NCBI GenBank assembly: GCA_963678705.1
Contig: OY783203.1
Span: 18,210,535-18,274,534 of the forward strand
Direction of reading: 5' to 3'
DNA: 64,000 nt
From: Panorpa germanica
Lineage: Eukaryota; Arthropoda; Insecta; Mecoptera; Panorpidae
Shown here in pieces: positions 1 through 64,000 of this stretch. The notes under the pieces are model-generated. The model made no database searches. It was not told where the DNA came from and worked only from the letters and a program-made list of their open reading frames with translations. The stretch's first letter is position 1. Every line of letters starts with the position of its first letter. Both the position numbers and the translations under genes were made by a program.

Positions 1-46
1 TTTGATTAATATTTTTTATACAATGCCTTATCAATTATATATTAAA

Positions 47-366
47 ACTAGCTGTCCCGGCCACGCGTTGCTGTGACTAACGTTTTTGTCATATTACATT
101 ACATAGCGCCATCTATTGAATATTTACTCAATCTAGTCAACAGATGTCGCCATCTTTTAAAATCGTTTGGAGCTAACAGATAATTAGACAAATAATTTGC
201 AATAAGATAATATTGCAATCATAAATTGAGATGTAAGCTATCCTATCTTTCCAGTTGGATCAAACTGCACACGGTGTACAAATTTGATTAAAATCGGTTA
301 AGTAGTTTAGGAGTCCATCGCGGACACACAACGTGACACGTAATTTATATATATTAAGAAGAAGAT
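47..366 (+). mobile_element. RTE-like LINE/SINE 3' end
   Basis: The block opens with AACTAGCTGTCCCGG and ends with a segment containing AAAATCGGTTAAGTAGTTT, a GACACACAACGTGACACG stretch and a TATATATATTAAGAAG tail. This layout resembles the 3' ends of many arthropod RTE-type LINEs and the SINEs that share their tails. No reverse-transcriptase reading frame remains, so this is a short 3' fragment. Assignment rests on remembered resemblance, not alignment. Confidence 0.42.
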
Positions 367-462
367 ATTACCGCGATAGCTGACAAATCATGCTGATACG
401 CATTGCGTTGTCTACATAAGGAAAACAATTTTTTTTTCAAATTATTTGAAAAAAACGATTTA

Positions 463-1115
463 GGCTGAGTTCATACGACATTATACTACACGTTTTTTAC
501 AGTATTCGATTTTAAACGTATAATCAGCGGGATGTTCATACGGTAAATTTTTATTAGTAAAAACTTGTAACCGCAGTTTTTATACGAAAAAATAAATGTA
601 CTAAAATGAAATTTGCTATATGTTAAGGTAAGTAAAGATATAAAAATAACGCTTAAGTTTTATTAATTTCATTAATTTTGAATAGAACAAATCAATCAAT
701 CGAGTTCGAACTTTGAAGTGAAGGTATTGTTGTTAGATTTGTACTTGATTTGTTATTGTTGTCTGTGTCGATTTTTATATAATTCCATCCCATAAAACGG
801 GTTTTTGTTCCACATTTGAAGCACGTGCAAATGAGACTTCAGCACTAAACACTTGTTCGGTTACTCTTCGATAAAAGTCACGCCCTGTGAAAGATACTAC
901 ATGATACTATGCGCCACTGCTGGCAGAATTCGTTAAAGTTCATTCGATTTGCTTCACAAATCCGGTGAGTATTCGATAAACGTGTTTAGTGTGTACGTTT
1001 TCTTGCAGTACGAACGTCATGTGAATGGTTCTATATAAAGTGTATGCGCCACTGCTTATTTGATAATATTCATACTGCACAAAAACGTGTAGTAGAATGC
1101 CGTATGAAGCCTGCC
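463..1115. mobile_element. PIF/Harbinger-like MITE, copy 1
   Basis: Terminal inverted repeats of about 45 bp: the left end GGCTGAGTTCATACGACATT is mirrored by the right end, whose reverse complement starts GGCAGGCTTCATACGGCATT. Both continue through ACTACACGTTTTT. The flanks are TTA on the left and GTA on the right, close to the TWA target duplication of PIF/Harbinger elements. The interior has no transposase frame, so it is non-autonomous. A second, inverted copy lies at 27522-28079. Confidence 0.72.
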
Positions 1116-1209
1116 GTAGTTTCTTTACGTTATAATCGAAATCTAGATACGGGTACTTTTATTCCATGCGATCTCTGATATGGGATAGACATTATATGGA
1201 CACCGATTC

Positions 1210-1412
1210 TATTTAATTTTATTTATTTAACAAGATAAGCCTATTTCCGATTCTGAGTCCTATCACCAGCAACCTCCTTAAATGCAGGCAGTATTTATAA
1301 TGCCATCGTCTCATATAGGTGTGCTTCATGTAATGCTATGTCATAAGTTTTATGATTATGAGATAACATAATCAATTAAATTTTAATGACAACCAAACCC
1401 AGAAAATATAGC
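1210..1412 (-). mobile_element. tRNA-derived SINE, 5'-truncated
   Basis: On the minus strand this matches the body and tail of the SINE family found elsewhere in the window: CTGGGTTTGGTTGT core, a CAT-rich middle, then a tail with CTCAGAATCGGAAATAGGC and an A/T-rich end. The tRNA-like head with its B box is missing, so the copy is truncated at its 5' end just before position 1412. Confidence 0.68.
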
Positions 1413-3369
1413 AGTGGTCTGGTTTTACATTAGATTGTTTAACAATTGTTATTTTCAGAAAATCTGAGTAATAGTTTATTATACATGGTAGGCTGTCGCT
1501 TCTAAATCCTGTAACAATTTTTATAATTTCAACATATCTTAAATGGGTATATTCTTGGAATGTTTTTCCCTAAATTATCAGGTCAACCCCCTTAATGGTA
1601 AACTAGAATTTAAAAAAGCATATGTATAAAACGTTGGAGAAAAAGCAGAAGCATACGCAGAGATGTGTTGTACCCCTAAATCTATATCCATTTCGATACA
1701 ACGTACTGTTATCACCCTTACCCCCCACATTGCTGTAACATTCTACTCCACGAAACGATGAACCACACCAACCCCCACCCCCACCCCCACACTCGTCCCA
1801 ACTTTCCTGCATAACCCATTTGATGTTAAACATTGCTTCAGGTTTGAGGTGTGTTACGCAGTTTAGATTTGGAATGAGATAAAAAATGTAAGCCTTTGAA
1901 ACAAGCAAAATAATTAACGGTTAATTTAGTGGTAGTACACTCGAGTTCTGTCTGAAATTACAAAGTATAAAATTACCACGATTCAATTAATTACAAAAAC
2001 CACGTAACTGAAACCATCATTAATGATTCTATGATCTTAATTATTTAATTAAATAATTAAAATACTTTACTAATTACGCTTCACAATGATTGAAATGTTG
2101 TAGAGGTAATTATTTTCTATCGAACGAGAATTTAGTTAATTTATTCACCTTCAGTAAATTAGTTATGGTATTAATTTTATAAACGCCTATATAGACTATA
2201 CCCGCTGAACACAGTACGTGCATTTAGGGATTATCTAACATATTTTTTATTTAAATATTTCGTTCCTATTTCATTATTATTTCAAACGTAACCTTTTTTC
2301 GAATCAAATATCTTTAGTAGACAATTTAATAATTTAAAGACTGTTAGGTATTTTAAATATCATCAATATTTATTTTAGTTAATACTTTGGTATTTCTTTA
2401 GGTTTTCTAGAATACTTTCGGAAATTTCCAAAATGAACTTCTATTTCAAAGATTAAAGTTTCTAGCAACATACAAATTTTATAAAATTATTTAAAAATAA
2501 ATTCAAATACAAGTATAGTGACATTTGCATTTAAGCGGTTTATGTATTTTGCTTATGAAGAAGTTAAAAACTATCGCTATGACTCATATCTTTGGAATAG
2601 CTTTCCTGCGTCCCCAAGGAACATGCACTCATGGTCAACAACCCTTGCATTTGATTCAAATTATTTAAAAAAAGTTAGCTTTGTAATTTTATTAATTTAA
2701 TTAGATCTGGAATATAATTTTTATGGCTTATACAGTTTGTATTCTCATTTATTTTTTCATGGAAAAAATTGTTTATTTTTTTAGTTATAGCATAAGTAAA
2801 ACTAATAAATAAATTTAAAATTACAAAAAAATATATGAATTTAAAAGTGAAGGCACATTTGGAAAAACCACAAAAGAAATTAATATATTTTCACTTGCTT
2901 TGAAATGTGAATTATGTTTTTTGAATTCAAATTTCTAGAAAATGAAAAGTATGTTATAGAAGTAATTAATTATTTAATTATTTTTATATTTAATAGTATA
3001 TTGGATATATTTGAAGTTGTAATATTTCTATAATTACGTACGTAATTTTCCTATAAATATTATTTAATAAAGGTTTTTTGAGATTAGTATAGATATCATC
3101 TTTAAGTGTAAAAATTATAAAATTAATCTAGACACATCTTATCAACATGCTATAAGCTAATATAATCATCGGTGGTAGAAATCAAATAATATAACAAAAT
3201 CATTTTATAAATAATTTGGGAATTTATGAGAGAAAGGGGTGAGAGAGAGAATAAAGGGCATAATAATCTGTAGTGACTTTTCAATAGCTTAAAAATCTAT
3301 CTTAACCATTAAAAAAAATGAAATAAAGGAGGTAAATGCTTGCAATATAAATATTAATGAACGTTGATA
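1413..3369. other. AT-rich stretch without recognised gene
   Basis: No supported gene. The only notable feature is a C-rich run at 1772-1788 with three C5 blocks separated by single A residues. On the minus strand these are three G5 runs that could help form a G-quadruplex. A GA-rich patch lies near 3230-3260. Confidence 0.5.
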
Positions 3370-3760
3370 CCTTTGCATTGCTGAAGGCTTAAATGAAACT
3401 TGCTGATGGCGAAAAGTTTCGAAGTGTCGACACGATACAAAGATGCAAAATATTCCAAAAAGTACTTTAACCAGATATCTCTAAATAGTTGTCAACAATC
3501 ACAATAATAAATCCAAAACCAGAAATGGATGATACAATTAACGATTAACTGATAAAATAATAATAGAGTAATAATTGAGGAGATCCTAGCACTTCAACAG
3601 ATTACTTGAGAGTGAGCTAAGATATTAGCGATTACAACGAATAAGAACATCCCGTCTAAAAAAAGAACAACCACCGGCCCCTAACCTCTATGCATCATGC
3701 GACACTAAACAACAATATAGATACAGATTTTCTTGGAAATTAATGGAATAGTGTAACCAA
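3370..3760 (+). pseudogene. pogo/Tigger-like transposase N-terminal relic
   Basis: A reading frame near 3440-3478 gives NIPKSTLTRYL, the recognition-helix signature of psq-type helix-turn-helix domains in pogo/Tigger transposases and CENP-B relatives. The sequence before it (AEGLNET..RKVSK) roughly fits the start of that domain. About 100 bp downstream, pieces such as ILALQQIT and ILAITTNKNIPSKK resemble the second DNA-binding domain. Stops occur in all frames, including one right after the TRYL motif, so the copy is dead. No DDE catalytic part was found. The family call rests on one short motif. Confidence 0.38.
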
Positions 3761-4123
3761 TGAACTAAGAAAACAGTTGGACACGTAGTTCAACTCATGA
3801 GCGTCATCACTGATCTAATATTAATCTACAATAAAACCTATCATGTTTCACTAGGATATAAAGGGTAGAACAAATTTAGAACATGGAGCTTTATCATAAA
3901 ACTATACAATTTATTGTTATGACAAAAATATACGAAATTTACTTCAGTGGTAACGCTCTTTAAGATGTTTATCCATTGAAAACACTGTCACTTTTGCTAT
4001 TTTCTCTGCATCGTTGAATATACAGCGATACAAAACCTTTTAAGTAAGTGGAACACTTTCCGAGCGCTGGGCAACCTAAAACAGTCTGATATTCATTTCT
4101 ATCCATCAATTATTTCTCTAACG

Positions 4124-4360
4124 ACGTAGTGATCGAGATCATTATGCTTGATGTTAGACTGCTGTGTCTTCGAATTCGATCCTTGGATCAACGAAATATT
4201 TTTTAGGTTTGATTGTTATCAAATTTGTTCATAATAATAAAACTTATGAGGCTGCGTATTTCACATATGAATCCACGACATCATAAATACAGCGAACATT
4301 GTAGGACATCGTCAGTGAAATACTCAGCATCCGACGTTAAATAAATTAATAAATAAAAAA
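4124..4360 (+). mobile_element. tRNA-derived SINE
   Basis: A tRNA-like head (TTCGAATTCGATCC as a degenerate B box at about 4170) is followed by the family core TTTTAGGTTTGATTGTTATC and the tail GTCAGTGAAATACTCAGC with GACGTTAAATAAATTAA, ending in A-rich sequence. It shares this layout with copies at 9994, 29446, 40762, 44014 (minus) and 62404. Confidence 0.74.
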
Positions 4361-7300
4361 ACCATATATAGAACATCAAATAAATACACCTTTCTTATCA
4401 CGGACCCGCGGAACGTAGTTTGGAAACTGCTGCAACTGTTCATTTGTACGAAGAACAATCGCGCAGTATAGCAAGAACGTATAGTAAGTACGATAGACTG
4501 AGATAGCTTTATCTATATACATAACCAGAGAAAGAGAGAAAGCAACTTGAATACTAAAAGATTTTTATAATAATAATTTATTTGATTATCGTGAGTTTAT
4601 ACATTTATATCGATATATGCAATTCAGAGTTTGTTGATGGATAGTGTATCAACAACTAAACTAAAATAAAGTAATCGTAAATGTGAATTAACATTAAAGT
4701 GCACGACGCGGAGCGACGCGACTCTATGTAACACACACACAGCGATGAGGTCATTAAATCTTTATGGCTGTATTATATTAATGATAGTCTACGAGTATAA
4801 CTCGCTGCGATATATTGCTTCAAAATAAAACTTCGAGTATAACTATCCTGCTCTAACAGGTAACCAACACATTCATTCTTTATGAGTAAGAAAGACATAT
4901 AATCACATAGTAAGTATACTATACTAATTCATTTAGTAATTAATTTTGTTATAGTTCGTTAATTTTAGTAAAACACTTTTTTAATACCGTTAAATCATAA
5001 CCTGTAATTATAGTGTATCACATTTTTTTCGGATGTACATTATAAAATTGAAGGAAATAATTCATTTACTTTTGATTTAAACATTTTTAATGATTTCTCA
5101 CATTTATTTATTTTATACGCTGTTATCCAAAATAAACAACAAAATTTGAGGAAAATATCATTATAAAGAACTATATCCACAAAAACGTTGTCACCATCAT
5201 CTGTCAAACTATACGACTATCTATTGTACAATCCCGGACTTCAGCCAGGCTTAATCCGGCTCCAGACGGTGAACGTTGTGTGAGTCAAATATTAGAAGAT
5301 TGACATGGCAAGTTTCCTACTACACGGTGGAACGAATTTTTGATCCGAATGATTTATTTATTTTATTAATTTGTTGATATTATTGACACTGACACTGTTT
5401 AACAAAAACTATCAAGTAAATAAAGAAACTTTTAAGTATAAAACTTTTCTTTCTTGGACGATCCGTGCAGCAGTGCATGACATGTGGATCAAGTGTGTGG
5501 TGTGGGTAGAAAAATCCCTTTCGACGCGGATCAAAAGACCGACAACAGCCCGAACTCCTTCCAACGTGAATCTTGCACACACTTAGTTCCAGTATAGGTC
5601 ACACGATGCGTCGAACCATCAAGCGTCCAACGTTGGAAGGTGTTCGTAGCATCATTTGGAGCCGGCTTTAGCGATGACATAATTTAGAGCCACAAAGACC
5701 TATTCATTCTGCCTATGCAATTCCTAACTTTAGACCTGGAGAGAAAGACGTGTAAACGGATACGCACTTCCACGAGTTTGATGGACTACGCGTCTTATGC
5801 GACTCTGGACACACAGACTTTTCTAATTCGAGTTCGATCGGTTAAGAGATCAGACCATATATTCGATTGGAATTTAATATTAATAAATGAATGTTAAATT
5901 AATTATTGACATTTCATAGAGAAAACACTATCATATTTTTAATCCTTTAAATAAGAATACCATATTAAAAAAAGCTAATACTAAAACTAAATCTATATTC
6001 TCAATTTCATTTCAAGTATTGATCTTTCATAGGTGCGTTGAATGTATTCTAGCAATTCTGAATTTATCTACATGTATAGAAAAATGACTAAACAGTTTTT
6101 TGTACAAACTATTAATCATTTAGCTACATCTCTCGTAACAAAAAGCTTTTAGAACCTTCATAAGAAAAAAACTAAAACGGAGAATCCCTATTAAGAGAAA
6201 AATATTGTATATGGGTTTCTAAGGAAATGATAATACCCAATGCATAAAATAAATATATTCGTATACCATTCTCCAATAGAGAAGGGTTCAGCAGTTATTT
6301 TGCACCAACCATCGTTTCACAATCTAAATTTATTAGGTTCATCGAACCCACTGGTTCTACATATGCAGGTATAAGCGTTTCTTAACACATACCTCAAATA
6401 CCACCTGGGTTGGATAGACATATGTATACCAAAATGACAAACTTACAATTATGTAATTACTAGATGCTTTTAATTTTCAGATCATGAAATGGATAAAGAA
6501 ATATACCAGACAGACAGTATTCTCAATTACTTACTGCTTGTATTGTTTTGAATAGGCAACACAAAAGAGATCTTTCACAGAATTTCTAACCTAACTTTTA
6601 TGACGATTTTGTTGAATATTTGCACATTGATTAATATTAACTGGACTTATAGGACTATAGGGTTTATAATTAATGTAGAAATAATATCTTACTAACCTTC
6701 AATCGAAAATGGTATACTTCAGAATTCCAGCAGCTTTTTAAAACCACATATTCACTTATTACATGCATACACATACACTGCAGACACAACAAACAATATC
6801 CGAAATGTTAGTTTGTTTCGTTTTAAAATTATTATCGTATCATATAAAGAGTCTTACTGAAAACTTTATTTGAAAAGAATTTAATTGTAACATAACTAAA
6901 TAATTGTATATGAAATTGACACATTTTGATAGGTTAATTTTGACATATTTGACAGGTATCGTAAGTCATATATTAGAATGTTTTGAAATTGAACACTACT
7001 CTTTAATTATTATTGATTATACTGCGATTTGAAAAACAGTACTACGATTTAAAAAACACTTATTAACATGTCTAGGTAACATTTGTAATTAATATAAACA
7101 TTATTTATAAACAAAATACTAATAACACAACATGCAAACAGGTGTCTTTTTATGAAGTTAGTCCTGTATGAGTATAATAATATTATTGACTAATAGATGG
7201 CGCGGTAATGCAAATATCAATAAAACGTTAAGTAGTTATGTATTTAAATATTATAATTCAAATATTTTCCTTTTTTATATTATTGATATAATATTGATCT

Positions 7301-7943
7301 TTTTGAAATTTAATAAATAATTCCCTATAGTCGATTCAGAGAAATATTTATGTTATATGTTTATATGTTTTTTATGTATATATGTGTAGGAATTGAAGTT
7401 TTTAATTATTGATTAGTGATCATTAGGATTTAAGCTTCTTCGACTTTATAACTACAATAATTTTTCATTAAACATTTTCTGAAAACATATTTTTCGGACA
7501 ATCTAAACCATCATGAATATTTTACGAGGCCATAAGGCAGGTCCAAAACCCAACACCCGTGACATCTGCTGGACTAAAAGTTTAATTCCTAGAATCAGAT
7601 ATCTTTGTCAAGGATAAAGATCGTCACCTAGCTCTGGGTGAAGCTCCACGTCTGATTAGGTTTCCATAGAACGCATTGAGACAGGTCTGGTTCTTCGCAT
7701 TGCTGTTAGCCACAGAGGGAGGGAGAGTTACGCACTTATGTGAGTGCACAGAGGGAGGAAGAGAGAGTAAGAACTGAAACTTGATTTGCGGTAAAACTGT
7801 TTGTGAATCAAGCACCGTGATCTGGGTAGGTGAAAGGGTGTGGGTGAGTGTTTGCGGTGAAGGGAGTAGGAGGGGGCGTTCTGGAGTTGAGTTGCGTTTC
7901 ATATATTACCATATCAAAGTGGTTGATGTGAATTTTCCTTTAA
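4361..7943. other. unannotated intron/intergenic sequence
   Basis: No gene or repeat boundary could be supported. Two GC-richer islands stand out: 5225-5700, with a small inverted motif CCTTCCAACGT / ACGTTGGAAGG at about 5557-5643, and 7640-7900, a purine-rich strand with GAGGGAGG runs. Open frames in the second island (minus strand, 92 codons) follow from its skewed composition and have no recognisable domain. Confidence 0.5.
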
Positions 7944-8304
7944 GGGGTTACACCACCCTCTCAGGGTTTAAATAGAACTCAATTTTTATGCAGCTAAACC
8001 AATGGTTATTTTTTATTTCTAAATAAATACGTTTTTAATATATTGTTTGAAGTTTTTAAATCTAAAAATGGTAATATATAGCGAAGTTACAAGAGTACGC
8101 GTGATTTTCGTTTTCATCTTCACGTAGGGGTCATGTAATACCAATTGTAATTAATCCTAGTACGCTAAATTATGACTGGATAGAATTTAATGTTGTATAA
8201 TATAAAACAAAATGTAGTAATACAGAATTAGGGAAGAGTTTAAGTCATTTTTCTTATATTCAATAATTATTCAATATTATATTAAATAATAATAAATCAT
8301 CAAT

Positions 8305-8569
8305 TAATTACGTCATACACAAACCAGGGGGAGAGGGGGCTCTCAAAGTGTGACAAGATGTGGCATGTGGGGGTGGAGGTGGAGGACTCATTGGATTTGT
8401 GATGTCACACTAATCTAAAATTAAACTTAGAACAAATATTAAAGTCAAAAAGCAAAAGAAGACTAAATAGAAAATATTTTTTTTCAAATGTGTGACGTCA
8501 CAACAGGGATTGAGAGGGGAGGTTAAAAATCATGATATTTTTGTGACATAATTTATGGATGACTTCTAA
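8305..8569 (+). repeat. dispersed G/T-rich repeat, copy 1
   Basis: It shares with 52079-52350, in the same order: CACACAAACCAGGGGG-like start, AAAGTGTGACAA, CATTGGATTTGTG, a TCTAATCTAAAATTA block, TTTTCAAATGTGTGAC.TCACAAC, then a GGGGAGG stretch and an end near TTTATGGATGA. The layout resembles the 3' end of a retroposed element, but no coding part is present and the family is not identified. It ends exactly where the next MITE begins. Confidence 0.6.
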
Positions 8570-8930
8570 GGTCGTCCGCACATGGGTCGACTGATTGCAA
8601 ACGCGAGCCCCGAATCTGCCCGAACCGAATGAGAATGCAACTGTGTTGTTAGTGAGAGAAAACACACGGCACGAACGAAACTAAACTGGTTTTGAGCAAC
8701 TATGTTTCTTGGTCGCAGGACAATTACGTTGCTTGCTTTTGATGGTGCATAAATACTTTTCAACAGTATTTAAATACATACTTACATACAAATACCTCAC
8801 AATAAGACACAATAAAATCCCCTATTTTACAGAGTCATGAAACACGGCTCGACATGGCTCGTTTTTCGTTTTCATTGGAAACTTCGTTGCGCTACTAGTT
8901 TGCAATCAGTCGACCCGTGTGCAGACGGCA
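8570..8930. mobile_element. MITE, PIF/Harbinger-like
   Basis: Terminal inverted repeats of about 33 bp: left GGTCGTCCGCACATGGGTCG, with the right end reading TGCCGTCTGCACACGGGTCG on the other strand, both continuing ACTGATTGCAAAC. Flanks are TAA and TAG, consistent with a decayed 3-bp TWA duplication. No coding capacity. It lies inside the TTAA-flanked element and so inserted after it, or arrived with it. Confidence 0.78.
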
Positions 8931-9138
8931 TAGGAGTGCACTGTAGACAAGATGTTTGAACATTGAAGAATTCAGAGTTTCACTGTTAAAGGGCTATTAC
9001 AATTTTCCATATTCAATATGCAAGCCTAGTTCTTCTTTTGCATTATCGTAGCTATAACTTCATGATAGGTTTCATGATTTAAGGTTCGGAAATAATTGTC
9101 CTTTTTAATTACCAAGATGGTGGTGTTATCCCTTAAGG

Positions 9139-9992
9139 TAATATAATTAACGATTGCTAAGATTTAACTTTCAATAATTTGACATATTAGAGCTTTTGTA
9201 GATTACTTTGTTTCTATTGTATTTCTTTAAGAAGCAGACTAAGCAAATGTTAAACGGAAAACCTTCCTGGCTATACTCGTAGTTGCGAGTAACGAGTAAC
9301 AAAAGCCTGTAGGGGGGAGAGGTGGGGTGTGGGGTAAGAAGCGAGTGTTGTTAGGGTGGTGGGTCGTAAACCAGGCGCTTTCCAACTCTTCCAACAAGGG
9401 GGACTATACGTTATATGGGAGTATACAAGTAGAATGATACAAATATTGAATGCGCATGGTCCGAGGGTGCCGCATAGCGCCATGAGATCGACTCTCTCAC
9501 GTTCGGCTCATTCGGTTTACCTCGGTTATAATCGGCACTGCAGTGGTTCTCCCGCCTACCTCCCTGAGCCGAAATGACTACCGAAATGGGTTACTTTCTA
9601 CACAGATCTCCGTACTACGTACTCCTAACCATCATCTCTTTCCCACACCTCACGCTGGCTGGGTGCTTTTCACTCATCCCTAATTTTACCCTAACCACTA
9701 CGCTCTAACTCATTCCGGGGTACGAGTATTTCTGCCTTACTCTGGATATGAATGCGACAAAAATCCGTGGGATTAAATAAACAACTGAATTGGAACATAA
9801 CAGCAACGTCCGTGGGTATTTTACAACTAACGTGGATATTACTTTATTAATAGATACTAAAATAACTAAATAACTAAATGACAACACTGAAAAATATGTT
9901 CCAAATTTAATTTTTCTATGTAGCTGTAATTGTTACAGATTGTCTCACTGTAAATGTGTCTGGATAATAAATTGAAAACAAGCTATTAGATT
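9139..9992. other. GC-richer island, no gene recognised
   Basis: Positions 9240-9760 are clearly richer in G and C than the surroundings, with a C/T-rich segment (9540-9660) and an A/G-rich segment (9300-9360). Overlapping open frames of 60-73 codons on both strands show no recognisable domain. It could be a decayed transposon, a promoter-proximal island or an unrecognised exon; nothing in the sequence decides. Confidence 0.35.
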
Positions 9993-9993
9993 G

Positions 9994-10222
9994 TGGCCAC
10001 CATGGTGGCTTAGAGCATTGATGCTTGTTGTTAGACGGATGTGTCTTCGGGTTCGATCCCCGAACGCGCTGTAATATTTTCTGGGTTTGGTTGTTATCAA
10101 GTTTACTTTATTATGTTCTTACATAATCATATGAGACGAGGCCTTGACGCCATAAGAATAATCAACATAGCATGGAGAGGGGAGGTCCTGTCTGTGAAAG
10201 GAATAAATAAAATTAAAAAATA
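9994..10222 (+). mobile_element. tRNA-derived SINE, best-preserved copy
   Basis: The head reads like a tRNA gene: an A-box-like TGGCTTAGAGCATTGATGC and a clean B box GGTTCGATCCC at about 10050, the internal RNA polymerase III promoter. The body has TTTTCTGGGTTTGGTTGTTA and the copy ends in an AATAAATAAAATTAAAAAAT tail. The start carries a small palindrome, GCCACCATGGTGGC. The head matches no functional tRNA I can name, and it should not be annotated as a tRNA gene. Confidence 0.84.
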
Positions 10223-11387
10223 AACACTTAAGTCTCATTCCCACTCACTGTTTTGATATTAAATTTACTGTTTTTATTTAATATTTTAATTTTGACTTCA
10301 GGTTTTCAGAATAGGCATTTCTTGTTACATTCGTGTTCTAATTTGAGTTTAGTTAATTTACTTGGTGCGCATGCGTCGTTAGTAATATAAATTTTGACAG
10401 TTCGACAGTTGGACAAAATTGAATATGGAATAATTAAAATTGCTGTTTTTAATAACAATTAGCAATAGAAATTGTTTTTATTTCTTAATTTTTGACACTT
10501 GACATTGAACTTCTTTTAAATATAAAGCCTACTGCATTTTGACAGATTGTCACATTTTGGAGGTTATAATATAATATAGTTTTTCTTAATTTCATATTCT
10601 TAATTTAAAACAATGGACCTTGTAAGGTTCTAAGAAAGCTAAGAAAACTTAAAAAATAAATTTAATTAAAAATAGTACTGTGAATGACTACGCGTATTGC
10701 CAAATGCTAAACTCTTTCAGGGCGTCACTTTTTTTATCAACATCGTTTCTTAGTTACCAGAAGTGTGAATTGGACCATAGTCGGTATCATAGCCAGATCC
10801 ACGGCGAGATTCAGCTCGAACATGTTTTCTATCGATTTTCCAAAGTTATTTCAAATGATTTTTTTCATTATTTTTTTTTGTTCTAAGACTAGCTTCAATT
10901 ATATATTTGGGCTCGCTCATCTGGCTACTTAGTTCAGTCCATGGGAATACATAATGACATGCACACTTGTCTTATACAAAATTGTTAGTGTTGTCTCTGT
11001 TTGTTCAATGTGTTCATGTGGTGTTGTCTCTTTCTTTCTACGATAAAGACAAATTTGCTCTAATCCATAAAACTTATACTGTAATGCAAGGAAACCAATA
11101 CACTCGCAACTTATCTTATCAAATACTTACCAAGGAGTTCTAGAAGAATCATACTTGCATCTTGATTCTAATCCAATTACTTTTATTATTACAGTAAAGT
11201 TATGACAGCATGTAGTACCAACCGCCACCGCCGCTGCTGTCTATGTGAACTACATCTTTTTGTCTTCCAGCCAATTCAATAAACATGTGGCACATATTTT
11301 TAAATTTTAACAATTTTCATAGAAATAAAACAAATTACAGTAAACCACTTACATTCTTGACTGCAGCATTTAACTACTAGGGTAGTT
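10223..11387. other. unannotated, with a possible promoter-like patch
   Basis: No gene recognised. Between 10360 and 10560 there are several TTTGACAG/TTGACA motifs and one NRF-1-type palindrome (listed separately). An ATG at about 10613 followed by CTTGTAAGG could mimic a first exon with a donor site, but only three codons would be coding. Confidence 0.4.
10366..10375. promoter_or_regulatory. NRF-1/Ewg-like palindrome TGCGCATGCG
   Basis: The sequence TGCGCATGCG matches the consensus bound by NRF-1 in vertebrates and Ewg in insects, usually found close to transcription starts. It is one short motif in an AT-rich region, with no coding exon confirmed next to it, so function is speculative. Confidence 0.2.
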
Positions 11388-11862
11388 CGATAATTCAGCG
11401 TTTTATTTATCAAGATTGAGGTTGATACATTTAGTTCGTGAGGTTGATATTTTTAGTTATAGTTCGGTTTTTTCCATTTTTTTATTCCACCCAATTAATA
11501 GGTTTTCTCAAGGCCATCGTAATAGGCGTTTTTTCAGTGATTTCAGTGATGACCTCTTTGTTAGACCAAAATCACTTACCGCCCAGCCATTTCTTCAGGT
11601 TCGGAAACAGAAAATAGTCGTGGGGGGCTTAATCTGAAGAATATGCTGGATGGAGTAGCAGTTCGTAGCCTAATTTATTAATTTTTGCCATGGTGACTAC
11701 ACACTCAATTGCAATCGCAGCATCCATCGCGCGAATAGCTGCTTTCAATGGCTGTCAAACATACACTAAATTATGCAGCTTGCTCAAAATTTGACAGTTA
11801 TCTATTAACAGATGGCAGTTGACGGGAGCTGTGTGGGAAATTCAAAAAGTCACTGAATAACG
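11388..11862 (-). pseudogene. mariner transposase C-terminal relic, copy 1
   Basis: Translating the minus strand gives KINKLGYELLLHPAYSSD followed by HDYFLFPNLKKWLGGK and NKEVITEITE, the C-terminal part of a mariner transposase including the region of the third catalytic aspartate. The remainder of the transposase is missing, and several stops and frameshifts are present. The ends (TAATTCAGCG at left; TTATTCAGTGACTTTTTG read inward from the right) are weakly inverted, so this may be an internally deleted copy. A second relic with the same internal structure is at 46783-47250. Confidence 0.68.
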
Positions 11863-12057
11863 ATGATCTGACAATACCTGCTAAATGCATAATAGTCATT
11901 TTTACAGAAACACTGAAAAAAACTGAAGTTGAATTTTGTTGAACAATATTTAGGCTAAATAAGCAGCAGTTAACAGGCTCTCAGATTATGTTTGAAGTAT
12001 TAGAAGGCCACGGATACAGACGAAAATATTGAACATTTAAAAAAAGAAAAACATCGT

Positions 12058-12200
12058 AATTGCCATTAGAGAAAATTGCCTTTCACCGAAATCCACTGTA
12101 TCCAATCTCAATTGCCTTACGGCGAAATCAGGTGTATCAAATATGACCAGATATATTGCTTTTAAACTAAATCAATTGTATCTAGTCACAATTCTCTTTC
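12058..12200 (+). repeat. degenerate short tandem repeat
   Basis: Three to four units of 35-45 bp can be lined up on AATTGCCTTTCACCGAAATC, AATTGCCTTACGGCGAAATC and ATTGCTTTTAAACTAAATCA, each followed by a GTATC(C/A)A-type block. Units are quite diverged. Confidence 0.33.
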
Positions 12201-13172
12201 ACATGGTGTGTGCCACGCTAGTGACGAAGGTTAATTATCTTTAGACAATGTTTTTTTAAAAGACTACGTTAATAATTTTGTGTAATAACGTGTCTAATTT
12301 TTTCTAAAGAACTAGTTATGTTTTCATTGCCTGTACTGGATAAGTTTTGACTGTAGTGTGCAGGCTGGATGCTTAGTATAAAAGACTCCTTTATAAAAGG
12401 AATCTGTTCTATATACATTGATTTTTTAGGCGTAAAATTGTACTTAAACAAAAAGCTTTTGTTTTTCTCTGATTCCCCTGCATTCATTATTCAACTGAGT
12501 GTACATGATGTATCTATGTTTGCATTCTTCTAAATCTATCCTCAGTGCTTTGCCTATGATAAATGACCAGAAATACTTTACTGTAAGTATACGATTTCCA
12601 GAATATGTCAACTTTACTATACCATACAGTGTACTCAACGACACCTTTAGTAGTAAAGATAAAATAATTCTAAATAAACTTGTATTTTATCGTATCAATA
12701 TTAGATAGATACGATCATAAATATTTGTTGATATTAATGCCATACTTGTTAAAACCTGCTATTAGCTTGGTTATCTATAATTAAAGGAGATCATAAAACT
12801 AAATTATAATCTACATGTTATTAAATATAATATTAATTGGTTTAGAAATCCACTTATCAAATTAGATAAAAATATACTTGAACATTTGACAGATAGTAAC
12901 GGCTAACAGTGACGGATTAGCTTAGGAGAAGGGTTTTGGCGATTAGATTGAAGGATCCGTATGTAGACAATTACAAAAGAAGGTGACTTATACATCATAA
13001 AATAAACCTTCTTTCATTTCAATCTTTCTTCTTTTTTCAATCCAAATCTTTAAACAAAGTTGTCAGAGTTTTTATAAACAAATTAGGAGAAAACTTAAAA
13101 AACAAACATCCTGATTATGAATTTCGCCATAGATTTTGACGAATAGAATTTTATCTAAAGACCTTTCTATGG
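12201..13172. other. AT-rich stretch without recognised gene
   Basis: No repeat boundary or gene could be supported. A short palindrome CCTTTTATAAAAGG-like motif occurs near 12388-12403. Overlapping open frames at 12269-12708 on both strands have no domain resemblance. Confidence 0.5.
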
Positions 13173-13401
13173 GGCCTATTTTGTAACTGCTTACCTGACA
13201 TCTATTAACTTCTGACGATTTTTCAATGCCTTATATTTTCAAAATTAAGCTATGCAAGTTTACACAAAACTATCTTTTCGACTTTAAATAAAGAGTAAGA
13301 TGGATCTCATATTTTGTAGCGGACATATGTAGCCTACTTTATAAAATATAGGGCTTGGCAATATCGTTAGAAGTTAACAGACGCCAGGTAAACAATTACA
13401 A
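13173..13401. mobile_element. MITE with ~40-bp inverted repeats
   Basis: Left arm TTGTAACTGCTTACCTGACA (about 13183) is mirrored by the right arm, which reads TTGTAATTGTTTACCTGGCG on the other strand. Both continue TCT.TTAACTTCT.ACGAT. The centre is AT-rich and non-coding. The outer edge is uncertain by about ten bases. It directly abuts the next element at 13402. Confidence 0.65.
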
Positions 13402-13660
13402 CCCAGTAAACATTTAGTGAAGTGCCCTATTTAGTGACGTTTCTATCACTATTTCTCTTCAATTATAGTTCGCATCAACTTTATCTTCATTTGTATTCCA
13501 GATGGAGTGGTTCCGTCATCTGTACCCGATAAAACAGACATTTCATATGAACGATTGTGAGAAACTGAACTATAAATGAACTCTTTCATGACAAAAAAAT
13601 CATACGCATCTTCAATATGATGTCAAAGTGACTCCAAAATGCTCCAAAATGTTTACTGGG
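13402..13660. mobile_element. MITE with CCCAGTAAACATTT ends
   Basis: It starts CCCAGTAAACATTT and ends AAATGTTTACTGGG, an exact 14-bp inverted repeat. Interior is non-coding. The 3' third (ATGAACTCTTTCATGACAAA and following) recurs at 33872-33950 next to the satellite array. No clear target duplication was seen. Confidence 0.68.
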
Positions 13661-15194
13661 AAAATAGGAGCCTATATGTTTCTAGACTAAATACACAGAC
13701 TACCTAATGTCGACTATATTATTCTTCAGTGTGCAGCTAGACTCACAAGAGATAGAATTAGGCACTCGAGATTTGGCAAAGTTCACGACCAAATCCACAC
13801 GCCTGCTATAAAAGCATCTGATATTTTTTTAACTTAAAGTTAAGTCTGGAGGGACCGTTGTGATTAAATCCGCCACTGTAGCTATGCAATACAAAATCGA
13901 TAGTATCGAGTGTTTATTATATTATAGCAAATTACTATTATGTCTGTAAAAGTTTGCTATAATACTGAGTGACATTATTTTATCACATAAAAACTTTATC
14001 TATGATGTGAACACCGTTAAACTAATATACGCTACTTTGTGTTTCTTCTTGTAAATCCAATTATTGTGCCAATAACGGCCTGAAAATGATGTCCAATAAC
14101 GGGTGTTACACGGAATGATCGAATAGCGAATAACGAACATAGGGATGCGGGTGGTATAGTCTTCGTGTGGACGAGCACGAGGCGAGGACAAGGATTATGT
14201 ATAATGGTACGAGAAGGGTATATGATAAAACTTTAGCTAGCACAAAGACATAACATAGTCCAGTAAGTTTATATGAAATAATTCCAAAGAATTTGCAATA
14301 CTTAGAAATTTTGTGAATCAAGACAAGATAAGTAGATGGATATATAGATAATTGACGACCTACTGTCACTTATAGACAGTGCCAAATTAAGCTATTGCAG
14401 CCTTACGGGTTACCAGAACAGCAAAGCTCTTCTAACATCGAATTATACGTAAATTACGAGATAAATGTTAATTTTAGAATTCCTATTCTATATTTGGAGG
14501 TGTATATAGTCCTAAATATATAAGACATTTTAAGAATTGTTAATTTTTAATCAAACCTATGTGTTGCTTCTGAAATCAAAGACTTTTATTTTATGTAATA
14601 TACATACACATTATAATAATTACACTGTTTAACATAAATCATACTATCTTACCTTAAAGAAACGACATTGAAAGTTTATTATTTAAGTTGTCAATTCCTT
14701 CTTATCTAATTTTATAATAACTTAACATTATGCATAATGAGTTCTGTCAGCTTCAACTATCAACTGTGTTGGCCGTTGGCACATACTACAATGAAAGTAG
14801 CTATAACATATATATACCGTTAGCTCACCTGACCAAAATGCAGTTGTAATATCTCTGGTCATTGTTACCAACTACAGAAATTTCTTCTTTAATTTATAAT
14901 GAAATGTAATAACAAATATGATTGTTTTTCTAATTTTTGTTGTTAATGTTATTTGTTAACATCGAAAATATAAATAAATCATAGTGTCAAGCTACTTCTA
15001 TATCAAATACATTATCTAGGGTGGTGGACAAGGGTGTGCCACTAACATTAAACATAAGCCACGGCACTGAAAATTGAAATAACTTAGAACTAAGATACCA
15101 CACTAAACTGCAACGAGTACTTATTAATAGCTTCTGAACAGCACAAAAAACCCACAAGTTACACAATGCTCGCAGAAAATCTACGACAAAAAAA
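13661..15194. other. unannotated intron/intergenic sequence
   Basis: No gene supported. A CCGCCACTG near 13870 looks like one end of a hAT element but has no partner. Minus-strand open frames at 14000-14369 and 14987-15241 show no domain; the second continues out of the adjacent MITE and is probably a repeat shadow. Confidence 0.45.
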
Positions 15195-15555
15195 GGTATA
15201 TATCCGAGCCCTGTAAATGTAATGACCCTCGCATACTGCAAGCGACAAAGCCGTCCGCATACGAGCGTTAATACCTCTCACATTGAAACTGAATATCAGT
15301 GATGTTTAACCAAGGGAATACATGCTACAACGCTAAATCTATTCCTACCTTGCAAATGCAATCAGCTGGCTCAGGCTGGAAGGGAACAGTGGTGTATCGA
15401 TAAAAATTAAAGGAAAAGTTTACTCTCATGATAAATTATGTTAGTGCAAAACAACTCCAACGTACTGTCGAATTGTGACACAACATATGCACCAAGCCGC
15501 CGATTTACGTCCGAATTCGCCGTCGCTTAAATACGCTTGCATAGTGCGACAGGCC
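15195..15555 (-). mobile_element. Harbinger-like MITE family D, truncated copy
   Basis: The right edge is the family terminus CGCTTGCATAGTGCGACAGG. Reading from it on the minus strand gives the same order as the full copies at 28948 and 30378: CGGCGGCTTGG, TTTTGCACTAACATAATTTA, TATCGATACACCACTGTT, then TTTGTCGCTTGCAGTATGCG and ATTACATTTACAGGGCTCG. Homology stops near 15195, so the far terminus is missing or replaced. Confidence 0.72.
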
Positions 15556-15848
15556 TAATGCTAAATAGGTTCACGTTTAATTCCCGTCAGTGGTATATTT
15601 TCCTGGATTATCTTAGCGTACTCTACAAGGCAATACGTGACCCAGTCAAAGAACAATATATCTGCTAACGTCTGGAAAAATATATGAAAATAACACATCA
15701 AACAAATATTACTGGATATACGTAATAGATGATTTGATCAAGATTTAGACACACAGATTTAATCAACAAGATATAAAATGAACTCACGTAAAAGAGAAAA
15801 ACCTGACTAATACCTGACAGTAAATTCTGCTTCAACTCTTATCACCAT
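15556..15848. other. short spacer, nothing recognised
   Basis: AT-rich sequence between the MITE and the solo LTR. The last five bases (15844-15848, ACCAT) are the left target duplication of the LTR. Confidence 0.5.
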
Positions 15849-16497
15849 TGTTAATAAATGCATGCAATATTCATATTTGTATATCAATATCTTGCTTTTA
15901 TTTTTAATTAATGTTAGAATTAAGATTTCTTTCTCTCAATTCATTTATATTTTATACCCAGTTGTTTTATATACACTGCTCTCTGTGGGCAAAGCATAAT
16001 ATTTCTTATGTAAACATCCTTTGTTTTACGATTCACTTCTACTAGGCTTCGACACTACGCATTTGGTCCTAATTCGTTCTTATCGCTTCAACACTCAAAC
16101 CTACAGCACGCCTAACTTTTTGGTGCATAAACATAAAATAATAATTACACATATTTTTATTTATAACTTAAACCGCGAGTTACATTTACCTAGTGTCGTA
16201 ACTAGTATTCTTATTAACTAAAATATTTAATCAATTTATATGTAATTCAATAGTGTAGTTTAAAATAAATGTAATCTAAAAAAGTTCTGATGTTTTGCTG
16301 TGTCTTTTGATATAAATAAAAAATTGCTATTAATTACTAAATAGCTAAAAGGTCTTTCATAACAAAATTGTGCGCCCACTAAGCTATTGAAAGGAACTGA
16401 GCGACATTTGCCGTTCGAGAACTTGGATACCGCCGACAGATCGCAGATACGCCCTAACCAGCCTATAGATCTCTATAAGGTCCAAACTCCACAACCA
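15849..16497 (+). mobile_element. solo LTR, copy 1
   Basis: A 649-bp block begins TGTTAATAAATG and ends ACTCCACAACCA, the TG...CA ends of an LTR. It is flanked by a perfect 5-bp duplication, ACCAT (15844-15848 and 16498-16502). The same sequence occurs inverted at 49487-50120 with its own different duplication. No internal region adjoins either copy, so both are solo LTRs left by recombination. The parent family (Gypsy, Copia or BEL) cannot be told from the LTR alone. Visible divergence between the two suggests they are not recent. Confidence 0.82.
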
Positions 16498-16555
16498 ACC
16501 ATGATATTAACATATTTAGGCTGCATTTTTTTTTAAATTTCTTTCTCTCTTGCAG

Positions 16556-16858
16556 AAGGCGTAAAATATGGATCAAATGTTCGAGACAGGGAAAGAATTT
16601 GAAACAGGCTTACGAGAACAATGCAGAGATTGCCGTGATAACAACAATAACATGAAGCAATACTTGCACCAGTGTGAACAACCCTTTAGGGTTTATGGCT
16701 ATGTATATCAGCTGGACTACTTACGAAACACGATTCTCATATCACCTAGGAACGAATGGTGTTAGATAAAGATAAAAAGGAGTAATCAATTTCATTAAAT
16801 TAATGACAAAACATTTCAGTGAATGACGTGATAATTATTATTAGTTCTAGTCGTACAG
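16556..16858 (+). other. candidate spliced exon (5'-UTR-like)
   Basis: The left edge has a long pyrimidine tract ending TTTCTTTCTCTCTTGCAG, an excellent acceptor. The right edge is CAG/GTAAGTTA, a near-consensus donor, giving a 303-nt exon. Inside, an ATG at 16568 opens a 65-codon frame (MDQMFETGKEFETGLREQC...), with an in-frame stop just upstream and its own stop at 16763, so it does not run to the donor. The exon could therefore be untranslated with an upstream ORF, or belong to a non-coding RNA. It is on the same strand as the collagen-like exons 3.6 kb downstream; membership in that gene is inference. Confidence 0.4.
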
Positions 16859-17454
16859 GTAAGTTAAAAGTGTGATATACCGGATGGGTCGATAGGTATC
16901 GGGCCAAACTCATTTATTTTGTGTTAATGAGATGTCACTGGATATACACTTCGCTAACGAGGACATCGCCTCCTAATGGAAGCGTAAATATTGCTGTAAT
17001 ACAACACCAACACCTACAATAATTAAAATAGGTTTGATATTGATTAGGAGCGGACCGTAACGTGTTCTCGTATCGTCGGCAGCTGTCTGTCGGTTTACAT
17101 TGCTACGATAGATAACATGAGAATGAGGTGTTTTGTTAACCACAAAGCAGAAATATTATAATATCATAATAGTGCTCCGTTCTAACGATTCAATTCTACC
17201 TGTTTTGAAACATTATTTTAGTATGCATCAATAGATGCAGAGAAATCTGCTTAGACCATGAAAATTTGATTTAAATACTCTTGAGATGTAGTAATTAATA
17301 AGAGAAGGTTTTATATAAAGAAGAAGTATAATCTTATCATTTTAGGGACCGGGTTTCTTACAAAAACCTTTTAGAACATCCATTAGATAATATATTCAAT
17401 AAATAATTCACGTTATATATAAGTTTAATATCTTCATTTGGCTTGACTTAACAA

Positions 17455-17660
17455 CGTTCTTTTTCAAATTTTGAATTATATATTACGGATTAGGACTTAT
17501 AGAACAAAAGTCAAAAGTTTTTCAGTTTTTCCAAAATTAAGAGCATCCAGAAAATTCAGTGAAAAATTCGAGGACTCCAAAAGTCTTAGAATTTTTTATC
17601 TATAAAATAGGAGATCATGAAAATAATCGGAGAAGCCGTTTTCGAACCACCTTACAAAAT
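17455..17660 (+). repeat. dispersed repeat U, copy 1
   Basis: It shares with the reverse complement of 42645-42840 the blocks TTATAGAACAAAA-like, GGAAATTCAG-like, AAAAGTCTTAGAATTT and GAAGCCGTTTTCGA.CCACC. Diverged, non-coding, family unknown. Confidence 0.5.
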
Positions 17661-17810
17661 TGAGTACCAAATATATAAAACTGACTTAGAAGTGAAAATG
17701 TAGAGGAACTACTCTAGGTTGAGAATCAGGTAGATGACCCAAATGCATAAGAATGGGTAGCGGGATAGGATAGCATGTTAACCTTGGATGAAAGCTAAAT
17801 TAACTTTTTA

Positions 17811-18745
17811 AACAAGTAGAACGTCTAGGTACATAGTTCTTGAAGAGGTGAAGAGGGACAACCCAAGAATAGAAGCAGGAGATGGCAGGGCGGAAAGTGC
17901 AGTATTGAGAAAAATAACAGAAGAGGATATGAAACAAGAGCAAGAGGGAAGTATGAATGGAAGGAAAGAATACTTGGAAAGAAATGAAATGGGAGCAGAT
18001 GAGGTAAAAAAAGAGGGCGACAGGAAGAAGAGTAAAGGAAGAGCTAGGAATCAGAGATAGACATGTGCAACAGCAGGAAAGAATGAGCGAAATGGATAAA
18101 AGCAGATACAATACCTGGTATAGAAAATTATGGGAAAGTAAGGTACCAGAGTATATGAGAGGAAAGGAGAGTGATCTGCAGAGAGTTAGAAGAACAGCGA
18201 GATTTTGATTAGAGAACGAAGAAAATGGAAGTAGATATTGGGTGGACGGAGAAGAAAGGACGTGTGGGGTGTGCAAAGCAGAGGTGGAGACACTGGAGGA
18301 CATCAGTAGGACAGCAGTAGGAAGGTAGAGCAGCTATAAAAAGGGGGAAAGGAAGGGAACAAATGGATGGCAGAAGTAATTAGAAGGAGGAAGTGAAAAA
18401 TCAGATTGTTTATGTCTGAACAGAGTGATATAGGTAAAAGGCAGGAAAGGGAAAATGAAGTCTGTAAGAAGGAAAGAACAGTGCTAATAGAGGGTTTGTC
18501 GAGAAGGGTCAAGGAAGGCCAAAGTTGAGAGACGGAGGTATAGGCAAAAAGGAAGTAGAAGCAGAAAACGGTGAGAAGGAAAGAGGTGTAGGGAACAGGA
18601 AGGGTGAGGGTAAAGAGAAGAAGAAGCAGAAAATACTTTTTGGAAAGAGAAACAGTTTAAGTTTAATTTTAGGTTGAAATTCTATGAAATGTTTTAAGAA
18701 ATATTAATGTAGATTGTTGAAAGGCAAACAAATAATAATAAATAA
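17811..18745 (+). pseudogene. LINE-B 3' fragment (ORF2 C-terminus)
   Basis: The translated sequence resembles the C-terminal end of an I/R1-type non-LTR retrotransposon ORF2: a charged region (AESAVLRKITEEDMKQ, EYLERNEM), then RYNTWYRKLWESKVPEYM, GSRYWVDGEERTCGVC and VETLEDI, the start of a C-terminal CCHC knuckle. An in-frame stop and frameshifts make it dead. The 3' end is an A-rich AATAATAATAAATAAAAA tail at about 18728-18745. The long minus-strand frame over this region is only a shadow of its purine-rich composition. Seven other fragments of the family lie in the window. Confidence 0.75.
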
Positions 18746-20414
18746 AAACCAATACAACTGTGCTTTGATTTAAAGGCGTTAGAGGTTATAGAAATTATAG
18801 GAGGCTAGAATTTAATTTGAACTGTGTCAACTAAGAATCCTGTTCCACCTTAATATCACACCAAGAACAGGTTTCAACTACTAAAATGTAAAATGTTGTA
18901 AAATAGAAAAATAAAGATTAACTCCGAATGATTAAGCATTCTGATCTTGCAATTTGTTTTTTACTTTCAATATTAAATATACTATACAACGAGACATATA
19001 ATTTTGTAACACGTCTTGAACAATATACGAGCGAATAAGAACAGAACAGCTTTCAAGTTACAAAACATCTACAGAACGGATTGGGACTCCCATAGTGCCT
19101 TAGTTACATCGGAGCTTAATGGTTTCTTTTTACTAATGGACGAGTACATGGTCTTTTAGACTTCTGGATGGTAAAACAAGGCGTTGAAACGACCGATGTT
19201 AAAGACCAAATGACTGTCAACTTGACAGTATTGTTTTTGTGTGTTGGATTAAACTTTGCTAATGCGGTTGTGGTTGTAGGATGCTGGTTGAGAACGTGGT
19301 CACTCTGGTGCTGTATTTGAGTTTAGTTAAGGCTGGGGATACTCTTACAATGAAGGTGTTGTATGGGATGTATCTTGTAGATAATACCATGGCTTGAAAG
19401 GTCATTTGTACACTTGCACAATAAACGTGCATTTGCTTTTGTGCAATATGGTGTATTGTGAATGAATAATTGTCTTCACGATTCCGTTCCTCCCTCTTTT
19501 CAAACCGTCAGAGTGGCATATTGATGTTGACTGTAGATGCTTCTCTAATGAAATTATAAATAGATATATGCCGTACTTTCTTATATACTCGCAAAACATG
19601 AATGTTACTTAATGCCTCGTACAGATCATTCATAAGTTGACATGAGTGTACTAAATGTGTTGTACTATTAACGTACAGACTAGTGCGACATAAACATGCG
19701 ACAATAATAAAACCCTTACTTATGCTACTTTAAAAAATTCTAGGTAGTATTTTTATGAAACAAAAATGTTTCAATACAAAAGGGTCGAGTACCTACTTAG
19801 TCTCTAGTATAATCTCATTGTGCCTTAAGGTTTTTTTCAGTTGTGTTCAGTAAACAAATAAAAATAATTGAAAATGGTGTTTAAATGGACAAATGAAATA
19901 GACCTGAACTTCACGACTTCTTTTTGTAAGTATTTTTTTTTTCTAAAACAAGTTGAAGGATATACTTCATACTTAACTTTCTTTGATATATTACTTAACC
20001 TAGTAATATTAAATCAGAAATGGTCTTATCTTATCTTAAGATTTGATAATCCAAGGTATTTTTAGGTTTAAAAGCTGTCAGGTAACTTTTGTTATATTAG
20101 ATAAATCTTAAATGCACGTAACTGAGTTTAGCGGGATATTACGTTGTACGCAGTTGTATATCTTCGCAGTATTTCTAATGCTTTGTACGAATCGGCATTG
20201 TAAGAACTCTCACATCACATATTAAAATCTAGTGGAATGGTTTGAAGGCAAAAACATGTAAAGTGCTAGAATAAATAAATCCCCTTAATTAAGACGCTTT
20301 TAAAAATCATAAATAAATTGAAAACTTTATAAAAACTGAAAATTTTATACAAAAAATGATAAATTACTAATGAAGCTTATGTATTTATTATTTAAATGTA
20401 AAAAATTCTATCAG
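18746..20414. other. unannotated, probably intron
   Basis: No repeat or gene supported. A frame of about 72 codons at 19130-19350 contains a hydrophobic run (MTVNLTVLFLCVGLNF) but lacks splice signals in keeping with an exon, so I do not call it. Confidence 0.45.
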
Positions 20415-20560
20415 ACTCACCGTCGGGGGTTTAGGGATTATGGTCCTTGCCCTCTGCACCCTGCACCTTGTTTCCTGCTCCATGTTCGCCGCTCGTCAAG
20501 GTGTGGTTCACAGAGAAAAGCACGGAAGGTACAAAACGACGAAAGCAAATAACGATACAG
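20415..20560 (+). CDS. exon encoding TM segment of collagen-like membrane protein
   Basis: The exon follows an AG acceptor (TTCTATCAG) and ends in CAG/GTAACG. Its open frame reads LTVGGLGIMVLALCTLHLVS then CSMFAARQGVVHREKHGR and YKTTKANNDTG: a hydrophobic membrane-spanning segment (about 22 residues) followed by a basic, protease-site-like juxtamembrane stretch. The block is much richer in G/C at third positions than its surroundings, as expected of a constrained exon. The last base is a G that, joined to the next exon candidate, makes a glycine codon and starts Gly-X-Y repeats. The order TM, basic linker, collagen triplets fits type II membrane proteins such as collagen XIII/XXV-like chains, colmedin/gliomedin, or EDA-like TNF ligands. 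The N-terminal cytoplasmic exon was not found. Exon reality is moderately supported; the exact family is inference. Confidence 0.52.
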
Positions 20561-20612
20561 GTAACGGATACGTGTTAATGTCTAATGTGCTCCGTTGTCC
20601 GACGTTCACCAG

Positions 20613-20643
20613 GTTCACCAGGTCCACCAGGCCCGCATGGATG
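20613..20643 (+). CDS. short exon with Gly-X-Y triplets
   Basis: After a 52-nt gap that has intron features (GTAACG donor, TTAAT/CTAAT branch-like motifs, pyrimidine-rich end, TTCACCAG acceptor), the sequence GTTCACCAGGTCCACCAGGC joins in phase to give G-S-P, G-P-P, G-P-H, G: three collagen triplets. The next possible donor is ATG/GTGATT at 20644; reading through instead reaches a stop. The nine-base near-repeats TTCACCAGG are typical of collagen exons. An alternative acceptor nine bases downstream (exon from 20622) would keep the frame. At 31 nt the exon is very short, and no further collagen exon was found in the window. Confidence 0.45.
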
Positions 20644-20781
20644 GTGATTCAACAAAAGTATATTGAAAACTAGGTATTATATATTGGTGCTTAGTAATAA
20701 GCAAATGTATAGTTTATAGGGACACTAAAACTAAGAAATGACACATTAATCATCCTTTCAAAATAATAATTTCAAACTTAT

Positions 20782-21439
20782 CGGGTTATATACAGTTATT
20801 AGGTTCAAAAAAAGCGATTTTTTAAGAAATTTTCCTGAGAAGACTTTTAAATGTATTAATGTAAAAATTTGTACACATATTATGGTAACTTTTATCTGTA
20901 TTTTAATTTGTTTTTTTTTGTCATTTTTTTATTTGTAAAAATAATAATTTTAAAGCTGCTCTAGCTGATCTCCAGGAGTTCCTCTTCAAAAAAGCATCTT
21001 GCGGTGACCACGATATCTCTGGACTGAATCATCTAAAGTGAAAAAACCAAAAGGATTTCGTTAAAGTAATGTATAATCTAATAATTAATCGAAAGAATAA
21101 GCATTAGATTATATAAATTAAATTGTTTATAAACAGAAAATATTTATCAGTGAGAAAAAACCTTTGATTAATTGCTAAAAAATATACTTAAGAAGCTTGT
21201 GTTAAAATTTGAGACCGATCGGTTCAACCGTTTCCGAGAAATCTTGGTCACCGACTTTAAAAACACGGTTTTCAGAAAAACGCATTCAAAGTAGAGTAAA
21301 AAATGTTTTTTTCAACTTACATAACTTCGAAAATAATCACCGGATTGACTTGAAATTTGTGTATGTACTTAAATATATGTACACTACGAAAATAAAATTA
21401 AAAAAAATTATTTTGAAAATTCTAACTGTATATCCCCCC
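20782..21439. mobile_element. TTAA-flanked element family H, copy 1
   Basis: The left end CGGGTTATATACAGTTATTA is mirrored by the right end, which reads GGGGGGATATACAGTTAGAA on the other strand. Flanks are TTAT (20778) and TTAA (21440), consistent with a TTAA duplication with one decayed base. The interior is non-coding and has the motif GGTTCAACCGTTTCCGAGAA. An inverted copy is at 56985-57650. Superfamily is piggyBac- or Sola-like; no transposase is present to decide. Confidence 0.68.
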
Positions 21440-22419
21440 TTAAATTAATTTTCGACATAAATATTATTCTTGAATATGATGTTGCATATGCACAATAAGC
21501 AAAATATAAATAAAGGAGAATCAACGTAAACTATCAATGCAATATATTATCATGGAGCCCCAAAAAGTATTAAATTAGGGAGACATTTTACGCTCCTTCC
21601 ATACTCATTTGTCTGTGCCACTCAAGTCGCTCTTTCCTTAAGCCGACACTTGTTTTCTAGATTAGGCTTCTTGTGTAGTTCTATCTAGTTCACAGTCAAA
21701 CTCCTTCGTTATGACATTGAATGCGAATGTCCCCATGACTGTGATCTGTGCATTTACTTGTCATTCGGGCAGGAAACTTGTATTTGTTAATTAATTACCG
21801 CGGCTGTCAGGAACACATTGTGGGTTAAAATGAATTAGCAGTAATTTATGTTTGTCTTTGTTTATTTTAATCCAGATATAATACTCTTAAGAAAGAATAC
21901 TAAAAGCAGAGGCGAACACGTACACGAACGGGCGTTAGAAAGAATATTTTCTTGTATGCTACATATATTAGTCTGGAAGTGAACCCAATTTTAGTGGTTT
22001 ATAACGAATGTATATATTTATGGAATATATCTATGGCAAAGATTAATTTCCTATTCTTAGCCATATTTTTCTCACTCTGTCAGAGGCGTAAATTGGCTGG
22101 GCAACCATAAAGTCGTAATATTTCAATTGGATTCATAATCGGGTATTTCGCTCTTTTGTTTTCGTACTGTATTTTCAGATGTATTCCTTAAGGTTTGAAT
22201 ATAATTCATTAGTTTGTCATCGGATAATTTCCATTTCAAATGCTTATGCTAATATAATTTTATATTAAGCTAAGCAGTACCAAGTATTGTATTGTGTGGT
22301 ACCAAATGAATAGGGTTAGGAATGCTGTAGAAAACACCTTCTTTATTCAAACGACTTAGATAACGAGTTCATGTTTTCGATTAAAATTGACTATAATTTG
22401 TGTGCCAGAAATAGCTCAA
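21440..22419. other. unannotated stretch
   Basis: Nothing recognised. The patch 21540-21830 is somewhat richer in C/T but has no repeat partner or long frame. Confidence 0.45.
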
Positions 22420-22520
22420 GTCGTAAGCCTTAATACCATATTGAACGCACCCGGATTTGGCCGATCCGGGAAGGTAAGCACCAGTTAGCCCAGTCACAGT
22501 TTGGACTGTGGTGATGATGG
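22420..22520 (+). pseudogene. 5S rRNA-like sequence (pseudogene or SINE3 head)
   Basis: The string ATACCATATTGAACGCACC then CCGATCC, GGAAGGTAAGCA, AGTTAG and TTTGGACTGTGGTGA follows the order of insect 5S rRNA (ATACCACGTTGAA.ACACC, CCGATC, GAAGTTAAGCA, GGTTAGTA, TTGGATGGGTGA). Spacing differs between the A-box-like and C-box-like parts, and there are many substitutions, so this is not a functional 5S gene. It may be a 5S pseudogene or the head of a 5S-derived SINE; no clear A-rich tail was seen. It was judged by eye without alignment. Confidence 0.48.
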
Positions 22521-23164
22521 TGGTATACGAATGAGGGTAATATCCGTTGACATTGCATCCCTCGAGCCACGGCGAAAAGTGTTCGGTTCATCCTTATAAT
22601 TCCTTTCCCCCCACAGAACGAACACATAAGAATTTAGATTTACTGCACACAGTAAATCGTATTCGTACTAAACAGATCTGGCTTCGAATTCAGTTTCTGA
22701 ACGATATTTTATTATTTAGTTAATTGTTGACATGGCTCATAACGAGAACATTGGACCTCACGTCAAAAATGTAAGATGTCTTCTTTGGATAACTGGTAAT
22801 TTTAGTTCACAGTGAATAGAATGCATAAATCAAATATCTTACTGTTTTATTGGGGACAAATTTATGAAACGTGGCAGAGGAGTCTCCAGAAGAATATGTT
22901 TCATTATTTACCCACGAAGCCCAACTTGCGTCTTTGCCCAGGGTTCCGAAATGACTAGTTTCGGCACTGCCCATGTTGTCTCGGAAAGTAGCAAGAGTAC
23001 ATGTACCTCTATGAGGTACTCCTCTTATTTATGATCCTCTTTTCTCTCTATTCGACGTGCATCCATTTGTTTTCCGGTTGTACTTTAAATATAATACAAA
23101 TCTATTAGAATTTTTCAATTACAAAACAATTTTAAATAATCGTCCAGTAAATGTATTAGGAGTA
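22521..23164. other. unannotated stretch with a 56-codon frame
   Basis: A strong acceptor-like tract (TTCCTTTCCCCCCACAG) ends at about 22617. A small frame from an ATG near 22864 (MKRGRGVSRRICF...) runs to about 23034 with coding-like composition but no recognised domain. Neither is enough for a gene call. Confidence 0.35.
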
Positions 23165-24163
23165 TTAAAAAATTATATAGAAGAATGGAAAAAAATTATT
23201 TGGGAAAGAGAGATACCTGAATACATACGAGAAAATGAGACAAGGAACATAAGAAGAATCGAAATATTAAAAACGAAGAAAAAGCCAGCAAAACCATACT
23301 TAAACCGATATGGTCATATGGTATACAACTATGGGGTACTGCATCTACCTCAAATATTGAGATACTCCAAAGATTTCAGTCCAAAATGCTAAGGATTGTC
23401 ACGAATGCACCATGGTTCATACCTAATCACATAATACATCGAGACCTGGATATACCTACAGTAAAAGAAGAAATAGTTCTTAGAACCAAAGTATACAAGG
23501 AGAGAATAATAGAACATCCAAACAATTTGGCCAGCTGTCAATATTTCCACAGTACGCAGGCTGAAAAAGAAGGTACCTCAGGACCTACTAGCTAAATAAA
23601 CAGAATCTAGGATCTATTAAAATTGAGGGATGAGTCGATGGGCATATCCCGCGCAAGACATTTTATTTTGACATACCTATCACTGAATGTCCTATAGGCA
23701 GGACAGATTGTAATAATCTTTAGTAATCAAAAAAAAAAGATACTGGGAAAGTAGAGGAAAGGAAGTGCAGGGTGTGCTGGAAAGAGATAGAAACGCTAAA
23801 GCACATTAAGTATTCATGTGAGGAAAGAGTAAAAAGTGAAAGAAGATTGTGAAGTTATTAAAGGGTGGCAGAGAAGGGAAGAGATAGCGGAGAGAGATGA
23901 CGGAGATATATAAAAGGAGCGAGGAAAGAGAAGGAAGGGCAGAGTAGAAAAGGAGGGAGAGTAGCAAGAAGAAAGAGGCACTAGGAGTTTAAATTTATCT
24001 ATCTTGTTTATATTTTTCTTTTCGAAGGAGTTAGAATGGGTAGATAGGATAAGGATCACAAAATTTAATTAACCACAATGACATGTAATTTAATGATTTA
24101 AGGCGGAAGAATGTAGTGCCTAATGGCAAAAACATTACAATAAAAATAATAATAATAATATAT
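23165..24163 (+). pseudogene. LINE-B fragment split by a Jockey insertion
   Basis: Two pieces of one LINE flank a Jockey fragment. The left piece (23165-23283) reads IIWEREIPEYIRENETRNIR. The right piece (23739-24163) resumes at RYW, reaches CRVCWKEIETLKHI (CCHC knuckle start), then 3' UTR sequence containing GCGGAAGAATGTAGTGCCTA and an AATAATAATAAT tail. The pieces pick up within a few residues of each other when compared with the copy at 37873. Frameshifts in both pieces show it is dead. Confidence 0.78.
23284..23738 (+). pseudogene. Jockey-clade LINE 3' end, nested
   Basis: The frame KTILKPIWSYGIQLWGTAST then NIEILQRFQSKMLRIVTNAP, WF and HRDLDIPTVKEEI is the well-conserved C-terminal part of Jockey-clade ORF2, just after the reverse transcriptase core. 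A later frame gives RLKKKVPQDLLAK then a stop, the normal ORF2 end. A short 3' UTR and an A10 run (23729-23738) follow. It is 5'-truncated, as usual for LINE insertions, with at least one frameshift in the coding part. It sits inside the LINE-B copy and is therefore younger than it. Confidence 0.84.
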
Positions 24164-25045
24164 AATTTGCGCAAGTTTGAAGTCCCAATTTACCACTGTT
24201 GCATGCATTTGACTTTGTGTGTTTCCTATAGGCCCTTTTTCCTAAGCCTTTTAGCATATTACAATTCACTAGTTTATATATATACTCTGTGTGTATCTGT
24301 GTGTATAGATGTGTGTGTAAATTAATGCATTATGAAAATAGTGAGGTTTTATGGAAAGCACTTACAGCGTGGAAAACAACCCCCTGCGATGTTGCGGTGC
24401 GGCGGATCCACATGTGGTAGCTGGGACCACGTGATGGGAGCAACCCACATATTAAAAGCTGTTTTACTTAGCTATACGGCCCTAAGAGATGTACTTAATG
24501 ACCTTAAATCAATATTTCTATTTATGTTATACATTTACTTAAAGTGAAAGTTTTTAGTACAATTAATCAAGGATTCATTAGAATCATTAATTAGAACGAT
24601 TAGAATGTCTTTGTCATCTCAATGTGAGTTTGCAATTAAGGGTATTTATTCATGGATAACTACAACAAGAGTTGGAGAAATTATTTTCGGAAAATATTAA
24701 AATAATTTTAGCTAAATAAATTGTATAAAATATTTTAGAGAATGTAGTTCAAAGTAACCGGATTATTTTTTTAAAAGGTGCAAGCTATTAGATGTGTCTC
24801 TAATTGAAGAGTTAGTTTTCTAGGGAGTGCAGTAGGTTCATTTTAATCATATTTCATTAGGTTTAACTACTTGGAATTAAATTTCCATTCAACGAAATTT
24901 TAAAATATTTCTGAATATGTATTCTTCTAAAATACATTTCTAAATATAACTATGAGGTACAATGTAACAATGTTAGTAGCGATTATTTTTTATAAATTAT
25001 GAAAAATCTGAGTAGTTAGAAAGTACTGGTTATAGTCCAAGATCC
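24164..25045. other. unannotated stretch
   Basis: No gene. A TG-rich microsatellite-like run lies at 24285-24320. At 24405-24440, CCACATGTGG and CCACGTGATGG provide two E-box palindromes in a locally GC-rich patch; function unknown. Confidence 0.45.
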
Positions 25046-25585
25046 CAGGGCCACCAGACATCACTTATTTTCTGATGAACAAAATGTGTAAAATTGAGTA
25101 GTGTTAGAATGCACTATGATCATAGGTGTACCTGCTAGCTTAACCAGGCAGTCATTTTCCAAGTATCAGGTAATCAAGGTCTCACTCACTCTCATGCGCA
25201 CGGATAATATCCTATCGCTCCTACTCATAGCGGAAATAAAATTGGGTCTAGGGGAACCCCTTAGATCGGTTTGTCCTCTTGTAAAACGCTTTAATGCAGT
25301 TGTCTTGTAACACCTTGTATTACCTTGCAGACGCTTTAAAGCTAACAACAAAATTAGTTACACTCACTTATAGTCTGGTGGTCCATTTTTATATATGTTA
25401 GCGAGTAGGAGCGAAAGGGCATTATCCGTGCGCAGGAGAGTGAGTGAGACATATACCTTGATTACCTGATACCTGGAAAATGACCGCCTGGTCAAGTTAG
25501 TAGGCATACGCTTATTGTACATACTAACACTACTCAATATTACACATTTTGATCATCAGAAAATAAGTGACGTCTGGTGGCCCTG
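25046..25585. mobile_element. foldback-like element with ~200-bp inverted arms
   Basis: The left arm starts CAGGGCCACCAGACATCACT and the right arm, read on the other strand, starts CAGGGCCACCAGACGTCACT. The two match for roughly 200 bp, through CATTTTCCA.GTATCAGGTA, CTCACTCACTCTC and GCGCACGGATAAT. One arm carries a few extra bases near the CTCACTCACTC block. The unique centre is about 140 bp. No transposase frame is present. CAGGG ends recall hAT or foldback elements, but the flanks show no convincing duplication. Confidence 0.8.
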
Positions 25586-26933
25586 TGACCTTGCTCTATT
25601 AGTGATCTTGAAGTTCAGAAGCCCCTGTATAGAAGCGTGGATTGTAACTAGATTACCTGAATTATTAAAAACCGCTGAGGAACTGCCCACGAAGCCAGCA
25701 TACTCAATGGAAAGTAGTCCACCAAAGCGAAACCACAGTGGTATATAAAACAATCGTATTAAACATTTCACATTAGGGCATAAGTGAACAGAACTTATTA
25801 CTATTGAAAATCGACCCCCACTGGCTTCTGGAAAGGCTAATCCTTATAATCCTTTAACTTAAGTTCGCTAAAGACACGTTTCGTCCTTTTTTCATTACAC
25901 TACAGTACACTTACAATCTACTGTACACTTACAGTACATTTAACTCTTTGATATTTCATATTTGACCTGTGAAAAACTGTTACCAAATGTTTTAATACCA
26001 ACCGTAGAACTATGCTATATAACGCCCCGGTCGGGCAGTCCTGAGATTATCCTGACTATGACAGGGTTATAGTCAGGTACTAATAAGGTCAACTAAGTTA
26101 CAGTCCTGTGACTATTTCTTTTGCAGGTTTATTTTTTCAGTATAAGAACTATACAACGATACAAATTTCTTTTTGTTATTTAGTTATCAAGAATTTAATA
26201 TACCCTTTAGTCACCCTGTGCATGACTACTTAAAAATTAATTAGAAATCATTAAAAATTAACACTTGAAAAGATTTACACGAAAAGCTAATTATATTCAA
26301 AGTGATCTCGTTGCCTTCCATGGAATTTGAACCGACGCCGACGCTGACGTCGACGCGGACGGTTTTAAATAATAACGTATTCGTGCAATACGTACGATGT
26401 ACGAGTACGTAACGTTCTAGGTAACAATATAATTAAACTTTAATTACTACCAATTTATCTTTAATTACAAAATTATTACCAAAGCCAATTTACGGAAGTA
26501 CTACTTAATCTTTTTATTTCCCTTTATTGTCAATTAAGTTAAATTACTATTTGCAATCAATTTTACTTTACTGTATCGAACAGAACGAATAATGTAATAA
26601 AATAGCAAAGCGCTATAAATTTTCATTGAAATGTAAATGCTTTAAATGTAAAAAAAATCGTACCGCTGTTTCAATTTTATCATTTTAAAAGTACGCGTTC
26701 ACTATCAGCATGCGTAGTGTCAAATGGATTTTAGTATTATTTCTATGTATAGTCAGTTCTTTTAGAAGCGTGTCCGTTTTCTATTCCTTGTCCCAAAGTG
26801 CCTTTTCATTACGATAACGCTTTGAGGAGATCCTGGTACCGCAGAAGTGTAAATAATTTTCGTAACGTATATGAAAAATAATTTTAAAATTTATAGATAA
26901 TATTGCACTATAAATTAAAAAAAAATGTCTTTC
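25586..26933. other. unannotated stretch
   Basis: No gene or bounded repeat. A CG-rich patch at 26320-26360 (alternating GACGC units) stands out from AT-rich surroundings but is too short to assign. Confidence 0.45.
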
Positions 26934-27101
26934 GAATATTCGCGGTTACTCATGCGGAGATTAACTACCTTTAACTTACCCTTATTTAATTTTTTTATTC
27001 ATTATTGACTATTGTAGAGCAAATTTACAAAGTGTTAGCAAATTCTCCATTCTTTACTACTACAGTGAACGCATTTGTATGAGTAGCCACGCAAAGAATT
27101 C
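26934..27101. mobile_element. small MITE, ~25-bp inverted repeats
   Basis: The left end GAATATTCGCGGTTACTCAT is mirrored by the right end, which reads GAATTCTTTGCGTGGCTACT on the other strand and goes on with CAT.C. The whole element is 168 bp and non-coding. A fragment resembling one end (CATGAGTAGTCGCGGATATT) occurs at about 34302-34321. Confidence 0.52.
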
Positions 27102-27189
27102 TTAAGGGCTTCCATGCTAAAGTGTTAATGCGTACCTTAATACCTATTTAAATAAGAACGGCTATGAAATATCCAGCGACCAATAAAAT

Positions 27190-27520
27190 ATGAGGAGAAA
27201 ATGAGCAGTGCTGAAAGCAAAATTTTAAAGAAAATAAGTGAGGAAAGTATAAAGAAGGAGGGGGGGGGGGAGAGTAGGTGTCCCGAAAAAGAGAAAGGAG
27301 TATTTTGAAAGGAATGGAATGGCGATCGAGGAGGCAGAGAGAAGAAGAGAAGGAGGCGCAAGTGTGGATGAGGAGCTAAGGAGAAGGGATAAGGAGATAC
27401 AGCAACAGGAAAGAATGGGAAAAATCGAGAAAAGCAATTTCAATACAAGATATAAAAGGATTTGGGAAAGTAATATACCTCAGTACCTAATAGAAAAAGA
27501 CATAAAAAGACAAGTCGTAC
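27190..27520 (+). pseudogene. LINE-B fragment, 3'-truncated
   Basis: The frame reads SSAESKILKKISEESIKKE, then a G-run that breaks the frame, then YFERNGMAIEEAERRREGG, EELRRRDKEIQQQERMGKI and RYKRIWESNIPQYL: the charged region upstream of the CCHC knuckle of LINE-B. It stops at about 27520, where the Harbinger-like MITE copy 2 begins, so its 3' end and tail are absent. Confidence 0.74.
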
Positions 27521-27521
27521 T

Positions 27522-28079
27522 CAAGTTGTTCAAGTTGATGGCATTTTACTACACGTTTTTTTTGCAGTATATACATTATATATAGAATCATTGACACGAC
27601 GTTTGTACTACAAGAAAACGTACACAGCTAAACACGTTTATCGAATACTCACCGGACTTGTCAAGCAAATCAAATGAACTTTAACGTATCCGCCTTGCAG
27701 AGGCGCAAAGTATTATATGGTACCTTTCTCACGGCGTGATTTTATCGAATAGTAACCGAATAAGTGTTTAGTGCTGAAGTCACTTTTGCATGTGTTTCAA
27801 GTTTATTATTAGTAAATGTTCTAGCAGTACACATCTAACAACAATACCTTCTATTCAAATTTTGAATTTTATTGATTTGTTCATTTCAAAATTATTGAAA
27901 TTAATAAAACTTAAATAATACCTATATCAAACAGCTTTTTTTTTTTGTTTCTCTATTTACCTTAAACACATAACAAATTTCATTTTAGTACATTTATTTT
28001 ACTAATAAAAATTTACAGTGTAAACATCCCGCTGATTATACGTTTAAAGTCGGATACTGTACAAAACATGAACCCAGTC
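27522..28079. mobile_element. PIF/Harbinger-like MITE, copy 2 (inverted)
   Basis: The right edge read on the minus strand (GACTGGGTTCAT...) and the left ACTACACGTTTTTTTTGCAG block match the ends of the element at 463-1115 in inverted orientation. Shared interior blocks include AACACTTATTCGGTTACTAT-like, TTTATTACTAATAATAAAC-like and CAAATTTCATTTTAGTACAT. TAA follows the right end. The left terminus is diverged, so its edge is approximate. Confidence 0.7.
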
Positions 28080-28947
28080 TAACAGACAAATTTGAGATCC
28101 TTTTTTTATTGATAGCAGCATAAATGTTTTCTATACTATATTTCATTTATAAAGTATTAAACAAAAAATCATTTCCAAAATGGTCGCACTTACTAGCTCA
28201 ACCTATATTATTTTAAAATTTACGAATAATTTGCACACAATTCATTTGCATATTTATTGCACTCCACCTCCCGCTCCCACTCCCTATACTCATCAGATAT
28301 CTGATTACCGGCTCTTGTGATTCAATATGCAAATATTATTAATGTCCTCATGCAGTCATGTATTTTAAATGTAAATTAAAAGCCGTTTACACATTGTACA
28401 TCGTATAAGCCTATGAAAACTTTTTAAATATAAATTGGACAATTTGTCGACCCTCTGTTATCAGCTATCACACTCTGGTAATGCGCAATAAGCATCAAGA
28501 CTTTTGCCATTGTTTTGGTCATACACACATTTTGAATATAAAGCACCAATTGAACTAAAACCTTTTTAAAAATCTGTTTATTATACACAGTGCTTACAAA
28601 TATATATAAAACCTAGATAGCAACTGAAGTAATCCCAGACACCTAGGACATTTACTCGCATTTAACTGAGAAAACCTTCCCATTTTCATTGAGCTACCAA
28701 TTTTTTCTAGCCACAATTTCCTTCTCCAGAAAATAAAAAGACCTGTGACCACCAAGAAATTAGATTTGAATTGGAATTCGATTGATTATATAAATATTCA
28801 TCTACACCGATGGCGGCTCCAGGTAGTATCACGACCAGACCCTTCTTTGCACACCACCGTGACCCTCCTACTTATTGAGGCTTTATAATAATCATAACGC
28901 AAGTTATAAATATTTTACTTGCCCCCAATGGGTGAGTATAGACATAA
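28080..28947. other. unannotated stretch
   Basis: Nothing supported. AT-rich with a CT-rich patch at 28262-28290. Confidence 0.45.
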
Positions 28948-29441
28948 GGCCTGTCGCACACTGCACTGCACGAATTCAGACGTAAATCGGCGGCTTGGTT
29001 GAGCGACTAGAACTCTGAAAGCAAGCCGACTCCTGTGTCATTTGCATGTGTTGTATCACAATACATACATACCACGTATCGCTACGACAGTACAAGACAA
29101 ACTTGTATACTGTAGGGTGTATTGGAGTTGTTTTGCACTAACATAATTTATCATGAGAGCAAACTTATTCTTTAATTTTTATCGATACACCACTGTTTCC
29201 TTCTAGTTGGAGCCGGCTGAGCATTTACAAGGTAGGGATAGGAATAAGCTTTGTAGCTTGGTTAAAATTCGTTGAAATTCGGTTCCAATGTGAGAGCTAC
29301 GTAACGCCCGTATTCGAACGGCTTTGTCGTTTGCAGTGTGCGAGGTTCATTACATTTACAGGGTTCGAATAGGTAAAGCGCAGTAGCGCGTATACGTTCG
29401 GTCAAAATTCGCTTAAATACGCTTGCAGTGTGCGACAGGCC
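28948..29441. mobile_element. Harbinger-like MITE family D, complete copy
   Basis: Starts GGCCTGTCGCACACTGCA and ends GCAGTGTGCGACAGGCC, a clear inverted repeat of about 18 bp. Flanks are TAA and TTA, a 3-bp TWA-type site with one change or an inverted reading of it. A second copy of the end motif, GTTTGCAGTGTGCGAGG, lies about 110 bp inside the right end, as expected for repeated transposase-binding sites. 494 bp, non-coding. Other copies: 15195-15555 and 30378-31527. Confidence 0.78.
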
Positions 29442-29445
29442 TTAT

Positions 29446-29670
29446 GAATTGACTGTGAGTGTTAATACTTTACGCCAGACTGTTGCTTCTTCGAATTCGA
29501 TCACTGAACCAGCGCTATATATTCTGGGTTTACGTGTTATCACAGTTAAATGGATTAGATTTATTAAGCAGCTATGTAGTATACATATATACGATGATGC
29601 CAACATATGAAATGAAAAATCACCGATGATAAGACTCAGCACCGAAAATAGACCGACGTTAAATAAATTA
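29446..29670 (+). mobile_element. tRNA-derived SINE
   Basis: It follows the D-family MITE almost immediately. B-box-like TTCGAATTCGATCAC, core ATTCTGGGTTTACGTGTTAT, tail GACTCAGCACCGAAAATAGA with CGACGTTAAATAAATTAA. The core is more diverged than in the other copies. Confidence 0.7.
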
Positions 29671-29818
29671 ATATAAGATAAATATAAATATAAAATAAAT
29701 GAAAGATTTACAGTACTACTACTATATATTTTTAATTTATTTACATAAAATATTATTTTCTTCACGTCTTAAGTTTTAACATTTCTTGTAAAATATTATA
29801 AAGATTGATATTCAAAAG

Positions 29819-30102
29819 CTATATATCCCTGACACGTTCATTTAATTTATTTTTTAAATTACAGTTTTCTAAAAACACATCTCTGTACTCTCGTAGATAA
29901 TTAAAAACTAAATGATATTCTCCGTTTCCAAAATATTTATCTAAGAACGCTTCGACATCAAAGAGAGCTTCTTTAATGTTTTTCTTAATTAATATGATAA
30001 TTTTCTTGATTATAAACAGAAGGACAAGGCCAAGTGAAATACACAAGTACTTTACTTCATGGCACAAAAACAATAAAAACTCATTTTCTGCTTCTCAGAT
30101 AA
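29819..30102 (-). CDS. unrecognised minus-strand frame with TM-like segment
   Basis: An open frame of about 92 codons ends with a stop at 29819 and has a stop just upstream. It reads FLLFLCHEVKYLCISLGLVL with a hydrophobic run LFIIKKIIILI, then a well-balanced charged stretch KEALFDVEAFLDKYFGNGEY, HLVFNYLREYRDVFLENCN and KLNERVRDI. The second half has protein-like composition unusual for AT-rich noise. There is no ATG at the start, so if real it is a terminal exon or a decayed fragment. An AG acceptor-like site lies near the 5' edge. No family was recognised. Confidence 0.25.
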
Positions 30103-30377
30103 AATTATACCGTTAACTCCAGGCTCGTATATACAGATCTGGAAAGGGACTTCGCTTTTAAGTATCTTTGTCGAACTCGTTTATCGTTTTCTCTGTTTGA
30201 TCAATGGTGTTGTTTAAAGGACACGTTTACAAAGTACATCCAATCAAACCAATATTTAAGAAATGTATGTATTGAAAGTTATCGGTTATCGGGAGGAGCC
30301 TTTCAATTGAAATTTACTCAGGGTTCCATGGAGCTGTAAAGCGCACGAACTGACTTTACGAACATATTATAGAATCA

Positions 30378-31527
30378 GGCCTATCGCACACTGCAACCGT
30401 ATTTAAGCGACGGCGACTCGAACAAATACTTGTGTGAACAAATGTGCATGTTAAAATTAAAAAAAAATTATTTACTAACTTTTAAGGATATATTTGTATG
30501 TAAAAATTTATTTTTTTGTATAAAATTTCACTTTATCCCCCACTCTAAAGTTAAGTTAAAGTAACAGAAATGTTCTCATTTTTTTTAAATTTAAATTTTC
30601 TACTTCCTTTACCATTATATTAGAGTGAAAAAGACACAGTTGGTACTACTGCAGTATAAAAAATATAAAAGTTAATAATAATTTCAATTTCATATTATAT
30701 ATGGCAGCACTTATGTGAACAAATGTGCATGTTAAAATAAAAAAAAAATATGTAAAAATATATTTTTTGTCGCGTCGCCGTCGCCGCTTGTCGCTAGTCG
30801 TTATACCGATACGACAAAGTTGTGTACGTGTTGTTAAGTCAAACTTGTGTACTGTAGGGAGTATTGGAATTGTTTTGCACTAACATAATTTATCATGAGA
30901 GCAAACTCCTACTTTAATTTTTATCGATACACTGCTGTTCGGATAGAATTAGCGTTGTAGTATGTATTTGCATGGTTAAAATTCGGTGATATACGTAGTG
31001 TGAGAACTACATAACGCCCGTATTCGGTCGGCTTTGTCGCTTGCAGTGTGCGAGGTTCATTACATTTACAGGCAGTGGCGGACTTAGCCATTGCGAGGCT
31101 TGTTCTTTGTGTAATTTATATAAATTGATAGTAAGTATTTTTGATGATGATTGAAGAGAAATGCAAAAGTTTTAAATAAATAAAAGTACAGTTTTAAATT
31201 TTATATTTTAAGATTTATAAAAGTTAACAAAGACGACAAATGTTAATGATGAAAAACTAAGGTACATGAATGCCTTAAAAGATATACGCAAGGATTCAAG
31301 TAATTTCTAAAGAGCGAGGCGCGAGATTCAAAGACATATATAGTTATGAATTTTTCTACGTGTTCTGCGAGGGGCGAAGCCCTTACAAGAGCGAGGTCCC
31401 GAGCAGTTGCCCTGCTTGCCACCCCCTAAGGCCGCCTCTGTTTACAAGGTTCGGATAGGTAAAACGTAGTAGCGCGTATACGTCCGGTCAAAATTCGCTT
31501 AAATACGCTTGCAATGTGCGACAAACC
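30378..31527. mobile_element. Harbinger-like MITE family D, copy with nested insertions
   Basis: It begins GGCCTATCGCACACTGCAAC and ends TTGCAATGTGCGACAAACC, flanked on both sides by TCA (30375-30377 and 31528-31530), a 3-bp duplication of the type made by PIF/Harbinger transposases. Compared with the 494-bp copy it carries two extra blocks: a hAT element at 31073-31440 and about 330 bp at 30437-30768. The latter contains a direct repeat of TGTGAACAAATGTGCATG spaced about 281 bp apart. Confidence 0.78.
31073..31440. mobile_element. non-autonomous hAT element inside MITE D
   Basis: The ends CAGTGGCGGACTTAGCC and CTAAGGCCGCCTCTG are inverted with a few changes and are typical of hAT MITEs. It is flanked by an 8-bp duplication, TTTACAGG (31065-31072) and TTTACAAG (31441-31448), matching at seven of eight bases. 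The uninterrupted sequence is seen in the copy at 28948 (ACATTTACAGGGTTCG), confirming insertion. 368 bp, no transposase. Confidence 0.86.
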
Positions 31528-32366
31528 TCAGACCTCAGACGACGAGATCGTCCTGAAATAAGCACGTAATTATACATATGTCACTACCTCTACAGGTACA
31601 CTCTTGAAACTACTTATGCAACTAATTAACTTCTTAATTGGAAGACTACGTTGTATATCTCTCAAAGCAGTACATTCTGAAGGTTCAACTTCGAAGGAAT
31701 ACATGTTAAAGCGAAGATAAACAACATTTTTTATTAAAATTCGAGGCTATGTTTTCTGAAATCTTATCTTATCTTTGAATCTAGCTTATTAGATTAGACT
31801 TAAACAATGATTATGTTTTACTTTCAAGTTATTTAAGAGAAAAGAAATAGATTCTACATCGCGTGATTTCTATTTTAAAATCTAAAACCTCTAGAAAATT
31901 ATTTAAATAATTAAAATATACTACCACGCTAATTAAGTATTAAAACTCATAATTGAAATTGTTAAATTGTTAGAATATTATAATTACTGGAACATTACAA
32001 GTTCTAACGACATTCTTCAACTTATTAGCCGTAGCTTCGGCTTAATTAGCTCTTGTAAAAGAACGTGTTGAATTTATATAGCACGTCACAAAGAGATCAG
32101 TTATTCAAATGGAAATTCAGGGGAAATTTGAAGTGTTTTTGACTTGAAATGTTTTTTAATTAACCAAGCTTTGGCTTATTTGGGATTCTTGCCTGTATTT
32201 TACAAATACGTTGTAATAATGAAGATAATAACAATATTCGACATTAAATAAGATTATCAACCAAATTACACATACAATGTAAAAGAAAATTGGTAGAAGA
32301 GATGCTATAGACACCTCTTTCTAAGACTAGAGGCGAAAGACATTGCGAAAGAATATCGAGTGCGAA
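31528..32366. other. unannotated stretch
   Basis: No gene supported. Just left of the palindrome, a frame at about 32300-32400 reads RLEAKDIAKEYRVRRHLGKG and runs into the palindrome's left arm; composition is protein-like but too short to assign. Confidence 0.4.
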
Positions 32367-32742
32367 GGCATCTCGGTAAAGGCCTTTTAAGACGATAAGA
32401 GTGGATTCAGAATCATATTAGTTTTATTTTATACGATATGGGGCCCTGTTCCTGAGCCTTGCGAACAATGATTGTGATCGAACCGATATGATTTATATGA
32501 GAGAAACATTTTACGAATCACTTTTAAAAGAATATTCCTGAATTTTATTATTAATTATTATTATAGTTCAGAAATACTCTTTTAAAAATGATTCGTAAAA
32601 TGTTTCACTCATATAAATCATATCCGTTCGATCACGATCATTGTTCGCAAGGCTCAGGAACAGGGCCCCATATCGTATAAAATAAAACTAATATGATTCT
32701 GAATCCACTCTTATCGTCTTAAAAGGCCTTTACCGAGATGCC
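32367..32742. repeat. 376-bp near-continuous palindrome with inner MITE
   Basis: The outer 106 bases of each arm match exactly by eye (from GGCATCTCGGTAAAGGCC inward, through GGGGCCCTGTTCCTGAGCC to AACAATGAT). The inner roughly 80 bases per arm match with about nine differences, and the axis lies near 32554. The inner block 32440-32669 has the look of a MITE of its own (GGGGCCCTG...CAGGGCCCC), which means 73 bp of flank on each side is duplicated in inverted orientation. No coding frame spans it. Confidence 0.88.
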
Positions 32743-33183
32743 AAACTTAGATATGTTTAAACAAAAAACACACATACATCTAACATTATAATAGCGTTGA
32801 ATATTCAGTTTACTTGCAGTAAGTAAAAACCTTCAGAGATGCGATGGAGGGTCAACATAATATGAATATATTATTTAAAGAGCTTTTTGAAATTCCATGC
32901 TACATTACCTTCAACATTGTACGTTATATCATTCTACTTGATTCATTCCAGATCGTTCGTTTTGTAAAATGTATTTTAATTATTTTCATTTTTATGGCAT
33001 TTCAAAAATCTTAAACAGCACTGCCTTCGGCTTATAAACCTTACGGAATTTCACTCGATTATAGGGACATTGTAATCAGTGACTAGACCGATGACAAATA
33101 AGCCACGAATTAAAGGAACCTCTCGAAGAACCAGCAGCTGTGGAATTTGGAAACTGGAAATTAATTATGACGTATATATCCTT
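32743..33183. other. unannotated stretch
   Basis: Nothing recognised between the palindrome and the satellite array. Confidence 0.5.
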
Positions 33184-33868
33184 TTAAAATCCAAAATAGT
33201 TTAGATATTTCAATTTTTTTAAGTTCGTCTTCTTAAATATAAATGGATATAACTGCATCAAAAAGTATTATGAAATCAATAATTTCTCTTTTTTTTTAAA
33301 AAGTCTTTAAATTTTTAGAACCCCTTATAAAATCGAAAATAGTAGAGATATTTTAAATTTCTTAACGCAGTTCGTTTTCTTAAATATAAATGAATATAAC
33401 TACATAAAAAAATATTAATAAATTAATAATTTTTCTTTGTGAAAAAAAGTCCATGAATTTTTAGAACCACTTATAAAATAAAAAATAGTTAGGATATTTC
33501 AAATTTTTTAACGCAATTCATCTTCTTAAATATAAATGAATATAACTGCATTAAAAAATATTAAGAAATAAATAACTTTTCTTTTTGAAAAAAAGTCCAT
33601 GAATTTTTAGAACCCATTATAAAATCCAAAATAGTTCAGATATTTCAAATTTGTAAACATAGTTCGTCTTACTAAATATAAATGGATATACTGCATCAAA
33701 AAATATTAAGAAAACAATAACTTTTCTTTTTGAAAAAAAGTTCATGAATTTTTATAACTCCTTATAAATTCCAAAATAGTAAAGATACTTCAAATTTGTT
33801 AACGCAGTTCGTCTTCTTAAATATAAATGGATATAACTGCGTCAAAAAATATTAATAAATCTGATCTG
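33184..33868 (+). repeat. satellite-like array, five ~146-bp units
   Basis: The motif AAATATAAATGGATATAACT and its variants recur with starts of the AAATG(G/A)ATATA block at about 33241, 33388, 33534, 33680 and 33825, that is spacings of 147, 146, 146 and 145. Other landmarks in each unit are AAAATCCAAAATAGT, AACGCAGTTCGTCTTCTTAA, AAAAATATTAA and TCCATGAATTTTTAGAAC. Units are AT-rich and moderately diverged. The first is the most different. Confidence 0.88.
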
Positions 33869-33871
33869 TAA

Positions 33872-33950
33872 ATGAACTCTTTCATGACAAAAAAATCATA
33901 TGCAACTTCAATATGATGGCAAAGTAACTCCAACATGTTTACTGCGTTTT
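33872..33950 (+). mobile_element. fragment of CCCAGTAAACA MITE
   Basis: It contains AAATGAACTCTTTCATGACA, CTTCAATATGATG and ends near CATGTTTACTGCG, matching the 3' third of the MITE at 13402-13660. It starts right at the end of the last satellite unit, so the 5' part is missing. Confidence 0.72.
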
Positions 33951-35022
33951 ATAAAGCCGTTTTATTTTTCTTTTCTTGTCTCCTTATAATTCTTTTTGTT
34001 TTTTTGTATTTTTCTTTATGATTATATTTTCATACTTATAATTATATTAGCACATTATCAATTAAATTTGATTGCAACCAAACCCAGAAAACAAAAGCAT
34101 CAATGCTCTCGTTCACTGTGTCGTCATGATACTATTATACAACTGTATGAATTGTATCCAAACTCATACAAAATATAGGTCAGAAAATATCAAATTTTCA
34201 GACTACGAATGTTGGTAATGCATGCAACATCCAGCATCCAACATCTCGAATATGTAAAACCGTTAGTAGGTTCTCATACGTCGTGCATTAACTGAATTCC
34301 GCATGAGTAGTCGCGGATATTACGCCTGGTATGACTGTCACTTGAATACAAATTCCAATTTAATATAAAGTGAAAATAAATGTAAAATGGTTGCTAAAGT
34401 ACGCGACCCATACGGTACATTAAGGTACAAGTATTTCAAATTCAATTTGTTGTTGGTGAACTCGAACTCGAACTCGAAATCGTCACAACGACGATGAATT
34501 TATTGACGCTTTATAGGAAAACTAATCAGAGCTGTCTGTAACAGATCTGAGTCAGTCCTCAGTCCGCAGGCTTTATACTGTGCTAATTACACTACTCTAA
34601 GTAGTAAACACACAACCATTATTCAAAATTAACTGGCTAAGTTATTGGAGCACATCAAATTGAAATCTGTTGCTACCAGCAATATATCCAGGGTCGTATT
34701 AAGCTAAACTACTTATTTTGTACTTCTAATTCCTTGGAATCCCGTTTATTAATTAATCGTGCGTGTAATTCCATTTCCCACGACACCACAAATACGCGGC
34801 TGACTTAGTTTATTTGTGATCTTCTAAGTACTAAATCAGAGTCGTCATTAGGCAGTTAGAGACCCCGGGACAAGGGCGTAAATTGGGCTCGGGGCATAGC
34901 CATAGTAGCCTCAGTCTAGTTACCACTGTACGACACACGTTTCTGATAGATATTTAATACAGCATAGTCAAATAAAGGTGCAAATATTCTAACCGAAACT
35001 ATTTTGAATTAAACGAAAACTG
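33951..35022. other. unannotated, T-rich start
   Basis: A T-rich tract fills 33960-34010. A SINE fragment lies at 34050-34133 and a MITE-end fragment at about 34302-34321; otherwise no features. A short GAACTCGAACTCGAACTCGA repeat occurs at about 34457-34476. Confidence 0.45.
34050..34133 (-). mobile_element. SINE fragment
   Basis: On the minus strand GAGAGCATTGATG (head) is followed closely by TTTTCTGGGTTTGGTTGCAA (core). The B-box region between them is deleted, and the tail is missing. Confidence 0.6.
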
Positions 35023-35025
35023 TAA

Positions 35026-35293
35026 CGCCGGTTTCACACCAGAAAGACAAACCGAACAAAAACATCAATGTTTACACCAAAGAGACAGTTCTTACAATAT
35101 TTTTTTCTTTAAAAACTTGTTTTAGTAAACAAAACACATTCCCATCTGGAGTCGCTAGAAACAAAACCAGTCTGTTCAGTGTGATCAGTCTGTGGAAAAC
35201 AGAACTGTTTTAAAATAAAACAAAACCTGTTTTTGTTTTGTTTTTTGACAACAAAACTGTTTTCAAAACTGTCTCTGTGGTGTAAAACCGACA
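35026..35293. mobile_element. Harbinger-like MITE with TAA duplication
   Basis: The left end CGCCGGTTTCACACCAGAAA is mirrored by the right end, which reads TGTCGGTTTTACACCACAGA on the other strand. Both sides carry an exact TAA (35023-35025 and 35294-35296), the PIF/Harbinger target duplication. 268 bp with an internal AAAACAAAAC-rich region and no coding capacity. Confidence 0.8.
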
Positions 35294-36559
35294 TAAGATC
35301 ACTAGATCAAATGATTTGTCAAAACTAGGAATGGTTTAATAGGTGTCTCACAGTGCCCGCAGCCAGGCCTGGAGAATTACTCTTTAACTTGAGTAGAATT
35401 TTTCCCGTGATGTGGTAAGGTTCTTCTAAGGTATCATTCAAATCCTGATATGGTTTGGTAAGTGTTATGAGTATATTACTATGACTCTGACGAATATCCC
35501 AAGGGGCTAATCGCAAGGCCACCTGAATACCGGGTTTGATATTTCGTCAGTTTAACAAGTCTTACGATTCCCGATTAAGACCCTCTCGGGCAAGCCTTTA
35601 CAATGCCTGATCGGTGCCTCATGCACCTTGGTTAATGTTTTTATTCTGGATTAGCTTAATTATATTTTACAATGGATTTCTGGTAAACACAAACATGCTA
35701 TTTCACAATATTTATATGTGAGAATAGCAAATCCATTGGAAGAAACAATACGTAAATGCTACATAACAGTGAAAATAGGTATCCTACAAAGTTATTAAAA
35801 GTAACCCCACTTTAGTATATTAATTGTTCAAGTATACGATACTCAAAATATTTCAACTATGCAAAGTTTATTGTATGATGATATGAAAACTTTATATACT
35901 GGTACCTATATCAAGGAGCGAGCGAAAAGGGAGCAAAGATTCCTTCATAATAAAATCTTACAGGAATCTCAAACCACGGATCTGATCTGACTTGTTTGTT
36001 ACACAAATATGTTGTTTACGATGTTGCGTTTTAGTTTATCATAATAAACAATACTCTAGAGACAGGATTAATAAGGATAAAGTCACTTTCTAATACGAAT
36101 ACTTATGTATAATAAACTGTTACATCCTTTAACACCACCCCCTAACCATCCCCTCTTCCTTAAATTGAAGACAACAACTCAAAAGCAGTTAATAGATTTA
36201 CTTTCATTTATAAGTCATCTTATGGAATGAAAAACAATGTGAGGAAAGATTTCTTGAAACTTTTGAGTGTATCAATAAGTACTGACTGTTTTATATTTGC
36301 AGGCGTATGGCACATGTGACGAATTGATATTTGAAATACTTATTCTAGAAATATAGGAAATTTTTTTTGATATATTATGCAGCACGACAACATATAATAA
36401 ATATTGTCAATTGTTAATATTTTCTTATTAATTTAATGTGTGCGTGTCGTTAGACTTTACATTCTTTCAATATTAAAACAAGTAATTACATCTCATTGCC
36501 AACCTAAACTTAAAACTATTCTAACATTTTTAATAATTCCAACAGCATTGTTTGATTTT
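35294..36559. other. unannotated; GC-richer patch at 35340-35640
   Basis: A GC-richer block holds a minus-strand 65-codon frame (MALRLAPWDIRQSHSNILIT...) preceded by an acceptor-like CGGTATTCAG. I do not recognise the product; it could be a decayed element. The rest is featureless. Confidence 0.35.
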
Positions 36560-36820
36560 TATACTCTTGTTCCTATATTTTCTTGCTCCCTACTCTTTAT
36601 TGTTTTTCTCTCTTTACTATTTCTTCTTGACTCTCTTCCTTTACAATTTCTATTTCCTTTACTATTTTCTTCTTGGCTCTATCTCAGCCATCTATGTCTT
36701 CCTTATCTCCTCTCCGCAAATCCTCTATTTTCTGAACTGGAGTTAAACTGTTTCTACTCAACTCTTCCTCTCTTTTCTCGCTCCTTATCTCTATCTCCGC
36801 TATACACCAATTGCTAATAT
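36560..36820 (-). pseudogene. LINE-B fragment, minus strand
   Basis: The minus strand is purine-rich and resembles the stretch just before the LINE-B 3' UTR (GGAGATAGAGATAAGGAGCG-like, AGGAAGAGTTGAGTAG-like). Resemblance is weaker than for other copies. The apparent 125-codon plus-strand frame here is a compositional shadow. Confidence 0.42.
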
Positions 36821-37872
36821 CTCCATGTTTCAAATGTTAATATCTCTCATTTTCTATTTCTATTGTTTTGGCGAAGTCAATTAGCCACCAAGATCATATG
36901 ATTTAAAACCTCTGTAAGTACTAAGTTTACACTGTCAATCTTGCAATACTTTTGCACACAATGAATATATTTGAAGCTAAGATAATAAGATAGGAAATTA
37001 ATATATTACAAATATTTTACGTTTTACATAAAAGCAAAACCGCGAGTTTCCATTGATACACCCTATAAATATAAAACAAAGACGCATTGTTTCGGTACAC
37101 CCTATATACATAAGCAGCAAAAAGCTACTTTATACATAAGAGCTTATAAGATTCTTCTGCTCCACCCTTTTATACTTAAAAATAGACGCTTAACATTATC
37201 ATTTAAATTCTCTTGATAAGAATAAGAAGAAAATAAATATTAAATGATACAAACATAAATCTAAAATTACATTTTTAAAATGTCTAAAACTTTTTAAAAT
37301 GAAAAATTAAATAATTTTTAAAACCTCTGCAAATAAAATTCTTATAATTAAACATTAATTTAGCTGAAATGATAATTAATTTCAACGCCATTAGTCACGT
37401 TTTCTAAGGGTGTATCCTCAATGTTGAATCTCCCCGATGTTATTTTCCAAATGGACTTTTCAAAGCCAGTCTTTTCCACTCAATTTTTCATAAAAGCATC
37501 TACACTCCAAACTACTGGCATGCTGTAAGTAAAGTGACTGACAGTGACAGGACTCATCAACGTCATGCCGGAATTATAATATCCACGGTTGCGTTGCGCT
37601 GCGCGATTAGTGCCATTACTATAAGGGATTCCAGGGCCCGTTAATGTTCACAATCCGGGTGGAGAACACAAACCCCTAGTTATGCAGAGGCGCGCTGGTT
37701 CTAAAAATACTGGTTGTCAGAAAAGAAACTCAATTGAATTCAGTCAAGAATATTTCAAATCACTCACTGTTGGGAAAGGAGACATCCTAACGACTGCGCC
37801 ATTGCCTAAACCTATCCAGCGAGAAGCTTTTACTCAAATAAAACTAAACTAATTATTCAAACTAAAATAATT
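36821..37872. other. unannotated stretch
   Basis: No gene recognised. Repeated TACACCCTATA motifs at about 37058 and 37097 and a GC-richer patch at 37540-37700 are the only landmarks. Confidence 0.4.
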
Positions 37873-38432
37873 ACACAAGAAGCAGAGACAGAGAGATACA
37901 GCAACAGGAAAGAATGGAAAAAATTGATAATATCAAATATAATGTAAGATGCAAGAGCATTTGGGAAAGACAGATACCGAAATACATACGAGAAAAAGAG
38001 ACAAGAAACACAAGAAGATTTTCATCACAAGATTTAGATTGGGAAACGAAGAGAAAGGCAGCAGATACTGGGAAAATAGAGGAGAAAGAATATGCAAGGT
38101 GTGCGGGAGAGATATAGAAACGCTGTGAAGTGAAAAGATGATTGTGCAGTTATTAAAGGTAGGCGTAGTAAGGTGTAGGGAAGAAAAGGAAGGGCAGAGT
38201 AGAAACAGGAGGTAGAGTAACAGGACGAGAGAAGCAGTAGAGGTTTAAAATTATTTGTTTTGTTTTTATTTTTACTTTTGGAAGGGGTGAGAATGGGTAG
38301 ATAGAATAAGGATCACAAATAAAATGTAATTAAGCACAATGATATGAAATTTAATGATTTAATGCGGAAGAACGTAGTGCCTAATGGCAAAAACATTAAA
38401 ATAAAATAATAATTATAATTATTATTATTCAC
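37873..38432 (+). pseudogene. LINE-B 3' fragment with CCHC and tail
   Basis: The frame gives ERMEKIDNIKYNVRCKSIWE then RQIPKYIREKETRNTRR. After a frameshift it continues as RFRLGNEEKGSRYWENRGER and ICKVCGRDIETL, the first half of the CCHC knuckle; the H and last C are lost in a small deletion. 3' UTR (GCGGAAGAACGTAGTGCCTA) and an AATAATTATAATTATTATT tail follow. This is the clearest copy for identifying the family, an I/R1-type LINE. Confidence 0.8.
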
Positions 38433-39400
38433 TATCTCTGGAACGCTCCCAATGACCTACGAAATATAAGTTAAGTTTGCTTAGCCCATTAGTCGCACAT
38501 TACCTAACGATTCTGGGTACTGGGGCTCTCTGATATTTTCATGTATCACCAAAATTTGATGAATGTCCCTTGGGACAGATTGTAAATTATGAATTGAAAT
38601 AAAAAGAGCATCGGAAATAGGCCGGCGTTTTAATAAATATCTTTTTAAAAAATAAATAAATGCATTTTACCTTTTTCCATTAAATTTTGAAACCAGTATA
38701 TTTTTACCCTTGACCTTTTCATGGATTTATATTTATAAAATCAACATTTTAATGTCCTTATAATAAACTAAAAACAATATAAATATAATTTATAGTTTTG
38801 CTTTTATCAATTTAATGGATAATAAATAAAACAATCTCATTAAAATATTTATTATGTTTATAAAAAGCTTTTACTCTTTCTTCTCTTGTCTGTTCTATAC
38901 GAGTATGGTAAATACACCACCATCAAATCGTAGGGGGTGGTAAGCTATCAGGTGGCGTATTACGATCTTCGTGTTATGATTGGTGTTTGGAGGATTTATC
39001 AAAACTGAGAATAACAATAATGTTATTAAAAGCATGCCTATATCTTTGTTTTCTTTAACAAAGATGTAATCAATTCGCGTTCGAATTTAAAGCCCATGCA
39101 GCTTCGAATTAAGCCGCCATCAGGTCCTAGACAAAATCCTGTACCCCAATCCTCTACAAAACCAATTATAGCTAGTAAGCGTTGCCTTCCACCCTATCTG
39201 AAATTACCTTTTTACCTTCCACGTGACATTTGTCTTTGAAATTGCCTTAATAGTTCAACCGGTCCTGAGTCAGATTGTCAAATAACCGCCCTTTACGGGC
39301 ATCACTATAGACGTCCACAGAAAATTTTCCTCATTAGATATGTCTCTTGGTGCCTTTCTGAAAAATCTCAGATTCCTTCATTCCTCAGTGTCAACATAAA
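38433..39400. other. unannotated, with a SINE tail fragment
   Basis: A frame without ATG at about 39035-39245 (RSNLKPMQLRIKPPSGPRQN...) is open for roughly 70 codons, but no domain or splice signals support it. GGGGGTGGTAAG with CACCACC nearby at 38915-38945 resembles a small inverted repeat. Confidence 0.4.
38606..38660 (+). mobile_element. SINE tail fragment
   Basis: GAGCATCGGAAATAGGCCGG followed by CGTTTTAATAAAT and an A/T tail matches only the last part of the SINE family. Confidence 0.55.
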
Positions 39401-39630
39401 TGAGGCTTCTGGATGGATGGCAAAGGGATGTAAGTGACAATTTTGAAAATTTAACGATAAAAAGTACTAATCTATATAGTGGCACAGAGATATAAGCGAA
39501 AACTTGGATAGATTTTACTATATAGCGTGAATTCTGAAACCTACTGAACAAAAACGCCTATACGATCTTAACTTTACACTCGTTTTCTGAAGAATACTTT
39601 TGTTCAATCCCTTTGCATCTAGACGCCTCA
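39401..39630 (+). mobile_element. MITE family G, copy 1
   Basis: Starts TGAGGCTTCTGGATGGATGG and ends CTTTGCATCTAGACGCCTCA, an inverted repeat of about 22 bp. It shares TATATAGCGTGAATTCT and CTCGTTTTCTGAAGAAT with the copy at 42144-42377 in the same orientation. Flanks show no clear duplication. Confidence 0.72.
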
Positions 39631-39649
39631 TATGTACTTTACTTATTAT

Positions 39650-39958
39650 TTCTTTTTAATGTTTTTGCTATTGGGCACTACATTCTTCTGCCTTAACTCA
39701 TTAAATTACATATCATTGAGCTTAATTCATCTGTGATCTTGATTATATCTAAATATTCTTAATCCTTCCAAAAGAAAAACAAATCAAGTAAATTAAAGCC
39801 CCTACTGCTTCACTCCTCCTGCTACTCTCCCACCTGTTTCTACTCTGCCATTCCGTCTCTTTCCTCGCTCCTTTTCTCTATCTCCGCCATCCACCACTTC
39901 ACTTCACTGCCTCCCTTTAATAACTGCAGAATATTCTTTTCGCTTCATATGTGCTTTA
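39650..39958 (-). pseudogene. LINE-B 3' fragment, minus strand
   Basis: The minus strand has the family 3' UTR: GCAGAAGAATGTAGTGCCCA, then upstream the purine-rich GGAGATAGAGAAAAGGAGCG and TTATTAAAGGGAGGCAGTGA. No coding frame is retained. It lies 20 bp from the end of MITE G copy 1. Confidence 0.7.
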
Positions 39959-40178
39959 CTTAATCAAAACCAATTCTAATGACGAAAAGTAGCAAGAAAT
40001 AAAAACGGAATATTTTGTCGAACTCATACCTCATATATTGTAAATGATAACCTAATGATTTAAATATTACTGGATTGAGGGTTTATATCCATATTTGCAA
40101 CAGTACGTACAGAAGGTGAGTAGGTAGCTGTGAGGACAACAGAAAACAAAAACTTACCTTCGAGTTACATCTATAACA

Positions 40179-40642
40179 ATGGGTTAGTGAACTCATTTCT
40201 TAGAGGTCGATTTTTTAATTGTTCATTGAAATTGATGTTAATAAATGTATATTGGCGTTTTTATTTTATTAAATATCTAAATGTTGACGGAGATATAGCA
40301 ATTAAAAATTTGAATTGTACTTTTAGAGCTACAGATGTCCGCCATATTTATGACGTAACATGTTGCACTATTAAGGGATAGGTCAGTTAGTTATTTATTA
40401 TCTCTTTTGCGCTCTGTTGTATAAAAGTGACGTCACATGTCTTGTAATTTTCTATAACGTTAGATCCCTTTAATATTTAAATTGAATAAACGACTACTTA
40501 ATAAACGAATAATTTTTAATTGTTAACATCTCCTAAACTGTAGCGAGTTATTAAAAAATATTTGGACATTTGAAGTGCTGGTAGCCAACTTTATCAATAT
40601 ATGCACAGTTTTATATAAATTAAGATACAATTCACAAGCCGT
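40179..40642 (+). mobile_element. Tc1/mariner-like MITE family T, copy C
   Basis: It aligns with the start and end of copy B (48189-48897): TTAGTGAACTCATTTCTTAG, GGTCGATTTTT.AATTGTT, TAAATATCTAAATGTTGAC, then TCACATGTCTTG.AATTTTCT, TTGGACATTTGA, CACTTTATCAATATAT-like and an end near CACAAGCCGT. Its central 250 bp is shorter than in B. Ends are diverged from the ATGGGCTTGTGTCC consensus. Confidence 0.68.
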
Positions 40643-40761
40643 GATTTTTGTAATATTTCGTAACAATATTACAATACATTTATCTGCATTCAAAGTTTAA
40701 CACTTCTTTTAATATTTAATCACAAATCAAACTAATTAAAGAATTAATGTTAAACATAATT

Positions 40762-41000
40762 TTGTGGCAAGAGTATTGATGCCTGACGATGACTGATGTG
40801 TCTTTTAGTTCGATCCTCGAACTAGAGTTACATTTTCTGGGTTTCGTTGTTGTTAAGTTAAATTGATTATGTACATACATAATCCCAACCACATATATAG
40901 GACCACGGCACCACAAAAACTGTTAACATTGTAGGAGATTATCGATTACAGGATCAGCATCGGAAATAGACAGACGTTAAATAAATTAAAGAAAAAAAAA
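40762..41000 (+). mobile_element. tRNA-derived SINE
   Basis: Head TGGCAAGAGTATTGATGCC, B-box-like GTTCGATCCTC, core TTTTCTGGGTTTCGTTGTTG, tail GGATCAGCATCGGAAATAGA with GACGTTAAATAAATTAA and an A9 run. Confidence 0.8.
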
Positions 41001-41474
41001 CACATTTTTAATATTTCATATATTTTCGATTCCTGCCACATTTTAATATTAAATAATTTTTCTGTTCAGCGTTCGCCTTGTACCGTGGACTGTACCCGCG
41101 GACTGCTGATATTTTTGCATAATAATTTAGCCAGTTTATTATCAACGGAGCCGCCTCGACTTGTTACTCGTAGCTAAATTCTAATGTTTTGTGTTACGTA
41201 ATGTTTAGACGTTATATAAACAGATACTAATTAAAATACGAAGCGATACGATATGTTATAGATACACATATAAATTACAAATTAATTAAAACTGTATAAA
41301 TAATTACCACACATTTTATGACGGTATTGCGTCAAATGAAACCTTCCAGTTACAATACAATAACTAACCGTTTCTCAATTTAGGCTTCGATGTTGATTCA
41401 TTCAGTTTTATATTTTTACTTTTATTGAAAATATTTTATCTTAACCTCAACCACTTTGATAAAGTGGTATACAT

Positions 41475-41737
41475 TATTATTATTATTATTTTATTGGAAT
41501 TATTTGCTATTAGGCACTACATTCTTCCGCCTTAAATCATTGAATTAAATATCATTGTGTTTAATTATATCTACCCATTTTCACTCCTTCCCAAATAAAC
41601 AATAAAAATACAAACAAAACAGATAAATTTAAACCGCTTTCTCACTTTTTTCTACTCTCCTTGTAGAAAAACTCTGCCCTTCTCTCTGTCTCCGCCATCC
41701 ACCGCTTCCTTCACTTTTCACTTTTTACTCTTTTCTC
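41475..41737 (-). pseudogene. LINE-B 3' fragment with 17-bp target duplication
   Basis: The minus strand has the LINE-B 3' UTR (GCGGAAGAATGTAGTGCCTA) and an ATT-repeat tail at the left edge. It is flanked by GATAAAGTGGTATACAT (41458-41474) and GATAAAGTGGAATACAT (41738-41754), a 17-bp target duplication with one mismatch. This shows that the 5'-truncated, roughly 260-bp copy is a complete insertion product of target-primed reverse transcription. Confidence 0.85.
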
Positions 41738-42143
41738 GATAAAGTGGAATACATATTTCATAACGAAACTATGCCGCTGCATAATAATTTCATCAAAAAC
41801 GATTTACAGCAGTCTGACGTAAATGATTTAAGGTGAAACATTACTTCATGGTTATATACTTAGATATAGATAGCAACAGTGTACTAAAGTGACAATCGAT
41901 ATAAAACTTTATACTAGTATTCAATGTTTTCAAATATGAAAACGTTAATAACTTAGTAACAATTTATTGCTTGTGCTTTTTGTTTTAGATAATTGCAAAG
42001 TATCGTATATAATTTATAAAAACTGAATAGTTAATATTGTCTATCATTTTTATGCTTTATACGAGTATAGTACACCCTCCCTACAACGCGAACCCCTCCC
42101 TACAAGCGACCAAAATTTAACGTTTAACGTTAAAATTCACGTA

Positions 42144-42377
42144 TGAGGCGTCTGGAAGCAATGGGATGTCAGTGACATATTTTGAAGATTTGAGAAAACC
42201 ATCTCAAACGATGTACTGAACTATTTAGTAGCACAGAGATGTAAGCAAAAATTTGGACAGATTTCACTATATAGCGTGAATTCTAAAACCTACTGAACGA
42301 AAACGCCTGTACGATATTAACTTCAAACTCGTTTTCTGAAGAATTTTACTTGTGTCCCCTTGCATGCAGACGCCTCA
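42144..42377 (+). mobile_element. MITE family G, copy 2
   Basis: Starts TGAGGCGTCTGGAAGCAATG and ends CCTTGCATGCAGACGCCTCA, inverted repeats of about 22 bp with few mismatches. Interior matches 39401-39630. Just before it (42070-42110) is a short tandem pair of CCCTCCCTACAA blocks. Confidence 0.76.
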
Positions 42378-43162
42378 AATTGTATTTTAATAATAAATAG
42401 GGCCCTGATTTATATGCAATAAGATACCACCTTATTATTAATAGACCAGTAAATGTTTCCGTTAAAATAAAGTATTATCGCTTTTCCCCAAGAACGGCCT
42501 TGTAAATATTTTTAACATATTTAAATATGAACACAAAATATTTTATTATTTTATGATAAGAAACTTGCACTAATAGATAAGTGATAATATTCAAATCGTC
42601 CTATATTATGATGTTCCAAGTGTTTATATGTTTACGCGATTTGTATGGTGGCTCGAAAACGGCTTCGCGCGTTTTCCTGTAAATTGTCTATTTCATAGAG
42701 AAAGAAATTCTAAGACTTTTAGCGTCCTCGGATATTTCTCTGAATTTCCTGAAACCCGTAATTTTACTTTTTGCTCTATAACTTTTAAATCGTGAAAGAT
42801 AGACAGTTGTTATTTTGCATATGTATTACGGTGCCCAATGCTAACATTTTTTGAAAATTAGAAATTGAAAAAGGGGGCGTTGAGAAAATTAGAGGGCCCG
42901 GTAAGTAACTTTGGAGAAAGCTCAACCATTGGATTGTATTTTTAAATTATTTTATTGAATTCAAATCATACACAGTAAAAAGACGGGAGTGGCCGCTGTA
43001 TATTTATATTTATATATATATTTTGATTAGATTTAGAGCGGTCGCACCGGTTGAACCGAACTCTAACCGACTGCATATTACTACTTCTTTGTTATATCGA
43101 GATTGTTTACCATACTTTTAATATTTATGACTGTATTCTCCATTAGAATGATTTAAATCAAT
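42378..43162. other. unannotated apart from repeat U
   Basis: Outside repeat U copy 2, nothing recognised. A patch at 43030-43070 is GC-richer. Confidence 0.4.
42645..42840 (-). repeat. dispersed repeat U, copy 2
   Basis: Its reverse complement matches 17455-17660 over the blocks listed there. No ends or duplication could be defined. Confidence 0.5.
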
Positions 43163-43393
43163 TCAAACACTCTTTGATTTCTTGGTGTTTTGTTGAATTT
43201 GACTTTTATCAGGGTTAGAAGTTATAAACACGTATTTTTTGGGGTTATCCTCATACAGTAAACCAACCCCTACCCTATCAGATTCGTTTCGGGGGTTGTT
43301 GATTGTGCTAGTCACATAAGGCATCGTCCCACCGGGCCGGGCCGCAAACCATAGATACGTTGCATTGCGTAGCGTTACGTTTACGTTATCCAT
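43163..43393 (-). other. open frame of 76 codons, unrecognised
   Basis: The minus-strand frame reads NVTLRNATYLWFAARPGGTM, then PYVTSTINNPRNESDRVGVG, LLYEDNPKKYVFITSNPDK. Composition is protein-like and a true ATG starts it. However, the GCGGCCCGGCCCGGTGGGAC and GGGTTGGTTTAC-like DNA blocks recall repetitive arthropod 3'-end elements, so a repeat origin is as likely as a gene. No splice signals were weighed as decisive. Confidence 0.25.
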
Positions 43394-44013
43394 GTAAATC
43401 TAACTTCACTATTATTCCTGACACTTGCGACAATGTGGTTGACAAGCGTGTGTGCTTCTTAAATGACGTTTGCAGCTTATTTCTGGTTTTAGATCAATCA
43501 AGTTGATACTGTCCTTTAATAATCTTATTATCATTATTTTTGATGGATTTTATCTTTGTGAATAATCTGAGTTGTGGTGTAATATTAAATAATAAATGAG
43601 TGTCACGTGTCCACCCATCCGCACACACACAGAGACACACACACACACACAGCAGACACAAACTGACATAACTCGTACATACATTGACACACTCCTGTAG
43701 AAAATGAATATTCCTTTCGTCATGCACTTAAATTATATTTAGAATGTAATGAGTGACATTGTTATACGTTGTGTTCTGGAATAATCCTGGAAGTTGAAAC
43801 TCCCCTTGGTCTAACTTACTTGGGTGATACACTCAGTAGAGTGCAGCACTGGCCGTATGTACAGGATAAACACAAAGTTTTCAAAAAAGAATTTTTTTTT
43901 AAATTCTCATTTTTTTCTCTTAAATTCTCTTTTTAAGATTTGTGTCCTCTGTAAATGACAAAGACAGGTCAAGCTAATTTACAATAAATATTCCCTTTTT
44001 ATTTTAGATGTCG
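43394..44013. other. unannotated, with CA microsatellite
   Basis: A (CA)n-type tract with one AGAG interruption lies at 43622-43651. No gene seen. Confidence 0.5.
43622..43651 (+). repeat. CA microsatellite
   Basis: CACACACACAGAGACACACA followed by more CA repeats. Confidence 0.9.
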
Positions 44014-44256
44014 ATTTATTTTTTTAATTTAATTTATTTAACGTTACTCTATTTCCCATTATGTTGGCACTTGTGGTATCGTAGCCTCATATATGTGCAC
44101 AACACCCACTGCTTAATAACTTTATGATTACAACACATCATAATCAATTTAACTTGCTAACAAGCAAACCCAGAAAATATAATTCTGGTCCGGGAATCGA
44201 ACCCGAAGACACAGCAATCAGCGTCAAGTACCAATGCTCTCGGCCACAGTGTCGCA
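44014..44256 (-). mobile_element. tRNA-derived SINE, minus strand
   Basis: On the minus strand: head GGCCGAGAGCATTGGTACTT, clean B box GGTTCGATTCCC, core ATTTTCTGGGTTTGCTTGTT, and an A/T-rich tail at the left. The middle matches the family's CATATATG/CATAAT section. Confidence 0.8.
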
Positions 44257-46098
44257 CGTTTGATTATAATAAAATAATAAATTAGTTGAAATTAAAAGTT
44301 CTATTTATAAAGTGATTAACACGCCTGAATTGATAGCAACACAAATAACATTTCATTACAATTGAAAATCAAAAAACGCAAATAAGCGTAAAATGCATAA
44401 ACAAAGAGCAGCGAAGCGCCGCACAATTGTAGATTACATAAATTTACACTGGGTAGAATTGAATTGTGAGTAAAAGCTTCAGGTAGGTTTTGACAACCAT
44501 TCACTTATAAGACGGCGATGTTGCACGCATTTAAAAACTGCAAACGTAGTAGAAGGTGGCTACTATCAGAAACGAAACGATCTAACTTCGTGTTAAGACT
44601 TTATGCCCACCTTGTATAAGAAGCGTTAGTTCGTTGACGGACGGATGAGCTTGCTAGACGCAGGCAGGGCGGGGAGCACTAGAAGAGGATGGGCAGAGAA
44701 TGAAAGAAAACGGAAACTTGTTCTAGAGACCGGGGAAGGCGCCATGGTCGCCACGAGAGGGTCGACTCCGGACTAAAGGGGTGGAAGGGTGGTTTGAAAT
44801 AGCGGGAGTCATGTTTTGGGATGAACACAATCCCAGGCCAAGCAGCCAAGCAAACCCAAAGCCAGGAATATACGTGAACCAAGCCAGGATCTAGGGAAAA
44901 AACTATAATACAGGGGTTTAAACTGATATGTTTATTACACTCTTGGAATCTTTACTGGACTACAGTGTACGTTTTACGTACAAAATACACGGGTTTTTCT
45001 ATCCCAAAAAAACATTTTTTTAACTATGAAATATTTTTATGAACTTTTATTTAATAATGAGTATATAAAAAGAAAGAGATAGAGATAGACAGTATCTTAA
45101 ATGTTTGCTAGTTTATGAACATATATTTTATAATCCTAACCTCAAATATTGTTCATAAAGGTTTTCAAAAAACTAAGGGTATGGGTACAGTTATGGAATA
45201 TGAAAATCAGAGATGGTCAAAACTGCGTGAGACTATATTCTTAACATTTTTGAATACTAAAGAACTTAAAAACTTAATGATTAGATAATTAGTAATTTAG
45301 TTTTAAATTTATCGTAGAAAACTGTCACATCATTAAGTGAAAGTAAATACTTCAAAGAGAAGGACATTTAGTGTCTAAACATGTTTGCTACGTAAGTGTT
45401 ACATAAATACTACTGCTGTTAATTTTTCTGTTTATTCTTATTGCAAGAGAACAGGAAAACAGTTGGGAAAACAACATCGTTACAATGTCACTCTTTTCAA
45501 AGAAAATAACTTCTTGTTTTAATTTTTTAATTGTGTTTAATTTTTGTTGTTTAATTGTGTGTATATTTTAACTGTTAATTCCTAAGCTATCATTTCAATT
45601 ATATTATTGGTACATTTTTTATAAATAAAAAACGCTTTCAATATTATTATATAAAAAAGTATTAGCAAAGTAAGTTTTAATTAGGAACTGTATATTCTTA
45701 TAAAAAATTCAAGATTTTTTACCGTTGTTTGGATTAAGTTATTAGAGGCTACAAAATTATGTTGAAATTATTTCCATCATATGTTGTTAATAATGGATGA
45801 TAAACTGAACTAGAAACTGAATGCAGGCTTGATCACTCTGTGTAGAAAACTTTCCTTGAATTACAGCTACAAAAATAAGACAGTATTATTCACATGGCCG
45901 ATTAGACTCACTTTGATTAGATTAAAACATCCTGAAATTATACTATTTCTATATAACGGAATTATAAAACATCTATATAACAGTGGTAATCGCACAATGT
46001 GTCTTTCAGTGGGTCAGTGGTAGAATTCTCTAACTAAGCAACGTAGCAATGTTAATAAAGATAAGTGATTATGTTTTATAAATTATGAAAAATCTCTA
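44257..46098. other. unannotated; GC-richer patch 44570-44890
   Basis: The patch has a minus-strand 67-codon frame (MVHVYSWLWVCLAAWPGIVF...) without recognised domain. The rest is AT-rich, with a TTTAATTGTGT tandem at 45530-45560. Confidence 0.4.
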
Positions 46099-46100
46099 TA

Positions 46101-46727
46101 ATGGGCTTGTGTCCTATGTCTTAATTTCTATAAAAGTGTACTATATATTTATACAGTGGGTTACTAGAACCTCAAATGTCCAATTATTTTTTAATAACTC
46201 CTTATATGTTAAGAGATATTAACAATTAAAAAAGTCATTTTGTCTCTTTAATTATTAAAGGGATTCAACGTTGTACACATTCCAAATGCATATAACCTCA
46301 CAATCGCTGCCAACCTTACAGCTCCTAAATCTCTGATATATGTATCTATATATCAAAATATCAAATATTAGTTCCAGCTATTTCAAGGAATAATAAAATT
46401 TCAATATTATGTCTACCGTAACAGGGTTAAATAAAATAAAAACTTATTATTCTTTGACTTGACTTGATTATTTGACTACCAACAGCTACAGAACATTACC
46501 ACAGCACTGACCTACTCAACAAATAACTGACGTTAAAATGCATTTCACGTCATACAAATATGGCCGACCATTTCTAGCGCTAAAACTACAACTCCAAATT
46601 TTAGTTGCTAAATCTTCGTCAATATTTAGATATTTAATAAAATAAGCACACTAATGCACATTTATTAACATCAATTTCAATCAACAATTGAAACATCGAC
46701 CACTAAAAAATGAGGACACAAGCCCAT
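46101..46727 (-). mobile_element. Tc1/mariner-like MITE family T, copy A
   Basis: Starts ATGGGCTTGTGTCCTATG and ends GAGGACACAAGCCCAT, flanked on each side by TA (46099-46100 and 46728-46729), the Tc1/mariner target duplication. The interior matches copy B in reverse orientation, including CCTGTTACGGTAGACATAAT read on the other strand. 627 bp, no transposase. Confidence 0.85.
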
Positions 46728-46782
46728 TAGGAAATTATGTTTCTAGAAAGTACAAATCCTAAAAATGACTTTAGTTTAAAAA

Positions 46783-47250
46783 TTACGTGAGTTTTTTTTA
46801 CAAAAAGTATTTTATTTATCAACATAGTCTCCATTAAGCTCGATACATTTAGTCCAGCGTTTTTCCAAAAAAATTTATTCCTTCCAAATAGTAGGTTTTC
46901 TCAAGGCACTCAAATTAGACATTTGTTTCAGTGATTTTAGTGATGACCTCTTTGTTAGACCTCTTACCAACATTTGTTCAAGTTTGGAAACAGGAAATAG
47001 TCGCAGAAGCTCAAGCTAAATCTGAAGAACATGCTGGATAGGGTAGCAGTTCGTAACACAATTTATAGATTTTTGTAATGGTGACTACACACTCAATCGC
47101 AATCGCGGCATCCATCGCAAAAATAGCTGTTAGCAATGGCTGTCACACACCAACTAAATAAATAGCAGCTTGCTCAAAATTTGACAGTAGTCTATTAAGA
47201 GATGGCAGTTGACGGGAGCTGCGCCGGAAATTCAAAGAGTCACTAAATTA
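46783..47250 (-). pseudogene. mariner transposase C-terminal relic, copy 2
   Basis: Minus-strand translation gives KIYKLCYELLPYPACSSDLA, then frame-shifted pieces of the FPNL segment, then LEKTYYLEGI near the C-terminus, the pattern of mariner transposases just before and after the third catalytic aspartate. The end reads TATGTTGATAAATAAAATAC, where the protein would stop. The right half (non-coding AGTTGACGGGAGCTG block) is shared with copy 1 at 11388-11862, so both derive from the same internally deleted form. The weak inverted ends TTACGTGAGTTTTT / TTTAGTGACTCTTTG support this. Confidence 0.7.
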
Positions 47251-48104
47251 TCAACTTACCCTCGTATATACACCTGTAAAAAGATATTATACTTTCAAGG
47301 ACGGTAACAGCACATTACTTTGTAATCAGTGCTCGCAAGGATGATTATTTACGACTAGCATAGAACAAACACCTAGTTTCTCAAAAAAGTAAAACTTTTT
47401 CTTAGCAGTGAAAAGCTAATTACTCGTAAATCAGGGTTTGGCCACGCCTGATGTAATTCATGCAGACTATATTTATACTCATACAACATACTGTGATAAT
47501 CCAGTATACCTTATTAAGTATTTATAACGTAAATGGCTCAGACAAATACCCATGATAAAAGGCTTTGACGATTACTTTCCATGCAAAGCTCAGGGGTATG
47601 AGCTTTCCGGTGGGAGGAGTGGTGGAGGGGTAGGGTGGGAACGGTTTATAGAGTATGGGGCTCGATTACTCGCTGTGATGTGATATCCTCATCAACATAT
47701 TAAGTGTTTTGTTTCATGTATCCACGTTTAATATTACTTTAAGTATAATCCAAAATATTATAAGCTTTTTATAAAATGCTCAAGGACATTACTGTATGTT
47801 CTGAAATCTGTACGCTCTATTTAGCAGAACACAGAGTGTAGCGTACTTAGCCAACGTAAGGACGAAGGACGAAGGACATAGCAACTAGTTATATATTTAA
47901 ATAACGAATATTTTATTTCATATGGAACTATAATAATAATAGAGACTAAGTTCGATTTGTACAGTGAACCTGGCCATTGATTCTTCATGCCAAAGGACTG
48001 GTATGATGCTGAGAAACGCCCGTATTTTGCGCCACATTAAGCACCGAAGTCAAAATGCAATTTGAACCATCCTAGGTAGAGAAACAGCTTTGTTTTAAAC
48101 TTAG
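47251..48104. other. unannotated, with G-rich patch
   Basis: A G-rich run lies at 47605-47645 (GGTGGGAGGAGTGGTGGAGG and following). No gene recognised. Confidence 0.45.
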
Positions 48105-49031
48105 CTTAGAATTAGTTTGTGGCAAACTAAAAAGTGTAAACCTTGAAGTAAAAGATAATTTCTATATAAGAAATAAAGAAAGAACTTAATGAACTTGTGT
48201 ACTCATTTGTTAGTGGTCGATTTTTCAATTGTTGATTGAAATTGATATTAATAAATGTGTATTGACGTGTCTATTTTATTAAATATCTAAATGTTGACAC
48301 AGATATAGCAATTCAAAAATTGAATTGTAGTTTTAGCGCTAGAGATGTTGGCCATTTGTATGACGTGAAATGCATTGTATACGTCAGTTATTTGTTGAGT
48401 AGGTCAGTGCTGTGGTAATGTTTTGTAGCTGTTGGTAGTCGAAATAATCAAGTCTAGTCAAAGTTAAGTTTAAGTCAACATAAGTTTTTATTTTATTTAA
48501 CCCTGTTACGGTAGACATAATATTGAAATTTGATATTTCCTTGAAATAGCTGTAAATAATATTTGATATTTTGATATATAAATACATATAGCAGAGATTT
48601 ATGAGATGTAAGGTTGGTAAGCCTGTAAACTTGTCAGAGTTCTGTTAAGAATATGTATATTTTACGTTCTTTTGTATAAAAGAAATAGCAACTAGCGGAC
48701 GTGAGGTCACATGTCTTGGAATTTTCTACAACGTTAAATCCCTCTAATAAAGAGACAAAATAAATTTTTTAATTGTTAATATCTCCGAACATATAAATAG
48801 TTATTAAAAAATAATTGGACATTTGAGGTTCTAGTAACCCACTTTATCAATATATAGTACACTTTTATAGAAATTAAGACATAGGACACAAGCCCATTAG
48901 CTTGTAGCAAAACTACGAAGTGTGAACCTTGGACAATTTCTATAACAGAAATAGAAAAATAAACTTGGAATTAGCTAGCACGTATGAACCTTGCACTGCA
49001 AGATAATTTTCTACATGAAATACAATAAATA
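48105..49031 (+). repeat. ~65-bp tandem repeat split by MITE T copy B
   Basis: Unit 1 (about 48105-48188), unit 2 (48898-48962) and unit 3 (48963-49031) share TTAG(C)...GTGTAAACCTTG / GTGTGAACCTTG / CGTATGAACCTTG, then (A)GATAATTTCTA and an A-rich end. Units 2 and 3 are adjacent. Unit 1 is separated from them only by the 709-bp MITE, so the MITE inserted into a pre-existing array. Confidence 0.6.
48189..48897 (+). mobile_element. Tc1/mariner-like MITE family T, copy B
   Basis: Left end ATGAACTTGTGTACTC, right end TAGGACACAAGCCCAT, flanked by TA on both sides (48187-48188 and 48898-48899). The body matches copies A (inverted) and C. Interior includes TTGGCCATTTGTATGACGTG and TAACCCTGTTACGGTAGACA. 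Non-coding. Confidence 0.84.
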
Positions 49032-49481
49032 AAATTATTTAATTCTGCGAATGATTTCTTCTTGAAACCAATAACAAAAAATTTCAGTTTTTAAAAATCA
49101 TTGAATCATAATATTTCATATAACATTTTAAAAATCAAGGAGCAAGAATGACAAACGATAGAACATTATTGTACCAGTCTCCAGTCAATACTGTATCTCA
49201 AAAAAGTGCTGGAATGATCTCCAAGAACAATTACGTGATGTATTCCGAATGCAACAGAAGATATAATCCAGGCTTAATTATCTTTTCCAGCTAGAGCATT
49301 TACAATTATATTTAACGTTCCATAAGTGCAGAGATCCTGCTAATATCACTGTCTATCTCTCTCAACATCTATCTTCAAAATTTAACTGTAAGAATATTAA
49401 TAAGTTAACGTTTGTTGTAGTTGTTTTACTTGGTTATGTGTAATACCATGAAAAACACATGGACTATAACACTTGACTATA
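49032..49481. other. unannotated spacer
   Basis: AT-rich, nothing recognised. The last five bases before the LTR (49482-49486) are its target duplication. Confidence 0.5.
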
Positions 49482-49486
49482 CTGGG

Positions 49487-50120
49487 TGTTTGTGGAGTTT
49501 GGACCTTATAGAGATCTATAGGCTGGCTAGGGCGTATCTGCAATCCTTTGGCGGTATCCAAATTCTCGAACGGCAAATGTCGCTCAGTTCCTATCAATAG
49601 CTTAGTGGGCGCACAATTTTGTTATAAAGGACCTTTTAGCTATTAAGCAATTAATAGCAATTTTTTATTTATATCAAAAGACACAGCAAAACCTCAGAAC
49701 TTTATTAGATTACATTTATTTTAAAACTACACTATTGAATTTACATATAAATTGATTAAATATTTTAGTTAATAAGAATACTAATTACGACACTAAGTAA
49801 ATGTAAGTCGCGGTTTAAGTTATAAATAAAAATATGTGTATTTTTTATTTTATGTAAATGCACCAAATGGTTAAGCGTGCTGTAGGTTTGAGTGCTGAAG
49901 CAATAAGAACGAATTAGGACCAAATACGTAGTGTCGAAGCCTAGTAGAAGTGGATCGTAAAACAAAGGATGTTTACATAAGAAATATTATGGTTTGCCCA
50001 CAGAGAGCAGTGTATATAAAAACAAATAGGCATAAAATATAAATGAATTGAGACAAAGAAATCTTAATTCTAACATTAATTAAAAATAAAAGCAAGATGT
50101 AATAAAAGCATTTATTAACA
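49487..50120 (-). mobile_element. solo LTR, copy 2
   Basis: This is the inverted counterpart of 15849-16497: on the minus strand it starts TGTTAATAAATG and ends ACTCCACAAACA. The flanks are a perfect 5-bp duplication, CTGGG on the plus strand (49482-49486 and 50121-50125). It is a solo LTR with no internal sequence, from the same unnamed LTR-retrotransposon family. Similar lengths (634 and 649 bp) indicate that little has been lost since insertion. Confidence 0.84.
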
Positions 50121-50125
50121 CTGGG

Positions 50126-50874
50126 TTTGCACCAATTCCCGTGGCCGGTACTCTATATACGGAGTATGGAGTGTATAGTGAAACTGGTTATTGTAAATAA
50201 AAGTTTAGCTGGTGAAGACGTGCCATAACAACACCCTGGCAGTCACAGTGTACAGTGTACACACACCATTAAACAAAAAGCTATCTCACTTTAACCAACA
50301 CTAACGAATAAATGGATATTTTTATTAACCCTTTTCTCGGTGTAGGTAGATCATCAAACTGTTAAGAATTGTAACTGACTTTTATAATAGTTTTTTTCAT
50401 GGTGAGGGAGTGATGGAGAGAAAGAGGACTATTCCCCTGATATCACAGATTCCACCTGCTATTTCAACTCGTCTGATGTCATTCTCTGGTTTAATTGTAT
50501 AGTTACTGACCGTAAATACGAAATTAAATTTGTGGAAGAAGTTTATAGAGAAGAAAATGTGTTTGTGGGAAGAAAAGGTGTCTTAAGTTCTAAGTTCTAA
50601 GTGAAAATAATAGTGGAGCAGCAAACCACAAGATTCTACTTATTTGACTAATTTCTAACATGAAACTTTTCACGTTTGTTATTTTTATTATAGTGACTGA
50701 CAAAATGTATAAACGGACAAAAGGCAGAGCTGGCTGGGATCTCTGTAGGTCTCGCATCGCTCGCTGATTTTCCAAATAAAAAATATTTCCATTTAAATAT
50801 TATCACTTAACAATTAGTGCACATTTTTCATGATAAAATAATAACATATTTTATCTTAATATTTAAATTATATT
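50126..50874. other. unannotated stretch
   Basis: Nothing recognised; a repeated GTACAC/GTGTACAC cluster near 50250-50265. Confidence 0.45.
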
Positions 50875-51535
50875 ATTATTATTTTATTTTAATGTTGCCA
50901 TTTGGTACTACATTCTTGCGCCTTAACACATTTATTTGCATGTCATTGTGCTTAATTCAATTTTGATCCTTATTAAATCTAAACATTCTCACTCCTTCCA
51001 AACGAAAAAAAAAATATAAATTTATCCTTATAAAAATAAAAACAAAACTGCTACTGCTACTGCTTCACTCCTTCTGCTACTCTCCCTCCTGTTTCTACTC
51101 TGCCATTCCTTCTCTTTCCTCGTTCCTTTTCTCTATCTCCGCCATCCACCTCTTCCCTTCACTGCCTCCCTTTAATAACTGTACAATATTCTCTTCGCTT
51201 ATTACATTTTTCTAACATGAAAACTTAATGAGGTCCGATGTTTATATCTCCGTTCTACACACTCTGTACATCCTTTCTCGCTATTTGCCCAGTATCTGTT
51301 TCCTTTCTCCTCGTTTCCCAATCTAAATCTGGCAATCCTTCTCATGTGTTTTGTGTCTTTTTCTCTTAAGTATTGTGATATCTCACTCTCTCAAATCCTT
51401 TTATATATTTTGTTATAGTTGCTCTTCTTAATTTTTTCCATTCTTTCCTGTCATTGTATCTCCCTGTCTCTTTTCCTTAGCTCCTCTTCCACACTTGTGC
51501 CTTCTTCTCTTCTTCTACCTGACTCCTCTGTCGCG
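50875..51535 (-). pseudogene. LINE-B 3' fragment, minus strand, long copy
   Basis: The minus strand runs from the charged region (GAAGAGGAGCTAAGGAAAAG, CAGGGAGATACAATGACAGG) through the IWE-type segment and RLGNEE-like TTAGATTGGGAAACGAGGAG, the RYW region AACAGATACTGGGCAAATAG, to the 3' UTR GCGCAAGAATGTAGTACCAA and an AATAAT tail at the left edge. It retains more of the ORF2 C-terminal region than most copies but has frameshifts. Confidence 0.76.
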
Positions 51536-52078
51536 TAAATTTTATTAAAAGTATTTGAAAGTCTGTTATTTAGGAATAGTGTCAATGCTTTATTTTAACG
51601 GCAATATTTATTGTTGAAATTTTAAAAAGAAGTTGAAAACAAGGGTTTACAAGATATCTGCTTTATAGTTATACAATTTTATTACTCCTAAGAAAAAAAC
51701 TAGTGAACAACATTTCACTTAGAATTTATTAAACAGGTACAATCTCAAAACAATTTATATTATGCACGCTTATTTGTTGACTTATGGCTTTGTGGAAAAC
51801 AGTTCTTCTACAGTTTTCATTCTCTGTTTAACATATGTTAATTTCAGCCGTCATCTTCTCAGGTCAATCATTTCTTCATTCACTATTTTATAAGTTACAA
51901 ACGTGCCGAGTGTTAGAGTCCAGAATTAACTTACACTCGTGTACTGTTTTATTTGGTAATTCTAATTCTTAGTTACTTGCTGGTTTTTTCTGGGCGACCT
52001 CCATTTAGCGAAGCGCCCAAATACAACGCACGTAATCACAATCACAATAAATTGTCGGCGACAAGATGCCTTCCTTTA
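51536..52078. other. unannotated stretch
   Basis: Nothing recognised. Confidence 0.5.
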
Positions 52079-52350
52079 ATAACGTCACACACAAACCAGG
52101 GGGGGTATCCAAAGTGTGACAATATGTGACATGGGCAGGAAGAGTCATTGGATTTGTGGTGTGACATCTAATCTAAAATTAGACTTAATAATGTTAAAAC
52201 CAAAAAAAGAAAAGAAGACTAAAAAGAAATTATTTTTTTCAAATGTGTGACATCACAACAAAAGGGATGTATGACAAAGCGTGACAATGGTGAGGGGGAG
52301 GGGGGTGGTAGTAAATCATAAAATCATCGTAAAGTATGGATGAACCCTAA
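52079..52350 (+). repeat. dispersed G/T-rich repeat, copy 2
   Basis: It matches 8305-8569 block for block, with an extra ATGACAAAGCGTGACAATGG segment that the first copy lacks. It ends near GTATGGATGAACCCTAA. Confidence 0.6.
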
Positions 52351-53392
52351 GTAGCCGTGTGAACTGAAGCACGTAGTTGCCCATGATTATTTATTTAATT
52401 TTTATTTTTTTCGTTTCATGAAACATTATAAGTTTTATGTGACATTTTGAAACATCCTCTTGTTATATTTAATTTGGAGTTTTCTCGTGGTACAAGCTTA
52501 ACAATACATTTTACATTTTACATTTTACAAATGCGGTTTATAATTTCAAAATGAATATAATTGTTAATGTACCGTTATGTTACCACAAGTTACCAGAACA
52601 AACAGAATTGTTAATCCACAGATTATAAGGGTATTTCTATCGGATTACACCAAATATTGTTGTGTTGTTGGAGTGTTGGAGTGTTGAACTGAATATAGTC
52701 ACTCGTACTCGTACTCGTATATTCAACAATTGGATGAAATTGTATACAAACATAATCTAAAATAGATGGCAGGAGAATTTAACAATTGAAGAACTTTATC
52801 ACATTATACACCAACGTGTTGGTGCTACAGGCACAGGTATTAGGTGATACCACAACCACGCATTGTGTGCCAGATTATTTTTGACGTGTCAACTGCTCCT
52901 CCTCCTCCTACCCTTGCTACCATCTCCACATATGTTTGCCTGGGAATAATGGGACTCGAGGTAAAGCTTTTAAATTGAATTGTGAGTGTTCCGAAGCGGA
53001 AAGGGAATACTCAGACTGCGAGACAGCTCAGAACCCAGAACTCAGGTCTTGTAAGATTTTAGAATGTAATATGGAGTACGACCTACGTAAAACTTTTTAG
53101 AAAGAACGTGGCGTCTCCCAATAGGCAGTTTTTCACCAAATTAAAATATCACATATTCGGCGGGCTCCTGTACAGGGAACCTGGATCCAGATGAGAGCAA
53201 CTTCATAACCTTTGACAGTATGCAATATAATATCTTTATTTAAAAGTGTATATTATTATTACAATTAACTAGCGCTTGCCTCGTCGCAAAGAAACGCTTA
53301 CTTCAGATAGCTTAATTATATTATTTAATTATAATTTTAATTCAGCAGCTTAATTTTATATTTTAATTATATTTTTAAATTAAAATATTATA
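52351..53392. other. unannotated stretch
   Basis: No gene. Small simple repeats: GTTGGAGTGTTGGAGTGTTG at about 52668, CTCGTACTCGTACTCGTA at about 52701 and CTCCTCCTCCTCCTA at about 52892. Confidence 0.45.
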
Positions 53393-53400
53393 TTTGACAA

Positions 53401-53877
53401 TAGGGATCTGAGATCGATTAATCGATGAATCGATTTTTGTGTCGAAAAAATCGATTTTTTAAATCGATTTAAAACAATGGATCGATCTCAAACACTCGAA
53501 AATCGAAATTCGATACAATTATTTACATTATTCATTATAAGCTTGGACATGAAATATTGGGAATTATAATTATTTTATTCTATAATAAATAACGTACATG
53601 ATTTTATTAATTAATCAAAAATCACTCTTCATACTTATTCTTTAATTATAAGAAAGACTTGTATTTTTTTTACAAATTTAATAAAAATAAAATCGATCGA
53701 AAAGATCGTCTTCTTTTTTTCTTTTTTGGAGTTAGTGTCTTTTCTTTTATAAAAAAACTTAAAAATAATCGAAAAATCGATCTTGTAGACTAAAATTTTT
53801 TTCTGAATCGATTCTTTAGGCTTCGATTCAAATCGATTAAAAAATCGATCTTTTTTTAAGAAGAATCGCCATCCCTA
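53401..53877. mobile_element. hAT-like MITE rich in AATCGATT
   Basis: The ends TAGGGATC and GCATCCCTA-like (GCCATCCCTA) are inverted. They are flanked by TTTGACAA (53393-53400) and CTTGACAA (53878-53885), an 8-bp duplication matching at seven positions, typical of hAT. Subterminal regions on both sides are full of ATCGAT/AATCGATT palindromes, plausible transposase-binding clusters. 477 bp, no transposase. Confidence 0.82.
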
Positions 53878-53885
53878 CTTGACAA

Positions 53886-55599
53886 GTATAAAAAATAATT
53901 TAAATTTTCAAAATCAATTCATGAATTATGAATTCTTTAACCAACTTTATTTCAAAATTTGGATATTCTTAATTCGATTTGTACCAAATTCAGCCTACAT
54001 CAAAAATTTCAATATTCTAGCACAATTTTACCACTCGGCAAAAACCGCCCACCCTGCATCATAGTGAATTTTTTAAATTTGATTTATTTTATTAATTATA
54101 TACTAAATTTTTATACAATTCCAGAGATTTGAACTTTTTTTAAAGTTTCTCAATTATTCCGTTTCACTTATTAAAGTTCTACATTTTGAAATATTTTATT
54201 TCGGATTAGTACTTTCTCTACAAATTAAGCTATTTCCAAAAAGATGCCTGGAACAATTGTCCAGATACCTAGAAAGTCACTTACTTATGGCAGTACTTTG
54301 CTGTTTCTGAAAATATCTGCACCCCTTACTTATAACGTTATTTGAAAGTTGTCCTACATGTTATCAACAATACCGAAAATAGATTTGTATTTTTACTATT
54401 TTGTTAATGAGTACATAAGAATAAAATTAATTATTAATAAGTTTATTACTCAGTAACATGGATTCGATTTAGAAATCAATTATTATTAATGTAGTCTATT
54501 TTCGTACGTATTCAGAATCACAAGGTGTTTTGAAACAGCTTTCTTGCAAGATAATGAAATATTCCATATCAAATATTACAAATTATGATGTATTTTATCA
54601 TATAATTATCAATAATTTTTTATCAATATCTATATATCCCCTAGTCAGCCCCACAATTTTTTCAACGCCACTTTTATCCATTTTTGAATTTGGAATTATG
54701 TTTGCATTAAATAACGTAATACAAAATTTCAACTTTCTATCTTTTACGAATTAAAAGTTATACGTAACAAATAATTCTTTTTCCAGTTTACAAAATTAGG
54801 AATTACGGATGCCAAATGTCTTAAAAAAATTTCTCTACGAAATAACAAATTTTCGAAAATTTCCCTGTAGCCGTTTTCGATTTATGATTTACCATACGAA
54901 TTTCAGCAACATATAAGATCATCAACATACACTTGGAATATTATAATATAAGATAAATTACAGTTTAATGTTTTAAGAGGCACAAAACATCGGGAAATAA
55001 CATATATAGTCAAAGTTACGATAGATCGGCGGTGACTTATTTTTATTGTCATTTTTTATTGCCAGTTACGGTTTTTAGGAAAGCTTTAGGTACATTATAA
55101 TCATTTTTAAGTTAGTAAGAAAAATTGGTTGAAATCTGGGTTACTTTGCAAAAGAAGAAATTGTCCAAAATTTAAGAAATATTCTAACAAGTGTCATACC
55201 ATTTTGGAATCCTTATTATTTTCGCCAACTTTTAATGTTACATGCCAAACTCGCATAGCAAAATTTTTTTTCTGCACAGTCACTCAAAGTTGGGCAAAAA
55301 ATTAATCTTGAATATTTGGTTCGACAAAAAGTGACAATTTCTTCCAAGTTGGAGCAGTTGGCTTTACAGTTTAAGCAAGAGTTTACAGAAACATTATTCA
55401 GGATCACATAACAAAAAAAAAATTTCAAAGAAGTTAAGATTTGTAGCAACAGGAGTGAAAGGACTGTCACAGCGTGCAGATTTCACAATTTATTTAACTT
55501 TTAAAATATTCAACTTAGATTTTTTTAAATATTTTTCTGATAACTGTTATGACTTGGCCTATGAACTACTTCGGGCTTGACGTCGAATTCTGGGACACC

Positions 55600-55602
<3 letters not shown>
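53886..55602. other. AT-rich block, suspected repeat, ending in CACCCTGTATA
   Basis: The right edge reads GGGACACCCTGTATA, which resembles the end of Tc1/mariner-type elements with a TA target site. No matching left end was found, so the extent is unknown. Open frames (53879-54064, 54530-54754, 55216-55470) have no domain. Confidence 0.3.

Positions 55603-55691
<89 letters not shown>
55603..55691. repeat. TA dinucleotide microsatellite
   Basis: About 40 uninterrupted TA repeats followed by a TATTATATAT break. It starts directly at the CACCCTG terminus, so it probably grew from the TA target site of that element. Confidence 0.95.
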
Positions 55692-55749
55692 CTTGGAACA
55701 TAATAATATAAGAAAAATAAAGTAATGTTTACGGATTAAAACTATGAAG

Positions 55750-55918
55750 TAAGAAAAGCATTTTGCATTTGCAAATAGAAAATAGGTTTGTGAAAGTTTT
55801 CAAATAAAATATAAAATGCAATATTCTTAAAAGGTATTTAAATACAAAATAGAAAATCGGTATTTTGCATTTTGTATTTGCATTTTGAGTATGTGTATTT
55901 GAAAAACGCTCATCTCTG
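55750..55918 (-). mobile_element. hAT-like MITE end, ATTTTGCATTT-rich
   Basis: Read on the minus strand the block starts CAGAGATGAGCGTTTTTCAA, a hAT-like terminus, followed by many TTTGTATTTTGCATTT-type units. The opposite end was not defined. A TATATATATATATG run follows on the plus strand. Confidence 0.45.
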
Positions 55919-56984
55919 TATATATATATATGAGGGATTATTTTTATGTCTTTAGACAATAGTTTAAAACCATTACAGCATCCTAGTACTAGTAACATAG
56001 TAATTTTTACACACAGTGTACTATAATAAGTAATGCTAACTTTAATATTATGGTGTCTGTGTATGCGTATACGAATCTATGAGTATTTCTGAGTTTATTT
56101 GTTTTGCAAATTAGACAATAATACTGCGGGTCTATAGCGCTTGCGAATCCCCGACCCTAATGTGACCTCATAATAGCAATCCAGGTCTATTTAAATAAAC
56201 TAAATTATACAACGTAACTCACGATCTGCCCTCCTCGTAGAGACGTAGCACCGCAATGCTGTAACCCGTAACCCATAGCCCGTAGCTCGTAGCTAGAACG
56301 TAGCCGTTACGTCCCACGCTACGAGATATTATTGTTGAATGATAAAGTTAATGAACGAACGTTTAAACTGGGTCATATTCGGTGCTTATTTGTAAATTTA
56401 TAGCTTGAAATGATATTAGTTTAAATTTGACAGTAATTACTACAACTGGAACTAAATCGATACGTTATTAAATTACTTAAAATAACAGAGTACAGAGACG
56501 AACTAGACAATATTTATTGAACTACAAAATATAAATGTGATTTACACAGTAATACAAATTTATTACTAGATTTTAAAAGAAATTTACTAGTTGAAAATAA
56601 TCATGTAGTTTTAACCATTTGTAAACATGTACTTACCTACTAAACACATAACGTAATCTTCTATATTATTTAAATAATATTTTCTACATAACGTTACGTT
56701 TTATTATTTACTGAAGTTTAACATAATTTTGTTACATAAATGCAAAAGACAGTAAAAATCCTTTACTATGTATTAATTTAATATGAAAGGTTATAAACCT
56801 GTACTTAAAAATCTTTATTAACGTAAAAAAAGCATATTTTTGTTCGAAAGATAACGTTTGTTATGTAAGTTATCTTATTACGTTACATTAACCTAAAAAA
56901 AGTATGTGAACGGTAAATTTTTTATGTTAAATAAACCTTACATATACGTAACTGTGTTTAAAAGATAAAAGTTCGTTAAGCAGT
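55919..56984. other. unannotated; degenerate heptamer patch
   Basis: At 56258-56315 short units GTAACCC, ATAGCCC, GTAGCTC recur in tandem (CCGTAACCCATAGCCCGTAG and following). Farther on, AACGTA/TAACGT motifs are frequent. No gene. Confidence 0.4.
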
Positions 56985-57650
56985 TAATATTTTCAAAAAA
57001 AAAAAAAAATTATTTCATTTTCGTAATGTACATATATTTAAGTACACACACAGAAAATTTCAAGTAAATCCGGCGATTATTTTCAAAGTTATAGTTGAAA
57101 AAAAATGTTGTACTCTATGTATAGTGCATTTGAAACTTTAAAAGCGTTTTTCTCAAAATGCTGTTTTCAAAAACGGTGACCAAGATTACCCGGAAACGGC
57201 TGAACCGATGAGTCTCAAATTCTAGCACAAGCTTCTTAAGTATATATTTAAGAAATTAATGGAAGGTTTTATCTCACCGATAATTATTATTTTTATAAAC
57301 AATTTAAGGCCAAAATTTTGGTTAAAAATCGTTTTTTTTTTTTGCCGTCATTTTGTCAAAGAAAATTATTTTGCCTAATCCTTCGATTAATTTCTAGATT
57401 ATACATTACTTTAACGAAATCCGTTTGATTTTTTCATTTTAGATGATCTAAAGATATAGTGATCACCGCAAGATGCCTTTTCTGAGAGGAGCTCCTGGAG
57501 ATCAGCTATAGCAGCTTCCCAAATATCATTTTTGCAAATATAGAAATATTTAAATACAGTTAAAAGTTACCATAACATGTGTACAAATTTTTACATTAAT
57601 ACAATTATTAGTCTTCTCAGGAATTCTTTTTGAAAAATTTTTAGTGTTCG
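56985..57650 (-). mobile_element. TTAA element family H, copy 2 (inverted)
   Basis: The reverse complement follows 20782-21439: CCTGAGAAGAC, AATTTGTACACAT.TTATGGTA, GATCTCCAGGAG, ATCTTGCGGTGA, GGTTCAGCCGTTTCCGGGTA and GATTTACTTGAAATTT. The outer ends are diverged and its TTAA flanks could not be recognised. Confidence 0.68.
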
Positions 57651-59021
57651 ATTTCAGGGCTTTTGGTTCGATCTTTTGATCTTCCCGTATGATAAGCACC
57701 TCTTGTTTCCTTATATTTTAGATCTCTCTACACGATTATTTCAATCTTCATTAATTTTAGTCTTAATTAATCAGTTTTAAGAGAAAACGATTCATTTTTG
57801 ATTGCATTATATTTTTAGTGACATTCATTAAAGATTTAGTGTTCATAAACTTTTAATTATTAATGGCATTGTTAATTAATGTGTTAATTAATTATTATAG
57901 TTTATTTTCCCGACAACTCACTTATCTATCTATCTATCTCATTAAGTGTGATTTAATTAACCACTAAAAAGAACTTAATGCTTCAATATAACTGTATAAA
58001 ATATCGATTCTACGCGACTTTGTTGCAATATAATTCATTCATCACAGATGTTCATCGCAAAAACAATTCATTTTCAAAATTTATTCCATATAGAACAGAG
58101 TGACAAATTTTTACTCGACATAAATATATTTAGAGTGTCTAGTGCTTTATTTCCAACAAGTTCCAAACCCTGTAATATAATGTCTAATGTGTACCAGAGA
58201 TAATATGTGTACTAAGTCTTCTATCAATCATCTTTCTTCACAGGTTCACTCGGGAAATGCCGGGTATAATTACTAGTGCCAGTTCTATAGATTCGATTCT
58301 TTAATCAATATCTAATATAAAAGAATTACTTGTAATATGTATACGTTCAAATATTTGTATGTATATAAACAAGCATACATATGTTTTTATTTCATAAGAA
58401 CTATAATCTTATATGTATTCTGTATTGCGAAATACTTTGCCACAGATTTCTAAATAAACAATGCAACATAGTTCATCTGGAAGCATTAACTTAGCATTAA
58501 CATTTACGTCACTTTATAAGGTTATGTGATCAAATATTTATTAATTTCACGGGTTGTCAGCCATCTATTGAGAATGACTTAAACTAAACGCAAGGCGCGA
58601 TTTCTTAATAATTTAAATGGACATCAGTAACTAATTCATAATACTTATAGTATAGTATTTTCTTTTAGAACACTAAAAAAGTAAAAACACTCTTTATATC
58701 AATTACGAACAGTTGTATTTCTTTAGAAAGACCTTCAATGTACCCTAAAGATGAAGTACATTCATTATTATTTGAACAAAATCAAATCGAATCATCAGGA
58801 TAACCTCAAAACCAATTAGAAGAAATGTTTCACTTCATGTACAGTCAGCAAAAATTACGAATTACAAGTCTTACAAATTACTAACAAAAAATAACAGAAT
58901 TTAATCACGAATACCAAGACTTAGCAAAGAGAATCAATTACATTTAACAAGCAAAATAATAAGCATTTTTCGAAACACAATGTTATTACCATTCAGAAAT
59001 AATAAGATGTTATATAGAAGA
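57651..59021. other. unannotated; CTAT microsatellite
   Basis: A short (CTAT)n run is at 57922-57938. The only coding-like remnant is at 58739-58950, listed separately. Confidence 0.45.
58739..58950 (+). pseudogene. coding-like remnant, family unknown
   Basis: One frame gives MYPKDEVHSLLFEQNQIESS and, farther on, QNQLEEMFHFMYSQQKLRIT and EFNHEYQDLAKRIN, with the composition of a soluble, helical protein. The frame is interrupted, so it is a fossil if it was ever coding. Its origin (host gene or mobile element) is not recognised. Confidence 0.25.
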
Positions 59022-59150
59022 CAGTGTAGGAGAAAGCATTGATGCTTGACGCGTACTGCTATGTCTTCGGGTTCGATCCTCACACCAGATATACATTTTC
59101 TAGGTTTGGTTGTTAAATTGGTTTGGTCAAGTTACCATAACCATAAACTT
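59022..59150 (+). mobile_element. tRNA-derived SINE, 3'-degenerate
   Basis: Head AGAAAGCATTGATGCTTGAC, clean B box GGGTTCGATCCTC, core TTTTCTAGGTTTGGTTGTTA. The downstream body no longer matches the family, though AATAAATTAAATAAA at about 59220 could be the remains of a tail. Confidence 0.75.
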
Positions 59151-62100
59151 AAACTTATTTAATATTTGTATAATTTATTTATATAATAATTTATTTAATA
59201 TTAAACAGCGTTGTCGTAATAAATAAATTAAATAAAATTGGTTATTAAGTAATTCATATATTATCTTTTTTGCATGTTCTGTATTATTTCACAGATCGTT
59301 ATCCTAAAGGCCAATTATTTAAGGTTTAAGAGAAAAATGTACTATGTGCACTACTGCGAGCTGTATAAAAATAAAGATATGAATTCCAATTTTAACAAAA
59401 CGGGTCATCTTTTTTCTGTCAAACTGTGACTCTCTCTCTCTCTCTCTGTCCACCGACACAGAAGCGTATTCTACAAAAAGAAACATTAGATATTCTATAC
59501 TGGAAGTTAACATGAACCCTGCGCTTCAAAGTGACGTAAATGTAGTATGTGTACAACATATTAGAATGCATTGTTCTGGAACCATTATACTCGGACTTTT
59601 ATAGTTGGACTATATATTACTTCTTACATTTATTTTATATGCCTATAAAAACCAACAAACATTACAATATTGCACTTATTTTATGACACAATTAAATTGT
59701 TACAATATTAAAATACTAGTTTTATTACATTTTAAAATCACCTTTATTTCCTTTGCCTTAAAAATCTTTTATGGTTAAATAGACGAAAAGAATTACAGAA
59801 TTGTACTTGTATATAATATTTCATTAAGTGTCATAATTGCAAAAACTGATAAGGCTTTATTTATTCCATTGTTTTATACCTATATATACTTGCTTATACT
59901 TTGTGTCACGATTGTGATCACTTTTCTACAAGTTATGGTTTTGAGTTTTTCTCAATTCAGAATCATTTCTTAATATCTCAGATTGGGCAGAAATCCGCTT
60001 CCTCCTTGAACGTTGCAAATAATTACTATTAGCGGTTGTTATCATATACTATATTTGCATATAATCAATTGACAAAACAAACACTCTATTCCTACTACAA
60101 CACGGGTAGTCGCTTCACTAATTTCGACCAAGGTAAACAAACAACAATGCAATATATGTCCATTTCAGAACTGTAACTCTGAATTATTTATTAATTTTTG
60201 AATACGAACTTGTAATCGTTAAAACGCTACATAACAATATTATTATAAGAAGTAATTACGCCTAGATCAATTGCAACATAAGTTACAATACTTTGAACGC
60301 ATGCCTTAGAAGTCCAGGTAATATACGAGTATAATGCATGTGTTTCAATATTTTCGTTACACGTAACTATACACTGTGTTTAAAAGAAGTTAGAGTTTCA
60401 AATTTCCCGCGGTACCAATCGTAAAATGTTTACTTGTAAGTCAGACGAAATGTCCCGATTGCCATTGTTTCAAGTTCATACTTCTTTATAGAATTATAAT
60501 TGAATCCACGTGGTTTACATAAATATATATTCAGTACCTAACTAGGCCTAACAATATATTAGTTACAAGATGACCAAGTTTAGAAAAAATACATATATAG
60601 TGTCCCGTCAATATTATTTCATTGAAGGTGTACTTCACCCACTAGGGGCTCCCTTCATCAGAAATTCACATGCCATAGAGCAACCCCTGGCCAGAACACT
60701 ACTAAAGACATTGATATATTGCTATTAATATACTGTTAATCCACCCACTGCATCAGATTTTTTAGACTAATTAATATGTAGCTTTGGGAACTTATTAATA
60801 TCTACAATGAAACAATAATTATTATTGCCTATAACTAAAAATTTTATTAATTTTTATTACACTTCTAAACCTACAAGCAGCTCCATCTCTTATTTAAAGA
60901 TATTACTAGTTCAATATTTAGGTAGTCAATATCACAGACTATATTACTGCAATATTTTTAAAATGTTGTAATGCCTATTTACTCATTCTTAAAGAAATTA
61001 ATTTAGTAAAACCAGGAACACTATGATACGTTGTAAGGAGCACATTTAAAGCATTAGGAAAGACTATATATTTGACGTAATTTAAATTTTTATTCATAGT
61101 GTAATTCTTGTTGCATATCTTACAGGAGGATAATATAAAAATTGCACCTAAAAGGAAGAACTATTTCAAGTGAATTATTCTAAGCAACATATTATAGCAA
61201 GTCATTAATATTTTCATAATTATATTTCATATACATTAAAGTCTATCGATAGTATGGGTGTGGTTGAACATCTTGCAGGAGACAATCTTATCAGTACAAC
61301 ATGTATATGTATTCTGTAAAATAGAGTGATTTCAACAGCTAAGGTTCTATTTTACCAAGCAATAAATATGTATTACAATAAGTATCTATTGTAGAAATGT
61401 ATTTATTATATGATTGTATATTAAATTGTTCATTATATTTTCATTCTTCAACCGATCCAAATACCATTCCTAAAATCCGAAGTCAGCATACACGAACTTT
61501 ACAATAAAAAAATAAAAGCCTCGACAACGCTAAGGACCACTAATGGTTGGATTTTGCTAAAATGATTAAACCAATACTGAAATAAAAAGAAAACAAAAAT
61601 ATTTCAACAATAAATTTATTATTATATAATCTTGTAAGTTTGTATACAACAATGTCCCTAAAAATGACTAAAATGAACACATTATGTTATTTTGCAATTT
61701 ATTAATTTAACAATATTAGGACTGCATTATTTTTAATTTGTAGTTTATAATATAATGTAAGTACTTATTAAATAAATTTATAAACTTGAGCTTTCTTTTA
61801 TGCTTATATCGGTATTTACTGGATTTATTTACTGAGATTATTTAACGCTCAATTATTTGGTCTGAATTATTTTATATTAATAAATAACATGACTCGTATT
61901 ACTTATCAAATAAATACCAACTCTTCTACAGAACTTCTGATGCATTTTCAATTTCAGACAGAATAAATGATACATATTTCTAGATTGTTCATAGTACTAG
62001 TGTTATTGAACAGCAATGTTTAGTTATCACAAATCTTTCTGTAAGAAATCGGAAATGCCTTTGTCGCTAGTTACAAATATTATTCATTACAAATTGTTGA

Positions 62101-62403
62101 TCATTATATATACATTTTACAATTGTTAATAATCTGTAACTTCACAACTGTGTTTCAATTACTTATTTTACTTTGTCCACGCTATTGAGTCATTACTTTT
62201 TACTTTATCAATTTTGGTTTTCACAAATTGCTTAACAATAATTACTGGAATTTTTATTGATTTTAAACATATTAAAAATTAAAAATTAAACCACATCAAA
62301 AATGTCAAGAGCATTATAACATAACATAATATAACATTCTTAAATGTATTTGATAAAATAATCTCACAAATTATAATTAATGTAGATATGCTATAAGAAA
62401 TAA
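59151..62403. other. AT-rich stretch without recognised gene
   Basis: Nothing bounded. A CT microsatellite (CTCTCTCTCTCTCTCTCT) is at about 59432-59449. The patch 60600-60720 (ACCCACTAGGGGCTCCCTTC) is GC-richer but unassigned. Confidence 0.5.
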
Positions 62404-62640
62404 GACGGCACCCTGGTTCAGAGCAATATACTTGACGCCAGACTGCTGCCTTCGGATTCGATCCGTAGACCACCGTTATATTTTCCGGGTTTGGTTGTTA
62501 TCAAAGCAAAACTAATTAGGTAAGGATGAGACAACACACATGTGACACCACAACACCATAGAAACAAGATATAAGAAAACTGTCAGTGACAAAACTCATC
62601 ATTGGAAATAGGCTAATTAAATGAATTAAATAAATAAAGA
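62404..62640 (+). mobile_element. tRNA-derived SINE
   Basis: Head ACGGCACCCTGGTTCAGAGC, B-box-like GATTCGATCCG, core ATTTTCCGGGTTTGGTTGTT, tail CTCATCATTGGAAATAGGCT followed by AATGAATTAAATAAATAAAG. Confidence 0.8.
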
Positions 62641-64000
62641 TTGTCTAGAAACTTAAAATATCCCTTTTCATCAAACTTCATAGCTTGTGATCGGGATAAC
62701 CTTTAAAAGGAATTAGAATTACAAAAAGTGTTTCATCTAGGCTTCGGCCAGTAATGTAAGCGATATGCTCGATTCATAGCAGAATCTCTCAAATTGTGAT
62801 GTTTGCTAAATAAATATTATAATATTATAATGACTAGAACAAAAAAACATAGATTTTTTTCAAAATAAAATTACTTTAGCGTAATTTACTGGTACTTTTA
62901 CACCGGATCTTATAAGGAATCAAGATTTCTAATATTACTTTAATCAATTACTTATACTGAAAAGATGATTGTATAATAAAAAGGAAACTGGTCCGATAAC
63001 TAATATCCAATAATAATAGTATACAAACGATGAATATTTTCTTCAGTAAAATGCAATGCATAGAATTCTATTTCCATTCATTATAAAACAAAGAAATGCA
63101 ATAATTGAACGTATTCAAATCTGAAGTGTTCGTAGTGCTCTTAAAATAGGTTTAAATATTTTAAAAGATCTTAGAAGCTGACCGTAGATGCTTCAGATAT
63201 ATTTTTGAAAACATATTCTATGTTCTGTATAAATCAAGGGGTGTACTTTACTTAGTTAACCAAAGTAGATGTTTATAAATAGCCAATCTTTACAGATACA
63301 GAAAATATTTCTTTTTTAATTTTACATAATATTTGATTTTTTTCTATAGAATAAGAAAACAAAGTCGAGTAAGAATTGAAACACGATTCATATAACTATT
63401 AATCATTTTTAAATATTGTAAACCAGTGTTCTATATTTTTAAGAAATAAATATAAACCAAATATATAGTAACTATTTTTAAAAACATTGTTCATTTTTGT
63501 GTACAAGCGAAATTCACATTCTTATGTGTACAAGCGAAAATGGATGTGTATATAATATATGAAATTTAAATGACTTTGTAGAGATTTCTAGCAAAACATT
63601 TCTGCAGTCAATCTATTTGCTTTTCTTTTAATTATTCATTAAAAATTACATTTAAAAACCTAATAATAAATTTTAAATGACCTTCAAGTTATTTTAATTT
63701 TTATATCTTTGTACATAAAAATAAATCTATTGCGAATTGACAAAACATATTAGCATCTAACAGACTATAAATAATATACTAATAGAGGCATAGACTAATA
63801 ATTGTATTGTTTTTTAAATATCACAGTTTTAGAGACGTCTTTTCCAATACATCAGAAGAATAATTATACATATTCAAAAACTTCCTGTACACATTATTTT
63901 CTATTTCTTGTATTGATTCTATTGTCAATTGCTGTACAGTTAGAATAATATTAATTCATTATTGAAGAAAAAAAAACAAATTAATATTTCAATAAGCATT
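62641..64000. other. AT-rich end of window
   Basis: No gene or repeat family seen, apart from a 15-bp direct repeat TGTGTACAAGCGAAA at about 63498 and 63525. Confidence 0.5.

What the first reader, a model, noticed from the sequence alone, without database searches (positions are those of the whole stretch)
20415..20643. Split exon pair for a collagen-type membrane protein hidden in repeat-rich DNA
Seen: a hydrophobic segment plus basic linker in an open, GC3-rich frame, a donor at 20560, a 52-nt gap with acceptor, and a phase-correct continuation into G-S-P, G-P-P, G-P-H. Known: type II membrane collagens, colmedins and EDA-like ligands have this order. Inference: this is the start of the extracellular part of such a gene, with large introns on either side.
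Basis: partly seen in the sequence, partly recalled or inferred. Interest (0 to 1): 0.75.

Follow-up and report, generated by a model that had tools for sequence, protein, structure and literature searches.

The report
Possible two-exon collagen gene fragment
A short stretch in AT-rich, repeat-rich DNA looks like two small gene pieces that together would encode a membrane-spanning segment followed by a tiny collagen-like segment; it is probably a real but ordinary gene fragment, and which gene it belongs to cannot be settled here.

Summary
It holds the only proline-rich run of three Gly-X-Y in six frames of 64 kb. Chance controls are moderately favourable: 0 of 100 simulated windows hold such a run, and 0.6% of shuffles with exon 2 kept give a compatible open frame with a membrane segment. 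Weak points: only three triplets, resting on a 9-nt tandem repeat; the next codon must be Cys, Trp or stop; the intron is 48% GC; splice-site ranking depends on the background model. No other collagen, olfactomedin or TNF exon was found among 395 ORFs scanned; short exons were not scanned. No relative was found, but no animal collection was available. An in-frame ATG at 20440 makes a cleaved signal peptide possible. Verdict: probable coding exons, family unassigned; MACIT, colmedin or EDA membership is not supported. Interest low.

The parts
20415..20560 (+). putative exon A: hydrophobic segment (LTVGGLGIMVLALCTLHLVSCSMFAA) and 22-residue basic linker; ends phase 1 (ACA G|gt)
   Evidence: open frame, 52% GC against a window mean of 32%; KD19 2.12; donor in top 1.4% of 3268 GT with an AT-rich background model, top 3.6% with a uniform one
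20440..20442 (+). in-frame ATG, possible start codon giving a signal-peptide reading
   Evidence: A at -3 and G at +4 read
20561..20612 (+). putative 52-nt intron, GT...AG, branch-like CTAAT starting 31 nt before its end
   Evidence: GC 48%, reached by only 8.2% of 52-nt windows, unusual for an intron in this DNA
20613..20643 (+). putative 31-nt exon B: G-S-P G-P-P G-P-H G, then TG|gtgatt (phase 2 out) or, read on, W and stop
   Evidence: acceptor in top 0.7% of 3308 AG with an AT-rich background, top 17% with a uniform one; outer donor in top 2.9% or 2.0%
20605..20631 (+). 9-nt tandem repeat TTCACCAGG x3 (one mismatch) underlying S-P-G S-P-G P-P-G
   Evidence: one of two period-9 three-copy arrays in the window; exact coordinates read
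20501..20612 (+). alternative 112-nt intron from the donor AAG|GTGTGG after 20500, also phase 1, which would drop most of the linker
   Evidence: donor score 4.46 against 3.65 for the 20560 donor, 3.22 against 2.40 with a uniform background; phase read from the sequence

Best explanation
20415-20560 and 20613-20643 are two coding exons, separated by a 52-nt intron, of a gene for a protein with an N-terminal hydrophobic segment, a short basic juxtamembrane linker and the start of a small Gly-X-Y domain. Most likely the hydrophobic segment is an uncleaved type II anchor, the linker lies just outside the membrane, and the Gly-X-Y stretch helps three chains trimerise. Shown: the sequence, the phase and the GC-island edges. 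Inferred: splicing, translation, topology, trimerisation. The family is not assigned.
For: The best GC segment, 20412-20646, nearly coincides with the proposed outer splice sites. It holds the only run of three Gly-X-Y with 3 or more Pro in six frames of the window (seven other runs of three have fewer). 0 of 100 simulated windows and 0 of 5000 island shuffles have one. The GXY frame has a stop (TAA) at 20576-20578 and the first AG after it is the CAG ending at 20612, so if that frame is coding it needs an acceptor there or 9 or 18 nt on, and the one at 20612 gives the right phase for Gly. With exon B fixed, 0.6% of shuffles give a compatible open frame of 45 or more codons with a membrane segment. 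Of 8 other GC islands of 190 nt or more, 0 have a frame open throughout. No overlap with any repeat pair in the window.
Against: Only three triplets, from a 9-nt tandem repeat. The next codon, TGN, would be Cys, Trp or stop. The intron is GC-rich for this DNA. The 20414 acceptor is unremarkable: 32% of AGs score as well, or 12% with a uniform background. With a uniform background 126 of 6202 + strand GT..AG pairs of 45-80 nt reach the summed score. Of the 19 other listed GC islands, 9, all 175 nt or shorter, also have an open frame. The donor after 20500 scores higher than the one used. No further collagen exon in the window and no relative found. The minus strand also reads G-G-P G-E-P G-E-R.
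Confidence: 0.55

Rival explanations
1. The island is not coding. A GC-rich fragment of unknown origin contains a 9-nt tandem repeat that happens to read G-S-P G-P-P G-P-H and an open frame that happens to be hydrophobic; the splice sites are chance.
For: One search lists 20 GC-rich segments in this window; of the 19 others, 10 have a stop in every frame, so GC richness here does not mean coding. Open frames and G|GT donors are common in shuffles: 71% and 94%. 1.8% of triplicated 9-mers give a GXY run. Splice scores are ordinary with a uniform background.
Against: Needs the membrane segment (0.6-1.7% of shuffles), the GXY run and the phase match together.
Confidence: 0.27
2. Same two exons, but a secreted protein (this overlaps the best explanation and differs only in topology): translation starts at ATG 20440 and MVLALCTLHLVSC... 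is a cleaved signal peptide. A small variant ends at the stop after G-P-H-G-W, giving a 51-residue precursor.
For: In-frame ATG with A at -3 and G at +4, hydrophobic core directly after it. The 20414 acceptor is not impressive.
Against: The frame stays hydrophobic upstream of the ATG, and the GC island begins about 25 nt before it, at the AG. No charged residue between Met and the core. No AATAAA or ATTAAA between 20642 and 21116.
Confidence: 0.3
3. One single exon of 229 nt (20415-20643) with no internal intron; the frame reads on as ...DTGNGYVLMSNVLRCPTFTRFTRSTRPAWM and the GXY reading is out of frame.
For: One + frame is open across the whole island; GC stays high across the supposed intron, 48%.
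Against: Leaves the GXY run, the GT..AG pair and their phase agreement to chance; 33% of island shuffles have a frame open throughout anyway.
Confidence: 0.13
4. A decayed or isolated exon pair (pseudogene or gene fragment) rather than part of a working gene; overlaps the best explanation as to origin.
For: No second proline-rich collagen run in about 20 kb upstream or 43 kb downstream; the second exon meets a stop at the third codon after the last full triplet.
Against: Both exons and their splice dinucleotides are intact; long introns are normal in large repeat-rich genomes (recalled).
Confidence: 0.12

Closest known systems
MACIT collagens (XIII, XXIII, XXV; C. elegans COL-99; Drosophila MACIT, printed CG43342 in PMC4678570; I take it to be the CG42342 of other papers)
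   Same: Order hydrophobic segment, non-collagenous spacer, Gly-X-Y; single such genes are reported in insects (PMC4678570, abstract, sections 5 and 6 and passages seen).
   Different: No RXXR furin site in the linker, linker only 22 residues, no further collagen domains and no conserved C-terminal motif found in the window.
Colmedins (gliomedin, UNC-122)
   Same: Type II membrane proteins with collagen repeats (PMC7848082, passages seen).
   Different: No olfactomedin domain matched in the 395 ORFs scanned.
Ectodysplasin A
   Same: Collagenous type II membrane protein (PMC7848082, passages seen).
   Different: No TNF domain matched in the 395 ORFs scanned. The furin site and long spacer of vertebrate EDA (recalled) are absent.
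Secreted short-collagen proteins such as adiponectin and C1q/TNF-related proteins (recalled)
   Same: Signal peptide, short variable stretch, then Gly-X-Y (recalled).
   Different: Only three triplets here; no C1q domain matched in the 395 ORFs scanned.

Membership tests
MACIT | type II transmembrane topology | tested here: inconclusive
   Hydrophobic segment KD19 2.12, but an in-frame ATG at 20440 allows a signal peptide.
MACIT | several interrupted collagen domains in the ectodomain | tested here: not met
   One run of three triplets; no other proline-rich (GXY)3 in six frames of the window. Exons outside the window, or with fewer than three triplets or few prolines, would be missed.
MACIT | furin site RXXR in the juxtamembrane region | tested here: not met
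   No RXXR in the 58 residues; only KHGR.
MACIT | conserved C-terminal region with two Cys | tested here: not met
   Four recalled patterns in six frames gave one hit, a GGCW on the minus strand at 1277 between stop codons. It may lie outside the window.
Colmedin | olfactomedin domain | tested here: not met
   Pfam scan of 245 of 245 + ORFs of 42 aa or more and 150 of 175 - ORFs of 46 aa or more, E up to 0.05 or 1. May lie outside the window or in shorter exons.
Ectodysplasin A / TNF ligand | TNF homology domain | tested here: not met
   Same scans, same limits.
Any collagen-domain protein | extended Gly-X-Y domain | tested here: inconclusive
   Three full triplets plus Gly; no Pfam collagen match, which so short a stretch could hardly give.
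Any expressed spliced gene | transcript spanning the junction | not testable with these tools
   No RNA data; no whole genome held for the window.

The most novel reading that the evidence does not exclude
A membrane collagen-like protein with an unusually short (22-residue) linker lacking a furin site, so that unlike MACITs, colmedins and ectodysplasin it would stay on the cell surface, with alternative donors after 20500 and 20560 removing or adding the linker.
Probability: 0.1. Interest if true: 0.4.

Novelty: new member of a known kind. Interest (0 to 1): 0.15.

Why it matters
If real it adds one gene model to a repeat-rich genome and shows that small exons can be picked out by GC island, phase and motif together. 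It would not change understanding of membrane collagens unless the missing furin site and short linker were confirmed.

Tried and rejected
The window's own genome is not held. Pfam and PDB searches of the joined peptide gave nothing meaningful: Melan-A at E 0.16, below its cut-off; two shorter variants, none; no PDB match. The intron-retained frame matched TrkH and DUF7812 at E 0.11 and 0.12, below cut-off. Relatives of the joined peptide were sought in viral contigs (5 pattern matches) and genome contigs (133): none confirmed; neither collection is meant to hold animals, so this says little. Pfam scans of 150 + ORFs, 150 - ORFs and 92 + ORFs gave best E-values of 0.0013, 0.0035 and 0.042, none a collagen, olfactomedin, TNF or C1q family, taken as chance. 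I left out 25 of 175 minus ORFs: 18 in purine-skewed segments, 1 in a pyrimidine-skewed one, 6 others. ORFs below the cut-offs (795 + and 860 -) were not scanned, so a short exon could be missed.

A candidate third exon at 52885-53097 (G-N-N G-T-R G-K-A) was rejected: no AG lies between the preceding stop and that run (read by eye). A minus-strand collagen gene (G-G-P G-E-P G-E-R) was rejected: I saw no good acceptor before it by eye (no minus-strand splice scoring was done at that place), and the reading follows from CCAGG/CCTGG symmetry. Splice-site evidence first looked very strong: only this pair of 6202 had both scores so high, with thresholds rounded so that the pair itself dropped out, 2 of 6202 + pairs and 4 of 6836 - pairs reached its summed score. 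With a uniform background the figures are 126 of 6202 and 132 of 6836, so I do not lean on it. Paper searches: Eiger, collagen, TNF, insect and ectodysplasin together, no paper; olfactomedin and collagen repeat with Drosophila, listing only, nothing usable. PMC6730426 is not held.

Full report
Observation. The sequence at 20415-20643 is as described. A + frame open from 20374 to 20670 carries a hydrophobic segment and a basic linker; a GT follows at 20561; 52 nt later CAG|GTTCACCAGGTCCACCAGGCCCGCATGGATG continues in phase as G-S-P G-P-P G-P-H G. The joined peptide has 58 residues.

Is it more than chance? The island has 52.8% GC against a mean of 31.9%; 0.18% of 229-nt windows are as rich, and it is the third strongest GC segment of the window. 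Its best-fit edges are 20412 and 20646, next to the proposed AG (20413-20414) and GT (20644-20645). Other islands are as rich. Of the 19 others listed, the eight of 190 nt or more have no frame open throughout; of the eleven shorter ones nine do. In six frames of 64 kb one search lists eight runs of three Gly-X-Y, and only one has three or more prolines. Simulated windows gave none such in 100 and island shuffles none in 5000. Because the DNA here is a 9-nt tandem repeat, I also triplicated random 9-mers from ten GC islands: 1.8% gave such a run, against 0.7% for 9-mers from anywhere in the window. With the collagen exon fixed and the upstream part shuffled, 94% still had a G|GT donor in range, 25% an open frame of 45 codons, 0.6% also a membrane segment. 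So the donor is weak evidence, the membrane segment moderate, the Gly-X-Y run the strongest. All of this is after the fact, since the site was picked by eye.

Splice sites. With an AT-rich background the donor ranks in the top 1.4% of 3268 GT, the acceptor in the top 0.7% of 3308 AG, and no other of 6202 + strand pairs of 45-80 nt has both scores as high. With a uniform background the ranks are 3.6% and 17%, and 126 of 6202 pairs reach the summed score. The weight tables are recalled fly-like values, so the truth probably lies between. The outer acceptor at 20414 is ordinary; the outer donor at 20643 is in the top 2-3%. A second phase-1 donor after 20500 scores higher than the one after 20560. 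The intron has a CTAAT 31 nt before its end but is 48% GC.

What it is. The best reading is two coding exons of a protein with an N-terminal hydrophobic segment and a Gly-X-Y start. The second exon allows three full triplets; the only GT between the last triplet and the stop is at 20644, so the next codon would be TGN: Cys, Trp or stop. That is unusual for a long collagen domain (recalled). No other proline-rich collagen run lies in the window, and no olfactomedin, TNF or C1q domain was matched in the 395 ORFs scanned (counts checked). Exons shorter than the cut-offs (795 + and 860 - ORFs of 20 aa or more), or outside the window, would be missed.

Comparison. Insects have a MACIT gene; the family is recognised by type II topology, interrupted collagen domains and a conserved C-terminus, with a furin site next to the membrane well conserved (PMC4678570: abstract, sections 5 and 6, and passages). 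A honey-bee paper names a gene 'collagen alpha chain CG42342-like' (PMC4718678, one passage), and CG42342 is listed among genes of unknown function in part of the larval fly eye (PMC11186242, one passage). PMC4678570 prints CG43342; that this is the same gene is my inference. Colmedins and ectodysplasin are other type II collagenous proteins (PMC7848082, passages). The fragment lacks RXXR and has a 22-residue linker, so I do not file it in any of these families. It works like them in outline only.

Limits. No animal genome, proteome or RNA collection was available; the absence of relatives is not evidence. No call tested that the organism is an insect; the Jockey-like wording of an ORF at 23239-23592 is recalled and had no Pfam match. 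The odds given to the explanations overlap and do not sum to one: the secreted reading shares its exons with the best explanation.

Verdict. Observation confirmed, gene reading probable (about 0.55), family unassigned, ordinary if true.

Noticed in passing
52885-53097 (+): Cys-rich open frame ...CLPGNNGTRGKAFKLNCECSEAEREYSDCETAQNPELRSC...; no Pfam match, only weak PDB matches (best E 0.075); not an exon of this gene in that frame.
   Followed up: partly
15889-16501 and 49483-50098: Inverted pair of about 615 nt, 94% identical, probably copies of a mobile element.
   Followed up: no
33180-33861: Tandem array of a 146-nt unit, 4.7 copies.
   Followed up: no
23734-24167, 38177-38426, 39639-39945, 41469-41567, 50866-51301: Dispersed family of similar segments on both strands; some lie in strongly skewed, purine- or pyrimidine-rich kilobases.
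   Followed up: no
23239-23592 (+): Open frame that by recall looks like the end of a Jockey-type reverse transcriptase; no Pfam match and only chance-level PDB matches.
   Followed up: partly
one of the 150 minus-strand ORFs, not traced to its coordinates: Weak Pfam match to TNP-like_GBD, a transposase insertion domain (E 0.0038); possibly a transposon remnant.
   Followed up: no
55603-55691: TA dinucleotide repeat, 45 copies.
   Followed up: no
20382-20388 and 20411-20416: A TATA-like TATTTAT begins 31 nt before the A of an initiator-like TCAGAC, just where the island begins; this could mean a transcription start rather than a splice acceptor at 20414. Read by eye, not tested against chance.
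   Followed up: no
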